This document shows positions 1-64,000 of a stretch of 64,000 bases of DNA, one piece after another (the stretch's first letter is position 1; each line of letters opens with the position of its first letter). The position numbers and the translations under genes were made by a program. Below the pieces are notes generated by a model. It was not told the origin of the DNA, did no database searches, and saw only the letters and a list, made by a program, of their open reading frames with translations. The DNA comes from Posidoniimonas polymericola. Its GTDB lineage: Bacteria > Planctomycetota > Planctomycetia > Pirellulales > Lacipirellulaceae. The stretch is taken from positions 1-64,000 of the forward strand of contig NZ_SJPO01000004.1 of assembly GCF_007859935.1 (NCBI RefSeq), in the 5' to 3' direction.

Positions 1-478
1 GACTGATCTCCGTGAGACTCCCAGTCTCGTACAGGGGACTTGCACCCCACAACAATCACGCCCGTGCCGGGCGTACACAATGCCGTGAACCGGAGGACGG
101 CGTCGCGCGTTTGCAAATGGAAAGTCAACTCGCCGTCCCCGGTTACGGCTACCGTTAGGGCAGTCGTCTATCTTGCTGAGGCGTGCCCAACCTCAGCGAC
201 TTTGAGCCCGGATCCTTCGACGCCCAGGAGTGAGCCTCCTGCGCACCGGGGTAGCACCGACAGTCGTTCGCACCGCGGCCGGCCAGCGGGTCCGCTCGTT
301 CGAACGATTGTCGGTGGGCGAAGCCCAAGAGGCATTGCGGCGCCGACGTACGCTTGCGGCTCGAACGCCTCTTGTCGCAATACACCGACAACTGCTCGGT
401 CGTTGCCTTGAGGGGATGATTGTCCATCCCGTACATTGGCGGGCGGAAAATCAGCGATCCTTACTAGGCGACTTTTCT
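1..478. other. Intergenic stretch with inverted repeats, no supported gene
   Basis: Several frames are open here, but none gives a recognisable protein, and the reading frame continuous with the downstream gene has no plausible start before 479. The stretch holds a short hairpin near 15-29 (GAGACT/AGTCTC) and a 16-nt inverted repeat with one mismatch at 255-270 and 301-316, whose CACCGACA core recurs near 378. It may be a decayed gene or a structured 5' region. Confidence 0.4.
255..316. repeat. 16-nt imperfect inverted repeat, 30-nt loop
   Basis: CACCGACAGTCGTTCG at 255-270 is the reverse complement of CGAACGATTGTCGGTG at 301-316 except at one position. The loop is GC-rich and could form a further small stem. 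No transposase or recombinase lies next to it. Confidence 0.5.
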
Positions 479-1192
479 ATGCGCAAGCTGGCGATGGTCC
501 TCAACGCGGTCGTCGTGGTGTTCTTTGTGGGATTCCTTGCCTACACGGTGATTGCACGCCAACACTTAGAGTCACTCGCCCGTGAGTTTGTCGTCGAGAA
601 GACACTTGAGTACGCCGGGCCGTTGGTGGAAGTTGGTGAGGCATCGCTTGAGTCGCCGCTTGCAAAGAAGCTCCTCTCCGACGACCAAGCGAATGCCATC
701 CGCAGCGAGATAACTGCGTACCACGCCGACCCTCGTGGGTACGTCACCGACTTGGCCGAACGAAAGCAGGACGCCGCTCCGATCGAGAACGCCAATCCCC
801 TGCTCAAGAAAGTTGCGTCGATCAAGAACAAGGTGCGGACCTTCTACTACGACACACTAAACGCATTGATCACCGACCTGCGAGTATTCTCGTGCTCGAA
901 TCTGATCGCCGGGCTCATTGCGTTGGGCTTGGCCTACTGCTCTCCGGGCGAGATCCGCACGCGGATCTTGCTGCTTTCGCTGGCGATGTTCGTTGCTGTT
1001 CTCTACTGCTCCTTCCTGTACCTAGATGATCTGACATTCTTCCGCATCCTCTCCCGCGCGCACTTGGGTTGGGGGTACGCCGTCGTCCTGTGCGTGGCGA
1101 TCGTCAGCGTGTATCGAGACTACGTGCGTCATCTGCCCGGAGAGGAAGGGAAAGCGGCGGCTGGGAAGCCAGCAAGTATCGACGCCGATTGA
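479..1192 (+). CDS. Small multi-pass membrane protein of unknown function
   Basis: A protein of 237 residues that I do not recognise. The ATG at 479 is chosen because it opens directly into a signal-anchor-like helix (about residues 6-23), whereas the upstream in-frame part is Arg-rich and implausible. After the first helix comes a charged region of about 110 residues, probably outside the membrane. Three more hydrophobic segments follow at roughly residues 140-155, 160-180 and 195-213, and the C-terminus is short and basic. It stands alone on the plus strand with no close partner. Existence as a gene is likely from composition and membrane pattern; the role is unknown. Confidence 0.6.
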   Translation: MRKLAMVLNAVVVVFFVGFLAYTVIARQHLESLAREFVVEKTLEYAGPLVEVGEASLESPLAKKLLSDDQANAIRSEITAYHADPRGYVTDLAERKQDAAPIENANPLLKKVASIKNKVRTFYYDTLNALITDLRVFSCSNLIAGLIALGLAYCSPGEIRTRILLLSLAMFVAVLYCSFLYLDDLTFFRILSRAHLGWGYAVVLCVAIVSVYRDYVRHLPGEEGKAAAGKPASIDAD

Positions 1193-1518
1193 CGGCGGGA
1201 CAGGGACTGGCGATCGCTCGTCTGGTCGGAAGAAACAGGAGGACGCAGAGAGAGCAGAGATGCGGGGTACACCAGTGCCACGAAACTCCAAACCGGGAGG
1301 CATACTCACACGCAACAGGGAGTGAGCACGCATGTAATTGGAATGCAGGGGCCCGGATTAGATGCGAAATTGCTGCAAAGGGAGCAGATTGAATGCGTGC
1401 CCGCTGATCGGCGCCTGGTGGAGTTGCTGGGACTTGCCGATTACCATGCTATAACCGGGCCCCGCCGCCCGCCCCCCTCAGACACCTTCCAGCGCACCCT
1501 GTTTCGGGAGTGAGACTA
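1193..1518. other. Intergenic region, nothing identified
   Basis: About 325 nt separate the membrane protein from the PEP-CTERM gene. Short open frames here lack family resemblance. The only supported element is a Shine-Dalgarno GGAG at 1507-1510 serving the ATG at 1519. Confidence 0.4.
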
Positions 1519-2283
1519 ATGAAGCTGAAACTTTTCGCGGTTGCCGCGTTTGCCGCGGCAACCGCCGCGTCGTCGGCAGGAGCCGCCGGCCTCTACTTCA
1601 GCATCGACAGCTCGTCGGCGCTCTATCAACTCGATCTCTCGACCGCTGCGCCAACGCTCGTTGGAACCACCGGGGTGTCGGGCAACACGGTCGGTCTGTC
1701 CGAGTCGAACGACCCCAACATCCTGTACGGGAGCACCTGGAACGATCTCGCCACGATCGACATCAGCAGCGGAACGCACACGATTATCGGGAGTATTTCC
1801 GGCGGTGCGGAGGGCTTGGCCTGGGCGCCAGACACGCAGACCTTGTACGGCTATATCAATCGATCTTTCTTCACGCTCGACCCCTCGACCGCCAACAGAT
1901 TGACTACGCTGGCCACTACTCCAGCCGAGGTTGAAGGACTCGCTTGGAGGGGCGACTCGATTTACGGGTTCGGTGGAACCGACGACACCCTCTACCGCTA
2001 CTCGATCGCCGGAGACTCCTGGTCGACAGTGGGCTCCACCTCGATCCCTTTCGCGGACAGCACCGGCCTGGCGTACGACCCGAGCGTCGACCTTTTCTAC
2101 GCCATCAACGATGCGGGCGGCCTCTACAGCGTAAACCCCAACACGGCCGCCAGCACGTTTATTGGCGACACGGGTTTGGGCCGAGGCGGTGGTCTGGCGT
2201 TTGTCGGCGTCCCCGAGCCGAGCGTTCTTGGCCTGCTCGCTGCCGCGTCGAGCGTCGCGACACCGCTGCGGCGTCGCCGCTAA
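1519..2283 (+). CDS. Secreted PEP-CTERM protein with repeated beta-propeller-like strands
   Basis: A 254-residue exported protein. The ATG at 1519 is preferred to the GTG at 1510 because GGAG at 1507-1510 is well spaced for it. Residues 1-22 form a signal peptide ending in AGA. The body repeats a pattern of Gly-Leu-Ala-(Trp/Tyr) followed by Leu-Tyr and 'D-P-S/N-T-A', as in WD/NHL-like propellers of surface proteins. The C-terminus has VPEP, a hydrophobic stretch and RRRR, the PEP-CTERM sorting signal read by an exosortase, so it probably ends at or beyond the outer surface. No exosortase is in the window. Ligand or partner is unknown. Confidence 0.82.
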   Translation: MKLKLFAVAAFAAATAASSAGAAGLYFSIDSSSALYQLDLSTAAPTLVGTTGVSGNTVGLSESNDPNILYGSTWNDLATIDISSGTHTIIGSISGGAEGLAWAPDTQTLYGYINRSFFTLDPSTANRLTTLATTPAEVEGLAWRGDSIYGFGGTDDTLYRYSIAGDSWSTVGSTSIPFADSTGLAYDPSVDLFYAINDAGGLYSVNPNTAASTFIGDTGLGRGGGLAFVGVPEPSVLGLLAAASSVATPLRRRR

Positions 2284-2420
2284 GGAGCGGTCCAAGGGCC
2301 GCGGCTGGTGGCACTGCTTCTCGGCGCCACTGATTAGCTTGCTGACAGTGCGACGCGGGTACCAGGGGCGCGCTGCCGGACAAGCCGGACAGTGGCACGT
2401 GGTTCGCAAATCTGCCTCGC

Positions 2421-3032
2421 CTAATACGCCGGACCGCGGAGATCGATCACGCCGTCAGGCCAGCCCTCGTTCGTCGGGTAGCGCATCACGACCGAGTCGC
2501 CGAACGGATTGGCGGCGGGGTTGGCGGCGGGGTTGGCGGCCTGCGAGTTGACGATCGGGTTGGCGACCGTCACGGCGCCGAGGCGTTCGTAGAACGGGCG
2601 GACCGGCTCGCTGGTCTGGAACAGGGCGAACGGGAACACGCCGCGGTCGACCAAGTTGAAAGCCGCCCGCACCACCCGTGCGCCGAGGCCCTCGCCGCGC
2701 CGCGCCGGGTTGCTGCAGACCTTGCCGAGGCCCAGCACCGTGAGGTCGCCGGCTGGCGAGTGGATGGTGCGGGGCTCGATGATCGCGTTGGCGATGATCT
2801 GATCGCCGTCCCGCACGACAAACGCGCGGGGCGCCTGATCGCCGGCTCCGCCGTACGCGTCGGCCAGGTCCTGCAGCTGCCGCGCGCGGAACGCGGCGTC
2901 CTTCTCCGGCTTGGGCCAGGTGCGGTAGATCAGCTCGGCGATCGCCCGGAGGTCGGCCGGGTCGAGGGTCGCCAGGGGCAGGATTTGGTCGGTCAGGGTC
3001 ATGCTAGCAGCGTCGGTCGTGGTCGTCGGCAT
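2421..3032 (-). CDS. GNAT family N-acetyltransferase
   Basis: A 203-residue protein with the GCN5-related acetyltransferase layout. A helical N-terminal part carries 'LAELIYRTWP'-type residues, followed by beta strands, and the acetyl-CoA loop near residues 110-120 reads as Arg-Arg-x-Gly-x-Gly (RRGEGLGARV). A late strand carries YERLGA. The substrate cannot be told from sequence. An internal ATG ten codons in is an alternative start. Near the C-terminus a four-residue unit Asn-Pro-Ala-Ala is repeated in tandem (DNA 2511-2540), which looks like a recent in-frame slippage expansion outside the catalytic core. Confidence 0.8.
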   Translation of the reverse strand: MPTTTTDAASMTLTDQILPLATLDPADLRAIAELIYRTWPKPEKDAAFRARQLQDLADAYGGAGDQAPRAFVVRDGDQIIANAIIEPRTIHSPAGDLTVLGLGKVCSNPARRGEGLGARVVRAAFNLVDRGVFPFALFQTSEPVRPFYERLGAVTVANPIVNSQAANPAANPAANPFGDSVVMRYPTNEGWPDGVIDLRGPAY

Positions 3033-3135
3033 GTTAGGTAAAGCCTACCGCGCGATTCCGGGCGGGCAAACGAAGGTTTTTCCGGGATTTTTGGCGGTCC
3101 CGACCCTCCGAGGCTGATCTGCCGTAACAGGAGGG

Positions 3136-3166
3136 CGGGCGCCGCGTACTAGGGGTGTGGCGCCCG
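3136..3166. repeat. Stem-loop in the leader of the ECF-like gene
   Basis: CGGGCGCC at 3136-3143 pairs with GGCGCCCG at 3159-3166, followed by a T-rich stretch (ACTTTTCC). It sits about 40 nt before the start of the sigma-factor-like gene and could be a terminator or leader hairpin. Confidence 0.4.
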
Positions 3167-3202
3167 ACTTTTCCTGATTCCTCACCAAGCCCTCCGACGC
3201 CC

Positions 3203-3841
3203 ATGTACGCCCTGCCTGAATCCGACAACCTGACCGACGTCCCCGAGATCCCGCCGGCCTGCCGCCGCGCTGCGAGGCCCACCGCCGCGCGCCCCACTGC
3301 CGGGCGGCCCAATACTCTGCGTCCCACAGCCCCACGACTCGCGCCGTCACGCTCGATGCTGCGGGCGAGCTACGCCGAGCTCAACCGGCTGGCTGAGGGT
3401 CTGGTGCGGGCGCGAGGCGCCGCTCGGTGCATCGACCTCCGCACGCTGGTCAACGAGGCGGCTCGCCACACCATCGGTGCGAGCGGCCTCCAGGAGATCG
3501 AAGATCCGGGCGGCTACCTGGCGTTCCTGGCCAACGCGCTCCGCGGCATGCTCGAGGCGCTCGTTGCCGAGAACTATCTGCGGACCGGCCAACGCACCGA
3601 TGTCTGGCTCCACCTGCCCGGCATTCGTGGGGGAGCCGAACTCGTGACGCTGCTCTTAGCGCTCGACCGACTCAACAGCCGCAGCGCCCGCCACTGCCAA
3701 GTCGCTGTGCTTAAACTGTTCGGCGGCTTGAGCGACGGCGAGGTCGCCGTGCAGCTCGGGCTGACCGAGGCCCGCGCGCGGATCGGCTGGCAGCGGGCGA
3801 GCGAGTGGCTGTCGCTTACTTGTTCAGCACCGCGGCAGTGA
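3203..3841 (+). CDS. ECF-like RNA polymerase sigma factor (planctomycete type)
   Basis: A 212-residue protein starting at ATG 3203 (MYALPESDN). After a Pro/Arg-rich N-terminal tail of about 50 residues, the order resembles the planctomycete ECF-like family: a helix with SYAELNRLAEGL (region 1/2-like), a segment with LRTLVNEAARH (compare the usual 'ptaLVhEAYlRL'), YLAFLANALRGMLEALV (region 2), and a C-terminal helix-turn-helix with LFGGLSDGEVAVQLGLTE (region 4). The DNA-binding residues are looser than in classic ECF factors, so promoter specificity is uncertain. No anti-sigma factor is adjacent. Its 3' end overlaps the convergent glycosylase gene by 26 nt. Confidence 0.68.
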   Translation: MYALPESDNLTDVPEIPPACRRAARPTAARPTAGRPNTLRPTAPRLAPSRSMLRASYAELNRLAEGLVRARGAARCIDLRTLVNEAARHTIGASGLQEIEDPGGYLAFLANALRGMLEALVAENYLRTGQRTDVWLHLPGIRGGAELVTLLLALDRLNSRSARHCQVAVLKLFGGLSDGEVAVQLGLTEARARIGWQRASEWLSLTCSAPRQ

Positions 3842-4754
3842 AGTTGGCGCCGGTAGTAGCCGGGTCCCAGTTCCAGGCGTCGCCGTAGCGGCGTTCGTAG
3901 TCGCGCCAGATCTCGAACCAGTACGCCAGGAATTGGTACGGCGCGAGCGGGTCGTACCGCGCGTGGATCAGCGGGTCGAGCAGCTTGTCGTTCTTCGGGC
4001 GCTCGGCCCCGGTCACGTGGCAGTAGTGCCGGTAGGTCTCCGTGTCGATCGGCAGGTGGTCGTAGCGGCCCAGGAGCTGCAGCATGTTGGCCGCCGCGTA
4101 GGGGCCAATCCCCTTGAGCTCGAGCAGCCGCTCGCGGAGCTCGAGCGTTCCGCGTTCGGGGTGCTCGAACCAGTCGGGATCAACGTCGCCCCGCTCGAAC
4201 GCCCGGGCGAGATTGATGATCCGCCCCGCCCGGTAGCCGACGCGGCAGCTCGCCTTGAGCCGCGACGGGGTGAGCCGGGCGAGCTGCGCCGGCGTGGGGA
4301 AGGCGCCCTGGCCGACCTTTTCGACCAGGTGGCGGTTCATGCTGATCGTGTTCCGCCACGTGACGTTGCAGCCGGTGATGGTCTTGACCAGGTCCTCGAA
4401 AAGTGTCGGCGAGCGGAACATGCGGCCGAACCCCCGCCGCCGTGCGGCCGGGCAGAGCCGCCGCCAGTCGGTCAGGTCCTCGTCGATGCGGAGCATCCGC
4501 GTCACCGCCGCCCGCACGCGCTGCTGGGCGGTGCGGTCGAGCAGCGCGTCGCAGGCGACCCGCAGCGGGGCGCCCGGCCCACCGGGCTGGGTCAGCGTGA
4601 CGCCGACCGTCTCGGCCCCGAGGGTCAGTGGCCGGTACAGTGTCTGGTCGGCGGGCCGCCAGTCGTTGGGGGCCAGCAGGAAGTAGCCGTAGGAGCAGAC
4701 CGCCCGCTTCAGCTCGAAGTCGGCCGGCACACGCAGCGTGAGTCTGGAAGGCAT
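3816..4754 (-). CDS. HhH-GPD DNA glycosylase (AlkA/OGG-like)
   Basis: A 312-residue base-excision repair enzyme of the HhH-GPD superfamily. The helix-hairpin-helix is at about residues 211-232 (LLELKGIGPYAAANMLQL), followed by the Gly/Pro-Asp loop with the expected catalytic Asp at about 237 in PIDTET. The position that carries Lys in bifunctional OGG1/Nth enzymes is not Lys here, so a monofunctional AlkA-type hydrolase is favoured. The N-terminal 100 residues form a beta-rich domain as in AlkA/OGG1. The start at 4754 (MPSRLTL) is chosen over an upstream in-frame ATG at 4820 that would run toward mtnB. It is divergent from the mtn operon and converges with the sigma-factor-like gene. Confidence 0.82.
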   Translation of the reverse strand: MPSRLTLRVPADFELKRAVCSYGYFLLAPNDWRPADQTLYRPLTLGAETVGVTLTQPGGPGAPLRVACDALLDRTAQQRVRAAVTRMLRIDEDLTDWRRLCPAARRRGFGRMFRSPTLFEDLVKTITGCNVTWRNTISMNRHLVEKVGQGAFPTPAQLARLTPSRLKASCRVGYRAGRIINLARAFERGDVDPDWFEHPERGTLELRERLLELKGIGPYAAANMLQLLGRYDHLPIDTETYRHYCHVTGAERPKNDKLLDPLIHARYDPLAPYQFLAYWFEIWRDYERRYGDAWNWDPATTGANFTAAVLNK

Positions 4755-4858
4755 TTTCTGGCGAGTGAATTGAGGTGAGACGCAGGTGGTTGTACCAAAT
4801 TCCGTCCGGTCCGCCCGCAACCCTTTCCGGCGTTTCGGGGCACGGATAAACTGACCGG

Positions 4859-5518
4859 ATGCTCAGCCCAACCTCATCGCAGCTCCTCGAAGGCGCGGAC
4901 CTCGACGCGGCCCTGGACGACCTGTCGGCCACCGGCGCCGACTTCCACCGCCGCGGCTGGTCGCTCGGCACCAGCAGCAACTACAGCGTGCTGGTCGGGC
5001 GCGACCCACTGGAGCTGATGGTCACCGTCAGCGGCAAGGACAAGGGCCGCCTGGGCCGTGGGGACTACGTCCGCGTCGGCGCCGACGGCAAGCCGGTCGA
5101 GGCCGGCGCTCCGTCCTCGTCGGCTGAGACCATGCTGCACGTCGTGCTGGCCGAACAGCCCGGCGTCGGGGCGGTGCTGCACACGCACTCGCCCGCCGCG
5201 ACCCTGCTGTCCGACCGCTACGCCCGCGACGGCGTGCTGCGGCTGTCGGGCTACGAGATGCTCAAGGGCCTGGCCGCGCACGGCACGCACGAGTCAACCG
5301 AGCTCTGCCCGATCTTCGAGAACACGCAAGACATCCCGACCCTCGCCGAGCAGGTCCGCGAGCGGCTCACCGACGCCGAGCACCCGCTGCGTCACGGCTT
5401 CCTGATCCGCAAGCACGGCCTGTACGCCTGGGGCGCCGACATCGCCGAGGCCCGCCGCCACATCGAGGTGTTCGAGTTCCTGATGGACTGCGAGCTGCGC
5501 CGGCTGAGCCTTAGCTAA
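4859..5518 (+). CDS. mtnB: Methylthioribulose-1-phosphate dehydratase
   Basis: A 219-residue class II aldolase/adducin-fold enzyme, first gene of a methionine-salvage operon. It dehydrates 5-methylthioribulose-1-phosphate to the diketone. Family features visible are the N-terminal GTSSNYSVLV segment (binding of the phosphate end), SSSAETMLH, and the zinc-binding HTHSPAATLL, with a further His in the C-terminal RHGFLIRKHGLYAWG block. The length matches MtnB. The genes for the next two steps follow directly (mtnD, mtnC), which firms up the assignment over other class II aldolases such as fuculose-1-phosphate aldolase. Confidence 0.93.
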   Translation: MLSPTSSQLLEGADLDAALDDLSATGADFHRRGWSLGTSSNYSVLVGRDPLELMVTVSGKDKGRLGRGDYVRVGADGKPVEAGAPSSSAETMLHVVLAEQPGVGAVLHTHSPAATLLSDRYARDGVLRLSGYEMLKGLAAHGTHESTELCPIFENTQDIPTLAEQVRERLTDAEHPLRHGFLIRKHGLYAWGADIAEARRHIEVFEFLMDCELRRLSLS

Positions 5519-5526
5519 ATTCATTC

Positions 5527-5597
5527 ACCGCCAAGACGCCAAGAACGCCAAGCAACTTGTGCCAGCCTGAACTTGGCGGCCTTGGCGTCTTGGCGGT
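5527..5597. repeat. Long perfect hairpin between mtnB and mtnD
   Basis: The 17-nt arm ACCGCCAAGACGCCAAG (5527-5543) is exactly mirrored at 5581-5597; further imperfect pairing (5544-5552 with 5572-5580) extends the stem to about 26 nt around an 18-nt loop. The repeated CGCCAAG unit looks like a dispersed REP-type element. It lies inside the operon, directly after the mtnB stop codon. Confidence 0.85.
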
Positions 5598-5619
5598 TAA
5601 AAACTGATTGGAGTTTCCC

Positions 5620-6201
5620 ATGGCGACCGTAACCGTAGCCGACGACAACCGCCGCATCGAAGACCCCGAGGCGATCCGCGAGTTCCTCGCGCCGTTCGGC
5701 ATCTGGTACGAGAAGTGGGACGTCGAGGGACGCCTGGGCGACTCGCCGACCGACGAGCAGATCCTCGCCGAGTACAAGCCGGAGATCGACCGGCTGAGCG
5801 AGCGGGGCGGCTACGTCACGGCCGACGTCATCAACGTCAAGTCGGACACGCCGAACCTCGACGCGATGCTCGCCAAGTTCGACAAGGAGCACACCCACAG
5901 CGAGGATGAGGTCCGCTTCACGGTCGCGGGCCGCGGCGTGTTCTGGATCAGCCCCGACGAGGGTCCTGTCTTCTCGGTCGAAGTCACCACCGGCGACCTG
6001 ATCAACGTCCCCGCCGGCACAAAGCACTGGTTCCACCTCTGCGGCGACCGCCAGATCCGCTGCATCCGCCTGTTCCAGGACCCCAGCGGCTGGACGCCTG
6101 AGTACATCGAGGGCGGCGTGCACACCCAGCACCAGCCGGTCTGCTGGGGCGGCAGCTACCTGCCGAAGGCCGAGGGGATCAAGGGCGCGGTGAAACTGTG
6201 A
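5620..6201 (+). CDS. mtnD: Acireductone dioxygenase
   Basis: A 193-residue cupin metalloenzyme of methionine salvage. It oxidises acireductone to the keto acid precursor of methionine plus formate (Fe form). Metal ligands are visible as His91, His93 and Glu97 in HTHSEDEVRF and His136 in TKHWFH, with a cupin core around VAGRGVFWI and GDLINVPAG. The ATG at 5620 is preceded by GGAG at good spacing (TTGGAG, about 6 nt), so the slightly longer TTG start is not used. Its stop overlaps the GTG of mtnC by four bases, showing translational coupling. Confidence 0.95.
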   Translation: MATVTVADDNRRIEDPEAIREFLAPFGIWYEKWDVEGRLGDSPTDEQILAEYKPEIDRLSERGGYVTADVINVKSDTPNLDAMLAKFDKEHTHSEDEVRFTVAGRGVFWISPDEGPVFSVEVTTGDLINVPAGTKHWFHLCGDRQIRCIRLFQDPSGWTPEYIEGGVHTQHQPVCWGGSYLPKAEGIKGAVKL

Positions 6202-6929
6202 TCAACGCCCAGGCGGCCGGCGTGCTGATGGACGTCGAGGGCACGACCTCGTCCGTCAAGTTCGTGTACGACGTGATGTTCCCGTTCGCGCGGCGTGAGC
6301 TCGCCGCGTACCTCGCGCAGGCTTGGGGCGAGCCCGCCTGCCAGGCCGCGTGCGAGCAGATCGCCGCCGACGCCGGGCACGCGTCGCTGGAAGCCTGGTC
6401 GTCGACTGCCGACGCCGCTCCACGTGACTTGGTAGAAACCGAGGCGACCCGCCTGATGGACGCCGACCAGAAGGCGACCGGCCTGAAGCAGCTGCAGGGG
6501 CTGATCTGGAAGAACGGCTTCGACTCCGGCGAGATGGTCGCCCACGTCTACCCCGACGTGCCGCCCGCGCTCGACCGCTGGCGGGCCGCGGGCGCCGACC
6601 TGCGGATCTACTCGTCCGGCAGCATCCAGGCCCAAAACCTGTTCTTCGGCCACACCCAGCAGGGCGACCTGCTGCCGCTGCTCTCCGGCCACTACGACAC
6701 CACCACCGGCCCTAAGCGCGAGGCCGCCAGCTACACCTCCATCGCCGCCGACTGGGGCCTCGCGCCCGCGTCGATCCTGTTTCTGAGCGACATCACGGCC
6801 GAACTCGACGCCGCCCGCGACGCCGGCCTGCAAACCGCCCTGCTCTTGCGTCCCGACAACGCGCCGGTCGAACCAGGGCACGGGCACGCGGAGGTGTCGA
6901 GCTTCGGTGAGATCGAAGTGCGGCCATAG
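6198..6929 (+). CDS. mtnC: Enolase-phosphatase E1
   Basis: A 243-residue HAD-superfamily enzyme that enolises and then dephosphorylates 2,3-diketo-5-methylthiopentyl-1-phosphate to acireductone, the substrate of MtnD. HAD motif I is DVEGTTSS with the nucleophile Asp12 and Glu14 (family form D-[IV]-E-G-T-T). Motif II is the YSSGSIQAQ segment, followed by a Lys in TTGPKREA and motif III in LFLSDITAELDAA. It starts with GTG within the mtnD stop (GTGA). The three-gene order B-D-C gives the lower half of the salvage path; mtnA and mtnP are not in the window. Confidence 0.94.
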   Translation: MINAQAAGVLMDVEGTTSSVKFVYDVMFPFARRELAAYLAQAWGEPACQAACEQIAADAGHASLEAWSSTADAAPRDLVETEATRLMDADQKATGLKQLQGLIWKNGFDSGEMVAHVYPDVPPALDRWRAAGADLRIYSSGSIQAQNLFFGHTQQGDLLPLLSGHYDTTTGPKREAASYTSIAADWGLAPASILFLSDITAELDAARDAGLQTALLLRPDNAPVEPGHGHAEVSSFGEIEVRP

Positions 6930-6932
6930 TAG

Positions 6933-6951
6933 CTCGACGCTCCGCGTCGAG
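6933..6951. repeat. 8-bp hairpin with TCC loop, after mtnC
   Basis: CTCGACGC (6933-6940), TCC, GCGTCGAG (6944-6951): perfect 8-bp stem and 3-nt loop, four bases after the mtnC stop. No T-run follows, so it is more like a dispersed palindrome than an intrinsic terminator. Similar ones occur at 7061 and 7933. Confidence 0.7.
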
Positions 6952-7060
6952 TCGCTGCCGGCCCGCCCGCACATCAAATGAATGAAGCCAGGGCACATCC
7001 CGCAGCGTTCGCGCTGCCTGGAGAGTCTGGAATAGTCTCTCGTGCGTTCGGATCGAGCGA

Positions 7061-7079
7061 CACGACGCGGAGCGTCGTG
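7061..7079. repeat. 8-bp hairpin with GGA loop
   Basis: CACGACGC (7061-7068), GGA, GCGTCGTG (7072-7079): same 8-3-8 plan as at 6933, with the loop in the opposite orientation. A further small hairpin GCAGCG-TTCG-CGCTGC lies at 7002-7017. Confidence 0.7.
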
Positions 7080-7200
7080 CTACGATGGGGTCCGCGTTGC
7101 CAGCCAGAGTCACACAGGTGATCTGGGCCGGAAGGCTCGCGATTGTAGACCGACATGGTGACTAGACTGCCCCTATCCGTTCCGCGCACTTCGCTCTCTC

Positions 7201-7905
7201 GTGAGCTTCAAATTCGTAGATATTCCGAACTGCCCCGCGGCTGACGACGGGCGCGTTCGTGTCGTCAAAACGTTACGGCGGGCGAAGCCGTTGGAATTTG
7301 CCGCCGAAGACCTAGCTTTCGCCTTTCCGGGGAGCGTGGGCGGGCTTCGGTATTGCCTCGAGATTGGCGCCACTCGTCAAACCGCGGGTGCGATAGAAGT
7401 TCGAAAGAACCTACAGCTTGGGCCGATACGCACCTACCTTGCCACGGCGTTTGTGGATGGCTCGACATTGGAGATCGTGGAGTGGAGCGATACCCCCAAC
7501 CTGTCTCGTGTCTATCGTGACTCACTGGAGATTGGCGCCATCGAGATCGCCGAACACCGGAAGGTGCTGGCGGTCGCTTTGCCATGGCGTTGGAATATTT
7601 CGCTTGGCGACCGTACCTTTGGGACTGTTGAGCGGAGCATGGTTGTGAACGCCGACAGTCTGTGCATCGATCGTCTCGGCGGCGATGCTCTTCCGCTGCG
7701 AGTTGCGAGGGTCGATTCCCTCGTGAATGCGATCGACATCTTACTCCGCCTGTTTACGCCGGCTGGTTTCCTACTTCCGACTCCAACGAATGGCGATCTC
7801 GTGTTGAGGCGCCACGACGCCCAACTCGACTTAATGCAAGCGTGGCTCTATTTCGCAACGGCGGTCTATTTCAGGATGTTAGCATTCGACCTCGATTTCA
7901 GCTGA
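7201..7905 (+). CDS. Orphan protein of unknown function
   Basis: A 234-residue open frame beginning at GTG 7201. I do not recognise a family. It looks soluble, with alternating hydrophobic residues suggesting beta strands through residues 40-150 and a more hydrophobic helical C-terminus (LMQAWLYFATAVYFRML). Base composition is visibly lower in GC than the mtn operon upstream and the symporter downstream, and no good ribosome site precedes the GTG. It is placed between three hairpins of one architecture (6933, 7061, 7933), which fits an inserted or recently acquired segment. Gene status is likely but not certain. Confidence 0.5.
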   Translation: MSFKFVDIPNCPAADDGRVRVVKTLRRAKPLEFAAEDLAFAFPGSVGGLRYCLEIGATRQTAGAIEVRKNLQLGPIRTYLATAFVDGSTLEIVEWSDTPNLSRVYRDSLEIGAIEIAEHRKVLAVALPWRWNISLGDRTFGTVERSMVVNADSLCIDRLGGDALPLRVARVDSLVNAIDILLRLFTPAGFLLPTPTNGDLVLRRHDAQLDLMQAWLYFATAVYFRMLAFDLDFS

Positions 7906-7932
7906 TCCCCGCCCCCCGGGCTAGAACGGCGT

Positions 7933-7951
7933 GACGGCTCGGAGAGCCGTC
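7933..7951. repeat. 8-bp hairpin with GGA loop, after the orphan gene
   Basis: GACGGCTC (7933-7940), GGA, GAGCCGTC (7944-7951). Third hairpin of the 8-3-8 type in this kilobase, 28 nt beyond the stop of the orphan gene. Confidence 0.65.
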
Positions 7952-8102
7952 GGTACATTCAGCGGCGCCGCCCCTTTCCTTGGCGACTTGTCGGTTCAAA
8001 ACCTCCCCACTGCAATTCCCGCAGTGCAACCGCCCGGCCGGCGCATTACAATGCCGCGACTACCACAGGCCTAACGCCCCTCACGGCGCCCCCGGAGTCG
8101 CG

Positions 8103-9899
8103 ATGCTGCTCGAGACGCTTGACCTAGTCATTATCGCCGCGGTGATCGCGGTCACGGTGCTCGTGGGGCTCTGGTCGAGCCGGCAGGCGGGCAAGAACCC
8201 CGACCAGTACTTCCTGTCGGGCCGCGGCATGTCGGGGTGGCTGCTGGGCATCTCGCTGGTCGCCACCACGTTCTCGACCGACACGCCCGGGCTGGTCACC
8301 GAGCTGGTCCGCACGCAGGGCGTGGCGGGCAACTGGGCGTGGTGGGCGTTCCTGCTGACCGGCATGCTGACCGTGTTCCTGTTCGCCCGGCTGTGGCGGC
8401 GGTCGGGCGTGGCGACCGACCTGGAGTTTTATGAGCTGCGGTACCACGGGCCCGCGGCGCGGCTGGTGCGGATGTTCCGCGCGCTGTACCTGGGGCTGGT
8501 GTTCAACGGGCTGGTGATGGCCGGCGTGTCGATCGCGGCAATCAAGATCGGCCACGTGATGCTCGGGTTTTCGACCACCGAGGTGCTGCTCTACGGCGGG
8601 CTGACGGCGCTAATCCTGAGCACGATCGGCGGGTTCCGCGCGGTGGTGCTGACCGACTGCCTGTTGTTCGGCGTGGCGATGGCGGGCTCGTTTGCGGCCG
8701 CGTACTTTGCGGTGCAGCACCCGGCGGTCGGCGGCTTCGGCCAACTGTTCAACCACCCGGAAGTGGCCGCCAAGCAGGCGATCTTGCCGCCGTGGGACTG
8801 GAGCACCGAAGAGTCGCGGAACCTGCTGATGACGGTGCTGCTGATGCCGCTGCTGGTGCAGTGGTGGAGCGTCTGGTACCCCGGCGCCGAGCCGGGCGGC
8901 GGCGGCTACATGGCGCAGCGGATGCTGGCCGCGAAGAACGAGAACCACTCGGTCGGCGCGGTGATGCTGTTCAACGCCGCCCACTACGCGCTGCGGCCCT
9001 GGCCGTGGATCGTGGTGGCGCTGGCCTCGCTGGTGGCGTACCCCGAGTTGGCCGACCTCGAGCGGGCGTTCCCCGACCTCGACCCGGCCAAGCTCGGGCA
9101 CGACCTGGCCTACCCCGCCATGCTGACCCAGGCGCCCACCGGCTGGCGGGGCGTGATCCTGGCGTCGCTGCTGTCGGCGTACGTGTCGACCATTTCGACG
9201 CAGCTCAACTGGGGCGCGTCGTACATCACCTACGACTTCTACAAGCCGCTGACCGGCGGCGCGGCCTCCGACAAGCAGCTGGTCGTGGTCGGCCGGGTCA
9301 CGACCGTCGTCATCATGGTGCTGACCAGCCTGCTGGCCGTGTACCTGCAGACCGCGCGGCAAGGGTTCGACCTGCTGCTGAGCGTCGGCGCGGGGACCGG
9401 CCTCGTGTTTGTGCTCCGCTGGTACTGGTGGCGGATCAACGCGGTCAGCGAGATCGCCGCGATGATCGGCTCGGTGCTGGTGGCCGCCTTCTTCCAGTTC
9501 ACCAAGCACGACTTCGCGCCGTGGCAGGTGATGGGGCTGAGCGTCGGCGTCACGACCCTCATCTGGCTCACGGCGACCCTGCTTACCCGACCGGAGCCCG
9601 ACGCGACGCTGTTCTCGTTCCTCAGGTTGATCCGGCCGCGCGGGCCCGGCTGGAAGCGGGTCTACGACCGGGCCGCCGCCGAGGGGCACGCCATCGAGAC
9701 CGACCCGCGCGACTCGATCCGGCTCGGCCTGCTGCGGATGGCGCTCGGCATTGCCGCGATCTACGGCGCGCTGTTCGCGATCGGCAAGGCGTTGTACGGC
9801 GAGTCGGCGACTGCGGTCGCCTTGGCGGTAGTGGCAGTCGTCGCGGGCGGGGCCCTGGCGGTGAGCTTCCGTCGCGGCGCGGCGGTGGTTCGCGGCTAG
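8103..9899 (+). CDS. Sodium:solute symporter family transporter
   Basis: About 598 residues with 12 or more predicted membrane helices, typical of the SSS family (Na+-coupled uptake of sugars, carboxylates or amino acids). Helix 1 carries LWSSRQAGKNPDQYFLSGRGMSGW, here spread over residues 20-46, where the RxxxxYFLxGR motif is a hallmark of the family. Helix 2 has LVATTFSTDTPGL (sodium-site region). Further typical pieces are GGFRAVVLTD and SAYVSTISTQLNWGASY. The ATG at 8103 opens directly into the first helix; an upstream in-frame ATG at 7980 would add a Cys-rich, non-family stretch. Substrate is not predictable. Confidence 0.88.
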   Translation: MLLETLDLVIIAAVIAVTVLVGLWSSRQAGKNPDQYFLSGRGMSGWLLGISLVATTFSTDTPGLVTELVRTQGVAGNWAWWAFLLTGMLTVFLFARLWRRSGVATDLEFYELRYHGPAARLVRMFRALYLGLVFNGLVMAGVSIAAIKIGHVMLGFSTTEVLLYGGLTALILSTIGGFRAVVLTDCLLFGVAMAGSFAAAYFAVQHPAVGGFGQLFNHPEVAAKQAILPPWDWSTEESRNLLMTVLLMPLLVQWWSVWYPGAEPGGGGYMAQRMLAAKNENHSVGAVMLFNAAHYALRPWPWIVVALASLVAYPELADLERAFPDLDPAKLGHDLAYPAMLTQAPTGWRGVILASLLSAYVSTISTQLNWGASYITYDFYKPLTGGAASDKQLVVVGRVTTVVIMVLTSLLAVYLQTARQGFDLLLSVGAGTGLVFVLRWYWWRINAVSEIAAMIGSVLVAAFFQFTKHDFAPWQVMGLSVGVTTLIWLTATLLTRPEPDATLFSFLRLIRPRGPGWKRVYDRAAAEGHAIETDPRDSIRLGLLRMALGIAAIYGALFAIGKALYGESATAVALAVVAVVAGGALAVSFRRGAAVVRG

Positions 9900-9989
9900 T
9901 TGCGTGGGTGGGGCAAGATCGCCTGACCGGCGGCGAACCACCCTCCAGAGCCGCTCAACCCTACGCACTCGGACACCGGAGCCCCTGCC

Positions 9990-10355
9990 TTGATCCGCCG
10001 CACCGCCCTGCTGCTGCTCGTCGCGCCGTTGATGGCCGGCTGTTTCGTCTCCGGCTCCAGCTACCGAGCGAGCCTCGCCTCGCAGTTGTCCAAGTCGGAC
10101 GGCTCGACGCTGCGGGTCGAGTGTGTGACCGACACGCCGCACGACGCCACCAACATCTCGTCGACAATGACGCCCCGGCCCGGGGTCACGGTCGTCATGG
10201 ACGCCCGCACGTTCGTGGTCTACGAGGACCGGGTGACGCTCAACGGCGAGCCGATCGCGGAGCTCAAACCCGCCGCGAATAAGGTGCGGATCGAGATCGA
10301 CGCCAACGGCTACGAGCTGCTGGTTGATGGCCAGCAGGTCGCCGCGGCGGATTGA
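9990..10355 (+). CDS. Small lipoprotein of unknown function
   Basis: A 121-residue exported protein with a TTG start at 9990 and a clear lipoprotein signal: basic MIRR, a hydrophobic run and the lipobox LMAGC with Cys18. The mature part is a short beta-rich domain (VTVVMDARTFVVYEDRV, then VRIEIDANGYELLVDGQ). It may be anchored to the inner or outer membrane. It lies between the symporter and the convergent sulfatase. No family recognised. Confidence 0.7.
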   Translation: MIRRTALLLLVAPLMAGCFVSGSSYRASLASQLSKSDGSTLRVECVTDTPHDATNISSTMTPRPGVTVVMDARTFVVYEDRVTLNGEPIAELKPAANKVRIEIDANGYELLVDGQQVAAAD

Positions 10356-10362
10356 GTGGCGG

Positions 10363-11775
10363 CTAGCGAGCGGCCGCCTTCAGCTCGGCGAACCTAGTCC
10401 GCATGGTTTGGAGCCGCTTGGCGTGCCGCGGGTCGTTGACGAGGTCTTTTTCCTCGAGCGGGTCGTCGGCTAGATGAAAGAGCTGCTCGACGCCGTGCGC
10501 GGGCCAGTAGAAGTACTTCCAGTCCCGCTCGACGAGGGCCTCGGAGGCAGGAATGAAATCTTTGCTGCGGATGGTGGGGTGCTCGTAGAAGAAGTCGTGC
10601 CGCCAGTCCGCGGCTTCGCTCGTCAGGTAAAGCGGCGCGAGGTCCTCGCCCTGCATCCCGGCCGGCGCGTCGTGCCCGGCAGCGGCCAGCATGGTCGGCG
10701 CCAGGTCGATGCTGAGCGTGAGGGCATCGCTGACATCGCCCCGCCGGTCGTCTGGCAGACGCGGGTCGAGGAGAATCAGCGGCACGCGGATGCTCTCTTG
10801 GTGCGGGTACCACTTGTCGGCCAGGCCGTGCTCGCCGTGGTAGTAGCCGTTGTCGGTCGTGAAGATGACTAGGGTGCGTTGCAGCTCACCCTGCCGACGC
10901 AGCTCCTCGACCAGCCGCCCACACACGGCGTCGACCTCGGTCGCCAGGCGGTAGTAGTTCTTCATCATCCGCTGGTACTTGTCGGGCTCGTCGAATCGCC
11001 AGGTCCAGCGGTTCCGCCCCTCGTTCTGGGCGTCGAAGAAGCGCGGCAGCCGCTCCCAAGAATCGCTGGTCGCGTTGGTCGGCGGCTCGACGAACGCGTC
11101 CTCGTACAGCGATAGGCTGCCGGGCTGCGGCAGGTACTGCTCGGGGTTGTGGTCCTCAGCATGGGTGGCAAAAAACGCCACGGTCAGGCAGAACGGCTTG
11201 TCGTCCGGCCGCGTGGCGAGAAACTCCAGCGCGTCCTCCTCGTTCCGCTGCGTGACGTGCACTGGGCTGCCGTCGGCGCGTTGGCACCAATGCTTGCCGT
11301 GGTACGAGCGGCCGAAGTCGTAGCGCTCTGCCGGGAACAGGCCGTTGTGCCACTTGCCGACGTGGCCCACGTGGTAGCCCGCGGCGCGGAGCAGGCCGGG
11401 GTAGGTCTCGGCCCACGGCGTATTGAACCGGGAGAACCCGCGACAGCCGTTCCGCGACATGGTCTGGCCGGTAAGGAGGTTCGCTCGGCTAACGCCGCAG
11501 ATCGAGGTCGTGACGCAGTTGCGCGCAAAGCGGACGCCACCGGCCGCCAAGCGGTCGAGGCACGGCGTCCGCACGACCGGGTTGCCGGCCACGCCGAGCG
11601 TGTCGTGGCGCCAGTCGTCGGCGTAGAGCAGCAGGATGTTGAGCGGCTCACGAGAGGCAGCCGGCGGGGCCGCCGCCTGCAATTGAGCGGCGGTCGCCAT
11701 CAGCAACGCAGCGCCACCCCAGACCAACCAGCATGCCCGTTGGACGCTTAGCAATCTGGGCCAAAGCCAATGCAT
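10363..11775 (-). CDS. Sulfatase, type I (formylglycine-dependent)
   Basis: A 470-residue alkaline-phosphatase-superfamily sulfatase. Residues 1-35 look like a signal peptide (hydrophobic [19 protein letters not shown]), so it acts in the periplasm or outside. Metal-binding Asp-Asp is in [11 protein letters not shown] (residues 53-54). The nucleophile motif is [13 protein letters not shown] with Cys93 to be converted to formylglycine and Arg97; the third position is Val, where CxPxR or CxAxR is usual. Later motifs include GKWHNG and the C-terminal [14 protein letters not shown] metal site. Planctomycetes carry many such enzymes for sulfated polysaccharides; the exact substrate is open. Confidence 0.9.
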
Positions 11776-12098
11776 CGGATACCCAATTTCTAGTAGAAAA
11801 GAGCCACCTGCTACAATCCAATAGGGGGACGCGCCGCCTGCCGTACTCTACACATCGAATCTCTGCGAGATCCGGGCCTCTGCCGATCGGGTTCTCGCTC
11901 CAACCAACCTTCGCTGCTTCCGACTAATGTCCGAGTTAGCGCGCACGAGGGGACAAAAGTCGGGCGGTCATTTGCCGCCGGTGAGGATCTAGACCCTTCG
12001 TTTGCAGCGCGAAACGAGCCCTCCGGCTCGAAATGGAATCCGACTTTTGTCCCTATAAACCGATGCGCTAGTTGTGGACAAAAGTCTGCGGCGGGCGG
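11776..12098. other. Intergenic region with a palindromic element
   Basis: About 320 nt between two minus-strand genes. No protein is supported. The central part is an inverted-repeat element (11950-12053), and an extra half-copy of the same arm occurs at 12076-12086. Confidence 0.6.
11950..12086. repeat. 14-nt inverted repeat plus third half-copy
   Basis: GGGACAAAAGTCGG (11950-11963) and its exact reverse complement at 12040-12053 bracket 76 nt that contain an inner hairpin (GAGCC/GGCTC near 12017-12029). GGACAAAAGTC recurs at 12076-12086. The arrangement resembles a small non-autonomous palindromic repeat; no transposase is near. Confidence 0.75.
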
Positions 12099-12980
12099 CT
12101 ACTCGTCGCGGAGCACCGAGCGCTCCCCGCCCTCATATTGCGGTCCAGCAGTTGGCGCCACGGGGGGCTGCGGCTTGGCGGGCGGCGTGCTCGAGCCTGC
12201 TTGCGGGCCTGCCTGCGGGGCCGGGATCGCCTCGAACTGGGCCTCGTCGAGCGGGCGCCGTTCGAAGCGGGGCGCCTCGGTCTGAGCGGTGTCGGCGGCT
12301 GCCTCATCCGGGCCCGCCTGTGCGGGTGGCGCCTGGCCTAGATCGGTCGAGGCGATTGCCTGCAGCGCGGCGCGTGTGCGTTGGAACTCGTCGAGGCTCG
12401 ACACGGCTTCAAACTTCGGGTCGGCGGCGACCGAGTCCATCCGGCGGAGCAGCCGCTCGGTCTTGGCCGGGTCGGTCAGCTCACGCTGGTCGAGGGCGAA
12501 GTACTTCTGCCAGCCCTCGCCGCCGTTGAACATATCCAGACGGTCGTTTAGTCCGGCGTGGGCGACCGCCAGCTCGCCCTCGAGCCCCGCACGGGTGGCG
12601 CTGGTCGGCTCAAAATTGGGAGCGAGGTTGTAGGCGGCGGTAGGCGCCGGCGCGTACTGCTGGTCGGCGGGCGACGGGTCGTACTCGTTGTCGGCCGGCG
12701 TCGGGCCGTAGAGCGCAGGCGAAGCAGGCCTGACCGACGAGGGGGCCTGCACCTGCACATTAACGCCCGGCCAGCCGTAGCGGGCGCCGTAGGCCCGCGG
12801 CGACGGGAACCCATACGAGAAGCCGGGCGCCCGGACCGAGACGCCAACCCCCGGCGCGACCGCGACTCCAACCCCAGGCGCCCCGTACATCATTGCGCGG
12901 CGGCGGTAAAACCGCTGAGCGTCGGCCTCGCCGGCGAACAGGAAGACAACGGCAATGGTCAGCAGGGCACGGAACAGCAT
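12099..12980 (-). CDS. Secreted Pro/Ala/Gly-rich protein of unknown function
   Basis: A 293-residue protein with a signal peptide (residues 1-21, ending ADA before QRFYRRR). A Gly/Val/Tyr-rich stretch follows, with repeats such as GVGVAVAPGVGVSVRAPG. Next comes a Pro-rich spacer with repeated 'PxPADxxYxP' units. A small helical domain occupies about residues 135-215 (GLNDRLDMFNGGEGWQKYF, then LLRRMDSVAADPKF), and the tail is disordered and Pro/Ala-rich. Similar domain plans occur in planctomycete envelope proteins, but I do not recognise a named family. It is divergent from birA, with about 200 nt between. Confidence 0.7.
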   Translation of the reverse strand: MLFRALLTIAVVFLFAGEADAQRFYRRRAMMYGAPGVGVAVAPGVGVSVRAPGFSYGFPSPRAYGARYGWPGVNVQVQAPSSVRPASPALYGPTPADNEYDPSPADQQYAPAPTAAYNLAPNFEPTSATRAGLEGELAVAHAGLNDRLDMFNGGEGWQKYFALDQRELTDPAKTERLLRRMDSVAADPKFEAVSSLDEFQRTRAALQAIASTDLGQAPPAQAGPDEAAADTAQTEAPRFERRPLDEAQFEAIPAPQAGPQAGSSTPPAKPQPPVAPTAGPQYEGGERSVLRDE

Positions 12981-13184
12981 AGGGGACCTCGGTTCGCAGA
13001 TTCGAACGGGTAATTTAGGCGGGCTTTAAGCCCACTATTGTAGGTCGCGGGCCACCCAGGGGGCAAACCGCGGTGGCCCGATTGCCCCAATTGGGGGTCC
13101 GCCAGTTAGCGGAGTGCAAAACTTACGCCGGTTTCGCGACCAGCCGGTTTGTCCTCGGGGGGGCGCTCTGATACGCTCCGCTGC

Positions 13185-13973
13185 ATGAGCAACGCGTCCG
13201 ACAACACGATCGATATCCGCCGCCTGATCGACGAGGCGCCGGTGCATCATGTGCACTATTTGCCGGAAACCGATTCCACCAACGAGGTTGCGCTGCATCG
13301 GGCGGGCGAAGTGGCCGCCGACCAGTCTGAGCTGGTGCTGACTAGCCGACAGCTGCGGGGGAAAGGACGCGGCGAAAACCGCTGGCACGCCGGCGAGGGC
13401 GCCCTGACGTTTTCGCTGATCACGCCGCGGTTGAGCCTGCCCCGCGAGCAGACACCGCGGATCTCGCTGACGGCCGGGCTGGCAATGTGCCACGCGGTCG
13501 AGCAGTTTGTCGGCGGCGGCCATCCGCAGCTCAAGTGGCCCAATGACGTCTTCCTCAACGGCCGCAAGGCAGCCGGCATCCTGATCGAGTCGCCGGGCGA
13601 CTCGGTCGATCGGTTCGTGATCGGCATCGGGCTGAACGTCAACAACCCGCTAACTGACGCCCCCGCCGAGGTCCGCGACCTGGCGACCTCCCTCTCCGAG
13701 GCGGCCGGGCAGTCGCTGCCCCTGACCGACGTGCTGATCGCCTGCCTGCAGCAGCTCGACGCGTGCCTGAAACTGCTTCTCGCCGGCTCGGAAGAGCTCG
13801 CCCGCGGCTGGCGGTCGGCGTCGCTGCTGGACGGGCGGAAGGTGCGGCTCGCGCTGCCGACCGAGGCGATCGAGGGGGTCTGCCGGGGAATTGGCGACGA
13901 CGGGGCCTTGCTCATCGAAACGCCCTCGGGCGAGCGGGCCTGCTACGGCGGCGTGGTCGAGCGGTTCGAGTGA
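13185..13973 (+). CDS. birA: Biotin--[acetyl-CoA-carboxylase] ligase
   Basis: A 262-residue biotin protein ligase. It adenylates biotin and transfers it to a lysine of carboxylase carrier domains. The nucleotide/biotin loop is at residues 59-67 (GKGRGENRW), the core motif KWPND at 117-121, and the catalytic Lys region in NGRKAAGILIE near 128. A C-terminal SH3-like domain follows (GRKVRLALPTEAIEGVC to end). There is no N-terminal DNA-binding helix-turn-helix, so this is a class I ligase without BirA repressor function. It sits upstream of decarboxylase-pump subunits, whose alpha subunit would be a biotin protein. Confidence 0.92.
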   Translation: MSNASDNTIDIRRLIDEAPVHHVHYLPETDSTNEVALHRAGEVAADQSELVLTSRQLRGKGRGENRWHAGEGALTFSLITPRLSLPREQTPRISLTAGLAMCHAVEQFVGGGHPQLKWPNDVFLNGRKAAGILIESPGDSVDRFVIGIGLNVNNPLTDAPAEVRDLATSLSEAAGQSLPLTDVLIACLQQLDACLKLLLAGSEELARGWRSASLLDGRKVRLALPTEAIEGVCRGIGDDGALLIETPSGERACYGGVVERFE

Positions 13974-14064
13974 AACAGGCCGGCGGGGCGGATTCAAAGA
14001 ACCCTCTCGGCCAACTATCCTAGGGACTCTCCGAGAGCCCACACATCTCTTTCAGGTTGAGTGC

Positions 14065-14445
14065 ATGGCATTGCTGCTACCGATTCTGGCCGAAGCGAGC
14101 GGTTGGCAAGGCATCGTGGAAGGCCGCGGGTTGGCGATCTCAGTCACCGGCATGCTGATTGTCTTTGTCGCATTGGCGACCATCAGCACCTTTATCGCGA
14201 TGCTCCCCAAGCTGCTGGCCCTGATCGAGCCGATCTTCCCCGAGTCGGCCGGCCATCACCACGCCTCCCCGGCGGCGCCGCAAGCCCCGGCCCCAACGGC
14301 GGTGCCCGCCACGGTTGTCGCGGTCGCCGGGTCGCTGCCCGCCGCTGGTCCGGCGCCGGCCCAGCAAGACGACGGCGCCGTGATCGCCGCGATCGGCTAC
14401 GCGGTGCACGCCAGTTCGTCCGCGGGCAAGGGAGCAAAGGCCTAG
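14065..14445 (+). CDS. OadG-like gamma subunit of a sodium-pumping decarboxylase
   Basis: A 126-residue protein with one membrane helix near residues 26-48 (LAISVTGMLIVFVALATIS), then a Pro/Ala-rich linker and a short conserved-looking end (VIAAIGYAVHASS). This is the plan of OadG/MmdD gamma subunits, which anchor the carboxyltransferase to the beta subunit. The ATG at 14065 is chosen because it lies just before the hydrophobic start; the frame is open further upstream. Its stop is one base before the ATG of the beta-subunit gene, which supports the assignment more than the sequence alone. Confidence 0.78.
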   Translation: MALLLPILAEASGWQGIVEGRGLAISVTGMLIVFVALATISTFIAMLPKLLALIEPIFPESAGHHHASPAAPQAPAPTAVPATVVAVAGSLPAAGPAPAQQDDGAVIAAIGYAVHASSSAGKGAKA

Positions 14446-14446
14446 C

Positions 14447-15574
14447 ATGGATATCTTCAAAGGCTTTCTCGAAACGACCGCGTTCGCCCAGCTCACGTTC
14501 GGCAACGGGATCATGATCCTGATCGGGCTCGTGTTCATCGCGCTGGCGATCATCAAGGACTACGAGCCGCTGCTGCTCCTGCCGATCGGCTTCGGAGCGG
14601 TGGTCGGCAACATCCCGACCGACCCCAGCATGGGACTGAGCGTGTACGACTCGGGCAGCGTGCTGAGCTACCTGTACTTCGGCGTCAGCCAGGGCATCTT
14701 CCCGCCGCTGATCTTCCTGGGGATCGGCGCCATGACCGACTTCTCCACGATGCTGTCGAACCCAAAGCTCGTGCTGCTCGGCGCCGCGGCGCAGATGGGC
14801 ATCTTCCTGACGCTGCTCGGCGCGATGTGGCTCGGCTTCACGCCCGAGCAGGCCGGCGCGATCGGCATCATCGGCGGGGCCGACGGCCCAACCGCGATCT
14901 TCCTGGCGGCCAAGCTGGCCCCGGAACTGCTCGGCGCGATCGCGATCGCGGCCTACAGCTACATGGCGCTGGTGCCGGTGATCCAGCCGCCGATCATGAA
15001 GCTGCTGACCACCCGCCAGGAGCGGCTGATCCAGATGAAGTCGCCGCGGCACGTGTCGAAGCGTGAGCGGATCATCTTCCCAATCGCCGCGTTCCTGATC
15101 TGCACGTTCATCGCCCCCGGCGCCCTGGTGCTGATCGGCATGCTGTTCCTCGGCAACCTGCTGAAGGAGAGCACCGTGACCGAGCGGCTGGCCAACACGG
15201 CCCGCACCGCGATGATCGACATCGTCACGATCCTGCTCGGCTTCTCGGTCGGCGCCAGCACCAAGGCCCAAAACTTCCTGACCGAACAGTCGCTGCAGAT
15301 CTTCGGCCTAGGGGCGCTGTCGTTCGCCATCGCCACGGCCAGCGGCGTGCTGTTCGCCAAGTTTATGAACCTGTTCCTGACGCACAAGATCAACCCGCTA
15401 ATCGGCGCCGCCGGCGTGTCGGCCGTGCCCGACTCGGCCCGCGTCGCGCAGATGGTCGGCCAGAAGGAAGACCCCCACAACTTCCTGCTGATGCACGCGA
15501 TGGCTCCGAACGTGGCCGGCGTGATCGGCTCGGCCGTGGCCGCCGGCGTGCTGTGGTCGGTGCTGACCGGCTAG
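14447..15574 (+). CDS. oadB: Beta subunit of Na+-translocating oxaloacetate/methylmalonyl-CoA decarboxylase
   Basis: A 375-residue membrane protein with about nine helices. The signature GIIGGADGPTAIF at about residues 143-155 contains the Asp that in OadB takes part in sodium translocation and decarboxylation. A C-terminal pore-loop region has GAAGVSAVPDSARV, also conserved. It would decarboxylate carboxybiotin on the partner subunit and export Na+. Oxaloacetate, methylmalonyl-CoA and glutaconyl-CoA pumps share this subunit, so the substrate cannot be fixed here. No alpha subunit or biotin carrier lies in the window. It converges with the next gene, overlapping by four bases. Confidence 0.92.
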   Translation: MDIFKGFLETTAFAQLTFGNGIMILIGLVFIALAIIKDYEPLLLLPIGFGAVVGNIPTDPSMGLSVYDSGSVLSYLYFGVSQGIFPPLIFLGIGAMTDFSTMLSNPKLVLLGAAAQMGIFLTLLGAMWLGFTPEQAGAIGIIGGADGPTAIFLAAKLAPELLGAIAIAAYSYMALVPVIQPPIMKLLTTRQERLIQMKSPRHVSKRERIIFPIAAFLICTFIAPGALVLIGMLFLGNLLKESTVTERLANTARTAMIDIVTILLGFSVGASTKAQNFLTEQSLQIFGLGALSFAIATASGVLFAKFMNLFLTHKINPLIGAAGVSAVPDSARVAQMVGQKEDPHNFLLMHAMAPNVAGVIGSAVAAGVLWSVLTG

Positions 15575-16443
15575 GCCGCCCGGTCGGCCAGGTACCGCCG
15601 CAGCCAGCGGGTCTCGGGCCCGAGCCAGATCGGCCCGGTGAAGTTGAGCCCGCCGACAACGATCACCAGGGCGTTGAGCACCGCCATGCACATCCACGTG
15701 ACGTCGCCGTGGAGGTCGGTCTTCTCGTCGGTCAGGATGACCACCAAAAACACCAGCAGGAACAACCCGACTCCGCGGAGCCCGACGACGGCCCGCACCG
15801 GGCGGTCGCTGTCGGGGCGGACGGTCGCGTGTTCTCCCCTAGGCTGGCGATTACGGTCGGCGGCTCGGTGGTGGAGGATCTCCCAGACCGTGTCGGCCAC
15901 CCTCAACAAGGCGTAGCCCAACAGGCAGGCCAGCAGTCCCGGGGACTCGAGCGTCGCGAGGTCGAGGCCGGCCTCGTGGATCAGCGTCATGACAATCAAC
16001 AGGGTCGAGATGCCGCCCATCGCGAAATCGACAAAGACGCCGCCGAGCGGGTCCCACTTGGCCCGCAGGTGGGAGGGGTGGGCCGCGTGGCTGCCGTTGC
16101 GGAGCGCGTCGACCACGACCCAGACGTGCCAGTCGTCGTACATGGTGGCGGCGAACGCCTCGGCCCGCTCCCGGAGCAGCAGCACCTTGGCGGCGTCACA
16201 GAGGATGCCGACCCAGGCGCCGACCAGCAGGAAGACCATCATCTCGACCGCGGACCAGCCCCACCAGCCAAGACCCACCAGCGGCACGGCGCCGGCCAGC
16301 ACGGTCTGCAGCCCGCCGGTGACTTCTTCCCACATGTAGGCCCCGCCCCGCCGGGCGAGCGCAGCGGCGGCGTTCGCGTGGAAGCGTTCGAGGTCCGCCT
16401 GGGTGAGCGGGATCTTCTGCTCAGACTTCTTGCTGCGCGCCAT
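15571..16443 (-). CDS. Multi-pass membrane protein of unknown function
   Basis: A 290-residue protein, not recognised. The N-terminus is basic and soluble (MARSKKSEQK), followed by about six hydrophobic segments, in pairs near residues 45-85, 140-180 and 225-270. A soluble loop of about 55 residues (RAEAFAATMYDDWHVWVVVDALRNGSHAAHP, split between residues 93 and 123) separates the first pair from the rest. The ATG at 16443 is the natural start. It overlaps the convergent oadB by four bases and is downstream of the NtrC-type regulator gene on the same strand. Confidence 0.68.
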   Translation of the reverse strand: MARSKKSEQKIPLTQADLERFHANAAAALARRGGAYMWEEVTGGLQTVLAGAVPLVGLGWWGWSAVEMMVFLLVGAWVGILCDAAKVLLLRERAEAFAATMYDDWHVWVVVDALRNGSHAAHPSHLRAKWDPLGGVFVDFAMGGISTLLIVMTLIHEAGLDLATLESPGLLACLLGYALLRVADTVWEILHHRAADRNRQPRGEHATVRPDSDRPVRAVVGLRGVGLFLLVFLVVILTDEKTDLHGDVTWMCMAVLNALVIVVGGLNFTGPIWLGPETRWLRRYLADRAA

Positions 16444-16528
16444 CTGCGGGCCCCGGGAGCGTCGTCGCCAACCACAAGGTACCCCCGCTACTCAACATCC
16501 GGCAATCCGGTCCGCCAACGCGGCCGCG

Positions 16529-17911
<1,383 letters not shown>

Positions 17912-17959
17912 CTTCGTGAGCTTGGCGGTTGACGGGGTGTGGTTAAGTCAGTTTAGCGG

Positions 17960-19717
17960 CTAGGCGGCGGCCGCGAGCGGCGCTGCGGGCAGCGTCACGA
18001 TGAACTTGGAGCCGGCCCCGGGGCCGTCGCTGGCGGCCTCGATATCGCCGCCGTGCTCCTGGACAATCCGGTAGGTGATCGACAACCCGAGCCCGGTCCC
18101 CTGCCCTCCTCGGCGGCGGGTAAAGAACGGCTCGAACAGGTGCTTGATGACCTCGTCGCTCATGCCGCAGCCGTCGTCGGAGACCACCACCCGCGCGCCG
18201 CCCGCGTGGGGCTCCACGCCGACCGTGACGCGGCCGCCCGGGTCGAGGCTGTCGAGGCCGTTGGTCACCAGGTTGAGGATCACCTGCTTCATCTCCTGCG
18301 GGTTGACGTCCGCGACCACGGCGGGCCCGTCCTGCAGCAGGATGTGCTTGTCTTGGTAGCGGCCGAGGTGCTGCACCATCTCGATGACTCCGGAGGTCAG
18401 CTCGCGCAGCTCCGAGGCGTGCTTCTGCGAGTCGCCCATGCGGGAGAAGTCGAGCAGCTTCTCGGTGATCTGCTTGCAGCGGAACGCCTCGCGGCCGATC
18501 ATCTCCAGGTAGCTGCGGACGACGTCCCACTCCGGGCTGCCGCTCTGGTCCGCGTTGACCAGCTCGGCGAGCCGACCCTCGAGCGACTCGCTGCACATCG
18601 CGATCGACGCCAGCGGGTTGTTGATCTCGTGCGCGACGCCGGCCGCCAGGAAGCCGACGCTCGCCAGCTGCTCGCTGCGGACCACCTCCTTGGTGCGTTG
18701 CTGCACCTGGCGGTCGAGGTCGTCGCGGGTCTCCTTGAATTGTGTCGTCATGGCGTTCATGGCCTCGGCCAGCTCGCCCATCTCGTCGGAGGTGTTGAGC
18801 TGGACGCGGTGCTCGAGGTTGCCGGCGCCGACCTCGCGGGCGCCCTCGACCAGCCTGTGCAGGGGCCGGGCGACCGCGTGGCGGAACACCTGGATCGACA
18901 TCACCATCAGCGCGGCCGCGATGACCGCGGTGATCCACGCCAGGGGGATCGCCACGTGGTACTGCGTGCGGACCTCGCCGGCCAGCGTGTGCAGCCGGCC
19001 GTGCAGGTGGCTCGGCAGCTCGTCCACCAGGTCGCGGAGCTGCTCGATCGAGCCCTCTAGCTGCTCGAGCTGCGCGGAGTCGTCGTTCAACTCGTCGAGC
19101 AGCATCGAGTCGTCGAGCCGCTGGTCGCGGATCGTGGCCAAGATCTCCTCGACCCGGATCAGCGTGGCGCGTTCGAGCCGGTCGTCGCCGATGCTCGAGC
19201 TGTCGTGCAGGCGGTTCTCGTCGAGCTGCTCGCGGTACTCGGCCAGGGTGTCCTGGAACTGCTCGAAGCGGCTGCGGTAGCGCTCGCGGAGCAGCTTTAG
19301 GTCCCACGGGTCGTCGCCGGCCTGGGGCACCTGAGAGAGCAGGTAGATTTTTTCCTCCGCGAGGTTGAAGATCCCCGCGGTGTTGTCGGCTGGGTTCTGG
19401 AGCTCCTCGGAGTCGTCCGACAAGTCGAGCGCCCCGGCGGCGCCCCCCTCGGCGAGCAGGTTGGGCTGCAGCGCCTTGTCGCGGTCCATGGCTGCGATCC
19501 GCTCGCCCGCCTGGGCGAGGACGACGCGCAGGTCGCCGACGTGGCGACTCAGCTCGTTGGCGAGCGGCAGCTCGGCGGAGCGCGCGCTGAGCGTCTTGAC
19601 CAGCCCGCGGTAGGCGTACAGGCCGTAGATCGCCGCGATGAACAGCGTCAGTGTGCTGACCGCCAACAGCCCGAGGCCGATGCGTAGCTTGTCGCGGATA
19701 GGCAGGTGTGAGAGCAC
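17960..19717 (-). CDS. Membrane sensor histidine kinase
   Basis: A 585-residue kinase starting with GTG at 19717, preceded by a strong AGGAGG. Helix 1 is at residues 11-33 and helix 2 at about 255-277, enclosing a 220-residue extracytoplasmic sensor that is helical and acidic. HAMP follows (278-330), then HisKA with His363 in [10 protein letters not shown], and a HATPase domain with the N box ([13 protein letters not shown]), G1 VSDDGCGM and G2 GTGLGLSI. It likely phosphorylates the NtrC-type regulator encoded next. The sensor ligand is unknown; a four-helix-bundle-like sensor is inferred from the heptad-rich sequence. Confidence 0.92.
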
Positions 19718-19890
19718 GGTGCGACCTCCTTGTCGCTGCTTCTACGTCGCCGCTTGTCAGGTGGCGGATGAGCGTCGCGGCGGCCATCTTCCGTGATGCC
19801 GGGTCGCGACGGCGGGCAGTGTATCAGGGATCGTGAAAAACTTACAACAACAGAAACCGCTGCCCGTGGCGGGTCGCGGCAATTCGCAGC

Positions 19891-21141
19891 TCAGGCCCGG
19901 CCCCATTTCGGCAGCCAGGCGGTGAACGCCGAGCCGAGGGCGGAAAGAATCCGGTCGCGGTCGCAGATCACCGCCCGCATCAGGAGGGCCCCGGCCGCTA
20001 GCAGCACCAGGTTGCCGGCCCAAACCGCCTGGGGCGGGAACTTTCCCCCCTTCGCCTGGTCGACGCTGACCATCAGCATCGGGTAGTAGACGATCAGGAT
20101 CGGGGCGAAGCAGACGAAGAAGCTCGCCAGGAAGTCGCTCTTCCGCAGGATCATCGCCACGGGGACGCCGACCATCGCAAACGCCAGGCACGAGAACCCG
20201 CCCGCCCAGCGGCGGTACGGCTCGACGTGCAGGCGGTTGAGGACAAAGTACGCGCCGTCGAGGTCGCGGCCCCGCTCTTCCCACGACGCCCGCGAGACCT
20301 GCTCGAACTCGCCGGTCAGCATGGAGTAGGCGGCGCGGGCGGACATGTCGTTGTTGATCTGCTCGATGTCGCCCTCGGTGCGGAGGATCGCCGGGCCGAT
20401 CTCGGCCAGCGAGTACGTCGAGGGGCTCCGCCCGCTCGACCGGTCGTCGCCGAACAGCACGTCGAGGTCGATGACATGCTCAAACTTCTCTGGGTAGGCG
20501 ACCGTGGTCGGGCCGTCGACCATGGCGTTGTAGAATTGGATTACCAGCTGCCGGGAGCCGGGCTGCGAGCCAATCTCGGCCCAGTCGGCCGTGACGTTCC
20601 AGTCCTTGCCGCCCCCCTTGTCCTGCAGGGTGACGTCCGGGCGGACCAGCTTCTTGCCCTCGACCCGCTGCACGGTGATGCTGAGGTTGCGGTCGGTGTA
20701 GGCGCGGTCGACGCGGAGCTTGCCGTAGATCACCTCTTCTAGCGACTCGATGAACACGCGTTCGACCCCCATCCGCCCCCACGAGACCGCGACATCGTTC
20801 AGCGCGACCGCGGCCAGGCTGACCGCCGCCGCAAAGGCGAAGGTCGGCCAGGCGATCGCCCACGGCGAGATTCCCATCGACTTGATCGCCACGAGCTCGT
20901 TGAACGCCGAGAGCCGCCCGAACACGTTGGTGGTCGCTAGCAGCAGCGCGCCGGGCACGGCAAACTGCATCGCCTGCGGCAGGATGTAGGGCGCGAGTCG
21001 GATGATCGGCCCCGGCCCCATGCCGCGGTCGACCGCCTCCTTGCCAACCAGCGCGACGAACACCAGGGTCGTCATCCCGATGAGGGTCACCAGGAACACC
21101 TGCACAAGGTCCATCAGCACGTAGCGGGTGAGGATGCGCAC
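19891..21141 (-). CDS. LptF/LptG family permease (YjgP/YjgQ)
   Basis: About 416 residues: three N-terminal helices, a beta-jellyroll periplasmic domain (about residues 125-260) and three C-terminal helices. This is the LptF/LptG plan, which extracts lipopolysaccharide from the inner membrane with the ATPase LptB. The start is set at GTG 21141, giving MRILTRYVLMDLVQVFLV, close to the family's usual RYLLRE opening. The frame stays open to 21648 upstream, but that part is antisense to the TPR gene and looks non-coding. Only one of the two usual paralogs is here, so F versus G is undecided. It diverges from the TPR gene. Confidence 0.85.
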   Translation of the reverse strand: MRILTRYVLMDLVQVFLVTLIGMTTLVFVALVGKEAVDRGMGPGPIIRLAPYILPQAMQFAVPGALLLATTNVFGRLSAFNELVAIKSMGISPWAIAWPTFAFAAAVSLAAVALNDVAVSWGRMGVERVFIESLEEVIYGKLRVDRAYTDRNLSITVQRVEGKKLVRPDVTLQDKGGGKDWNVTADWAEIGSQPGSRQLVIQFYNAMVDGPTTVAYPEKFEHVIDLDVLFGDDRSSGRSPSTYSLAEIGPAILRTEGDIEQINNDMSARAAYSMLTGEFEQVSRASWEERGRDLDGAYFVLNRLHVEPYRRWAGGFSCLAFAMVGVPVAMILRKSDFLASFFVCFAPILIVYYPMLMVSVDQAKGGKFPPQAVWAGNLVLLAAGALLMRAVICDRDRILSALGSAFTAWLPKWGRA

Positions 21142-21279
21142 GGGACGGCGGGCGGTTGCTTGGTTGAGGGGAGCGGGGACGCGGCGTGGGGCGGAGTGTA
21201 GCAAGGCTTCCGCCGCCGGTGAACGACAATCCCCCACGCTAGCACCGGCGCCGCCCGCCGGCCGGGCGGGCAACGCGCA

Positions 21280-21307
21280 TTGACACCCCTGCCGGCGGTC
21301 TTGTACA
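21280..21307 (+). promoter_or_regulatory. Possible sigma-70-type promoter for the TPR gene
   Basis: TTGACA at 21280-21285 and TGTACA at 21302-21307, 16 nt apart, about 42 nt before the GTG of the TPR gene. The -35 is a perfect consensus, the -10 a weak one. A guess from sequence only. Confidence 0.4.
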
Positions 21308-21349
21308 AGCCGCGCGGTTCTAAAAATTCCGCTAAAGGTTTCCCACCCC

Positions 21350-23851
21350 GTGGCCGACAACGCCCCGAACACCGAAGACGCCGAGGACGCCCCACAGGCG
21401 AGCCGCATGCAGCGGCTGCGCCAGTGGAGCCGCGAGCACCCGAAGCGCACGATGCTGGTCGGCGGACTGCTCGGGCTGACCGCGGTCGCGACCATGGCGG
21501 GCTGGCTGGTGCTGGCCGACATGACCTCGCCGCACCAGATGGCCTCGGTAGAGAACGCGCTCGAGGCGCTCGACCGCGGCGAGTACGAGTACGCCGAAGA
21601 CCTCGTGCTGCAGATCCAGGCCGCGGGGGTGGTGGCGGCGAACGACATCGGCGGACCGCTGTTCGTCTTGGGCTCGGTGAAGGCGGCCCGTTCCGCCGCC
21701 GAATTCTCGCCGGAACTCCGCCGCCGGGGCTACCTGCTGGCTGCCGGCTACCTGACTAAGGCCCGCGACGCCGGGTTCCCGCCGGGGCGCGAGCACGAGG
21801 GGCTGTACCTGCTCGGCAAGGCGCTGATCCGCAGCAACCAGCTCAAGCAGGGCATCCGGGTGCTCGAGGAAGCGCTGCACACCGAGCAGAACCAGATCGA
21901 GGACACGCACCGGCTGATCGCCGAGGCCTACTACTACTCCGAACGCCCCGTCTACCCGCTGGTGCTCAAGCACCTCGACAAGGCGTTGGCGACCCCCGCC
22001 CTGGAGGAGCCAGAGCGCTCACAGGCGATCATCCTCAAGTCGCTCTCGCTGGCGGCGCTCGATCAGTTCGACGAGGCCGCCGCGACGCTCGCCCAGGCGG
22101 AGCCCGAAGGGGGCGCCGCCCGCAAGCTGCTGGTCGCGTCGCAGATCGAGGTGCAGAAGCTGGAGCACGAACTGACCTCGCTCTCCCCGCCGGCCCCGGC
22201 CGAGCGTGACCAGCGGTTCGCCGACACACTGGCGTTGCTCGACAAGGCGTGGGAGGCCGACAAGCTGGCGACCCGCCGCGGAGCCAACAACTACTTCCGG
22301 GCCCTGATCAACCGCATGCAGGGCGACAACACCCAGGCCCTGGCCCTGCTGGAAGAGGTCCACCAGACCCACGGCCAGGAGCCGGAGGGGGTCGCGGCGG
22401 CGGTCGCCGAGGGCCAGTTGTACCAGGAGCTGAACGAGGACGAGCTGGCGGTGCAGAAGTACCGCGTCGCGCTCGACTCGGTCAACGACCCGGTCAGCTA
22501 CCGCAGCGAGCTGCTGCCGCTGGCGCAGCTGCACACCCAGATCATGGCCGCGCACTCGTCGTTCACCGCGCAGGACAAGCACCACGCCGCGGCCGAGCTG
22601 GTCGAGCGGATGCACCCGGTCTTCTCGCGCAACGAGCAGCTCGAGATGAAGGCCGACACCTACGCCGCCTGGGGCACGCGACTGCTAGAGCGCGCTGGCA
22701 AAGAAGACTGGGCCGCCGAGAAACTCCGCGAAGAGGGTCGTGCCAAGCTCCGCGAGGCGGGCGTCAACTACGAGCTGCTCGCCGACGCCCGGTTCGCCAC
22801 CAAACGCTTCACCGAGCACCTCTGGGAGGCCAGCGAGGCCTACTTCAACGGCCAGAGCTACACCAGCGCCCTGCGCGTGATCCGCAAGTACCTCAAGAAC
22901 GAACCGCAGCAACGCAACGCGCTGGCCCTGCTGCGGCTCGGGCAGACCCTGCTGGCGATGGACAAACCGGCCGGCGCGATCGACGCGTTCAACGAGTGCA
23001 TCGAGTTCCACCCGCGGGACGCGGCGACCTACTCGGCCCGGCTGGAGTGCGCCCGCGCGTACCGCGACGTCAAGAAGCCGGACGAGGCGCGGGCCTTGCT
23101 CGACGAGAACCTGATCGGCAGCACGCTGACCCCGCAGAGTCCCGAGTGGCGGGACTCGAAGTTCGAGCTGGGCCGGCTGCTCCACGCGCAGCAGCAGTAC
23201 GGCGACGCCATCGAGCACCTCGAGGAGTGCATCCTCCGCTACCCGGACAACCCCCAGACCCGGCTGGCGCAGTACCTGGTAGCCGAGGCGTACCGCTACG
23301 CCGCGGAGGCGCCGCTGCGGCTCTACGCCGAGGCCAAGACCGTCAACGAGCGGGAGCTCAACTACAAGAATGTCAACCGCGACCTTGGCGCCGCGCTCGA
23401 CTACTACGAAACCGTCCGCCGCGAGATCGCCCTGCAGAGTGCGTGGTCGAGCGACGACCGCACCATGATCCGCAACTGCTACCTGTTCAAAGGGAGCGTG
23501 CTGTTCCAGCTCGGCGTGCTCGAGCAGGACGAGGCCGAACGCTCCGCCGGCGACGGCAAACAAGAAGTCACGGCCGCCCACACGGCCAAGGCCAAAGAGC
23601 ACCTGACCGCCGCGGTGCAGGCGTACTCGGACCTCTCCGCCCAGTTCCAGGACGAGCCGATCATCCTCGAGGTGCTGGTGCAGATCTCGCAGTGCTGGCG
23701 GCGGCTGGACGACCAGGTCAAGGCCCGCGGCCAGATTGTCCGTGCCCTGGGCCTGCTCGATCAGATGCCGCGGGACATGGACTTCGACTCCACGACCAAC
23801 CTGTCACGCAACGAATGGACCGCCATGCTCACGGAGATGCAGAGCTGGTGA
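21350..23851 (+). CDS. Membrane-anchored TPR-repeat protein
   Basis: An 833-residue protein starting at GTG 21350. A cytoplasmic N-tail of about 35 residues (acidic, then basic: RQWSREHPKR) is followed by one helix (about 37-58). The rest is an alpha-helical solenoid with many tetratricopeptide-like units (for example LLRLGQTLLAMDKPAGAIDAF and FELGRLLHAQQQYGDAIEHL), so it is a scaffold likely exposed to the periplasm. Only 19 nt separate it from the FlgN-like gene, which suggests it heads the operon leading into the flagellar regulators. A role in flagellar assembly is possible but rests on position alone. Confidence 0.82.
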   Translation: MADNAPNTEDAEDAPQASRMQRLRQWSREHPKRTMLVGGLLGLTAVATMAGWLVLADMTSPHQMASVENALEALDRGEYEYAEDLVLQIQAAGVVAANDIGGPLFVLGSVKAARSAAEFSPELRRRGYLLAAGYLTKARDAGFPPGREHEGLYLLGKALIRSNQLKQGIRVLEEALHTEQNQIEDTHRLIAEAYYYSERPVYPLVLKHLDKALATPALEEPERSQAIILKSLSLAALDQFDEAAATLAQAEPEGGAARKLLVASQIEVQKLEHELTSLSPPAPAERDQRFADTLALLDKAWEADKLATRRGANNYFRALINRMQGDNTQALALLEEVHQTHGQEPEGVAAAVAEGQLYQELNEDELAVQKYRVALDSVNDPVSYRSELLPLAQLHTQIMAAHSSFTAQDKHHAAAELVERMHPVFSRNEQLEMKADTYAAWGTRLLERAGKEDWAAEKLREEGRAKLREAGVNYELLADARFATKRFTEHLWEASEAYFNGQSYTSALRVIRKYLKNEPQQRNALALLRLGQTLLAMDKPAGAIDAFNECIEFHPRDAATYSARLECARAYRDVKKPDEARALLDENLIGSTLTPQSPEWRDSKFELGRLLHAQQQYGDAIEHLEECILRYPDNPQTRLAQYLVAEAYRYAAEAPLRLYAEAKTVNERELNYKNVNRDLGAALDYYETVRREIALQSAWSSDDRTMIRNCYLFKGSVLFQLGVLEQDEAERSAGDGKQEVTAAHTAKAKEHLTAAVQAYSDLSAQFQDEPIILEVLVQISQCWRRLDDQVKARGQIVRALGLLDQMPRDMDFDSTTNLSRNEWTAMLTEMQSW

Positions 23852-23870
23852 TCCCCAGCGCCCAACCCGC

Positions 23871-24365
23871 ATGACGACTCAGCCCCACACCCCAGAACGG
23901 CTCGCGGAGCTCCTCCGCCAGAAGCGGCAGGTGCTGACGCAGCTGCACCGGATCGGCGTCCGCCAGGGCGAGCTGGTCAGCGGCGGCGACGCGTCGCTGC
24001 TGCTGAAGGTGCTCGGCGCCAAGCAGACGCTGCTGTCCGCGCTGCAGCAGACCGAGAAGGCGCTGGCCCCGTTCCGCGACCAGGACCCCGAGACGCGTCC
24101 GTGGCCCACCCCCGGGCACCGCGCGGCGGCCGCCGAGGACGCGGCCGAGTGCGCGCGGCTGCTGGACGCGGTCGTGCAGATGGAACGCGAACACGAACAA
24201 GCCATGACCGCACAACGCGACCGCGTCGCGCAGCAGCTCCGCACGGCGCACTCGGCCCACCAGGCGGCGGGCGCCTACGGCCGGCAGGCCCGCCGGCACA
24301 CGCCGGCCCCGCCGGTCGACCTGGGCCCGCCCAGCGAGAGCCTCGACCTAACCTCCGGAACCTGA
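23871..24365 (+). CDS. FlgN-like flagellar export chaperone (putative)
   Basis: A 164-residue, almost entirely helical protein. The pattern resembles FlgN: an N-terminal heptad helix (LAELLRQKRQVLTQLHRI), a turn with Gly-Gly-Asp, then LLLKVLGAKQTLLSALQQTEK. FlgN guards the hook-junction proteins FlgK and FlgL before export. The C-terminal 60 residues are disordered and Pro/Arg-rich. The ATG at 23871 follows the TPR gene closely, and the kinase gene starts four bases after its stop, so it belongs to the regulatory operon in front of the flagellar genes. Identity is moderate because FlgN sequences diverge strongly. Confidence 0.6.
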   Translation: MTTQPHTPERLAELLRQKRQVLTQLHRIGVRQGELVSGGDASLLLKVLGAKQTLLSALQQTEKALAPFRDQDPETRPWPTPGHRAAAAEDAAECARLLDAVVQMEREHEQAMTAQRDRVAQQLRTAHSAHQAAGAYGRQARRHTPAPPVDLGPPSESLDLTSGT

Positions 24366-24369
24366 ACCC

Positions 24370-25380
24370 ATGCAGCCCGCCAAGAAACAACCAACTGCCC
24401 GAACCGACGCGCCGCGGCTGCGCGTGGTCGGCCTGGACGAGCCCGAGGCGCCAGCAGACGAAACCAGCGATTTCGCCGGGCCAGCGCCAGCGGGCGAGGC
24501 CGGCGATTTCGACGAGCAAGCGTCAGCGGGCGAGGCCGGCGATTTCGACGAGCAGGCGCCAGCAGGCGGAGCCAATGATATCGCCGAGCTCCTGACCGCC
24601 TGGAACGACGCCACCCTGCGGCTCGAGCACACGCACGCCGTGCTGCAGACCGAGGTCACGCGGCTCAGCAACGAGCTGGAGATCAAGAACCAAGAGCTGG
24701 CAAGAAAAAACCGGCTGGCCGACCTCGGCCAGATGGCTTCCCACGTCGCGCACGAGGTCCGCAACAACCTGGTGCCGGTCAATCTCTACCTGAGCCTGTT
24801 GCGGAGGCGGCTCTCGGAACAGTCCGAGTGCCTGGACATCCTTTCTCACGTCGAGGCAGGGTTCACCGCCCTGGATGCTACCGTGAACGATCTACTTAGC
24901 TTCACCGCCCACCGTCAGCCGCAGTGGCGCAGCTTCCTGGTCTGCTCGCTGGTGGAAGAGGTGTGCGAGTCGATGGCCCCGCAGCTCGAGGCCCAGGACA
25001 TCGCCATCGACATCGACGTCCCGCCCAACACGGTGCTGACCGCCGACCGCGAGATGATCCGCCGGGCCGTGCTGAACCTGGTGCTCAACGCGATGGACGT
25101 CATGCCCTCCGGCGGCGAGCTGGTCATCACCGGCTACGACGGCGTCCGCCAGTTCGAGCTCGAGGTCGCAGACAGCGGCCCCGGGCTGTCCAACGAGCAG
25201 AAGCGCCGCCTGTTCGAGCCGTTCTATACCACCAAAGACAAGGGCACCGGTCTGGGCCTGTCGGTGGTGTTCCATGTCGCCGAGTCGCACGGCGGCAAGG
25301 TGACCGCGATCAACTGCCCCGAGGGCGGCGCCGCCTTCACGCTGAAGATCCCCCGCCGCGCCATGGAGGCCGCCGCGTGA
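24370..25380 (+). CDS. Soluble histidine kinase for flagellar regulation (FlrB/FleS-like)
   Basis: A 336-residue kinase with no membrane helix. Residues 1-26 are basic. Four acidic 12-residue repeats follow (about 27-74), then a coiled coil (about 75-112) and HisKA with His128 in ASHVAHEVRNNL. The HATPase domain has N box LNLVLNAMDV, G1 VADSGPGLS and G2 GTGLGLSV. It overlaps the downstream activator gene by four bases (GTGA), so the pair is translationally coupled and probably forms one phosphorelay. Position in front of flgB, as with flrBC/fleSR in other bacteria, points to control of flagellar class genes. Confidence 0.88.
   Translation: MQPAKKQPTARTDAPRLRVVGLDEPEAPADETSDFAGPAPAGEAGDFDEQASAGEAGDFDEQAPAGGANDIAELLTAWNDATLRLEHTHAVLQTEVTRLSNELEIKNQELARKNRLADLGQMASHVAHEVRNNLVPVNLYLSLLRRRLSEQSECLDILSHVEAGFTALDATVNDLLSFTAHRQPQWRSFLVCSLVEEVCESMAPQLEAQDIAIDIDVPPNTVLTADREMIRRAVLNLVLNAMDVMPSGGELVITGYDGVRQFELEVADSGPGLSNEQKRRLFEPFYTTKDKGTGLGLSVVFHVAESHGGKVTAINCPEGGAAFTLKIPRRAMEAAA
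24448..24591 (+). repeat. 36-nt coding tandem repeat, four copies
   Basis: Units at 24448-24483, 24484-24519, 24520-24555 and 24556-24591 encode APADETSDFAGP, APAGEAGDFDEQ, ASAGEAGDFDEQ and APAGGANDIAEL. The two middle copies are nearly identical; the outer ones are degenerate. They lie in the N-terminal linker of the kinase, before the coiled coil. Confidence 0.85.
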
Positions 25381-26777
25381 GCGACCCGAACACGCCCAAC
25401 ACGAACGCCTCGGTGCTGGTTGTCGACGACCACGCCGCCGCCCGACGCTCGGTCGCCGACGTGCTGTCGTGCGCCGGGTACGCGGTCGAGCAGTGCGCCA
25501 GCGCCGTCGAGGCGCTGGCCCACGTGAAGCGCGCCGAGCCGGACGTCGTGGTGACCGACCTGCAGATGCCGGGCATGAACGGACTGGAGTTCATCCAGGA
25601 GCTCACCCGCCGCCGGCACGCCTGCCAGGTGCTGATGATGACCGCGCACGCCAGCGTCCAGACGGCGGTCGACGCGATGCGGATCGGGGCTTTCGACTAC
25701 ATCGAGAAGCCGTTCGACGTCGACCGGCTCGAGGCGAGCGTCGCCCGGGCGGTGAGCCGCCGCGGGTTGGCCGAGGCGGCGTCCGACGCGCCGCGGGTGA
25801 TCGGCGACAGCCCCGCCATGCGGCGGCTGATGGAGCAGATCCGGCTGATCGCCCCGACCGACGAGACCGTGCTGATCTGCGGCGAGAGCGGCGTCGGCAA
25901 GGAGCTGATCGCCCAGACCCTGCACTCGCTCAGCCGTCGGGCCGCGGGCCCGCTCGTCGGGGTGAACTGCCCGGTGCTGTCGGAGCAGCTGGCCGAGAGC
26001 GAGCTGTTCGGCCACAAAAAGGGCGCCTTCACCGGCGCCGACGCCGACCGCGTCGGCCGGTTCGAGGCCGCCCAGGGCGGGGCCATCCTGCTGGACGAGG
26101 TCACCGAGATCAGCCCGCAGCTGCAGGCCAAGCTGCTGCGGGTGCTGCAGGAACGCGTGTTCGAGAAGGTCGGCTCGAGCGAGCCCACCCCGCTCGACGC
26201 GCGGGTCGTCGCGGCCACCAACCGGCGGCTCGAGGACGAGGTCCGCGCGGGGCGGTTCCGGGAAGACCTCTACTACCGGCTGGCCGTGGTGCCGATCGAC
26301 GCGCCGCCGCTGCGCGACCGCGGCGAGGACGTGCTGCTGCTGGCCGACCACTTCGCCGGCCAGGCCGCCGCGAGGCTCCAGCGCCAGCGGGTGGTGTCCG
26401 ACTCCGCCCGCGATCTGCTGATGAGCTACTCGTGGCCCGGCAACGTGCGGGAGCTGCAGAACATTATCACGCGGGCGTGCGTGCTGGCCGAGTCCGACCA
26501 GATCGAGGCCGACCTGATCTGCCCGTGGCTGGCGGAAGAGTCGATCCGCTCTCACGAAGCAGCGGCGGGCGGGTTCCCGACGCTCGCCCACCAAACCAGC
26601 GCGGACCGGACGCTGGCCGAGATCGAACGCGAGGTGATCCTGGCCACGCTGAGCCGCAACGACGGGCACCGCGCGCGGACCGCCGCGGCGCTCGGCATCG
26701 GCGTGCGGACGCTGAGCGGCAAGCTACGCGACTACGGCGTTCCACCCGGCGAGAAGCAGCTGGCCCGTTCTGCCTGA
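25377..26777 (+). CDS. Sigma-54-dependent activator (FlrC/FleR-like), flagellar
   Basis: A 466-residue NtrC-type regulator starting with GTG inside the kinase stop. The receiver has Asp-Asp at 17-18, phosphoacceptor Asp60 in VVTDLQMPG and a Lys in IEKPFDV. The AAA+ domain has Walker A GESGVGKE, sigma-54 contact motif GAFTGA and Walker B GAILLDEV. The C-terminal Fis-type helix-turn-helix (ARTAAALGIGVRTLSGKL) binds enhancers. A -24/-12 promoter lies 145 nt beyond its stop, just before flgB, so it likely activates the flagellar operon. The long plus-strand frame upstream of 25377 is only a shadow of the kinase gene. Confidence 0.92.
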   Translation: MSDPNTPNTNASVLVVDDHAAARRSVADVLSCAGYAVEQCASAVEALAHVKRAEPDVVVTDLQMPGMNGLEFIQELTRRRHACQVLMMTAHASVQTAVDAMRIGAFDYIEKPFDVDRLEASVARAVSRRGLAEAASDAPRVIGDSPAMRRLMEQIRLIAPTDETVLICGESGVGKELIAQTLHSLSRRAAGPLVGVNCPVLSEQLAESELFGHKKGAFTGADADRVGRFEAAQGGAILLDEVTEISPQLQAKLLRVLQERVFEKVGSSEPTPLDARVVAATNRRLEDEVRAGRFREDLYYRLAVVPIDAPPLRDRGEDVLLLADHFAGQAAARLQRQRVVSDSARDLLMSYSWPGNVRELQNIITRACVLAESDQIEADLICPWLAEESIRSHEAAAGGFPTLAHQTSADRTLAEIEREVILATLSRNDGHRARTAAALGIGVRTLSGKLRDYGVPPGEKQLARSA

Positions 26778-26783
26778 AGCGGG

Positions 26784-26827
26784 CCGGCAGTGTCTGCCGG
26801 GCGCCAGCGGCAGAAGCTGCCGCTGGC
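26784..26827. terminator. Two adjacent strong hairpins after the activator gene
   Basis: CCGGCAG-TGT-CTGCCGG (26784-26800) is followed at once by GCCAGCGGCAG-AAG-CTGCCGCTGGC (26803-26827), an 11-bp perfect stem. No T-run follows, so termination is likely Rho-assisted, if it occurs at all. They separate the regulatory operon from the sigma-54 promoter of flgB. Confidence 0.5.
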
Positions 26828-26921
26828 AAACCAACTGGGGGGACGGCGCACAACAGGCTTGAGGTGGCGATCTGGTGAAGCCACAACGACTTGCGAAGCG
26901 TACTGCGAATCGGCCGCCCCG

Positions 26922-26938
26922 TTGGCGCGCCGGTTGCC
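26922..26938 (+). promoter_or_regulatory. Sigma-54 (-24/-12) promoter of the flgB operon
   Basis: TTGGCGCGCCGGTTGCC matches the RpoN consensus TGGCACG-N4-TTGC with one clear change (A to G). The GG (26924-26925) and GC (26936-26937) dinucleotides have the required spacing. It is 42 nt before the flgB start and downstream of a gene for a GAFTGA-type activator. A start of transcription near 26949 is inferred. Confidence 0.7.
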
Positions 26939-26979
26939 TAGGCTGCCTCCCACTCCCCAACCTCAACCGCTGAACAGTC

Positions 26980-27408
26980 ATGGCTCCTGACATCTTCCGC
27001 TCGTCGACCCTGCCGGTCCTGGAGCAGGTGGTCAATTTCTCGCAAGCACGCCACGGGGTGCTCGCGGGCAATATTGCGAACCTTGACACGCCCGGCTATA
27101 AGACCCGCGACTTGTCGCCGGAGTTGTTCCAAGAAAACCTCAAGCAGGCGATCGAGGACAGCCGACGGCCGGCCAGCGCTGGCCAGGCCGGCGCGGCGTC
27201 GGGGGGCGGAGGCAAGGACCGTTTCGACTCGATCGCCAAGGTGAAGGACTCGCTCAAGAGCATCCTCCGCCACGACGGCGTCGACGTCAGCCTCGAGCAC
27301 CAGATCGCGGAGATCAGCAAGAACCACGCGCAGCACAACCTGGCGGTCAACCTGATGAGCACGCAGTTCCGCCAGCTGCGGTCGGCGATCAGCGAGCGTC
27401 AGGTCTAA
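26980..27408 (+). CDS. flgB: Flagellar basal-body rod protein FlgB
   Basis: A 142-residue proximal-rod subunit exported by the flagellar type III apparatus. The N-terminal conserved block NIANLDTPGYKTRDL is the rod/hook family signature. A Gly/Ser/Ala-rich spacer lies at about residues 58-75, and the C-terminal helix has HNLAVNLMSTQFRQL, as usual for FlgB. It is the first gene of the structural operon, 42 nt after the sigma-54-type promoter. Confidence 0.95.
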   Translation: MAPDIFRSSTLPVLEQVVNFSQARHGVLAGNIANLDTPGYKTRDLSPELFQENLKQAIEDSRRPASAGQAGAASGGGGKDRFDSIAKVKDSLKSILRHDGVDVSLEHQIAEISKNHAQHNLAVNLMSTQFRQLRSAISERQV

Positions 27409-27434
27409 CAAGCACTTAACTCCCGGCAACCAAC

Positions 27435-27845
27435 ATGTTCACAGCATTCGACGTCAGCACAAGCGGCCTGGTGGCGCAGCGAACTCGCCTCAACGCGATC
27501 TCGTCGAACCTGGCCAACATGTCCACCACCCGGAACGAGTACGGCGAGCCGGAGGCCTACCGCCCCCGCTACGTCACCTTCCAGACCGACACCGGCATCG
27601 AGACCTCCGGCGGCGGGGCCGGCGTGCGGGTGGCGAGCGTCGACCAGTCGACCGAGCCGCCCAACATGAAATACCAGCCCGGCCACCCCGACGCCGACCA
27701 GCACGGCTTTGTCGCGTACCCGGCGGTCGACATGACCACCGAGTTCGTCGACGCCCTCGAGGCGACCCGCGCCTACGAGGCCAACATCGGCGTCATCGAG
27801 ATCACCAAAGACCTGGGCGCCCAGACGCTCAGGATTATTGCCTAG
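27435..27845 (+). CDS. flgC: Flagellar basal-body rod protein FlgC
   Basis: A 136-residue rod subunit. The N-terminal signature is SGLVAQRTRLNAISSNLANM (rod-protein helix), and the C-terminal helix contains DALEATRAYEANIGVIEITK, the usual FlgC ending for coiled-coil packing in the rod. It follows flgB after 26 nt and precedes fliE, the conserved order flgB-flgC-fliE. Confidence 0.95.
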   Translation: MFTAFDVSTSGLVAQRTRLNAISSNLANMSTTRNEYGEPEAYRPRYVTFQTDTGIETSGGGAGVRVASVDQSTEPPNMKYQPGHPDADQHGFVAYPAVDMTTEFVDALEATRAYEANIGVIEITKDLGAQTLRIIA

Positions 27846-27884
27846 CGTCCGCCACGGACCGCACAGCCGCAGGGCTAACCGACT

Positions 27885-28184
27885 ATGAACCCCATAACCG
27901 CCGGCGGATTCCAGCCGACCAACCTGACCAGCCCCGCCCTGCGGGTCGGCAACGCGCCGGACGCCGGGCAGTTCAAGGGGATGCTGGTCGACTCGATCCA
28001 GAGCGTCAACTCGATGCAGTCGCAGGCCGACCAGGCGGTCGAGACCCTGTTCACCGGGGGCGACGTCAACCCGGCCGAGGTGCTGACCGCCGTGCAGAAG
28101 GCCGACCTCGCGTTCCGCCTGACGATGCAGATGCGGAACAAGGCGATGGAAGTTTACCAAGAGATCAAAGACATCCGGATTTAG
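27885..28184 (+). CDS. fliE: Flagellar hook-basal body complex protein FliE
   Basis: A 99-residue protein that joins the MS ring to the rod. Family features are the central FKGMLVDSIQSVNSMQSQAD helix and the C-terminal block (PAEVLTAVQKADLAFRLTMQ, then RNKAMEVYQEIKDIRI). Length and position between flgC and fliF fit exactly. Confidence 0.94.
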   Translation: MNPITAGGFQPTNLTSPALRVGNAPDAGQFKGMLVDSIQSVNSMQSQADQAVETLFTGGDVNPAEVLTAVQKADLAFRLTMQMRNKAMEVYQEIKDIRI

Positions 28185-28195
28185 TGAGGCGCAAC

Positions 28196-28277
28196 GATCC
28201 AGACGCTAGGCGCTGGATCACGCGTGCAGACCGCATCCCAAGATCACTAGCGCCCAGCGCCCAACAACCAGCGCCCA
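28196..28277. repeat. Repeat-rich spacer before fliF
   Basis: GATCCAG (28196-28202) pairs with CTGGATC (28213-28219), and the octamer AGCGCCCA occurs three times at 28249, 28256 and 28270. It is a short dispersed-repeat-like insertion between fliE and fliF, directly in front of the fliF start. Confidence 0.55.
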
Positions 28278-28281
28278 CTTA

Positions 28282-29934
28282 ATGGACTTCCTGAACAAAT
28301 ACCTCGAACAGCTCCGCGACCTGTTCGCGAGCATGACGCCCGGCGCCCGGCTCACAACCGGCGCGCTCTTGGCCGTGGTGGTGGTGAGCATCGGCTTCCT
28401 GTTCAAGCAGTCGACCTCCGGGCCGGACGAGTACCTGTACGGCGGCGAGCCGCTCACGCGGCAGGAGCTGATCGACGTCCAGCACGCGCTGTCGCAGGCC
28501 GACCTGTCGGACTACGCGGTCCACGGCAACATGGTCAAGGTCCCGCGGACCAAGAAGCACCTGTACCTGGCCGCCATCGCCTCGGCCGACGCCGGGCCCA
28601 AGGACGGCAAGTCGATCATGGCCGACGCGATCAACGGCCTCAGCCCGCTCAGCTCCAACGTGCAGCAGCAGCAGCAGTACAAGGCGGCCCGCGAGCAGCA
28701 GTTCTCCTCCAACATCAGCAACATGAACTGGGTCGAGCACGCCAGCGTCATGTACGACGAGAAGGACGTCCGCGGCCTGCGGCGGATGACGGTCGCCTCG
28801 GCGACGGTCTCCGTTAGGCCGAAGGTGGGCGAGGTGATCGACACCCGCCGCCAGCGGGCCCTGCAGAACATGGTTTCCGGCGCGTTCACCAGCATGAAGC
28901 CGGCGGACGTGGTGATCATCAACCTCAACGGCGACGAACTGGCCGGCAACGCCGAGGTCTCGCCGGACGACTTCCACACGCTGTACCTGAGAGAGCAGGC
29001 CCGGCTGGAGAGCGCCAAGAAGGCCGTCGTGCAGCAACTGCTGAGCCACATCCGCGGCGCGAAGGTGCAGATCAAGGTGGAGCTCGACGAGAAGCTCTCC
29101 GAGGAGTCGCTGGCCACCCGCCCCGAGGGAACGCCGGTCACCACCCACGAGTCGGAGATGGAAGAGACCAGCAAGATGACCAACAACGACGGCGGGGCGC
29201 CCCCCGGACTCACGGCGTCCGGCCCGAGCCGCGGCACGCGGGACCCGGCGCCCGCTCGCACCAACTCGTCGGAGAGCACCGTCCGCAAGGCCGAGTCGAC
29301 CACCAAGCCGTTCGAGGCAAGGGTCGCCACGGTGACCTCGGGCCTGGTCCCCAAGTCGATGTGGGCCAGCATCGAGATCCCCCGCGAGTACGTCATCGGC
29401 ATCTGGCGGAAGAAGAAGCTGGAGGAAGAGGGCAAGGAGCCCGACCTGGTCGCCCCCGAAGAGGTCAAGCTGGTTGAGGCCAAGATCATCAACGACATCA
29501 AGACCTCGGTCGAGCCGCTGATGACCGAGCTCAGCGCCGGCAAAGACGACTTCTCGCAGGTCAAGGTCGTGGTCTACGACACCGTGCCGAGCGACCCCAT
29601 CCCCGAGCCGTCAATCGCTTCGCAGGGGCTCTACTGGCTGGGCGAGTACGGCAACTCGCTCGCCATGCTTGGCCTGGCCGCGTTCAGCCTGCTGATGCTC
29701 CGCACCATGGTCCGCGGCGGCTCGACCGACGAGCCCCTCGGCGGACCGGCGTTGCAGCTCAAGCCCGAGAAGTCGGCGGGCGCCGCGGGCGAGACCGAAA
29801 TGGACGACGACAACCGCCCCAAACTCCGCCTCAAGAAGCCCGACCCGGTTAAGGACGACCTGGCCGAGATGGTCCGCGACGACCCCGACGCGGCCGCGGC
29901 GATCCTGAGCAACTGGATCAGCAACGCCAGCTAA
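28282..29934 (+). CDS. fliF: Flagellar MS-ring protein FliF
   Basis: A 550-residue inner-membrane ring protein. The first helix is at about residues 23-42 and the second at about 452-475 (SLAMLGLAAFSLLMLRTM). Ring-building motifs lie between, with RRQRALQNMVSGAFTSMKPAD in RBM2 and the disordered Gly/Ser/Thr-rich loop at about 300-345 before RBM3. The C-terminal cytoplasmic tail (DDLAEMVRDDPDAAAAILSNW) is the FliG-binding helix. It houses the export gate and carries the C-ring. Confidence 0.95.
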   Translation: MDFLNKYLEQLRDLFASMTPGARLTTGALLAVVVVSIGFLFKQSTSGPDEYLYGGEPLTRQELIDVQHALSQADLSDYAVHGNMVKVPRTKKHLYLAAIASADAGPKDGKSIMADAINGLSPLSSNVQQQQQYKAAREQQFSSNISNMNWVEHASVMYDEKDVRGLRRMTVASATVSVRPKVGEVIDTRRQRALQNMVSGAFTSMKPADVVIINLNGDELAGNAEVSPDDFHTLYLREQARLESAKKAVVQQLLSHIRGAKVQIKVELDEKLSEESLATRPEGTPVTTHESEMEETSKMTNNDGGAPPGLTASGPSRGTRDPAPARTNSSESTVRKAESTTKPFEARVATVTSGLVPKSMWASIEIPREYVIGIWRKKKLEEEGKEPDLVAPEEVKLVEAKIINDIKTSVEPLMTELSAGKDDFSQVKVVVYDTVPSDPIPEPSIASQGLYWLGEYGNSLAMLGLAAFSLLMLRTMVRGGSTDEPLGGPALQLKPEKSAGAAGETEMDDDNRPKLRLKKPDPVKDDLAEMVRDDPDAAAAILSNWISNAS

Positions 29935-29974
29935 GCCCCTCCTGAAACGACACCGCACCTCCAAGCAAGCACCC

Positions 29975-31075
29975 ATGGCGACCGCGACCCTCCAATCCGA
30001 CCATTCGATCCGCAAGGCGGCGGTGCTGGTCCGCAGCCTCGACGCGGAGTCGGTCGCCGCGTTGTTGTCGCGGCTCTCACCGGCCGAGGCCAAGGCGGTC
30101 CGGCAGGCGGTGCGTGAGCTCGACCACATCACCGACGAGGACCGCCAGGCCGTGGCGGCCGCCCTCCGCGGCGGCGCCCACGAGCCGGCAGAGTTCGATA
30201 GCGAGCCCGCCCCGGCGGCGGCTGGGGTCGAGTTTGCGGTCAGCGGCGCCTACTCGGCGCCCTCGGCGGCTGCGTTCGCCCGGCCCGCCGCCCCGAGCCC
30301 GATCGAGAACGCCAACCCGCGGATCGACAAGCTCGGTCAGGCCGACCCCGAGGCCCTGATCGCGTACCTCACCCACGAGCAGCCGGCGACCATCGCGGTG
30401 GTGCTGTCCTGCCTGCCGCCGCAACGCGCCGCCGAGGTGCTCAGCCGCCTGCCCGAGGAGGCGCGGTGCCGGGCGATCGACCGGCTGGCCGACATGGGCG
30501 ACATCGACCCCGACAGCCTCGACGTGATCGCGTCGGAGCTCGAGTCGTGGATCGCGCAGCACACCCAGGACCGCCGCCGCAAGGAAGACCGTCGGGCCGC
30601 GTTGCAGGCGATCCTCCTGGCGTCGCCGGCGGGCACGCGGGGGCTGCTGGTCGACCGCCTCGCGACGCGATTCCCCGAGCTCAAGCCGCAACCGCAACCA
30701 GAGCCGATTCCAAAGCCCAAACGCGAACCTCGGCCCGAGCCGCCGCAGGTATCGGTCGTGCTCCCCCCGGCGCCGCGCAAGCCGATCGCGCCGCCTCCCG
30801 AGATCCCCTTCGCCCAGTTAGAGTCGCTCGACGGCCAGCAGCTGGCCGCGGTGTTCGGGGAGGTCGACCGCTCGGTGCTGCTGGTCGCCCTGTTTGGCGC
30901 CAGCGAGAACCTGCTCCAGCGGATCCGCGGCGTCACGACCGCCAAGCAGCAGCGGGCGCTCGAGCAGAGCATCAAGCGGCTCGGCCCGTTGCGGCTCAGC
31001 GACATCTCCCACGCCCAGCAGGTCGTCGGTCAGGCCGCCGCCCGCGTGCTTGGCCCCGCGCGGAGGGCAGCCTGA
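29975..31075 (+). CDS. fliG: Flagellar motor switch protein FliG
   Basis: A 366-residue rotor protein. The N-terminal domain (RKAAVLVRSLDAESVAALLS) binds FliF. The middle domain has YLTHEQPATIAVVLSCLPPQ, the EHPQ-type motif in altered form (EQPA), for FliM contact. The C-terminal torque domain ends LGPLRLSDISHAQQ, with charged residues of the stator-facing helix partly kept (VDRSVLLVALFGASENLLQRI, split around residue 310). A Pro/Lys-rich linker (about 233-260) between middle and C domains is longer than usual. Its TGA overlaps the ATG of fliH by one base. Confidence 0.93.
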   Translation: MATATLQSDHSIRKAAVLVRSLDAESVAALLSRLSPAEAKAVRQAVRELDHITDEDRQAVAAALRGGAHEPAEFDSEPAPAAAGVEFAVSGAYSAPSAAAFARPAAPSPIENANPRIDKLGQADPEALIAYLTHEQPATIAVVLSCLPPQRAAEVLSRLPEEARCRAIDRLADMGDIDPDSLDVIASELESWIAQHTQDRRRKEDRRAALQAILLASPAGTRGLLVDRLATRFPELKPQPQPEPIPKPKREPRPEPPQVSVVLPPAPRKPIAPPPEIPFAQLESLDGQQLAAVFGEVDRSVLLVALFGASENLLQRIRGVTTAKQQRALEQSIKRLGPLRLSDISHAQQVVGQAAARVLGPARRAA

Positions 31076-31743
31076 TGGCGAGCATCATCCGCGGCGGCGT
31101 CGACTCGGCGCACGCCACGAACAACCCAGTGCGGGCCGTGGCGTTCGACTTCCACGACATGTCGCACCGCGCCGAAGAGTACATCCAAGAGGTCCGGAAC
31201 GAGGCCGCCAAGATCGTGCAGCAGGCGCACTCCGACGCCGAGCAGATCCGCCGCAAGGCCGAGCAGGCCGGACGCGAGACCGCCGAGCAGGCGATCGAGA
31301 AGGTGCTGAGCGAGATGGTCGGCAAGCAGATCGACACGCTCCGCCCGGCGGTCAACAAGATCGTGCACCAGCTGAACGCCACCCGCGACAGCTGGCAGGA
31401 GCACTGGCGCGAGGCGGCGGTCGCCCTGGCGGTGAAGATCGCCGAGCGGCTGGTCCGGCGGGAGCTGACCGCCCGGCCGGAGATCTCCGCCGAGTGGGTC
31501 GCCGAAGCCCTGACCATGGCGGCCGGGGGCGGCGACATCGCCGTCCGGCTGAACCCGGCCGACCACGCGCACCTGGCGCCGAAGGCCGACGAGATCGCCC
31601 AGGACCTGGGCAAGCTGGCCCAGACACGGATTATCGCCGACAGCGCGGTCAGCCCCGGCGGGTGCCTGGTTGAGACGCGTCACGGCTCGATCGACCTGCA
31701 GCTAGAGTCGCAGCTCGAACGGATTGCGGAAGAGTTGAGTTAA
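31075..31743 (+). CDS. fliH: Flagellar export ATPase regulator FliH
   Basis: A 222-residue protein that dimerises through a long helix and controls the FliI ATPase. The N-terminal third is a coiled coil (AKIVQQAHSDAEQIRRKAEQ). The C-terminal domain has SWQEHWREAAVALAVKIAERL and VRLNPADH, then a final segment with GGCLVETRHGSIDLQLESQL, the standard FliH/YscL end. The ATG at 31075 overlaps the fliG stop by one base. Confidence 0.92.
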   Translation: MASIIRGGVDSAHATNNPVRAVAFDFHDMSHRAEEYIQEVRNEAAKIVQQAHSDAEQIRRKAEQAGRETAEQAIEKVLSEMVGKQIDTLRPAVNKIVHQLNATRDSWQEHWREAAVALAVKIAERLVRRELTARPEISAEWVAEALTMAAGGGDIAVRLNPADHAHLAPKADEIAQDLGKLAQTRIIADSAVSPGGCLVETRHGSIDLQLESQLERIAEELS

Positions 31744-31776
31744 CGGCAGGCGACCCCCGGACGATGGACCGTCCCC

Positions 31777-33159
31777 ATGGACTATGAACGGACACTACAG
31801 AACGCCACGCCCGCTGCCCTGACCGGCAGCGTTGTGGAGGTGGTCGGCCTGACCGCAACCGCGGCCGACTTCCCTGCGCCGGTCGGCGCGCTGGCCGAGA
31901 TCACCTCGCCGTCGGGCGACGCGATCGAGGCCGAGGTGGTCGGCTTCTCCGACGCCGGAGCCGTGCTGTACCCGCTCAAGAGCATCGCCGGCGTCCGCCG
32001 CGGCTGCCGCGTGCGGCTGAAGCGGACCCAGCGCCAGATCCGCGTCGGCGCCAACCTGCTGGGCCGCGTGGTCAACGCCCACGCCCGCTGCATCGACGGC
32101 AAGCCCCACCCGTTCTTGACCGACCGCACGCCGCTGGAGCGCGACGCGCCCGAGCCGATCGACCGGCCACGGATCCTGCAGCCGCTGTCGACCGGCGTCC
32201 GCTCGATCGACGGCATGCTGACCTGCGGCCGCGGGCAGCGGCTCGGCATCTTCGCCGGGTCGGGCGTCGGCAAGAGCGTGCTGCTGGGAATGATGGCGCA
32301 GCACACCGCGGCGGACGTTAACGTGATCTGCCTGGTCGGCGAGCGCGGCCGCGAGGTGAACGACTTCATCGAACGCGACCTCGGCCCCCACGGCCTGGCG
32401 AAGAGCATCGTGGTGGTGGCCACCAGCAACGAGCCGGCCCTGATGCGGCTGCAGGCGGCCTCGGCCGCGACTGCAATCGCCGAGTGGTTCCGCGACCAGG
32501 GCAAGGACGTCCTGCTGCTGGTCGACTCGGTCACCCGCACCGCGATGGCCAACCGCGAGATCGGGCTGGCCGCCGGCGAGCCCCCCACCAACCGCGGCTA
32601 CCCCCCGTCCACCTTCAGTCTGCTGCCGCGTCTGGTCGAGCGGGCGGGCCGCAACAAACTCGGCAGCATCACGGCCTTCTACTCAGTGCTGGTCGAGGGC
32701 GACGACGAGAACGAACCAATCGCGGACACCATGCGGGGCCTGCTCGACGGGCACGTCTGGCTGTCGCGCAAACTGGCGGGCGAGGGCCACTACCCGGCGA
32801 TCGACCTGCTGCAGAGCATCAGCCGTCTGATGAGCGAGGTCGCCGGCAAGCAGGAGCAGCAGTCGGCCATCGCGCTGCGGCGGCTGCTGGCCGCGTACCG
32901 CGAGAACGAGGACCTGATCACCATCGGCGCCTACCGCAAGGGGAGCAACCGCACGGTAGACGCCGCGCTCGCGTTGCGGGACGAGATCAACGGCTTCCTC
33001 CGCCAGACCCGCGACGAGCACAGCCCGCTGGAAACCACCATCCAGGCGCTCAACGCGCTCGGGGCTCGGGCGGCCGCCGCGCTCGGGACCCAGCCGACCC
33101 CGGTCGCGCCGATCGTCACGACCGCCGCGCCGATCGCTGCCCCCACAACCACCGTCTAA
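31777..33159 (+). CDS. fliI: Flagellum-specific ATP synthase FliI
   Basis: A 460-residue hexameric ATPase that energises and orders export. An F1-beta-like N-terminal barrel covers about residues 10-90. Walker A is GSGVGKS at 161-167, the catalytic Glu lies in GERGREVNDF, Walker B is DVLLLVDSVTR, and the family segment PPTNRGYPPSTFSLLPRL is present. The C-terminal helical domain ends in a Thr/Pro/Ala-rich tail. It lies between fliH and fliJ as usual. Confidence 0.96.
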   Translation: MDYERTLQNATPAALTGSVVEVVGLTATAADFPAPVGALAEITSPSGDAIEAEVVGFSDAGAVLYPLKSIAGVRRGCRVRLKRTQRQIRVGANLLGRVVNAHARCIDGKPHPFLTDRTPLERDAPEPIDRPRILQPLSTGVRSIDGMLTCGRGQRLGIFAGSGVGKSVLLGMMAQHTAADVNVICLVGERGREVNDFIERDLGPHGLAKSIVVVATSNEPALMRLQAASAATAIAEWFRDQGKDVLLLVDSVTRTAMANREIGLAAGEPPTNRGYPPSTFSLLPRLVERAGRNKLGSITAFYSVLVEGDDENEPIADTMRGLLDGHVWLSRKLAGEGHYPAIDLLQSISRLMSEVAGKQEQQSAIALRRLLAAYRENEDLITIGAYRKGSNRTVDAALALRDEINGFLRQTRDEHSPLETTIQALNALGARAAAALGTQPTPVAPIVTTAAPIAAPTTTV

Positions 33160-33162
33160 CCC

Positions 33163-33639
33163 TTGGCTTTGCCTGTGTCCGCTTACCGCTTCCGACTCGA
33201 ACCCGTGCGGCGCCTCCGCGAGGCGCGCCGGGACGAGCTGCGCGGTCAGCTCGCCGACGCGTTCCGCGCAGCCGAGGTGGTCAGCGGAGAGCGGCAGAAG
33301 GTGCTGCAGGAGCTCCGCGTGATCCGCGCCCGCGAGCAGGCCATCGCGCGGGACACGAACCTGAGCATCAGCAGCATGGTCGAGCACCAGCGGTACGAAC
33401 TGGTGCTGCAGGGCCAGGCCGCTGCCCTCGCCGAGAAGCTGAAGCTGGTCGAGGACGAGGTAGAACGCCGGCGGCAGCTGGTCGCCGAGGCCGACCGCGA
33501 GGTCCGCACCCTCGACAAACTCGAAGACCGCCAACGCGAGACCCACCGCGTCGACCAGCAGCGCGCCGAGGCCAAGGCGATGGACGCCACGGCACTCGAG
33601 CTGCAGGCGATCCGCCGGGCAGGAGGTAAACGGCAATGA
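33163..33639 (+). CDS. fliJ: Flagellar export protein FliJ
   Basis: A coiled-coil protein of up to 158 residues that sits in the FliI hexamer pore. The beginning YRFRLEPVRRLREARRDEL is the family opening (F-x-L-x-x-V-L). The rest is one long helix pair with KLVEDEVERRRQLVAEADRE. Two starts are possible, TTG 33163 or GTG 33175; the latter gives MSAYRFRLEP and fits the family better. Neither has a clear ribosome site, so it may depend on coupling to fliI. Its stop overlaps the next gene's ATG by four bases. Confidence 0.88.
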   Translation: MALPVSAYRFRLEPVRRLREARRDELRGQLADAFRAAEVVSGERQKVLQELRVIRAREQAIARDTNLSISSMVEHQRYELVLQGQAAALAEKLKLVEDEVERRRQLVAEADREVRTLDKLEDRQRETHRVDQQRAEAKAMDATALELQAIRRAGGKRQ

Positions 33640-34313
33640 GAATGCTGATGACGCTTGTCGGCTACGTCTGCACCGCGACCGTGCTCTCGGTCACGCTCGG
33701 GCTGGCCTACCTGTACGGCACCAACCGGGTCGACGACGAGAAGATGTTCCGCATGGTCGCGCTGCTGCACGACGTCGACGTCGACCGCATCGCCGAGGAG
33801 ACCGGGGTCGCGGCCGAGGAGATCCCCGACGAGGAGCCCTCGCCGGAGGACGTCCGCCTACGCCGCCAGATCCTGGCCCGCAACCACGAGGTCAAGATGG
33901 AGGCCCTCAAGCGGGGCAAGCTGAACTTCGACGCTTCTCTCTCGGCGCTGATCACCGAGAAGGACCGCTTCGACGAGATTGCCACCAAGCTGCAGAAGGA
34001 GTTGGAGGAAGAAGGCGAACTCTCCAACAAGCAAAGTGTGCAGAAGGTGGTGCAAAACCTGGAGCTGATGAAGGCCGACCAGGCGAAGGAAGAGCTGCGG
34101 CGGATCCTGCAGGAAGAGGACGGCGTCGCGGATGTCATCAAGCTAACCAAGACCATGAACACCAACAAGCTGAAGAAGATCCTCCAGCGGTTTATCCTCC
34201 CCGAAGAACAGGAAGAGCTGCACACCATCCTGCAGTCGATGCTCAACGGTGGGCCGCAGCAGGAAGTGTTCGAGAACGCCCTGGAAGAACTCAACAAGCT
34301 CAAGTCCAAGTAG
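33636..34313 (+). CDS. MotE-like membrane-anchored coiled-coil protein
   Basis: A 225-residue protein with one N-terminal helix (residues 5-26) and a Glu/Lys-rich coiled coil, ending in a small helical domain related in pattern to the FliG-M/MgtE-N fold (KLTKTMNTNKLKKILQRFIL). Proteins of this shape directly after fliJ are annotated as MotE or a FliJ-linked motility chaperone. It overlaps fliJ (ATGA) and precedes fliK. A role in stator or switch assembly is inferred from context. Confidence 0.7.
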   Translation: MRMLMTLVGYVCTATVLSVTLGLAYLYGTNRVDDEKMFRMVALLHDVDVDRIAEETGVAAEEIPDEEPSPEDVRLRRQILARNHEVKMEALKRGKLNFDASLSALITEKDRFDEIATKLQKELEEEGELSNKQSVQKVVQNLELMKADQAKEELRRILQEEDGVADVIKLTKTMNTNKLKKILQRFILPEEQEELHTILQSMLNGGPQQEVFENALEELNKLKSK

Positions 34314-34348
34314 ACGGACCGCGGCCCCGGCCGCCGAGGCAAGACGCC

Positions 34349-35863
34349 ATGACTCAGATTTCAATCGACCCCAGCCTGCCGCTGCCGCCCCCCTCGCCCC
34401 CCAAGAGCGAGCGGGTCGACCGCGACGCGTTCGCCGAGCGGCTTGCCGAAGCCGGCAAGGCGGGCAGGCGCGCGCCGCAGGAAGGGCCCAAAGCCGCCGA
34501 CAGCAAGCCGGCCGACAAGCCGCAGGACGCGCCCCCGGCGGCCCCCGAACAGGACGAAACCGCGGCGGCCGTTGAGCAGCAGGACCCCGACACCCAGGAC
34601 GACGCCGGAGCCGACCAGAACGACACCGGCGACGCGGTCGAGGCGGCCGTGGCCGCCGCGCCCGCGGCGGCGCAGCCGCAAGACGTCGTGGAGATCTCGG
34701 CCGAGGTCGCCGTGACCGCCAGCGAAGAAGGCGCCGAATCGGCCAGCGGCGAGACGCCCGACCACACCGAATCGGAGGCCGCAGCCGAGCCGGTCGCCCC
34801 CGAAGAGGCGCAGGCTTCTTCGCCAGACGAGCCGGCAGCCGAAACCAATCAGCCCGAGGCGCCGCTGCCAGCCGCGGCCACCGGCCAGCAGCCCGCAGGC
34901 GACCACTCGGCTCAAGCCGAAGAGCCGGTCGCCGAGGCCGAGCAGCCCGCCAGCGACTCCGAGCAGCCCCGCCCCGCCGCCACCTCGGTCCCGTCAACGG
35001 ACACGACCGATGCGGGCGCCGACGACTCGCTCGAAGCCACTGACGACGCGACCCAGCCGGCTGCCGAGCAGGCAGCCACCGAACAGCAAGCCGCCGACAA
35101 ACGGACAAAGTCGGCGGCCCGCGAAACCCGCCCCCAGCGGGGCGACGGGCCCTCCGCCGACGCTGGCGAGACGGCCACCAACGAACAGGCCACCAAGCAG
35201 CCGACCGCGGAGCTAGGCGCAGTCGCTGCGGTCGTCGGAACCGCCGGCCAAGACGCCCCGGCCGAGTTCGAGGCGGCCACCGACTCCAAGCCCGAGCCGG
35301 CGGCCCCGTCGCAGCCGGCGCACAGCTCGCTCGAGCGGCTGGCCTCCTCGCGGTTCGGCAGCGGCCGCACCGCCGAGGCCTCCGGCCCGTTAACGCAACC
35401 CCAGGTCGACCCGGCCCGTTTTGTTAGCCGGGTCAGCAAGGCATTCGACGCCGCCAGCCAGCGCGGCGGCGAGGTGCGGCTGCGGCTGAGCCCGCCCGAA
35501 CTCGGCGCCATGCAGATCAAGCTGTCGGTGACCGCCGAGGGGACGATGCACGCCTCGGTCGAGACCGAGACCGCCGCCGCGCGGACCGTGCTGCTCGACA
35601 ACCTGCCTGCGCTCCGCGAGCGGCTCGCCTCGATGGAGATCCGCATCGAGCAGTTCGACGTCGACGTCCAGCAGGACGGCCAGGGCCAGCAGGACTGGAG
35701 CGGCGCAAAGCAGCAGCGCGACGAGCAGCGGGCGCAGCGTCTCAATACACCGGGCTCGGCCCCGGCCCCAACCGGCGAGGCGAACGCCGCCCCCCAGGAC
35801 GCCTCCGCGTCCCCGCCGGGCGCCGTGGCGCCCGGGGCCGATCAAATCAACCTAGTCGCCTAA
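34349..35863 (+). CDS. fliK: Flagellar hook-length control protein FliK
   Basis: A 504-residue secreted ruler protein. Residues 1-350 are low-complexity and very rich in Ala, Glu, Asp, Pro, Thr and Gln, as fits an extended molecular ruler. The conserved Flg_hook C-terminal domain (about 350-455) has GGEVRLRLSPPELGAMQIKL and RERLASMEIRIEQFDVDV, which bind FlhB and switch export from hook to filament. A Gln/Pro-rich tail follows. The long ruler fits the unusually large hook protein encoded nearby. Confidence 0.92.
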   Translation: MTQISIDPSLPLPPPSPPKSERVDRDAFAERLAEAGKAGRRAPQEGPKAADSKPADKPQDAPPAAPEQDETAAAVEQQDPDTQDDAGADQNDTGDAVEAAVAAAPAAAQPQDVVEISAEVAVTASEEGAESASGETPDHTESEAAAEPVAPEEAQASSPDEPAAETNQPEAPLPAAATGQQPAGDHSAQAEEPVAEAEQPASDSEQPRPAATSVPSTDTTDAGADDSLEATDDATQPAAEQAATEQQAADKRTKSAARETRPQRGDGPSADAGETATNEQATKQPTAELGAVAAVVGTAGQDAPAEFEAATDSKPEPAAPSQPAHSSLERLASSRFGSGRTAEASGPLTQPQVDPARFVSRVSKAFDAASQRGGEVRLRLSPPELGAMQIKLSVTAEGTMHASVETETAAARTVLLDNLPALRERLASMEIRIEQFDVDVQQDGQGQQDWSGAKQQRDEQRAQRLNTPGSAPAPTGEANAAPQDASASPPGAVAPGADQINLVA

Positions 35864-35876
35864 GGAAGCCGCGAAC

Positions 35877-36644
35877 ATGTCCCAACTCACCAACGCGCTC
35901 GGCGCCGGCGCCGGCTCCAACTCGGCGACCGCGTCCACCGGCAAGGACGCGTTCAACGACATCGACCTCAACGTGTTCCTGGAGCTCATGATCACCGAGC
36001 TGCAGAACCAGGACCCGCTCAACCCGCTCGAGAACGACCAGCTGCTCGCGCAGATTAGTCAGATCCGCGAGGTCGGCGCCACCGACAAGCTGACCGAGAC
36101 CCTCGACGCCGTGCTGATCGGGCAGAACGTCTCGAGCGCGACCAACCTGATCGGCGCGGACGTCGTGGCGCTCACCGACAAGGGCGAGCGGGTCAACGGC
36201 AACGTGCAGAGCGTCACGATCGCCGACGGCCAGCCGAAGCTCGACCTGGCGGTCGACATCGGCACGTCCGCCGGCGCGACCGAGGGCGACCTCGACGACG
36301 GCACGTACCTCTACAACATCGTCTGGGAGGGGGCCGGCGGGGCGCTGTTCGGCATGGAGGTTCAGGCCAACACCGCCGGCCTGACCGGCTTCGACGGATC
36401 CGTGCAGATCAACAACCTGCCGGAGACCTCCACTCAGAAGCTGATCTACCGCACCGACAAGTCGGGCTCGGGGTCGAAGCAGCTGATCGGCTCGATCCGC
36501 GGCGGCGCCACCGCGATGCTCGACACGGTCTCGGACGCCAACCGCGGCGCCGAGGCGCTCAACACCCAGCCGCAGCTGGTCGACTTCGCCCGCAAGGCGA
36601 CCGTTTCGCTGAAGAACATCTCCGAGATCAACCCGCCCCGCTAG
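35877..36644 (+). CDS. flgD: Flagellar hook capping protein FlgD
   Basis: A 255-residue hook scaffold. The FlgD signature is clear in FLELMITELQNQDPLNPLEN (about residues 28-47), followed by QLLAQISQIREVGATDKLTE. The central beta domain is recognisable, but the last 100 residues do not follow the standard Ig-like/Tudor pattern closely and may be adapted to the enlarged FlgE. It is exported to the hook tip and removed when the hook is complete. Confidence 0.92.
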   Translation: MSQLTNALGAGAGSNSATASTGKDAFNDIDLNVFLELMITELQNQDPLNPLENDQLLAQISQIREVGATDKLTETLDAVLIGQNVSSATNLIGADVVALTDKGERVNGNVQSVTIADGQPKLDLAVDIGTSAGATEGDLDDGTYLYNIVWEGAGGALFGMEVQANTAGLTGFDGSVQINNLPETSTQKLIYRTDKSGSGSKQLIGSIRGGATAMLDTVSDANRGAEALNTQPQLVDFARKATVSLKNISEINPPR

Positions 36645-36741
36645 CAAGAGCGCTGCCCCCGGCCGCGGAAGGGGACTCCGCGGCACGCAACGCCAAACCC
36701 GCCACACACAAGCCAGTAAGAATCTAAGGGAGTGAACTAAC

Positions 36742-39201
36742 ATGGGCCTTCAATCCGCCATGACGACAGCCCTCACCGGGCTGCAAGCCGCCGAGACCAC
36801 GATCGACGTGGTCGGCAACAATGTCGCGAACAGCAACACGGTGGCGTTCAAGGAGTCGAACGTCATATTCGCCACGCAGTTCCTCCAGACTCAGTCGATC
36901 GGTTCGGCGCCGAGCACCAACGGCGGCGGCACCAACCCCCGCCAGATCGGCCTCGGCGTCAAGGTAGCGGAGATCACGCCCGACTTCACCCAGGGCACCA
37001 TCGAGATCTCCAGCAGCCCACTCGACGTGGCCATCCAGGGAGATGGCTTCCTGATGGTCCAGGGCGGAGGCGACCGCTACTACACGCGGAACGGCCAGCT
37101 AAAGCTCAACTCGTCCAACGAGGTGGTGACCACCACCGGCCAGCGGGTGCTCGGCTACGGCGTCAACGACCAGTACGACATCCAGACGGACAACCTCACC
37201 ACGCTGCAGATCCCGCTCGGCGCCGAGCGCGTCGCGCAGGCGACCGAGAGCGCCGTGCTGCAGGGCGTCCTCAACCCGGCGGTCCCGGCCGGCACCTCGC
37301 CCCAGATCATCGAGTCGATGGTGCTGGGCAACGGCGCGATCGAGCAGCCAACCCTCAGCAGCACAATCACCGACCCGGCCGTGCTCGCCGGCGAGCCCTC
37401 CACCGCCTCCATGGTCGGCGCATCGGGCGCCGGCGTAGTGGGTCCGGCCGACGCCACCGAGATCTACCGCTTCGCGTTCGTTGACGCCAACGGACTGGAG
37501 AGCGACATCTCGGCCGCGTTCACGGTCGCGCACGGCACGCCCGGCAACGAGATCGACCTTTCCGACCTGCCGCTGCCCAACTCGCCGTGGGTCAGCACCG
37601 CCGTGTACCGCGATGACGGAACGGGCACGTTCTACCAGGTGGGCACGACCAATACCGACACGTTCACCGACGATGTCAGCGAGGCGGCGCTGACCGGCGG
37701 CGCCGTGCTAGACGACACCAACATCGACGCCGGCAACTACGGCTACTTCGTCACCTACTACGACCCGACCAGCGGCGGCCTGGAGACCCGACCCACCGCG
37801 GAGATCACCGGCGAGTCAATCTCTGAGGCGACCGGCGGACGCATCCGGCTCGACCTCAACGGCATCGGCACGCCGACCGACTCTCGTTTCACACAGATCC
37901 GGATCTACCGCAACACCTCAACCGACGGGTCCAACTTCCGGCTGGTCGACACAGTCCCTGCTCCCGGCGCCGGCGGCTTCGTGGACAGCTACGTCGACAC
38001 TGCCGACGATGCGTTCTTGGCGACGCAGCCCGAGCTCAACCTCGACGGCCCCAACGCCACCAACGGAACCGCGCTCACCGCCATCGTGACCCGCAACGGC
38101 GACATCTACGAGACGCCGTTCCAGGAAGGCACACTGACCTTCGGCGGCACCAAGTCGGGCGTCGACATTGCGGAGCAGACTTTCGAGGTCACGTCCACAA
38201 CCACGATCTCCGACCTCATGCTCTTCATGGAGGGCGCGCTCGGCCTCGACAAGACCTCCGACGTGGGCGGCGCCGACAACGGCTTGCCCACCCCCACGGC
38301 CGACGTCGCGCTGGTGGACGGGAAGATCGAGGTCACCAGCAACATGGGCGAGGAGAACGCGATCAGCATCTCGCAGTCCGCCTTCACGCTGCTCCCCACC
38401 GGCAGCAACGTCAGCTCTTCGGTGACGCTCAACTTCGGCACGATTCAGGCGGCCAACGGCCCCGGCACGTCAACCGAAATGATCGTCTACGACAGCCTCG
38501 GCCTGCCGCTCAAGGTCCGCGTCACGACCGTGCTGGAAGAGTCGCCCACCTCTGAGCAGGGCAACAGCACCCGCTATCGGTGGTACGCCACCAGCGCCGA
38601 CAACGAGGCGACCGGCAGCAACACCACGGTCGTGGGCGACGGCATCCTGACGTTCGACAGCGAGGGCGACCTGATCGCCTCGTCCGGCGACCAGCGGATC
38701 ACCCTCTTCCGCACCCAGACCGCCAGCTCCTCGCCGCTCGACATCGCGCTCGACTTCTCGTCGGTCAAGTCGCTCGGCGAGGTCGACGCCCAGGGCAACC
38801 CGATCAGCACGCTGAACGTCAGCAGCCAGGACGGCTTCCCGCCGGGCGTGATGACCGACTTCGTGATCACCGAGGACGGGCTCATCCAGGGCCAGTTCTC
38901 CAACGGCACGCAGCGCACGGTCGGCCAGCTTATGATGGCCCGCTTCACCAACAACAGCGGCCTGCAGCAGGTCGGCGACAGCCTGTACTCGGTGGGCGTC
39001 AACTCGGGCGAGCCGGTGATCGGCAAGCCGGGCGAGGAGGGCATCGGCACGCTCACCTCCGGCGCCGTGGAACTGTCCAACACCGACATCGGGCAGAACC
39101 TGATCGAGCTGATCCTGGCCTCCACGCAGTACCGCGGCGGAGCCCGGGTGATCACCGCCGCCCAGGAGCTGCTGGACGAGCTGATGGCCCTGCGGAGGTA
39201 G
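36742..39201 (+). CDS. flgE: Flagellar hook protein FlgE, enlarged
   Basis: An 819-residue hook subunit; typical FlgE is about 400. The N-terminal rod/hook motif is ALTGLQAAETTIDVVGNNVA with NVANSNTVAFKES, followed by the D1 region (PLDVAIQGDGFLMVQ). An insert covers about residues 236-450 and looks like two repeated beta modules, each with an 'IYR-x-tdg-x-F' strand. A D2-type block follows (EMIVYDSLGLPLKVRVT). The C-terminus NTDIGQNLIELILASTQYRG matches the family. A good ribosome site (AAGGGAG) precedes the ATG. Confidence 0.93.
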   Translation: MGLQSAMTTALTGLQAAETTIDVVGNNVANSNTVAFKESNVIFATQFLQTQSIGSAPSTNGGGTNPRQIGLGVKVAEITPDFTQGTIEISSSPLDVAIQGDGFLMVQGGGDRYYTRNGQLKLNSSNEVVTTTGQRVLGYGVNDQYDIQTDNLTTLQIPLGAERVAQATESAVLQGVLNPAVPAGTSPQIIESMVLGNGAIEQPTLSSTITDPAVLAGEPSTASMVGASGAGVVGPADATEIYRFAFVDANGLESDISAAFTVAHGTPGNEIDLSDLPLPNSPWVSTAVYRDDGTGTFYQVGTTNTDTFTDDVSEAALTGGAVLDDTNIDAGNYGYFVTYYDPTSGGLETRPTAEITGESISEATGGRIRLDLNGIGTPTDSRFTQIRIYRNTSTDGSNFRLVDTVPAPGAGGFVDSYVDTADDAFLATQPELNLDGPNATNGTALTAIVTRNGDIYETPFQEGTLTFGGTKSGVDIAEQTFEVTSTTTISDLMLFMEGALGLDKTSDVGGADNGLPTPTADVALVDGKIEVTSNMGEENAISISQSAFTLLPTGSNVSSSVTLNFGTIQAANGPGTSTEMIVYDSLGLPLKVRVTTVLEESPTSEQGNSTRYRWYATSADNEATGSNTTVVGDGILTFDSEGDLIASSGDQRITLFRTQTASSSPLDIALDFSSVKSLGEVDAQGNPISTLNVSSQDGFPPGVMTDFVITEDGLIQGQFSNGTQRTVGQLMMARFTNNSGLQQVGDSLYSVGVNSGEPVIGKPGEEGIGTLTSGAVELSNTDIGQNLIELILASTQYRGGARVITAAQELLDELMALRR

Positions 39202-39244
39202 AAGGGGCCGCGGGTAGCGGCTAGATGACCGGCGGATCGGGCTT

Positions 39245-39276
39245 CCACGGGCCGATTTGCGGGCAAAAGCCCGTGG
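39245..39276. terminator. Hairpin after flgE
   Basis: CCACGGGC (39245-39252) pairs exactly with GCCCGTGG (39269-39276) around a 16-nt loop, 44 nt after the flgE stop. There is no T-run, so it may act as a processing or attenuation site rather than a terminator. Confidence 0.4.
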
Positions 39277-39303
39277 GCGCCGCCAGGGTGAGCTACGGTT
39301 GCT

Positions 39304-39360
39304 CGGACCCCGGCTGACGGGGCCGTGCGCGATGGCTGCGCCCCCAACGGGGCGGGTCCG
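39304..39360 (+). ncRNA. Structured leader element in front of flbD
   Basis: CGGACCC (39304-39310) and GGGTCCG (39354-39360) can close a stem that encloses potential inner hairpins, including GCGC/GCGC and CCCC-AAC-GGGG near 39341-39352; a competing stem CCCCG-GCTGA-CGGGG (39308-39322) uses part of the outer arm. It ends 18 nt before the flbD start, so it could shape access to its ribosome site (AAAGGG). Function is a guess. Confidence 0.35.
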
Positions 39361-39378
39361 GATGAAAGGGTAGTAACG

Positions 39379-39633
39379 ATGATCAAGCTGACCAGGCTGA
39401 GCGGCGAGCCGTTCATCCTCAACGCAGAGCTGATCAAGTATGTCGAGAAGTGCCCGGACACCATCCTGACCCTCACCACGGGCGACCACATTGTCGTGGG
39501 CGAGACCCCCGAACAGGTGCTGCGGGCGGCCGTCGAGTACCAGCAGTCGAAGAACCTGATCCCCGGCGCCCAAGCCGCCCTTGGCTGCGGCGTGGCCAAA
39601 TCGACCACACCAAAGCACACCGCAACCACCTAG
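39379..39633 (+). CDS. flbD: Flagellar protein FlbD
   Basis: An 84-residue cytoplasmic protein of the FlbD (swarming motility) family, small and beta-rich. The conserved start is IKLTRLSGEPFILNAELIKY, followed by VEKCPDTILTLTTGDHIVVGETPEQVL. The ATG at 39379 matches the family start. It is placed between flgE and motA as in many Gram-positive and deep-branching clusters. It is not the Caulobacter regulator of the same name. Confidence 0.9.
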   Translation: MIKLTRLSGEPFILNAELIKYVEKCPDTILTLTTGDHIVVGETPEQVLRAAVEYQQSKNLIPGAQAALGCGVAKSTTPKHTATT

Positions 39634-39645
39634 CTACTTGCTCCC

Positions 39646-40419
39646 ATGGACATTGCATCCTCCGCCGGCGTCGTGATCGCGATCGTGCTGATCCTGGTGT
39701 CCATTGTGTTGGGCGGGGGCAGCTTCGGCGCGTTCATCGACCCCGCGTCCGTGATGGTCGTGATCGGCGGCGCCATCGCCGCGACGCTGATCTCGTACCC
39801 GCTCAAGAACTTCCTGTCGGTGTTCGGCGTCAGCATGAAGGTCTTCCTGTATAAGCTGCACTCCACGCAGGACGTGATTACCCAGCTCGTCAGCCTGGCC
39901 GAGACCGCCCGCCGCGACGGGCTGCTGGCGCTCGAGGGGCGGGTCGCGGAGATCGAGCACCCGTTCATCGTGCTGGGGATCCAGATGGCGGTTGACGGCG
40001 CCCGGCCGGAGGTGATGGAAGACATCATGCGGACCGAGATGGACGCCGTGGCCACCCGCCACCGCGACGGCAAGGGCCTGCTGGACTGCATGGGGCGTTT
40101 CGCGCCGGCGTTCGGCATGATCGGCACGCTGATGGGGCTGATCATCATGCTCGGCGACATGAGCGACCCGTCGAAGATCGGCGCCGGCATGGCGGTCGCG
40201 CTGCTGACCACGCTGTACGGCGCCATCGCTTCCAACGTGGTGTTCCTGCCGTTCGCCGAGAAGCTCGGCTTCACCAACAAGCAAGAGCTGCTGACGATGG
40301 AGATCATCGTCCGCGGCATCATGGCGATCCAGTCGGGCGAGAACCCGCGGATCATCGAGCAGAAGCTCAACACGTTCATCCCGCCGAAGCAACGCGTGAC
40401 CGAGGAGGAGGCCGCCTAA
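39646..40419 (+). CDS. motA: Flagellar motor stator protein MotA
   Basis: A 257-residue four-helix stator subunit. Helices 1-2 are at about residues 5-55, helices 3-4 at about 145-205, with the cytoplasmic loop between them. The conserved stretch APAFGMIGTLMGLIIML includes the functional Pro in helix 3, and DPSKIGAGMAVALLTTLYG is the helix 4 block. It pairs with MotB encoded 33 nt downstream and conducts ions to drive the rotor. Confidence 0.95.
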   Translation: MDIASSAGVVIAIVLILVSIVLGGGSFGAFIDPASVMVVIGGAIAATLISYPLKNFLSVFGVSMKVFLYKLHSTQDVITQLVSLAETARRDGLLALEGRVAEIEHPFIVLGIQMAVDGARPEVMEDIMRTEMDAVATRHRDGKGLLDCMGRFAPAFGMIGTLMGLIIMLGDMSDPSKIGAGMAVALLTTLYGAIASNVVFLPFAEKLGFTNKQELLTMEIIVRGIMAIQSGENPRIIEQKLNTFIPPKQRVTEEEAA

Positions 40420-40452
40420 CCCCACCGGGTCGACGCGGCCGAGGAGACTGCT

Positions 40453-41160
40453 ATGGCGATTGAAGAAGAACCAGAACCGGGCATCCCCGAGTGGGTCGTC
40501 ACGTTCGGCGATATGATGTCGCTGCTGCTGACGTTCTTCATCATGCTGGTCTCGATGAGCGAGATCAAGGAAGAGAAAAAGTTCCAGGCGATGCTCGAGT
40601 CGATGCGCCGCCAGTTCGGCCACGAGGCGACGGTCTCGAACATCCTGCCGGGCGACAGCACCCCGCGCAACTCGACCATGTCGTCGCTGGCGTCGATGGG
40701 CCGGGCCAAGCGGCTCGACATCATGCGCGGCGGCAACCCCGTGCAGGCGGTCTCGGGCGAGAGCCCCCAGGTGCAGACCATCCGGCCGGGGACCAGCTCC
40801 ACGACCGGCGGCGTGATCTTCTTCGACGAGCTTTCCGACACCCTCAGCGAGGACACCAAGCTGCAGCTGCGGCAGATTGCCGCCCAGGTGCGGGGCAAGC
40901 CGCAGCGGCTGGAGATCCGCGGCCACGCGTCACGCAAGCCGCCGGCCGACGGCGACAAGTGGGCCCTGGCGTTCAACCGGGCCGAGGCGACCATGCACTA
41001 CCTGCTGCAGCAAGGCATCGAGCAGCAACGCATCCGCGTCAGCTCCGCCGCCGACACCGAGCCGCTCGACAACGGGCTCAACGAAGAAAACCGCAAGCGC
41101 AACGCCCGCGTCGAGATCCTGATGTGGGACGAACCCATCGCGACGCAGACGACGCTCTAA
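40453..41160 (+). CDS. motB: Flagellar motor stator protein MotB
   Basis: A 235-residue stator subunit with a plug helix and a peptidoglycan-binding OmpA domain. The single helix is FGDMMSLLLTFFIMLVSMSE (about residues 18-37), with the ion-binding Asp at its start. The OmpA-like part is at about 120-225, with LEIRGHASRKPP and NRKRNARVEI. Whether the motor uses H+ or Na+ cannot be told reliably from this segment. Confidence 0.94.
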   Translation: MAIEEEPEPGIPEWVVTFGDMMSLLLTFFIMLVSMSEIKEEKKFQAMLESMRRQFGHEATVSNILPGDSTPRNSTMSSLASMGRAKRLDIMRGGNPVQAVSGESPQVQTIRPGTSSTTGGVIFFDELSDTLSEDTKLQLRQIAAQVRGKPQRLEIRGHASRKPPADGDKWALAFNRAEATMHYLLQQGIEQQRIRVSSAADTEPLDNGLNEENRKRNARVEILMWDEPIATQTTL

Positions 41161-41184
41161 CCCCAACGACCAGCGAGGCCCAGC

Positions 41185-41742
41185 ATGGCCAAGAACGAAG
41201 AACAAGCGAACTCCAAGGGCGGCCTGATGGGGATCATCAAGGCGCTCGCGATCCTCTCGGTGCTGGTCATCGTGCAGGTGGTCGCGGCGTCGTTTGTGAT
41301 CCCCACGCCCGAGGCGACCGAGAAGCTGGCCCGCGACCTGGCCTCCGCCAAGTCGGGCGAGGAGTCGGACGAGCTGGCCGAGGCGAGCTACACCGAGGAC
41401 AGCGCCGGCCCCCCCGAGCAGGAGGTGGTCGAGATCCTGATCGACGGGTTCAGCATCACGCGTTACAACATGGAGGCCGACAAGACGGTCAACATCGACC
41501 TGGAGGTCTACGCGACCGTGCTGGCGGAAGAGCAGGACGAGTTCAACGAGATCTACAAGACCAACAAGAACCGCGTCCGCGAGCAGATCAACCTCACGAT
41601 CCAGGCGGCCGAGCCGTCCGAGCTGTCGGACGGCGGGCTGGGGTTGATCAAACGCCGCATTTTAGAGAGAACCAACCGCGCGCTGGGCAAGCCGCTGGTG
41701 CGCGAGGTCTTCCTCACGCGGTTTAACTTCGTTCAGCGGTAG
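41185..41742 (+). CDS. fliL: Flagellar basal-body protein FliL
   Basis: A 185-residue single-helix protein (helix at about residues 15-37, [18 protein letters not shown]). The periplasmic domain has [12 protein letters not shown] and ends with [16 protein letters not shown], as in FliL, which forms a ring around the stator. It follows motB after 24 nt. The next gene is fliN-like; the usual fliM is not between them. Confidence 0.9.
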
Positions 41743-41785
41743 GCGGCCGCCGCCGCTAGCACGCCTGGCAGGGAAAGGAATCCCC

Positions 41786-42409
41786 ATGGCCGACGACCAA
41801 ATCAATCAGGACGAGATCGAGGCCCTGCTCAAGCAGGCGCAGGGCGGCGCGGCCGAACCGCCCGCCCCCAAGGCCCCGGATCCACCGCCGCCGGCCGGCG
41901 ACATCTCGCTCGACCAGAGTGAGATCGAGCGGCTGATCTCGCAGGCGCCCACCTCCGAGGCGCCCCCGCAGAAGTTCACCCCGCCCGCCGCGGCAGGCTC
42001 CCCGCCGTCCACCACATCGATGGCGAGCGACGTCGAGGTGCTGCTCAGCAAGGCCGAAGAGGCGATCGCGTCGATCGACCAACCGGCCGGCGAACTGCCC
42101 GCGGGCATGAAGCCGTTCGCCCTGGACGACCTTGGCGGCACGCCCGCCTCGACCGAGGCCGCCACGCTCGAGCTGGTCCGCGACGTCCAGCTCGACCTCA
42201 AGATCGAGCTCGGCCGCACCCACATGCACCTCGAGGACGTGCTGCGGCTGAAGAGCGGCGCCGTGGTGCCGCTCGACAAGCTAGCAGGCGACCCGGTCGA
42301 CGTGCTGGTCAACGGCCGGCTGATCGCCCGCGGCGAGGTGCTGGTGCTCAACGACAACTTCTGCGTGCGTGTTACAGAGCTCGTGGTAGGCGACAGCGCA
42401 GTCGCGTAG
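41786..42409 (+). CDS. fliN: FliN-type switch protein with FliM-like N-terminal motifs
   Basis: A 207-residue C-ring protein. The C-terminal SpoA (FliN) domain is at about 125-205, with [38 protein letters not shown] and [13 protein letters not shown]. The N-terminal 120 residues are unusual. They carry [10 protein letters not shown] (6-15) and [10 protein letters not shown] (42-51), both resembling the LSQxEIDxLL motif by which FliM and FliY bind phosphorylated CheY. A third weaker copy is DVEVLLSKA (82-90). Pro-rich linkers separate them. There is no FliM middle domain and no CheC-like phosphatase domain, so this is neither FliM nor FliY. Confidence 0.88.
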
Positions 42410-42524
42410 CCCGACCGCTTGCTAGCACCCCCAAGAATGAGGTGGCGGACGCCGCGCGTCTTTTCTATAAGCCCTGCTCGACAGCTTCCCGTTTGGAATC
42501 GCTACCCCCCGAGCAAGTGCGAGC

Positions 42525-43517
42525 ATGGCCGCTACCCGTGTGTTGCTGACCGCCTTGGCGATCGCGTCGGCCGCCGTTGCGCCCGCCCAATCGACCAGCG
42601 CCCCGTCGACCAACAACTCTACGGAACCCGCCCGCAACCCGTTCCGGGCGTACGGCCCGGTCGGCCTCCCCAGCCCCGTCCGCCAGGCCTCGTTTGAGGA
42701 ACCGATCGTGGGCGACAGAACGCCGGCTGCCCTGCCCGCCGAGCCGCCGCTGCCGCTGCCAACCGACGATCCTGTCGAAGCGCGCCCGGCAGAACACCCG
42801 CTCACGCCCGTGGTCGACGACGCGGCCCCCGCCCTGCCCTCCTCGGCCGAGCCGAGCGAGGCCGAGCAAGCCCGGTCGCCCGTCCCGCCGCCGCTTGCAC
42901 TCGACACCGCTTCGGTTGGCCAGACGGCCGTGAGCACGCCGTTGTCCCCGCCGCCGGCCTCGGCAGCGGCCGACAACAGCTTCCGCCGCCTGGCGCCCCC
43001 GACTCCGAGCACTCAGGCGCCCACCGCGGGCGAGCGTCCCCGGCTGCTCGGCTTCGACTGGAACGACCTGCCGGTCGAGCCGGCGACCTCCGCCGCGGCC
43101 CTCGGCCTGGTGGTCGGGCTGTTCCTGCTCACCGCGGCGGTCTTCAAACGCGCGGCCCCCAAGTCACAACGCCTGCTGCCGGGCGAGGTCGGCAGCCTGC
43201 TCGGCCGGATTTCGTTGGGCGGCAAGCAGTCGGCCCACCTGCTCAAGGTCGGCTCGAAACTCGTGCTCGTGCACATCACGCCCGACGGCGCCAAGCCGCT
43301 GACCGAGGTCACCGACCCGGCCGAGGTGAACCGCCTGTTGGGCCTGTGCGAGCAGGGCGGCGAGCACAGCGCGTCGACCGCGTTCGCCGACGTGTTCGAG
43401 AAGCTCGCCGCCGAGCCGGCCACGCCGGGCTTCCTCGGCGCCGAGTCGTCACTGGTCAACCGCCAAGAGCTGGCGGCCGCCTATGCCAACACGCCGGGAG
43501 GCCGCGGTGGACGCTAG
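42525..43517 (+). CDS. fliO: FliO-like flagellar assembly protein
   Basis: A 330-residue protein with a signal-peptide-like start (residues 1-20), a long disordered Pro/Ala/Thr region (about 20-170), one membrane helix (about 185-206) and a small cytoplasmic beta domain. That domain has [35 protein letters not shown] and [16 protein letters not shown], the FliO pattern. FliO helps build the FliPQR gate. It is longer than usual because of the disordered stretch. It overlaps the start of fliP. Confidence 0.82.
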
Positions 43518-44415
43518 ACTGAATACAAATACGCGTGCCTGGGCGGTAGCCGTTGTGCTGACGCTGTGCGGCTCCGCGGCGCCGACCGCGACCGCTCAGA
43601 CCACCACGACCGCCGCGAGCACGTCGGCCAACTCGCCGCTCGGCAGCCTCGACGCCACCGCCGAGTCTGCCATCGAGGGGATCGGCGGGCCGAGCGAGTG
43701 GACCAGCCGCGAGCGGCTGAGCTCGTCGCTGCAGATCATGCTGATGCTCACGGTCATCAGCCTCGCCCCGGCGGTGCTGTTGATGACCACCAGCTTCGTG
43801 CGGATCATCGTCGTGCTCGGCCTGCTGCGTCAGGCGCTCGGCACGCAGCAGCTGCCGCCGAGCCAGGTGCTGACCTCGATCGCCCTGTTCGTGACGCTGC
43901 TGATCATGACCCCGGTCTGGACCAAGAGCTACGAGGACGGCATCAAGCCGTACTCCAACGGCGAGATCGACCTGCAGCAGGCGTTCGAGCGGTCCACCGA
44001 GCCGGTGCGGATCTTCATGGCGGACCAGATCTCGCACACCGGCAACCACGACGACGTCTACCTGTTCCTCAGCCACCAGCCGGACGGCGGCATCGACCCC
44101 GACACCGGCGAGATGCGCGACTACGCCTACTACGACCTCCAGGAGGGCGAGACGCTGGTCCCCATCACCGCGTTGCTCCCCGCCTTCATGCTCAGCGAGC
44201 TCAAGACCGCCTTCTTGATCGGCTTCCAGATCTACCTGCCGTTTGTGATCCTCGACATCATCGTCGCGAGCGTCACGATCTCGATGGGCATGCTGATGCT
44301 GCCGCCGGTGCTGATCTCGCTGCCGTTCAAGCTGCTGCTGTTCGTGCTGCTGGACGGCTGGCGGCTGGTCATCGAGATGCTGCTGCACAGCTTCTCGCTG
44401 TTCACGGTCATTTAA
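43507..44415 (+). CDS. fliP: Flagellar biosynthesis protein FliP
   Basis: About 302 residues: a cleavable signal sequence (ending near TATAQ) and four helices of the export gate. Conserved blocks are [26 protein letters not shown], split across residues 75-100, then [21 protein letters not shown] and [22 protein letters not shown] 43507 is chosen because GGGAGG (43496-43501) stands 5 nt before it, while ATG 43483 lacks a good site. It overlaps fliO by 11 nt. Confidence 0.95.
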
Positions 44416-44458
44416 ACCCCGGTAATCCGACCGGCGCCGCTAGCGAGCTGCACTCCCC

Positions 44459-44725
44459 ATGGACCCACAACAAGCCATCGACCTCGGCCGCGAGGCCCTG
44501 CTGGTCACCACCATCATCGCCGCCCCGGTGCTGCTGGCGGGCATGATCGTCGGCCTGCTGATCGGACTGCTGCAGGCGCTGACCCAGATCCAAGAACAGA
44601 CCGTCGCGTTCGTCCCCAAGCTGCTGGCAATGGTCGTCGCGCTGGCGATGACGCTGCCGTGGCTGCTGTCGCGGCTGATGGAGTACTCCGGCGGCCTGAT
44701 CGCGTCGATCCCTGATCGCCTTTAG
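44459..44725 (+). CDS. fliQ: Flagellar biosynthesis protein FliQ
   Basis: An 88-residue, two-helix component of the export gate. Family features are IDLGREALLVTTIIAAPVLL and GLLQALTQIQEQTVAFVPKL. The last codons (IPDRL and stop) fall inside the first unit of a 23-nt imperfect tandem repeat that continues to fliR. Confidence 0.94.
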   Translation: MDPQQAIDLGREALLVTTIIAAPVLLAGMIVGLLIGLLQALTQIQEQTVAFVPKLLAMVVALAMTLPWLLSRLMEYSGGLIASIPDRL

Positions 44726-44814
44726 ATGCGGGCCCTGATCGTCTTTTGTTGCCGGCCCTGACCGCCTGTCTACGCGGGCCCCGACCGCCTTTAGTTTCCT
44801 GATCGCCCAAACGC
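44710..44814 (+). repeat. 23-nt degenerate tandem repeat between fliQ and fliR
   Basis: Units of about CCCTGATCGCCTTTAGATGCGGG lie at 44710-44732 (end of fliQ), 44733-44755 and 44756-44778, followed by a shorter fourth copy from 44779 and a partial fifth from 44798. The 23-nt period is not a multiple of three, and the copies after the first are non-coding. It looks like repeated slippage from the fliQ 3' end. Confidence 0.75.
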
Positions 44815-44838
44815 GATCTCTGCCACCGACCGCCCCGC

Positions 44839-45651
44839 ATGCCCTGGCTCGAACCCTACCTGCTGAACCAGACCGCGGCGTTCACGCTGATCCTGGCGCG
44901 GGTTGGGGCGCTATTGGGCACGGCCCCGCTGTTCGGCGCCCAGGCGGCGCCGATCCGCGTGCGGGCGTTGCTGGCGGTGGCGCTCTCGCTGCTCATCCTG
45001 CCGAGCCACGGCGCCCCGCTGACCAGCGCCGACTCGATCCTGTCTGACGGGATGAACCTGGTCCTCTTCAGCCAGATGATCATCCTCGAGGTGATCGTCG
45101 GGGCGATGCTCGGCCAGGGCGTGATGGTGATCCTGTCCGGCGTGCAGATGGCCGGACAGATCGTCGCCCAGATGTCCGGCATGGCGATCGGCGAGCTGTT
45201 CGACCCCGGGTTCGACAGCAGCGTGTCGATCTTCGGCACGATGTTCTACTACGTCACCTTCGCCACGTTTGTCGCCATCGGCGGCCTGCGGATGGCGATC
45301 GAGGCGCTGCTCAACACGTTCACCTGGGCCCCGCCCGGCCGGGTGTCGCTCGGGGAGGACTACGCCGATTTGATGGTCACGCTCCTGAGTCAGAGCTTCG
45401 ACCTGGCGCTGCGGGCGGCGGCGCCGCTGCTGATTGCGCTGCTGCTCTCGACTATTGTGCTCGGCCTAATCAGCCGGACCATGCCGCAGATCAACGTGAT
45501 CGTGGTCGGCTTCAGCGCCAACGCGTTGCTGACGCTCGGCCTCTGCTTCGCGACGATCGGCGGCATCGCCTGGGTCTTCCAGCAGCCGCTAGAGGACGCC
45601 CTGATCAACCTCAGCCAGACCGTGCAGTCGACCGAGTCGGCCGTCCCGTAG
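44839..45651 (+). CDS. fliR: Flagellar biosynthesis protein FliR
   Basis: A 270-residue, six-helix export-gate protein. Conserved parts are FTLILARVGALLGTAPLFG, IRVRALLAVALSLLIL, QMAGQIVAQMSGMAIGELFD, and a C-terminal block with LGLISRTMPQINVIVVGFS. Length and order after fliQ are typical. It assembles with FliP and FliQ into the helical pore inside the MS ring. Confidence 0.95.
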   Translation: MPWLEPYLLNQTAAFTLILARVGALLGTAPLFGAQAAPIRVRALLAVALSLLILPSHGAPLTSADSILSDGMNLVLFSQMIILEVIVGAMLGQGVMVILSGVQMAGQIVAQMSGMAIGELFDPGFDSSVSIFGTMFYYVTFATFVAIGGLRMAIEALLNTFTWAPPGRVSLGEDYADLMVTLLSQSFDLALRAAAPLLIALLLSTIVLGLISRTMPQINVIVVGFSANALLTLGLCFATIGGIAWVFQQPLEDALINLSQTVQSTESAVP

Positions 45652-45696
45652 CCACCCAGCCGCAAAGGCTTCACGCCGCTCGAGTAGCAACCCCAG

Positions 45697-46779
45697 ATGG
45701 CCGAGCAATCCGGCGACAAGACGTTCGACGCCACCCCGCACCGGCGCCAGCAGGCGCGCGAGAAGGGGCAGGTCGCGTACAGCCAGGACCTCGGCTCGGC
45801 CGCCCTCCTGGTCGCGGCGGCGCTGATCATGATGTCGCTCGGCGGCCGCGTCGCCGAGGCCGCCGCCAAGATGCTCCACCGCCAGCTCGGCGAGGTCGGC
45901 GTGCTGCACGCCAATCCCCAGGCGATGATCGACCAGTCGATGGAGATCGGCGCCGCGATCGGCATGACCCTGCTGCCGGTGTTCGGTTTGCTGATGCTGT
46001 CGTCGATCGCGTCGAGCGTGTTCCAGACCGGCCTGCTGTTTGTCCCCAACCGGCTGGCCCCCGATCTGTCGCGGCTCAGCCTGCTGCAGGGGGTCAAGCG
46101 GATCCTCTCGCTGCAGGGCGTGATGCGGCTGGGGTTCGGCATGTTCAAGGTGGCGATCGTCTCGACCGTGAGCACCGCGGTCGTGCTGGCGCGGTCCGAG
46201 GAGATCCTCAACGCCGGCGCGCTGTCGATCGGCGGCCTCGCCATCCTAACCGGCGACGTCGTGACGCAGTCGCTGCTGTGGGTCGGCATTGCGCTGCTGG
46301 TCCTGGCGCTGGCCGACTTCGCCTTCCAGAAATGGAAGCACGAGCAGGACCTGAAGATGACGCACCAGGAGGTCAAGGAGGAGATGAAAAACCTGCAGGG
46401 CGACCCGCAGGTGATCGCCCGGCGGAAGCAGGTGCAGCGGCAGATGGCCCTCAACCGGATGGGCCAGGAGGTGCCGCAGGCGGATGTCGTGGTGACCAAC
46501 CCGACCGAGCTGGCGGTCGCCCTCCGCTACGACCCCGACCGCATGGCGGCGCCAATCGTGGTGGCCAAGGGCGCCGGCGTCATCGCCCAGCGGATCCGCC
46601 GCCTGGCGCTGGAGAACAACGTGCCGATCGTCGAGCGCAAGCCGCTCGCCCAGCTGCTCTACAAAGAGGTCAAGCTCAACCACCCCGTGCCCGACAACAG
46701 CTACGCCGCCGTCGCCGAGGTGCTGGCTTATGTCTACCAGCTGAAGGGCAAGAAGGCGCCGCAGCCGCGCGCGGCGTAG
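45697..46779 (+). CDS. flhB: Flagellar export switch protein FlhB
   Basis: A 360-residue protein with four helices (about residues 32-205) and a cytoplasmic domain that sets export specificity with FliK. Family blocks include KTFDATPHRRQQAREKGQVA at the N-terminus and KMTHQEVKEEMKNLQGDP before the cleavage site. The autocleavage site reads N268-P269-T270-E271 (VVTNPTELAVAL) where NPTH is the rule; Asn and Pro are kept but His is replaced. It is the last gene of the cluster; flhA does not follow. Confidence 0.94.
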   Translation: MAEQSGDKTFDATPHRRQQAREKGQVAYSQDLGSAALLVAAALIMMSLGGRVAEAAAKMLHRQLGEVGVLHANPQAMIDQSMEIGAAIGMTLLPVFGLLMLSSIASSVFQTGLLFVPNRLAPDLSRLSLLQGVKRILSLQGVMRLGFGMFKVAIVSTVSTAVVLARSEEILNAGALSIGGLAILTGDVVTQSLLWVGIALLVLALADFAFQKWKHEQDLKMTHQEVKEEMKNLQGDPQVIARRKQVQRQMALNRMGQEVPQADVVVTNPTELAVALRYDPDRMAAPIVVAKGAGVIAQRIRRLALENNVPIVERKPLAQLLYKEVKLNHPVPDNSYAAVAEVLAYVYQLKGKKAPQPRAA

Positions 46780-47157
46780 GTGACTAAGGCTCGATGTCTC
46801 GTCCCGATGTTCTTGCCCACGCCACAAGCGTTCGGCGTAGCCCGCCGCGGCTGGTATTGGAAAGAGGGAGCAACTGCTGAGGCTGGGAACAGCTCGGCGA
46901 GTTAGCGGCGGGGCTAGCTTCGGTCGGTAGGTCCAACTTCGGCATGCATGCGGCCGACCGCTTGGGGACCACTGCAAGTCGCGTCGTCTTCTGATCGTAT
47001 GAAGCCCTGCCCCCCTGGTGAGGATTGAGGCAAGATCCAGCCCGCTCCGGAGATCGAAATCCAAGTGCACCCTTCAAAAGTAAGTCAATCGGGCAATGCT
47101 TCACCCCTGGTGAGGAATGGGGCATAATCTAGGCCCATTCCGAAGATCGACATCCAA
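46780..47157. other. Intergenic stretch with duplicated leader sequence
   Basis: This region between flhB and the His-rich gene is AT-richer than its surroundings and holds no supported gene. A 56-57-nt sequence is repeated at 47012-47067 and 47104-47160 and ends at the start codon of the next gene. Confidence 0.6.
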
Positions 47158-47160
47158 ATG
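47012..47160 (+). repeat. Imperfect 56-nt direct repeat upstream of the His-rich gene
   Basis: Copies at 47012-47067 and 47104-47160 start with CCCCTGGTGAGGA and end in GTG and ATG respectively, the ATG being the start of the next gene. They agree at roughly four in five positions with one gap. In the second copy AATGGG and CCCATT (about 47116-47139) form an operator-like dyad around TAATCT. A duplicated regulatory site is plausible. Confidence 0.6.
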
Positions 47161-47637
47161 CCCGCCGGACGCGTTAATCAAACGACTTGCCTGCTGCTCT
47201 CGCTGGTGTACCTGGCGGTTGGGCTGACTGGCGATGCGCTACATCCACTCGCAGACAAGTTAGCAACGAGCGAGGGGCATGCCGAATCGCACGGCCACAA
47301 TCACCCACACGGCTATTTTCACTGCCACTCGCCAGATAACCACTGGCACTTCCACAGCGCCGCGCAGGATCAGCCGATCGGGATCGCGCAGGAAGGCCGT
47401 GTTCCCGAGGTAGCCGGCCACAACGTATTGCGTGGAGCGGGTGCAACACACCAACCGCACGCGTGCCACCTCCTGTCGCTTAGTTCTACACTCAAGATCG
47501 GGTACAACCCGTGGAGCACCCGTTTCCTAAGCCCTCGGGTCCTTTCCACGTGTCAAGACCGATCGACTCTCCGTCGGCGCCAACAGTCGCTCCGTTTGCG
47601 ATTTCCTCGCGGCCCACCCTCTTTGGCTCTCGCGTAG
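47158..47637 (+). CDS. His-rich exported protein, putative metal binding
   Basis: A 159-residue protein. A signal or anchor helix at residues 9-28 (CLLLSLVYLAVGLTGDALHP) is followed by a His cluster at about 40-67 (SHGHNHPHGYFHCHS, then NHWHFHS), which strongly suggests Zn, Ni or Cu binding outside the membrane. The last 50 residues are basic and unremarkable. The second copy of the duplicated leader ends at its ATG. Two secreted proteins with His-containing motifs lie downstream, so a metal-linked cluster is inferred. I do not recognise a named family; the His block resembles small metal-locus proteins in planctomycetes and cyanobacteria. Confidence 0.55.
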   Translation: MPAGRVNQTTCLLLSLVYLAVGLTGDALHPLADKLATSEGHAESHGHNHPHGYFHCHSPDNHWHFHSAAQDQPIGIAQEGRVPEVAGHNVLRGAGATHQPHACHLLSLSSTLKIGYNPWSTRFLSPRVLSTCQDRSTLRRRQQSLRLRFPRGPPSLALA

Positions 47638-47722
47638 ATCCTCTCATCTTGCATTGACCGACCCTCTCGGCGCGTGCGCGCAGCGGGTCCGGGGCATTTA
47701 GATTTGGCCGAGGTGCGTTTGC

Positions 47723-48469
47723 ATGGGCGTCCGCCGCTGCGCAATGACGCTGGTTGAGTTGCTGGTTGTCATCGCCATCATCGCTGCACTTGTGGCGTTG
47801 CTGCTTCCCGCCGTGCAGGCCGCCCGCGGGGCCGCCCGCCGGTCACAGTGCGCAAACAACATGAGGCAGCTGGGGCTGGCGATCCATCAGTACGCCTCCA
47901 CTCACAAGGGGCGTTTCCCGTTGATGGCGTACCACAACCAGTCGAGCTCGCCGTCGCTGCAAGAACAGAAGTCGTGGATTAGTACGTTGTCGCCCTACGC
48001 AGAGAAAGTCGACGAGCTGCGGCTCTGCCCGGACGACCTTGAGCGGCGCGAACAGGTGTTCGACACGGCCACCAGCTACGCCATGAACGGCTACCTGCGA
48101 GAGGCTGACGACATCGACACCTCGGGCCTGCCGCCTGCCTTGGCCGCCGCTGTTGCCGCTAGGAACGACGGCCTGGTGCCTGAGCTCTACGACCTCCTGA
48201 AGACCCACGCGACGATCGTGATGTTCGAGGGGACCGCCGCCCGGTTAGGTGTGCACTACGACCACGTGCACAGCTACCTGTGGTTCGCGGAAGAGAACCT
48301 TCGCAACAAACTCGTGGTTGACGCGGTGACCGCCGAGGTGGCGACCGACCGTCACACCGGTCAAGTTGCGAACTACTTGTACGCCGATGGGCACGTGGAC
48401 GCGCTCCCGGCTGAGACGATTGTCGAGTGGTGCCGTTCGGGCGAGAACTTTGCCCGACCGCCGCAGTAG
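47723..48469 (+). CDS. DUF1559-like protein with pseudopilin N-terminus
   Basis: A 248-residue protein. The N-terminus [20 protein letters not shown] is a prepilin-peptidase-type helix, followed by the DUF1559 hallmark [20 protein letters not shown] with [14 protein letters not shown]. The C-terminal H[12 protein letters not shown] block (about 215-232) is the usual DUF1559/H-X9-DG end. It is shorter than standard DUF1559 proteins (300-400 residues). It probably forms part of a type II/IV pilus-like assembly in the envelope. It is flanked by the His-rich gene and PEP-CTERM genes. Confidence 0.82.
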
Positions 48470-48549
48470 CTTCTGCAACTCGACGCTCCGCGCCACGCCT
48501 GGAGCTGTGGCTCGCTATACCTCATAGATCTAACCTTGGAGATACTCCC

Positions 48550-49374
48550 ATGAGACGATTCCACCTACAACACGCCGTCGCCTGCGTGCTCGCTGCCGCC
48601 GTTGCCGCCGGTAGTTCAACCGCCTACGGGCACGGAGGGGGCGGCGACATCGCCCTCTTCGCGACCGACGGGCAGGCGGACCTTGGCTTCGCCATCCTCG
48701 ACGACGACGATGACCTGCAGGTAGTGTTCGACCCCGACGAAAATGTCTTCCTCTCGGTTCTACTTCCGCAGGCGCCTAATCCGGTCGTCCCTTGGGATTT
48801 TGGGTCGCCCGAGCCGGGGCTCGACGCGAACGAGGGCTCGCTGCCGCCAAGCGCCGAGATCGTTATGAACCTGATCGAGCTACAGTACTGGAATGGCGCC
48901 GGGCCGATGAGTTTCTCGTCACTTACCGGAGTCAGCGGCGGGGTTGCGCCCCAGCCGCTGCAGTCGTTCCCCGACGGCGGGTTCCATTCCCACCCGCTCT
49001 TTGGAGTTGAGGGAGCAGGCGCCGCGCCGCCGGCAGGCGTCTACGTCGGCAAACTGACCGTGAGCGTCGAAGGGCTGAGCGACTCGGACCCCTACTACAT
49101 GGTCTCGCTAATCTCGGACAGCGTCACCGCAATCACCGACGAGGACCACCGCATCGAAGCCGCAGAGGCCATCGGTGCGCTGGTCCGCAACTACGCCGCG
49201 GATCCACTCGCTAGCCCAACTCCTGTCTACGAAGGGGTGGACTTCACCTACTACGCCGAGGCGGTGATGCACGTGCGCGGCATGGCGTCCGTTCCGGAGC
49301 CGGCTAGTGGCGTACTAGTCGCGCTCTGCCTGGCGTTCGGCGCCGCGGCCCGCGTTCAGCGAAGCTCGTTCTAG
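48550..49374 (+). CDS. PEP-CTERM surface protein, possible metal-linked
   Basis: A 274-residue secreted protein with signal peptide (1-26, ending STAYG/H). The mature start is HGGGGDIALFATDGQADLGF, followed by an acidic DDDDDLQ stretch. A segment GGFHSHPLFGVEG precedes the line AGVYVGKLTVSVEGLSDSDPY. The C-terminus VPEPASGVLVALCLAFGAAARVQRS is a PEP-CTERM signal. The pattern F/H-x-H-P...GVY...GL-x-SDP recalls the all3515-type zinc-repressed PEP-CTERM proteins of cyanobacteria, from memory only. GGAG at 48538-48541 supports the ATG at 48550. Confidence 0.72.
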   Translation: MRRFHLQHAVACVLAAAVAAGSSTAYGHGGGGDIALFATDGQADLGFAILDDDDDLQVVFDPDENVFLSVLLPQAPNPVVPWDFGSPEPGLDANEGSLPPSAEIVMNLIELQYWNGAGPMSFSSLTGVSGGVAPQPLQSFPDGGFHSHPLFGVEGAGAAPPAGVYVGKLTVSVEGLSDSDPYYMVSLISDSVTAITDEDHRIEAAEAIGALVRNYAADPLASPTPVYEGVDFTYYAEAVMHVRGMASVPEPASGVLVALCLAFGAAARVQRSSF

Positions 49375-49396
49375 CTACCCCTAAGCCGAGTAACGC

Positions 49397-49420
49397 ACCG
49401 CCGGGGTCCGCCCCGGCGGT
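49397..49420. terminator. Strong 10-bp hairpin between the two PEP-CTERM genes
   Basis: ACCGCCGGGG (49397-49406), TCCG, CCCCGGCGGT (49411-49420): a perfect 10-bp GC-rich stem with a tetraloop, 23 nt after the stop and 29 nt before the next start. It could attenuate the second gene or stabilise the first part of the transcript. Confidence 0.6.
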
Positions 49421-49449
49421 GTTCTCGGCGCTTCCCAAGGCATGTTCCT

Positions 49450-50430
49450 ATGACGCACCGAATCGCAAGAGTAGCGCTCCCGCTGCTCATCTGCGCCACG
49501 CTACTGTGCCACTCCGCAATGGCGCACAAGGGCGGCATCATTGTGCAGCAGATCGATGGCCGCTTGGTTACCGGCTACGACGACGAGACAAGCGGTTTGC
49601 AGACCATCGGCGACCGCGCGTTCGCGTTGCTTTTCCCTTCCTCCCTCGCAAACGACGTCCCATCGTTCTTGTCGTTCGCGCAGGCCCCAAGCGGTAGTGC
49701 GTCGCTGCCGGTGGGGTCGAACCTCTACTGGGACTTCCTGCCTATGCACTTCGACGGAGTGACATCAAACCTGATGTTTTGGGACGCATCGGGCGGTCAA
49801 CCCGAAGACGTTCACTTCTCGCCAGCGCCGCAAACCGACACCACACTGACGTTGTACACGCAGGGATTTACGGATAACGCCAGCGTCGACGGCGCCGCGG
49901 CGATGGTGCGGGGCAAGCGGCTGGGGGTCACCACCGCCGACAACCTTGCCCTGCACGCCCACCGATGGTTCTTTATGGACTCGCAGACATCGACCCCCGA
50001 GGGCATCTACCTCATTGCGATGCAGGTGAGGGCAGACGGGTTCGCCAGCTCGGAGCCGTTCTTCGTCGCCGCGGCCACGAGTTCAATCCCCGCGAGCGTA
50101 CTGGACGATGTCGCCCTGCCCTGGGTAGCCGAGCACGTCGACGATCTGCTGCTCGAGGGCGACTTCAACTTCGACGGCGAGGTTGATTCGTGGGACTACA
50201 TGCTCTGGCGCCAGCAGTTCGGATCATCGGGCGACTTCGCCATCGGCAACGGCAGCGCCAATGGGAACTACGACGGCGTCGTCGACGCAGCAGACTACAC
50301 CGTGTGGCGGGATCAGATGGCGAACGTCGCATTGCTGGTGAGCTATTCGACGCCCGAGCCGACAGGCGTTGCGTTGCTTGTTCTCGCTGCGTTCGTTTGC
50401 ACCGCGCCCGCACGTCGTTTGAATCATTGA
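49450..50430 (+). CDS. PEP-CTERM protein with dockerin-like repeats, possible metal-linked
   Basis: A 326-residue secreted protein with a signal peptide (1-24, ending SAMA). The mature protein starts HKGGIIVQQIDGRLVTGYDD, again an early His. A central motif LHAHRWFFMDSQTSTPEGIY, then VRADGFASSEPFF, parallels the GGFHSHPLF...GVY...SDP pattern of the upstream gene, so the two are distant paralogs. Two dockerin-type I-like repeats follow (DFNFDGEVDSWDYMLWRQQF and GNYDGVVDAADYTVWRDQ), calcium-binding in form. The end YSTPEPTGVALLVLAAF with Arg-Arg is a PEP-CTERM signal. Confidence 0.75.
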   Translation: MTHRIARVALPLLICATLLCHSAMAHKGGIIVQQIDGRLVTGYDDETSGLQTIGDRAFALLFPSSLANDVPSFLSFAQAPSGSASLPVGSNLYWDFLPMHFDGVTSNLMFWDASGGQPEDVHFSPAPQTDTTLTLYTQGFTDNASVDGAAAMVRGKRLGVTTADNLALHAHRWFFMDSQTSTPEGIYLIAMQVRADGFASSEPFFVAAATSSIPASVLDDVALPWVAEHVDDLLLEGDFNFDGEVDSWDYMLWRQQFGSSGDFAIGNGSANGNYDGVVDAADYTVWRDQMANVALLVSYSTPEPTGVALLVLAAFVCTAPARRLNH

Positions 50431-50579
50431 GGCGCCCGACACCTCTTCTGAGGCTCGCGCTCGTTCAGCTGGCTGTGTCAAGTGGCCGCCGATTCTCCCC
50501 TCACAAGGGGGTAGTAGACTAGCTTGTGACAAGAATTGCGGATGTTCCAGCCGACAGCCCGACCGTCGATTCGATGCGG

Positions 50580-50593
50580 TTCGCTGCAGCGAA
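50580..50593. repeat. 14-bp perfect palindrome
   Basis: TTCGCTGCAGCGAA is a complete palindrome without loop, the form typical of a repressor operator. It lies in a gene-free region about 150 nt after the stop of the dockerin-type protein. Confidence 0.4.
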
Positions 50594-50866
50594 TAACGAT
50601 AACCTTTCCCGGAGCGTGTCGATCAGCTGTTGAAATACTGAATCAACGCATCGCTCGGATGGGCGAGAGCGTCCCAATTCACATCGGTTGCATCGTCCGC
50701 TGCGCCGGAGAGAATCCCCGACCCCGCTGAGGTTGTCACAACCGCAACTGGCGTCTCCGTGCCTCAAGCTCCCAACCGGCGCCGCACGTTTCAGCGACGG
50801 TTGCCCTTCAACGGGCGGCGCCTCTCAGGCCCGCGGCGCTGACCTGCGGCAGGCAAGCAAGTTCGA

Positions 50867-50887
50867 GGCGCCAGTAGTAATGGCGCC
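50867..50887. repeat. 7-bp hairpin GGCGCCA/TGGCGCC
   Basis: GGCGCCA (50867-50873) and TGGCGCC (50881-50887) enclose GTAGTAA. It is isolated in the gene-free stretch and may be a small RNA terminator or a dispersed palindrome. Confidence 0.4.
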
Positions 50888-51176
50888 GAGCAACCCCTGA
50901 TTCTTTAAGAAGTCCGCCCCGGCCCGTGGTAGACTAAGGGGTTCGCCGGTTGGCTCGTGGGCGTGATGGGCTGAGCTTGCGTAGGGTGGGACGCGATTAG
51001 TGGGGCCAGAGTCTTGTGGGTTCGCGTGGTGCTTGGACAGAACTCCCAGGCGCGTCCACAGCGGCGAATCCGCAACCCGCTACCAGGAAAGGAGTTGTGG
51101 CAATTCCTTGATGACGGGCGTGGGGGTTTTGTCCCCTTCGGTCGAATAATCGGACTAAACAGTCGCCGCGACTCGC

Positions 51177-51830
51177 TCAGGCCGCCCGGCGGACGTCGTC
51201 GAACAGCCGCTCGAGTCCGCGGCGGCTTTTGCCCCAGTCGAAGTACTGCCCCTCGATCTTAGTCGCCGCCGTGACCAGGCTGCCGCCGTTAGCCGCCGAC
51301 ACCGTAATCAGCAGCTTGCCAGCCAGGGCCCAAATGTCAGACGGGAAGGTCGCCACCAGGGTGCACGCGTCGTCCCCCTGCTCGACGGCCTCGAGCTCCT
51401 GGCCACGCTCGGCAAGGGAACAAAGCACGCGCACGATAACCTCGCCGGGTGGGATTGCGACCGCCTGCTGCTGCTCCTTGCCGGTCTTCACGCCCCAGCG
51501 GGCGTACATCGGCTGTACCAGGCCAGCGAGCTTATCGAGCGGCACCGGGATCGACATGACCGTCGCGGCGACCGAAAGGAACTCCTCGCCCGACATGCGT
51601 TTGGAACTGCGGGCGGAGCTCGCCTGGATACGGGCGCGGACCTCGGGGACCGAGGCGATGCGATCGAATTTGATTTCCTGCCGCCAGCTAGCGTCGGCCG
51701 GGGCCGGCGCGGGCCCGGCCAGGGGCTGGCCACAACTTGCGCAGAACTTGTTCTCCGCGGGCTGGCCGCAGTGCGAACAGAACTTCTGCGCGGGTGTTTG
51801 ATTGGCGAATGAGAGCGGGTCACGGTCCAT
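51177..51830 (-). CDS. Protein with double zinc ribbon, unknown function
   Basis: A 217-residue cytoplasmic protein beginning at ATG 51830 (MDRDPLSFAN). Two CxxC pairs are close together: FCSHCGQPAENKFCASCG, a zinc-ribbon. After a Pro/Ala linker comes a mixed alpha/beta domain of about 150 residues with repeated Leu/Val strands (EVIVRVLCSLAERGQ, then GDDACTLVATFPSDIWALAG), which looks like a bacterial PH-like or START-like fold but is not identifiable by eye. The frame continues upstream to 52148 through non-coding-looking sequence, so the longer start is rejected. Confidence 0.72.
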   Translation of the reverse strand: MDRDPLSFANQTPAQKFCSHCGQPAENKFCASCGQPLAGPAPAPADASWRQEIKFDRIASVPEVRARIQASSARSSKRMSGEEFLSVAATVMSIPVPLDKLAGLVQPMYARWGVKTGKEQQQAVAIPPGEVIVRVLCSLAERGQELEAVEQGDDACTLVATFPSDIWALAGKLLITVSAANGGSLVTAATKIEGQYFDWGKSRRGLERLFDDVRRAA

Positions 51831-51925
51831 GCTAGCGTCCTCGCTGCGGTCGGTCGGCGTCCGCTTACCTAGATCGGTTGTGGACTGCGTGCAACTGCAA
51901 CGAGAGCCGGTAGCCCCCAGGAGAA

Positions 51926-52828
51926 CTAGTCGACGATCACCGTGCCGGACTGCGCGGTCAGGGCCCGGAACGCGTCGGCCAGGCGGGCGCACATCGGACC
52001 CGGTTCGCCATCGCCGATGGGGCAGCCGTCGATCGCCAGCACCGGGGCCAGCTCGCCCATGGTGCCGGTGCAGAACACCTCGTCGGCGCGGAGGAATTCG
52101 GGGACGCTGATGTCGCGGACCTCGGCGGGGATGGAGAGCTGATCGCACAGCTCGAGGACCACCGAGCGGGTGATCCCCTCCGGGCAGGCGACCGTCCGCG
52201 GGGTCAGCACGCGGCCGGCGTCGACGGCGAACAGGTGGGTGGCGTTCGTTTCGGCGACGAAGCCACGCGGGTCGAGCATCAGGGCGTCGTCGGCCCCGGC
52301 GGCCGTGGCGTGGATCTTGGCGAGGATTGAGTTGAGGAGGTTGTTGTGGTGGATCTTGGGGTCGAGCACGTCGGGCGCCGGGCGGCGGTACGAGGAGGTC
52401 GCCAGCTTGACGCCCGACTTGTCGTACACGGGCGGCTTGAACTCGGCGAGCACGATCAGGGTCGGGCCCGCCTGGTTGAGCCGCGGGTCCATGCCGCTGG
52501 TGATCTTCACCCCGCGGGTCAGCGTGAGCCGGATGTGCACGCCGTCGCGCATGTTGTTGGCTTCGAGCGTGCGGCGGATCTCGCTCGTGATGTGCTCGTG
52601 CGTGGGGATCTCGCGGAAGGCGAGCGCCTTGGCGGAGTGGGCCAGGCGGTCGAGGTGCTCCTCGAGCCGGAAGATCCGCCCGTCGTACAGCCTAAGCCCC
52701 TCCCACACCGCGTCCCCACCTTGGACGACCGAGTCGAACGGGCTGACGCCGGCCTGGTCGCGGTGCTTGAGGTCGCCGTTGATGTTGATGATCAGGTCGG
52801 CGTTTCGCTCGTCGTACTTCTGCAGCAT
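51926..52828 (-). CDS. Class IV aminotransferase (branched-chain/D-amino acid type)
   Basis: A 300-residue fold-type IV PLP enzyme. Motifs: SVVQGGDAVWEGLRLYDGR around the substrate site; Lys158 in DPKIHHNNLLNSILAK, the expected PLP Lys; Glu193 in GFVAETNATHLFAV; and TGTMGELAPVLAIDG for the phosphate group. It would transaminate a branched-chain or related amino acid. It is about the length of IlvE and D-amino acid aminotransferase, so the substrate is open. The start is ATG 52828; its upstream neighbour, the sulfotransferase-like gene, is 30 nt away and transcribed the same way. Confidence 0.88.
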   Translation of the reverse strand: MLQKYDERNADLIININGDLKHRDQAGVSPFDSVVQGGDAVWEGLRLYDGRIFRLEEHLDRLAHSAKALAFREIPTHEHITSEIRRTLEANNMRDGVHIRLTLTRGVKITSGMDPRLNQAGPTLIVLAEFKPPVYDKSGVKLATSSYRRPAPDVLDPKIHHNNLLNSILAKIHATAAGADDALMLDPRGFVAETNATHLFAVDAGRVLTPRTVACPEGITRSVVLELCDQLSIPAEVRDISVPEFLRADEVFCTGTMGELAPVLAIDGCPIGDGEPGPMCARLADAFRALTAQSGTVIVD

Positions 52829-52858
52829 GGGGTCGTGCGGGTTCGTGGCGGGGATTGT

Positions 52859-53653
52859 TTAGCAGCCGGCGGTGGGGCAGGTCAGCTTCGCGGCGGCGAG
52901 CTGGTCGTAGATTTCTTGGCACTGCTTGAGAAGGTCCTGCATTTCCGCAGGCAGATCGCCCTCGCGGGGGCGGTGCGTGTCGAAACCGGTCGACTTCCAG
53001 ACGTTGTCGTACCAGTGCTTGGCCCACACGCCGTCGGTGTCGTGGGGACCGGGCCGCCAGCTCAGCATCGCGGGGTCGAACGGCACGCCGACCCGCTCGC
53101 ACACCTGGCGGAGCATCGCCTCGGGGTTCTGCAGCAGGTCCCGGCTGTCGATCACCACCGGCGGATGGCCGGTGCGGTCGAGCTCGCGTTGGAAAAGCAG
53201 GAGCTGCTGGGGCAGGCCTGTTTCCTCGAGCGAGGGAGACTCGAACACCTTGGTCAGCGACAGCAGCATCTCGCGCGGGTCGCGGATCAAGAGCAGGTTG
53301 GTGAGTTGGTCGGTCCACTCGACCGGCATGCCGGGCAGCAGGTGGTGGGCCATGTGCTTCTGGTAGAAGATCGACTTGCCGGCCGGCGTCGGCCCGGTCA
53401 GCCAGGCGAGCACCTCGGGGAGCTGGCCCTCGTGCACCTCGACCACCTCTTGCCAGCCCGGGTGGTGCGTGATGCCGGTCTGCAACAGGTAGTAGGCGTA
53501 GAGCGGCTCGTCGCAGACCACGGTGTCCTGGCGGGCGCCCCAGGATCGCATCAGCGCGGTCGAGATGTTCCGCGGCCCGGACCACATCGCGATACGATGG
53601 GGCGCCGCGGGTTGAGTTTCCGGATCACCGGAGGGGTACTTGGTGGTTTGCAT
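52859..53653 (-). CDS. Sulfotransferase-like P-loop protein
   Basis: A 264-residue protein. The N-terminal P-loop-like MWSGPRNISTALMRSWGAR (about 23-41) resembles the 5'-phosphosulfate loop of sulfotransferases. LLLIRDPREMLLSLTKVFE (about 119-137) resembles the 3'-phosphate site (R-D-P-R), and a Ser follows downstream. The end is Cys-containing (TCPTAGC). Its gene runs 30 nt upstream of the class IV aminotransferase on the same strand; plants have fused proteins of this composition (aminotransferase-like with an N-terminal P-loop domain), so a shared function is possible. The acceptor is unknown. Confidence 0.78.
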   Translation of the reverse strand: MQTTKYPSGDPETQPAAPHRIAMWSGPRNISTALMRSWGARQDTVVCDEPLYAYYLLQTGITHHPGWQEVVEVHEGQLPEVLAWLTGPTPAGKSIFYQKHMAHHLLPGMPVEWTDQLTNLLLIRDPREMLLSLTKVFESPSLEETGLPQQLLLFQRELDRTGHPPVVIDSRDLLQNPEAMLRQVCERVGVPFDPAMLSWRPGPHDTDGVWAKHWYDNVWKSTGFDTHRPREGDLPAEMQDLLKQCQEIYDQLAAAKLTCPTAGC

Positions 53654-53803
53654 GCCACCAATCTACCGGGGAAGTCCCCGCCGCACGAGCGGCGCCTTGA
53701 ACTGAGCCGCCCCGCCTGTTACCGAAGAGGGGCGCCGGCGGCCCCCACGCAGTCCGCCGCGGCCGAACACGAGTTCCGCCCCGCCGATTCGCAAAGGAGT
53801 TGT

Positions 53804-54964
53804 ATGCCGTCACCATCGCTCGCTGCTGTCCCCCTGCGGTTTTTCCCCCCCGCCCTGCTGGCTGTGCTCAGCGTGGCCCTCGCCTGGCCAGCGACCGGCT
53901 ACTCTCAGCAAGACGCCACCGAAGCGCCCGCCAGCGAGACCATCGTGATCGCCGCCCGCGAAACGCCGCCCTTCACGATGAAGGGCCCCGACGGGCAGTG
54001 GTCCGGCATCTGCATCGACCTGCTCCGCGAGGTGCAGGCCGACCTGCAGGGGGCGACCGACAACGAGGTCTCGCTGGAGTTCCGCGAGCTCGGCCTGAAC
54101 GAACTGCTCGCCGCGGTCGAGCAGGGCGAGGTGGACCTCGGCGTCGGCGCGATCACGGTCAATTACGAACGGGAGCGGCGGATGGACTTCTCGCACCCGT
54201 TCCACAGCTCGGGCCTCGGCATCGCGATTGGCTCCCAGGAACAAGACGACAGCTGGCTGGGGGTCGCCCGGGCGGTGCTGTCGCCGACCTTCGTCAAGGT
54301 CGTGGCCGGCCTGTTCGCGGCGCTGCTGGTCAGCGCGGTGGCGGTATACTTCTTCGAGCGGCGTGGCAACCCCGAGCAGTTCGGCGGCGGAGCGGTCCGC
54401 GGGATCGGCTCCGGGATGTGGTGGGCGGCGGTGACGCTGACCACGGTGGGCTACGGCGACAAGGCGCCGAAGACCCTGCCCGGTCGGCTGATCGGGTTGG
54501 TGTGGATGTTCGCCGGGCTGTTCATCATCGCCAGTTTCACGGCGTCGGTGACCTCGGCGTTGACCATCAACCAGCTCAAGGCAGGCATCACGGGCCCCGG
54601 CGATCTAGTCAACGCACGCGTCGCGACCGTCGAGGGCTCGACCGCGGACGCCTACCTGCGGGCGCGTGGCGTTGGTGCGAGTCTTCACGGCACGGCGGCG
54701 GACGCGTTGGCGAGCCTGCGTAGCGGCGAGGTCGACGCGGTGGTCTACGACGCCCCGATACTCCGCTACCAGGTTGCGCAGCAATCGGGTGGCGGGCTCG
54801 CGGCGCTGCCGGTAATCTTTGCTCCGCAGGAATACGCGTTCCCACTCCCCAACGAGAGCAAACTCCGCGAGCCAATCAACCGCACCCTGCTCCGCGTTAC
54901 CGGCCAGCCGGCCTGGCGGCAGTCGCTGGAGAAGTACTTGGGCGAGCGTTTCGACGAGCTGTAA
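53804..54964 (+). CDS. GluR0-like ligand-gated potassium channel
   Basis: A 386-residue protein joining a bipartite solute-binding domain to a K+ pore. It has a signal peptide (1-34, ending GYSQ). Ligand-binding half 1 is ETPPFTMKGPDGQWSGICID with VNYERERRMDFSHPF (Arg near 123-126). The pore has helix at about 163-183, selectivity filter TVGYGD at 214-219, and helix at about 228-250 with SFTASVTSALT, like the SYTANLAA segment of ionotropic glutamate receptors. Binding half 2 follows (VATVEGSTADAYLRARG, AVVYDAPI). AAAGGAG at 53793-53799 precedes the ATG. The ligand, probably an amino acid, is not known. Confidence 0.9.
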   Translation: MPSPSLAAVPLRFFPPALLAVLSVALAWPATGYSQQDATEAPASETIVIAARETPPFTMKGPDGQWSGICIDLLREVQADLQGATDNEVSLEFRELGLNELLAAVEQGEVDLGVGAITVNYERERRMDFSHPFHSSGLGIAIGSQEQDDSWLGVARAVLSPTFVKVVAGLFAALLVSAVAVYFFERRGNPEQFGGGAVRGIGSGMWWAAVTLTTVGYGDKAPKTLPGRLIGLVWMFAGLFIIASFTASVTSALTINQLKAGITGPGDLVNARVATVEGSTADAYLRARGVGASLHGTAADALASLRSGEVDAVVYDAPILRYQVAQQSGGGLAALPVIFAPQEYAFPLPNESKLREPINRTLLRVTGQPAWRQSLEKYLGERFDEL

Positions 54965-55027
54965 TCGTCGCCTGCCCCGCCGCCCCCTCGAGCTCACTCT
55001 GGCCGCCTTCCCTCCAGGACCCTCCCT

Positions 55028-56086
55028 ATGTTTCGCAAGCGTCGCCCCCAAATCGGCGCCCGCCCCGGCACCTTGGCGATCCCCAAACGGGCGCCCGAGC
55101 CGCGGATCCATATGATCACTTACGATCCGGACAAGCTGCAGGAGGGACCCGTCACCGAGACCGACGACCTGCGTCAGGCCTTCGACGAGTCGGACGTCAC
55201 GTGGATCGACGTGCAAGGATTCGGCGACCGCTCGCTGATGCACGAGCTCGGTGACATGTTCGAATTGCACCCGCTGCTGCTCGAGGACCTGGTCAACGTG
55301 CCACAGCGTCCCAAGGCCGAAGACTACGGTGACCAGCTGCTGCTGGTGGTGCGGATGGTTCGGCTCGACGACGAGGGGGAGCTGGACGCGGAGCAGGTGA
55401 GCATCGTGCTGGCGCCGCACTATGTGCTCACCTTCCAGGAGAAACACGGCGACATCCTCGACCCGGTGCGGCGGCGGCTGCGGGGCGGCAAGGGGATCAT
55501 CCGCCAGCAGCCCGCCAGCTACCTGGCGTACGCCATCGCCGACACCATCATCGACGGCTACTACCCGGTGCTGGACGCGATCGGCGAAGAGATCGATGCG
55601 CTCGACGAGGTCGTGATCAGCCAGCCGAGCCCCGAGCTGCTGCGCCGGCTCAACGACATGAAGAACCGCCTGGTGATGCTCCGCCGCTGGCTGTGGGCCC
55701 AACGCGAGGCGGTCAACACCCTGATGCGGGACGACAGCGAGCTGATCACCGACGAGCTGCGGGTCTTCCTCCGCGACACCTACAGCCACTGTGTGCAGAC
55801 CGCCGAGGTCGCCGAGATGTACCGCGAGATGATCACCGGCCTGATGAACACCTACATGTCGGCGGTCGCCAACCGCACCAACGAGGTGATGAAGGTGCTC
55901 ACCATCATGGCCAGCATCTTCATCCCGCTGACCTTCCTGGCAGGCATCTACGGCATGAACTTCGAGCACATGCCCGAGCTGCACATGAAGTGGGCCTACC
56001 CGGCCGTGTGGTTCACGATGATCGCCACCGCCGGCGGGATGCTGGTGTTCTTCTGGCGGAAGGGCTGGCTGGGGGGAGGGCCGTAG
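55028..56086 (+). CDS. corA: CorA family magnesium/cobalt transporter
   Basis: A 352-residue pentameric ion channel. The large N-terminal cytoplasmic funnel has VTWIDVQGFGDRSLMHELG and DQLLLVVRMVRLDDEGELDAEQ, and a long stalk helix follows (about 190-285). Two C-terminal helices flank the signature GMN in AGIYGMNFEHMPELH (about 306-320), followed by the basic tail KGWLGGGP. The length is typical. It follows the channel gene by about 60 nt on the same strand. Confidence 0.93.
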   Translation: MFRKRRPQIGARPGTLAIPKRAPEPRIHMITYDPDKLQEGPVTETDDLRQAFDESDVTWIDVQGFGDRSLMHELGDMFELHPLLLEDLVNVPQRPKAEDYGDQLLLVVRMVRLDDEGELDAEQVSIVLAPHYVLTFQEKHGDILDPVRRRLRGGKGIIRQQPASYLAYAIADTIIDGYYPVLDAIGEEIDALDEVVISQPSPELLRRLNDMKNRLVMLRRWLWAQREAVNTLMRDDSELITDELRVFLRDTYSHCVQTAEVAEMYREMITGLMNTYMSAVANRTNEVMKVLTIMASIFIPLTFLAGIYGMNFEHMPELHMKWAYPAVWFTMIATAGGMLVFFWRKGWLGGGP

Positions 56087-56128
56087 TGCTGGGAGGCTCG
56101 TAGCGTTCGCAGAAACGAGGCCGCAAGC

Positions 56129-57112
56129 CTAGGGCGGCGCCTCGCCGCCGGCCCGTGTCGCGGCCGCCAGCCAAACCAAAAGCTCCACGGAACCGGACTC
56201 GAACGCGGCCGAACCATCGCACCGCAGCAGCTGCACGCCGCCGGGGTGGTGGCTGCGGGCGGCCAGGCGGGCCCTCTGCTGACGGGCGTTCATGCAGTCC
56301 CACTCGGAAGCGTTGGGCAGCAGGGCGTGGTTGTAGAGGGTGTTGCCGTAGTTCCCGAGAACCCACTTGGCGCCGCGCTCGCCGTACCAACCGCCGCTCG
56401 ACGCCGACTGGCAGTCACCCGCCGGAGTGTCGGCGCCGCCGGGGAGCTCGAGCATGTACTCCTGCGACTGGGCGCCGGTCGGCTGGACGAGGTCCGCCGG
56501 CGCCGCTCCCGGGCCGAGGGTCCGCTCGGCGAACGCAACGGTGTGCGAAGAGCCGTCGGTCAGGTCGCGGAAGCGGGTGGTCGAGGCCGAATAGAACACG
56601 CCGTCGGCGTCGGTCAGGCTGCCGTAGTCAACGGTCCCCGAACCGGCGTTGGCGGCGTAGCTTGTTGCGGCGAACTCGACCCCCGGAACACGCGGGGCGT
56701 GGGGCTCGCTGGGGCAGAGGAAGGTGGCGACCGGCGTCGTCGCCGCGGGGTAGTTTGCCTGACCATCGAACACCACCCCGCCGCCGATGCCGAAGGTCGT
56801 CGGCGCCTGGGAAAGGTCCATCGTTGCAAACAGATTTCCCCCTTCGAGGTACTCGAGCAGGTGTGTCTGGGCAGAGAAGACCTCCGGCAGCGGCGCCCCC
56901 CGCCCCGCCGGGAACCGCCGGTGGGCGGCGTGGAACGAGTGCAGCGCCAAACCAAGCTGCTTGAGATTATTGGAACACGCCGCCCGCCGGGCGGCGCCGC
57001 GGGCGGCCTGCACCGCCGGCAGCAGCAGCGCGACCAGCGTCCCGATGATGGCAATGACAACCAGCAACTCAACCAGAGTGAACGCGCGGCGGTTGCAGTG
57101 CGCAAGCGTCAA
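56129..57112 (-). CDS. DUF1559 protein with pseudopilin N-terminus
   Basis: About 327 residues if started at TTG 57112, giving [20 protein letters not shown], which places a basic tail directly before the prepilin-peptidase helix. Longer starts exist (ATG 57211, 57283) but would add a non-family stretch. The DUF1559 hallmark follows ([20 protein letters not shown], then [16 protein letters not shown]), with the C-terminal CDGSAAF in place of the H-x9-DG ending ([14 protein letters not shown]). Secreted or membrane-anchored, part of the large DUF1559 set of planctomycetes. It lies downstream of corA on the opposite strand. Confidence 0.82.
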
Positions 57113-57322
57113 CGGAGTGCCTTGCCTCGGGTTGGTAGCGCAGCGGCAAAAGCCGCGTACGTTGCGGGGGTGCTCGGTGGCGGACAGACGCACGCCACGC
57201 GGTGCCTCCATGCTAGTCCAACTAACCCGCACGGGACAGAACGGCGCCGAGGGGGAGGCAGGAAACCTCGGAACCGACCGCAAACGCCGGCCACGCCGAA
57301 AGCGTGGACCGGCGATGAAAAG

Positions 57323-57684
57323 TGGAGGCGGCGGGAATCGAACCCGCGTCCCGCAATAGTTCCACGTGAGCGTCTACGTGCATAGTCGGCGGGTTTGATT
57401 TCGCGCTACGGTCGCCTCGCCGACAGGGCTACCGCAACGCTAGCCGAGAACTTGATTTAGTCGCGGGCGTGCCCAGCAGTGACCCGCGACGATCCGGAGG
57501 GGGTTATACGAGTCGTCAGCCGATTCCGGCGACCAACTGGGACTCGGGCAGCCTAGTTCTAGGCAGCCAAAGCGTAGTTACCTTCGGCAATTGAAGGTTT
57601 TAATCGGCTTTTTACGTGGGCCACCGATCAACCACGGCACGCAACTGCACGCTTCTGCCATCCGGTCGAACCCAGTTCGCCCCC
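57323..57684 (-). ncRNA. ssrA: Transfer-messenger RNA (tmRNA)
   Basis: On the minus strand the 5' end GGGGGCGAACTGGGTTCGAC (from 57684) has the tRNA-like acceptor and D-loop start of tmRNA. The 3' end has the T arm GCGGGTTCGATTCCCGC and CGCCTCC closing the acceptor stem with GGGGGCG (one G-U), ending at the discriminator A at 57323. CCA is not encoded. The tag frame at 57588-57559 reads A-E-G-N-Y-A-L-A-A-stop (TAG), a standard ending ALAA for ClpXP. The length of 362 nt fits one-piece tmRNA. Trans-translation rescues stalled ribosomes. Confidence 0.95.
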
Positions 57685-57790
57685 GAAAGCTTAGCGCAGC
57701 TCTTTATTGTATTCGGTCGGCTGCACCGCGGATAGCAGCGAAAATCCGCGGGAGGCGGCGACTTCGGGTCAAACTCCCTGGTTGGCTCGA

Positions 57791-57817
57791 TTGACACCGC
57801 CGCCGGCCTCCTACTAT
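57791..57817 (+). promoter_or_regulatory. Promoter of tRNA-Val
   Basis: TTGACA at 57791-57796 and TACTAT at 57812-57817, 15 nt apart, 14 nt before the mature tRNA. Both hexamers are close to sigma-70 consensus; the spacing is two shorter than ideal. Confidence 0.5.
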
Positions 57818-57831
57818 TCTTGGGGTCTTGC

Positions 57832-57907
<76 letters not shown>

Positions 57908-57961
57908 TCTTTTTCTGCTGCTCGGAAACGTCGTTTTTGGGGCCCGATTGGACCCGCCGCG

Positions 57962-59266
57962 CTAGCTAGCTCGCTGAGGGTCGGGTGCGGCCCGTCGGGC
58001 GGCACGGCCGCGTACGAGGAACGCCATCGCGAACGCCACGGCGGTGGCCGTGCTGAGAATGGCGGGCGCCAGCCAGAAGGTCGACCAATCGTACGGCGGT
58101 GGCGACACCCCCTCGGGCGTGAGCGAAGCCTGCTGCATAAACCCGACCAAGAGCGCGCCGCCGAGGTGGCCGACGCCGCCGGTCGCGATTGCGTTAAGGC
58201 CTTGGGCGGCGCCGCGTTGCGCCGGCCCCGAGAGCTGATCGACGATCATCACGCCCGCTACATAGACGAACACGTAGCAGGGGCCGTGGACGATGATGGC
58301 ACCGTACACGGCTGCGGTCCAACCGAGAGACGACGCGAGCGTCAGCAGTCCGTACCGAACCGACCAGGCCAGGACGCCTAGGAAGAAGACCCGGCTCAGC
58401 CCGAGCCGCGCGGACAACATCGGCAGGGCGGCAAGGCACATGAGGTCCGACAGCTGGCCCAGGGTCATCAACGCCGCGGGGCTAGGGTAGCCGGCCCAAT
58501 TAAGAAACAGGTTGGCGTAGTTGTTGTAGGCCATGCTCGGCACCACGGCCAATGCGGCGATGACCAGGAAGCCGATGAGCGGTCGGTTCGACGCGAGCCC
58601 CCGCGTGGGGCGGCGGTCCTTCTGCTGGCCGCCGCGCTCGGCGAGCATGGGCCTGGTCCGAGGAAGGCTCAACGCGTAGGCCGCCATCGCCAGACTGGAC
58701 CAAGCGCCAATTGCCAGCGGAACGCCCGTGCTCTCGATCTCGGCGCCGAAGAGCCACGGCCAGCCAACGCCGATAAAGAGGCCCGCCGAGATCCAGCCGC
58801 CGGTCGCGAACAGCCGCGCGTGGGGGTACTGCCGCTCGGGATCGGAGAGGTGCTCGAGCGCGATCTTGTTGGTCAGCGAGCACGACGGGTTAAAGCAGTT
58901 CCAGTAGAGCAGCAACGCGACGAAGAACCATTGCTCGCTGTCGGTCGAGTGCATCCACCATGCCGCCGCCGCGCAACCGACGTGCAGCAACGCGACCAAC
59001 CGGTCGGCCGCCAGGAAGCGGTCGCTGAGGAACCCGAATACCAGCGGCGAGACCAGACTCCCGATCGCGCCGGAGATCGTGCTGAAGCCAATAAACCCCG
59101 CGGAGAAGATCGCGGCGCCCTGCTCTCCGGTGTTGGCGCCGATGTACGTCCCCACGGTCACTGCCCAGACGCCCAATGGCCAGTACTGGAGCAACATCAT
59201 CGCGGCGATCCGCGGGAAGATGTTGCTGGGCGGTCTCGTGTCGCCGCTGGTTGGGCGTTCGGGCAT
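57962..59266 (-). CDS. MFS transporter, nucleoside:H+ symporter type
   Basis: A 434-residue, 12-helix transporter. The early helices contain MMLLQYWPLGVWAVTVGTYI and GFIGFSTISGAIGSLVSPLV followed by FLSDRF, the nucleoside symporter (NupG/XapB) opening. A central Gln/Arg-rich loop (about 210-225) precedes the second half, which has AALPMLSARLGLSRVF and a Tyr/Val-rich helix with IVHGPCYVFVYVAGVMIVDQ. Family assignment is reasonable; whether the substrate is a nucleoside is not certain. It faces away from tRNA-Val with its stop near the tRNA. Confidence 0.8.
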   Translation of the reverse strand: MPERPTSGDTRPPSNIFPRIAAMMLLQYWPLGVWAVTVGTYIGANTGEQGAAIFSAGFIGFSTISGAIGSLVSPLVFGFLSDRFLAADRLVALLHVGCAAAAWWMHSTDSEQWFFVALLLYWNCFNPSCSLTNKIALEHLSDPERQYPHARLFATGGWISAGLFIGVGWPWLFGAEIESTGVPLAIGAWSSLAMAAYALSLPRTRPMLAERGGQQKDRRPTRGLASNRPLIGFLVIAALAVVPSMAYNNYANLFLNWAGYPSPAALMTLGQLSDLMCLAALPMLSARLGLSRVFFLGVLAWSVRYGLLTLASSLGWTAAVYGAIIVHGPCYVFVYVAGVMIVDQLSGPAQRGAAQGLNAIATGGVGHLGGALLVGFMQQASLTPEGVSPPPYDWSTFWLAPAILSTATAVAFAMAFLVRGRAARRAAPDPQRAS

Positions 59267-59393
59267 GAAGAGCGAGCGGCGGCGTTGGAGCGTTCAGCGG
59301 CCACGCACCAGCCCAGCAGGGCTGCGGTAGGGCACACTCAAGAGTAGCAGCGCCAGCCGCCGCACGCCACCGACTCGCTCCCAGACCGTCACA

Positions 59394-60872
59394 TCACGAT
59401 CGTCCTACGCGCGCCCAGCAGCCGAGACTCGCGAGACCGATCAGCGCGAGCGAGCTGGGACCGGGGACGGCGGCCGCCGGAAGGCTTCTACCGCCAAAGT
59501 GGTCACGCCAGACGGCGTAGTCGGCGGCGTCGACGACGCCGTCGTAGTTGCCGTCGGCGCCCGAGCCGTAGACGGCGGTCCTTGCTCCGTACGCTCCCCG
59601 CCACACGAGGTAGTCACCCGCTCCCACGACGCCGTCGTGGTCGTAGTCGCCCGTGGGGGCGGTCGACTCGAGCAGCTCAGCGGCCGCCGATAGTTCGAGC
59701 GCGGCGAGCATGCCGGAGACCCCGTCGAGGTTCGACATGGCCCCGGCGTCCTCGGCGTAGGACCTCCTCGCCAGGAACAAGCGGTACACGAGTTCGAGTT
59801 CCGCCTCACCGTAGGCGACTCCCGTGTGCTCCTGGACGCGTGCGAGGTAGTCGAAGCCGGTTTCGTTGGTCGGCTCGAACATGGTCCCTTCGCCGAAGTC
59901 GTTGAACGTCGCGAGCTGCAGGAAGTCGACTCGATTGGCGAACTGAGCGGCCTGGTTCAATACGGCGTCGAGAGTCGCGCCGCCATCGTGGGGGATCTCA
60001 AACGGCACGGGCGAGCCGGCGCCCCCTTCGGAGTAGAAGTCGTCGAAACCTGGGTAGGCGACGCCGCCGGCCAACTCGAGGTTCGGCGCACGGTAGCGAT
60101 AAAAGCTGTCCTGATGCCCAAGGTGGTTGTTTTGCGCCTCGTCCTCGTAGATCCACGCGTACTCGCCCGCGGCGTTGCCGCCCGCGTCCTGGGACTCGTA
60201 CCACAGCGGCATGAAGGCGACCGGCTCGTCTGCCTGGGCGAGGATCTGCGTCCACTGGCTTTCCGTCTGGAAGTTGATCGGGCCGAAGGACGCCAGCAGC
60301 GGCTCTGCGGAAGGGCCCAGCCGGATGTAGCTCGGGTGGCTGAAGTAGTTATCGTTCAAGTACGAGACGTTCGCTTCGGCCTGTCCGATGTTGGCGGAGA
60401 AGCGGTCCTCGAGCACGACCGCGAAGTCGAGCCCAAAGTCGCCGAGCCGGTCGACAAGTGCATTGCTGTTCGACAGCAGACTGCCGATGTCGCCGTTGGT
60501 CCCCTCGACGCCGTACCAGTCGATCATCACGCCGTCGACGCCCGAGAGCTTCATGAGCAGCAGGTGGTACTCGATCACGTCGGGGTCGCTCGAGGCGTAC
60601 GGCCCGATCTTGGGGTAGTAGTGTGACGCGATCTGCCGGCGACCGCTGGCGTCGATCACGTTGGGGTTCTGCGTGTTCATCCGCCAGTGCCAGCCCCACT
60701 GTCCAGGGCCGAGGGTGTCGGGGGTCTCGAACCAGGGCATGTAGTGCATGTACACCTTCGCCGGGTTCGACTTTTCAACCTGAGCGGCGTGCGCCGGAGT
60801 CACGCAGCAGCATACTCGTAGCAGCAGAGCCAACAAGAGCCAGAGAATTGTTCTTCGAGAGGCAATACGCAT
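59394..60872 (-). CDS. Secreted GH99/GH71-like protein with dockerin repeats and PEP-CTERM
   Basis: A 492-residue exported protein. Signal peptide is at 1-33 (LWLLLALLLRVCCCVTPAHA). The body starts KVYMHYMPWFETPDTLGPGQ and WGWHWRMN, with VDGVMIDWYGVEGTNGD and FLQLATFNDFGEGTMFEPT, features of the GH99/GH71-like TIM-barrel group (endo-alpha-mannanase-like). Catalytic activity is not shown. Two dockerin-like repeats follow (DYDHDGVVGAGDYLVWRGAY and NYDGVVDAADYAVWRDHFGG). The end VPGPSSLALIGLASLGCWARVGRS is a PEP-CTERM variant (PGPS). The start at 60872 gives MRIASRR; 60920 is an alternative. Confidence 0.82.
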   Translation of the reverse strand: MRIASRRTILWLLLALLLRVCCCVTPAHAAQVEKSNPAKVYMHYMPWFETPDTLGPGQWGWHWRMNTQNPNVIDASGRRQIASHYYPKIGPYASSDPDVIEYHLLLMKLSGVDGVMIDWYGVEGTNGDIGSLLSNSNALVDRLGDFGLDFAVVLEDRFSANIGQAEANVSYLNDNYFSHPSYIRLGPSAEPLLASFGPINFQTESQWTQILAQADEPVAFMPLWYESQDAGGNAAGEYAWIYEDEAQNNHLGHQDSFYRYRAPNLELAGGVAYPGFDDFYSEGGAGSPVPFEIPHDGGATLDAVLNQAAQFANRVDFLQLATFNDFGEGTMFEPTNETGFDYLARVQEHTGVAYGEAELELVYRLFLARRSYAEDAGAMSNLDGVSGMLAALELSAAAELLESTAPTGDYDHDGVVGAGDYLVWRGAYGARTAVYGSGADGNYDGVVDAADYAVWRDHFGGRSLPAAAVPGPSSLALIGLASLGCWARVGRS

Positions 60873-60972
60873 AGAGATCCGAGACGCCGGAGCTGCGGAT
60901 GGAATGAGATGACAACGCACGCGGGCCTGCGTCGACCGCTGTAGTCTAACACGCCGCCGGGAGGGGCGTCGG

Positions 60973-62121
60973 CTAGTTCGCGACCAGGTCCTCTAGGTTG
61001 CGACTCCCTCGCGCCCGGTGGACCTCCAGGTCGATATTGAAACTGACGCTATCGACCGAACCATCGCAAAACACGACCTGGAACACGCCAGTGTGGGCCG
61101 AACCAAAGTTGAACTGCAACGTGCGTTCGCTCGCAGTCGCTGGGTAGTAGGCCGAGTCGCCGGTCTTCGTCATCCACTGCTGGTACTCACCCGAACTCAT
61201 ATCGGGCAGCGGCGGCACCCACGCCGACACGATGTTGTCGCGGTCAAAGCCGTTGTAGGCGCCCTGGTCGTCGAACAACGACGTGCCGGTGGAGTACAGG
61301 TCCGACTCGCGCATCCGCTCGCCGACGATGTAGGTCTTCGACGTGCCGTCGGTAATCTTGCGCATCGGCACCGGCGTTCGCGGCAGGATCATGCCGTTGC
61401 TGCCTGACCCCATCCGCGCGAACCAGTTGTCGACGCCCAAGCCGGGCAGGCTCTTGTCCCAGGCCGCGGCCTGGGCAAAGCTGCTCGGCCCCGGACCGTC
61501 GAGCATGAGGAAACGACGCACCTCGACGGCGCTGCCCGACGCGGCCGCCGCGTCGTACGCCTGCTGCGTGCCGCCACCCCGGCACCCGGCGTAGTCGCTG
61601 CGGAAGGCCAGCCCCGGATTCTGAGCGAAGTCGGCCCCCGTGTTGCGGTAGCCACTGTTGTTGTTTGATCCGTTATCCAGCAGAGGGTACGGGTCGGCCT
61701 GGCGCCGGCTGGGGCAGTTCATCACGGAAATCTGCGTCACCAGCAGTTGTCGCATGGCGTCGTCGCGCGCAGCGGAGTTGGGCGCCGTGCCCGTTCCTAT
61801 TTCGCGGAGGGTCCCCTCTTCCAGGAACGCTAGGATGCTGTAGAGCCAGCTGCCGGGCTGAGACTTTCCGGCGCCGCCGTCAGGCTCTGGCATCCACAGG
61901 TACCCCCAGCCGCCACTCGGGAAGTACCCGTAGGTGTCGTGGTGGTTCTGCAACGCCAGCCCGATGTTCTTGAGGTTGCTGGTGCATTGTGTCCGCCGGG
62001 CGGCCTCGCGCGCCGACTGCACCGCCGGCAGGAGCAACGCTACCAGCACGCCGATGATGGCGATCACAACGAGAAGCTCTACGAGCGTGAATGCTCGCCG
62101 ATGATGTTGCTGACTGGCCAT
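60973..62121 (-). CDS. DUF1559 protein with pseudopilin N-terminus
   Basis: A 382-residue protein. ATG 62121 has an excellent ribosome site (AGGAGG, about 6 nt before), which fixes the start as [20 protein letters not shown]. The typical sequence follows ([20 protein letters not shown], then [20 protein letters not shown]). The C-terminal part has [20 protein letters not shown], the H-x9-DG block, in full. A canonical family member, probably built into an envelope pilus-like structure. It sits between secreted PEP-CTERM genes on the same strand. Confidence 0.9.
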
Positions 62122-62210
62122 TCCAACCTCCTGATCCGGGCCTGAAGAGAGCTCCTGCGCACGCCGCCCGCAGTAAGTCGGGGGCCTGCCCCAGCCCCCG
62201 AGTTCCGACG

Positions 62211-63221
62211 CTAACCGCGTCGCCGCGGACCGCACCCAACAACCGTGGCGACGGCGATCAGCCACGCGGCGGGGGGTGATGGGACGGACGCCGTAAAACC
62301 GACCCCCGGCGGGGTCGCAGGGCCACCGTAGTTGCTGACCCACAGGTCGTAGTCCTCGCCGTCCACAATTCCGCTGCCGTCTCCCGCGCCCCCCAACGCC
62401 GACTCGTCGCCGTCGAGGTTGTCACGCCAGATGGTGTAGTCGGCGCCGTTGACGACCAGGTCGCCGTTAAAGTCGCCCGGGATCGCGGGGACGTCGACGG
62501 CTTCGATGCTCATCGCGTTCAGGTACCCCAGCGAGCCCTGGGCTCCGACGAAGTCGACATAAAGGATCGCCCCGTCCTGGGGCGCCAGCCCGATGAGTTC
62601 GGCCACCGCGTCTCGATTGTGCGACGACGCGTCCACGCCGTCCTGCACCTCCAGCGACACCGAGTCCACCAGCGTGGAGTAAGTGTTGTCGTTGTATACC
62701 GAGTACACCGTGGTCTGGTCGGTGCTGTACTTGTGCGAGCCGAAGAACGTCAGGTTGTAGCGTTTCGAAGCGTCGAGGCCCTGCAGCTCGAAGCGGACGT
62801 TGTTGGGGTCGGTCCCCGGGCCGGCGACGAAGTCGAACGCCGCGGCGAGCGAACCGCCGAGGTCTCCCAACGCCTGCGCGTCAATGTCGGTCAGGAACAC
62901 ATCAAACGCCTGCTGGCCCGCGGTCGTCGGTCCGGCCGGCCCGTTGTAGCTGTCGGTGGCAACCGGCGTGCTGAAACCAAAATCGACGGTTGTCGGCACG
63001 TTGTTGACGTCGACCAGGTTCTCGATGAACACGCCGGTCGGGATGCTGGTCCAGTAGTTGCCGTTGTCGTCAGCGCCCGCGACGCTCAGGCCGCGGAAAG
63101 ATGAGTCGGCGCCGAAATCCAGCAGCAGCTTCTGCCCGCGGGCCGACGACGACAGGCAAATCGCCACCGCGACCGCCGCCCACAGCCGGGGGGACCTCGG
63201 CCTTAACTCTAGTCTTCGCAT
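62211..63221 (-). CDS. Secreted protein with dockerin-like repeats, paralog of the next gene
   Basis: A 336-residue exported protein starting at ATG 63221. Signal peptide is at 1-29 ([14 protein letters not shown] before QKLLL). The domain of about 200 residues has [50 protein letters not shown] and [20 protein letters not shown]. Two dockerin-type repeats ([20 protein letters not shown] and [18 protein letters not shown]) are followed by a hydrophobic stretch and PRRRG; the usual PEP reads PSP. The upstream gene encodes the same domain without dockerins. Function unknown. Confidence 0.8.
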
Positions 63222-63262
63222 AGCTGTCGCCTCAGTTCGGTGTAGTGGGTAGGTGCGAACCC

Positions 63263-64000
63263 CTAACGGCGACGCGCGGGCCAGATCGGGGCGCACAGCG
63301 CCGCCAATAGCGCCAAGGACGCTGGTTCGGGCACGGCGGTCAGCTGGATCGCGTTGAGGTACCCCTCGCCACCTCCGGCGCCCCCAAAACCAACGTACAG
63401 GATCCCGTCGGCCGCCGGCGACACGCCGCTGAGCGTCGCAACCGTGTCCTGATTGTGCAGGTCGTCTACGCCGACTACCAAATCGACCGAAGCGACCGGC
63501 GTCGTGAACGAGGCGTCGGTGTAGACCGTGTACCTTGTCGTATTGTTGCCGTTGTACTTGTGCGACCCGAAGAACGTCAGGTCATAGAGTCCGCCGACTT
63601 GGAGTTCCTGGATCTGAAAGGTCGAGTTGGTATAGAAGTCGTAAACCGCCTCGTCCACTCCCAGGTCACCAAGCGCCGCCGCATCGTACACAGAATTAGA
63701 GGGCGGCTGGCCGCCATCGGTCGCGCCTGCGGGACCGTTGTAGGAGTCGGTGCCCCCGGGCGTGGTGAAACCGAAATCGACCGCTGTCGTGACGCCGTCC
63801 GAGTTGGGGAGGTCTTGGTAGAACGCGCCCGACCAGACGCTCGTCCAGTAGTTGCCGTTGGCGTCTGCGCTGGGCGTCGAAGCGCCCCGGTACGAGGCGT
63901 CGTTCCCTAGGTCGATTAGCCATGATTCGGCTTGTACCGCCGAGCAACCTAACACAATCAATGCCGCTGCCGCGCAAGCGGCCGTGGAACGCCGAATCGA
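63263..64000 (-). CDS. Secreted PEP-CTERM protein, 5' end beyond the window
   Basis: The frame stays open to the window edge and the residues read there ([20 protein letters not shown], then VQA) are a signal peptide already in progress, so the true start lies just outside; an internal TTG at 63961 would cut the signal in two. The mature domain shares [62 protein letters not shown] and GYLNAIQL with the downstream paralog. It ends [23 protein letters not shown], a PEP-CTERM signal. No dockerin repeats. Confidence 0.78.

Follow-up and report, generated by a model that had tools for sequence, protein, structure and literature searches.

Tandem FliM-type motifs in the N-terminal tail of a planctomycete FliN point to probable multivalent CheY-P docking beside a normal FliM

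We analysed a window of 64,000 nucleotides, the whole stretch of Posidoniimonas polymericola contig NZ_SJPO01000004.1 examined here, in which a flagellar cluster runs in the order motA-motB-'fliL'-fliN-fliO-fliP-fliQ-fliR-flhB (Table 1). The 207-aa fliN product scores 101.1 bits against the TIGR02480 (fliN) model, above the cut-off of 84.05, and carries a single C-terminal SpoA domain. Its nearest solved proteins, by both sequence and fold, are Salmonella and Thermotoga FliN, with FliN structures as the best Foldseek matches. Its gene also sits among flagellar export and motor genes, with motAB upstream and fliOPQR-flhB downstream. The PF01052 match and the TIGR02480 score bear out an earlier sequence-only reading, which had placed a SpoA-domain FliN gene after fliL and had seen in it neither a FliM middle domain nor a CheC-like domain. 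Pfam likewise found no FliM middle domain (PF02154) in the protein, which is therefore not a FliM, and no CheC-like domain, residues 16-129 consisting of linkers and short helices. We rejected an identity as FliY because no CheC-like phosphatase domain lies between motif and SpoA. No fliM was found in the motA-to-flhB cluster of the window. The gene at 41185-41742 is called 'fliL' only from its position and membrane-anchor-like start. At the other side, fliP in its longest ORF begins 35 bases before fliO ends (overlap 43483-43517), and the true fliP start may lie downstream.

Table 1. Features at the fliN locus, in window coordinates
Feature	Position	Strand	Details
Gene at fliL position, directly upstream of fliN	41185..41742	+	unmatched by Pfam FliL
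fliN, SpoA-domain FliN with long N-terminal extension	41786..42409	+	207 aa
FliM-type motif 1	41801..41830	+	residues 6-15; PSSM score 20.0
FliM-type motif 2	41909..41938	+	residues 42-51; PSSM score 15.8
Conserved helix upstream of SpoA	42020..42076	+	residues 79-97; distinct element
SpoA / FliMN_C domain	42173..42385	+	residues 130-200; PF01052 E 1.6e-24
fliO, directly downstream of fliN	42525..43517	+	PF04347 E 1.6e-06

The same reading had reported two FliM-like motifs at the N-terminus and a weaker third copy. Both motifs are present; they follow the LxQxEIDxLL consensus of EIDALL-type docking peptides and lie towards the end of a flexible tail. Using a PSSM trained on 40 distinct FliM motifs, with a copy called at a score of at least 12, we obtained 20.0 and 15.8 for the two, against 14.5-31.4 for FliM motifs. 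AlphaFold predicts helices at motif 1 (residues 8-20, pLDDT about 85) and motif 2 (residues 44-52, pLDDT about 78), and a further one at residues 79-97 (pLDDT about 84); the helix blocks reach 78-85, whereas the linkers between them are of low confidence (pLDDT 47-58). At the DNA level, the two motifs lie in a 39-nt direct repeat that is 72% alike. The supposed third copy did not stand: residues 79-97 form a helix of their own that exceeds the two motifs in length and conservation, with the signature (D)(I/V)ExLLxxAExAL in 67 of 70 FliN proteins of the order Pirellulales, and this conservation together with the AlphaFold model led us to reclassify it as a distinct element.

The motifs are not explained by chance in a Pro/Ala-rich linker, an explanation that we rejected on PSSM counts: 97 copies were called in 73 FliN N-termini of the order, compared with a mean of 0.05 in composition-preserving shuffles of each N-terminus. 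Genome-wide, the pattern Qx[DE][IV][DE]xL[LIVMF] has 19 matches (8 for a reversed-pattern control), and only three of these, two in FliN and one in FliM, are close to the N-terminus of a protein of the flagellum or of chemotaxis.

Across 70 Pirellulales genomes, 59 encode a FliN with at least one motif and 47 one with at least two. Two copies is the commonest state (36 genomes), followed by one (12), none (11), three (10) and four (1); a few of the zeros are truncated by contig ends or have a start codon placed too far downstream, and these were dropped or corrected in the 68-genome tally used below. Compared with a same-genus relative (G311), the motif segments are 92% identical, each at 11 of 12 residues, the linkers 41% and 35%, the pre-SpoA helix 89% and SpoA 100%. 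In one relative (L163), a 90-nt unit of motif plus linker is duplicated head to tail with 86% DNA identity, and the duplication looks recent; taken with the 39-nt repeat in the window, it indicates that motif copies can arise by tandem duplication. Two copies are found in FliN of Botrimarina hoheduenensis Pla111 and two to three in that of a Gimesia MAG, while Rhodopirellula europaea FliN has no N-terminal copies and retains the SpoA-proximal helix only. Phycisphaerae MAGs, L281 and L315 among them, have arrays of about 4-5 motifs, in the form [LF]SQADIDAAL or FDQSDIDALM, and the L260 protein has five. With L287, these make up a set of Phycisphaerae and one Planctomycetaceae MAG with arrays of about 3-5 motifs. 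To judge from these sequences, tandem motif growth in FliN may also have taken place outside Pirellulales. The motifs are thus conserved across the order and more widely in Planctomycetota.

A single, canonical FliM is encoded on another contig (C8; PF02154, E 2.9e-63). It begins MGDVLSQAEVENLLSSL and carries its own motif, LSQAEVENLL (LSQAEVENLLSSL). Its gene (L233:4745-6367, minus strand) is isolated from other flagellar genes, its neighbours being a cstA-like carbon-starvation gene and a proA-like gene. The sequence-only reading was thus right that the operon lacks fliM and wrong that FliM is missing, and we rejected its absence from the genome. Of the two observations that this reading had named as refuting it, a normal FliM with a CheY site does exist elsewhere, but a lack of conservation of the FliN motifs was not seen. 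FliM was detected in 90 and FliN in 92 of 117 genomes of the order. None of the FliN loci of the order that were examined with about 2.5 kb upstream (L125-L166) contained a FliM match, so the fliM-fliN split appears general in the order. All 49 order FliM proteins examined have the motif and none has a second copy.

Besides FliM and FliN, the genome encodes one more SpoA protein, about 300 aa long (L002:697-1635, minus strand; contig C2:745-957), whose relatives (L326-L345) are conserved across Pirellulales. Its N-domain of about 165 aa has the signature PDPTGESKLATLAQELGMLLLP, matched no Pfam family and no PDB structure, and aligned with the FliM middle domain at an hhalign probability of 2%. 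It is possibly an additional, FliY-like C-ring component.

The likely partners of such motifs are also encoded. A stand-alone CheY (contig C4) is 46% identical to E. coli CheY, matches CheY structures in the PDB at E 6e-30 and, by alignment, retains most residues of the alpha4-beta5-alpha5 face, which binds FliM (PMC11528121). CheA, CheW, MCP, CheB and CheR are grouped on contig C11. The cheA frame (L231:8497-11337, minus strand) encodes a single product of 946 aa that matches the CheW domain twice and also contains a CheY-like receiver domain. FlhF and a MinD-like FlhG, the latter with the DQAxxLR activator motif as DQAVALR, are encoded between flhA and fliA on contig C19.

If CheY is the ligand, the FliN motifs should decay where chemotaxis is absent; if FlhG is, they should stay where FlhF and FlhG stay. 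We searched for CheW across the order and took it as a proxy for chemotaxis, bearing in mind that a genome without CheW does not necessarily lack CheY and that the comparison was devised after the copy numbers had been seen. FliN carries on average 1.93 motifs in CheW-positive genomes (n=54) and 1.14 in CheW-negative ones (n=14; Mann-Whitney p=0.0008; p=0.028 on genus means). Permutation within families over the 68 genomes gave only marginal support (p=0.063 for copies and 0.046 for summed score). In PGLS along a FliM tree, which covers 47 genomes with 11 CheW-negative ones among them, CheW is associated with 1.02 more copies (p=0.00013) and 21.9 more score units (p<0.0001). The effect survives the removal of each of the seven families tested, holds within the organism's own family alone (p=0.002) and stands against a threshold-Brownian null (p=0.0007); three CheW-negative genomes with 2, 2 and 0 motifs lie outside this tree, which makes the results from all 68 genomes the more cautious ones. 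All 11 CheW-positive genomes of the own family have two or three motifs, and its four CheW-negative genomes have 0, 0, 1 and 2 (weakened). There are exceptions in both directions, with good motifs in CheW-negative G209, G218 and G242 and none in CheW-positive G207 and G309. N-terminal length in relation to CheW was left out of the evidence, some start codons in the set lying too far downstream.

The reading that we favour, and consider probable from this comparative evidence, is that the FliN tails would act as multivalent docking sites for CheY-P, supplementing a normal FliM. Since the FliN copies stand beside such a FliM and thin out where chemotaxis genes are missing, the base of the rotor probably has many additional tails that catch the signal. 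The earlier suggestion that FliN receives CheY at several sites thus keeps its core, in that several conserved motifs track the chemotaxis genes; the part in which FliN replaces FliM gives way to one in which it is added to it. In the proposed mechanism, a disordered N-terminal tail of FliN would have been lengthened by tandem repeats of a CheY-docking helix of the FliM type, and CheY-P would be caught by the FliN tails as well as by that of FliM. On the EIDALL motif of FliM or FliY, CheY-P binding is a two-step capture (PMC9126983). The stoichiometry is known only from the Salmonella ring, whose composition of FliM34:FliN102 gives three FliN per FliM (PMC11087270); at this usual ratio, two motifs per FliN would provide six extra docking sites per protomer beside the one of FliM. 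Docking on FliN may raise the CheY-P concentration at the C-ring, from where CheY-P could hop to its acting site on FliM/FliG, and the number of motifs might be tuned through tandem duplication and loss. The ligand CheY-P, the ratio of FliN to FliM in this organism and the consequence for switching are all inferred. When CheY is bound to the Salmonella ring, it touches the FliM tail helix, the FliM middle domain and FliG, and makes no contact with FliN (PMC11528121). That absence counts against docking on FliN, although Salmonella FliN is not known to carry EIDALL-type motifs.

The main rival is that the FliN motifs dock not CheY but FlhG. When the C-ring is assembled, this MinD-like ATPase loads FliM/FliN(Y) onto FliG. 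FlhG binds the N-terminal 36 residues of FliY in Bacillus and Geobacillus (PMC12327844) and, in monotrichous species, the N-terminus of FliM (PMC12826062), and the genome has the FlhF and DQAVALR-bearing FlhG described above. Moreover, the FliM motif is kept in all 11 CheW-negative genomes of the tree, as a second FliM ligand such as FlhG would lead one to expect. It is on average weaker there, however (p=0.002 when phylogeny is taken into account, 0.04 when it is not), which favours CheY. Most CheW-negative genomes retain FlhF, including all four of the own family (G220, G264, G282, G299), and there the FliN motifs drop without chemotaxis genes all the same; nor does a loading chaperone need multiple copies per tail. 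We therefore regard FlhG as an unlikely ligand of the FliN motifs.

A division of labour, in which FlhG would use the tail in assembly and CheY-P in signalling, appears still less probable. Motif 1 (IGQDEIE[EKR]LL) is slightly off the FliM consensus and could serve one ligand and motif 2 the other; both ligands are published for this class of motif (PMC12826062, PMC9126983), and the two signatures differ in several genera (for example, MGQDEIEELL and LDQNDIEALF). The data, however, contain no functional split of the two motifs, which were lost together in G282 and G299. That the motifs are structural helices, packing in the base of the C-ring like the FliN alpha1 swap known in Salmonella (PMC11528121) or binding the export apparatus, with their likeness to FliM arising by convergence, strikes us as very unlikely. 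Such a role fits the nearly invariant helix at 79-97 well, which adjoins SpoA, but motifs 1 and 2 bear the full FliM-type signature, and copies that vary from 0 to 5 and track chemotaxis genes are more dispensable than a structural contact should be. The strong form of the earlier suggestion, in which the organism has no FliM and FliN receives CheY in its place, draws on the absence of fliM from the operon and is almost certainly wrong given the canonical, motif-bearing FliM here and the motif in all 49 FliM proteins of the order that were examined.

Multivalent CheY-P docking by FliN would have partial precedents. The tail shares with the EIDALL docking segment of FliM the ten-residue consensus and an amphipathic helix that starts the disordered tail of a C-ring protein; it differs in having one to five copies per tail, where FliM has one, and in lacking the FliM middle domain. 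FliY of Bacillus and Thermotoga likewise combines SpoA with an EIDALL motif at the N-terminus and is a partner of FliM; FliN here differs in its tandem motifs, in the missing CheC-like phosphatase domain and in being separate from the genome's third SpoA protein. FliN proteins that have a single EIDAL motif, either full or degenerate, have been noted as sporadic among 12 bacteria (spirochetes, Firmicutes, Epsilon- and Gammaproteobacteria; PMC6946799). They, too, carry the motif outside FliM and FliY, whereas here the copies are in tandem, conserved across the order and variable with chemotaxis genes, in a phylum, Planctomycetota, outside that sample. For E. coli, PMC7355467 and PMC11087270 cite Sarkar et al. 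2010 for FliN as a second site of contact with CheY-P; the proposed site is a hydrophobic patch on the SpoA surface, unlike the linear tail motifs described here. In the open-access literature we found no report of tandem EIDAL motifs in FliN, of planctomycete FliN tails or of a link between such motifs and chemotaxis genes.

Standard ultrasensitive switching models count one CheY docking tail per FliM in each motor. A broader and more tentative proposal is that in Planctomycetota FliN, not FliM, supplies most CheY-P docking: with 2-5 motifs on each tail and FliN outnumbering FliM three to one, the C-ring might form a multivalent reservoir whose capacity evolves by repeat gain and loss, tuning switch sensitivity. 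These observations suggest a division of labour within the C-ring unlike that of model motors. The natural variation between 0 and 5 docking motifs per FliN, with fewer where chemotaxis genes are missing, would offer a direct test of the part that tail number plays in switch sensitivity, and tail number could thereby be separated, as a determinant of that sensitivity, from the acting site on FliM/FliG.
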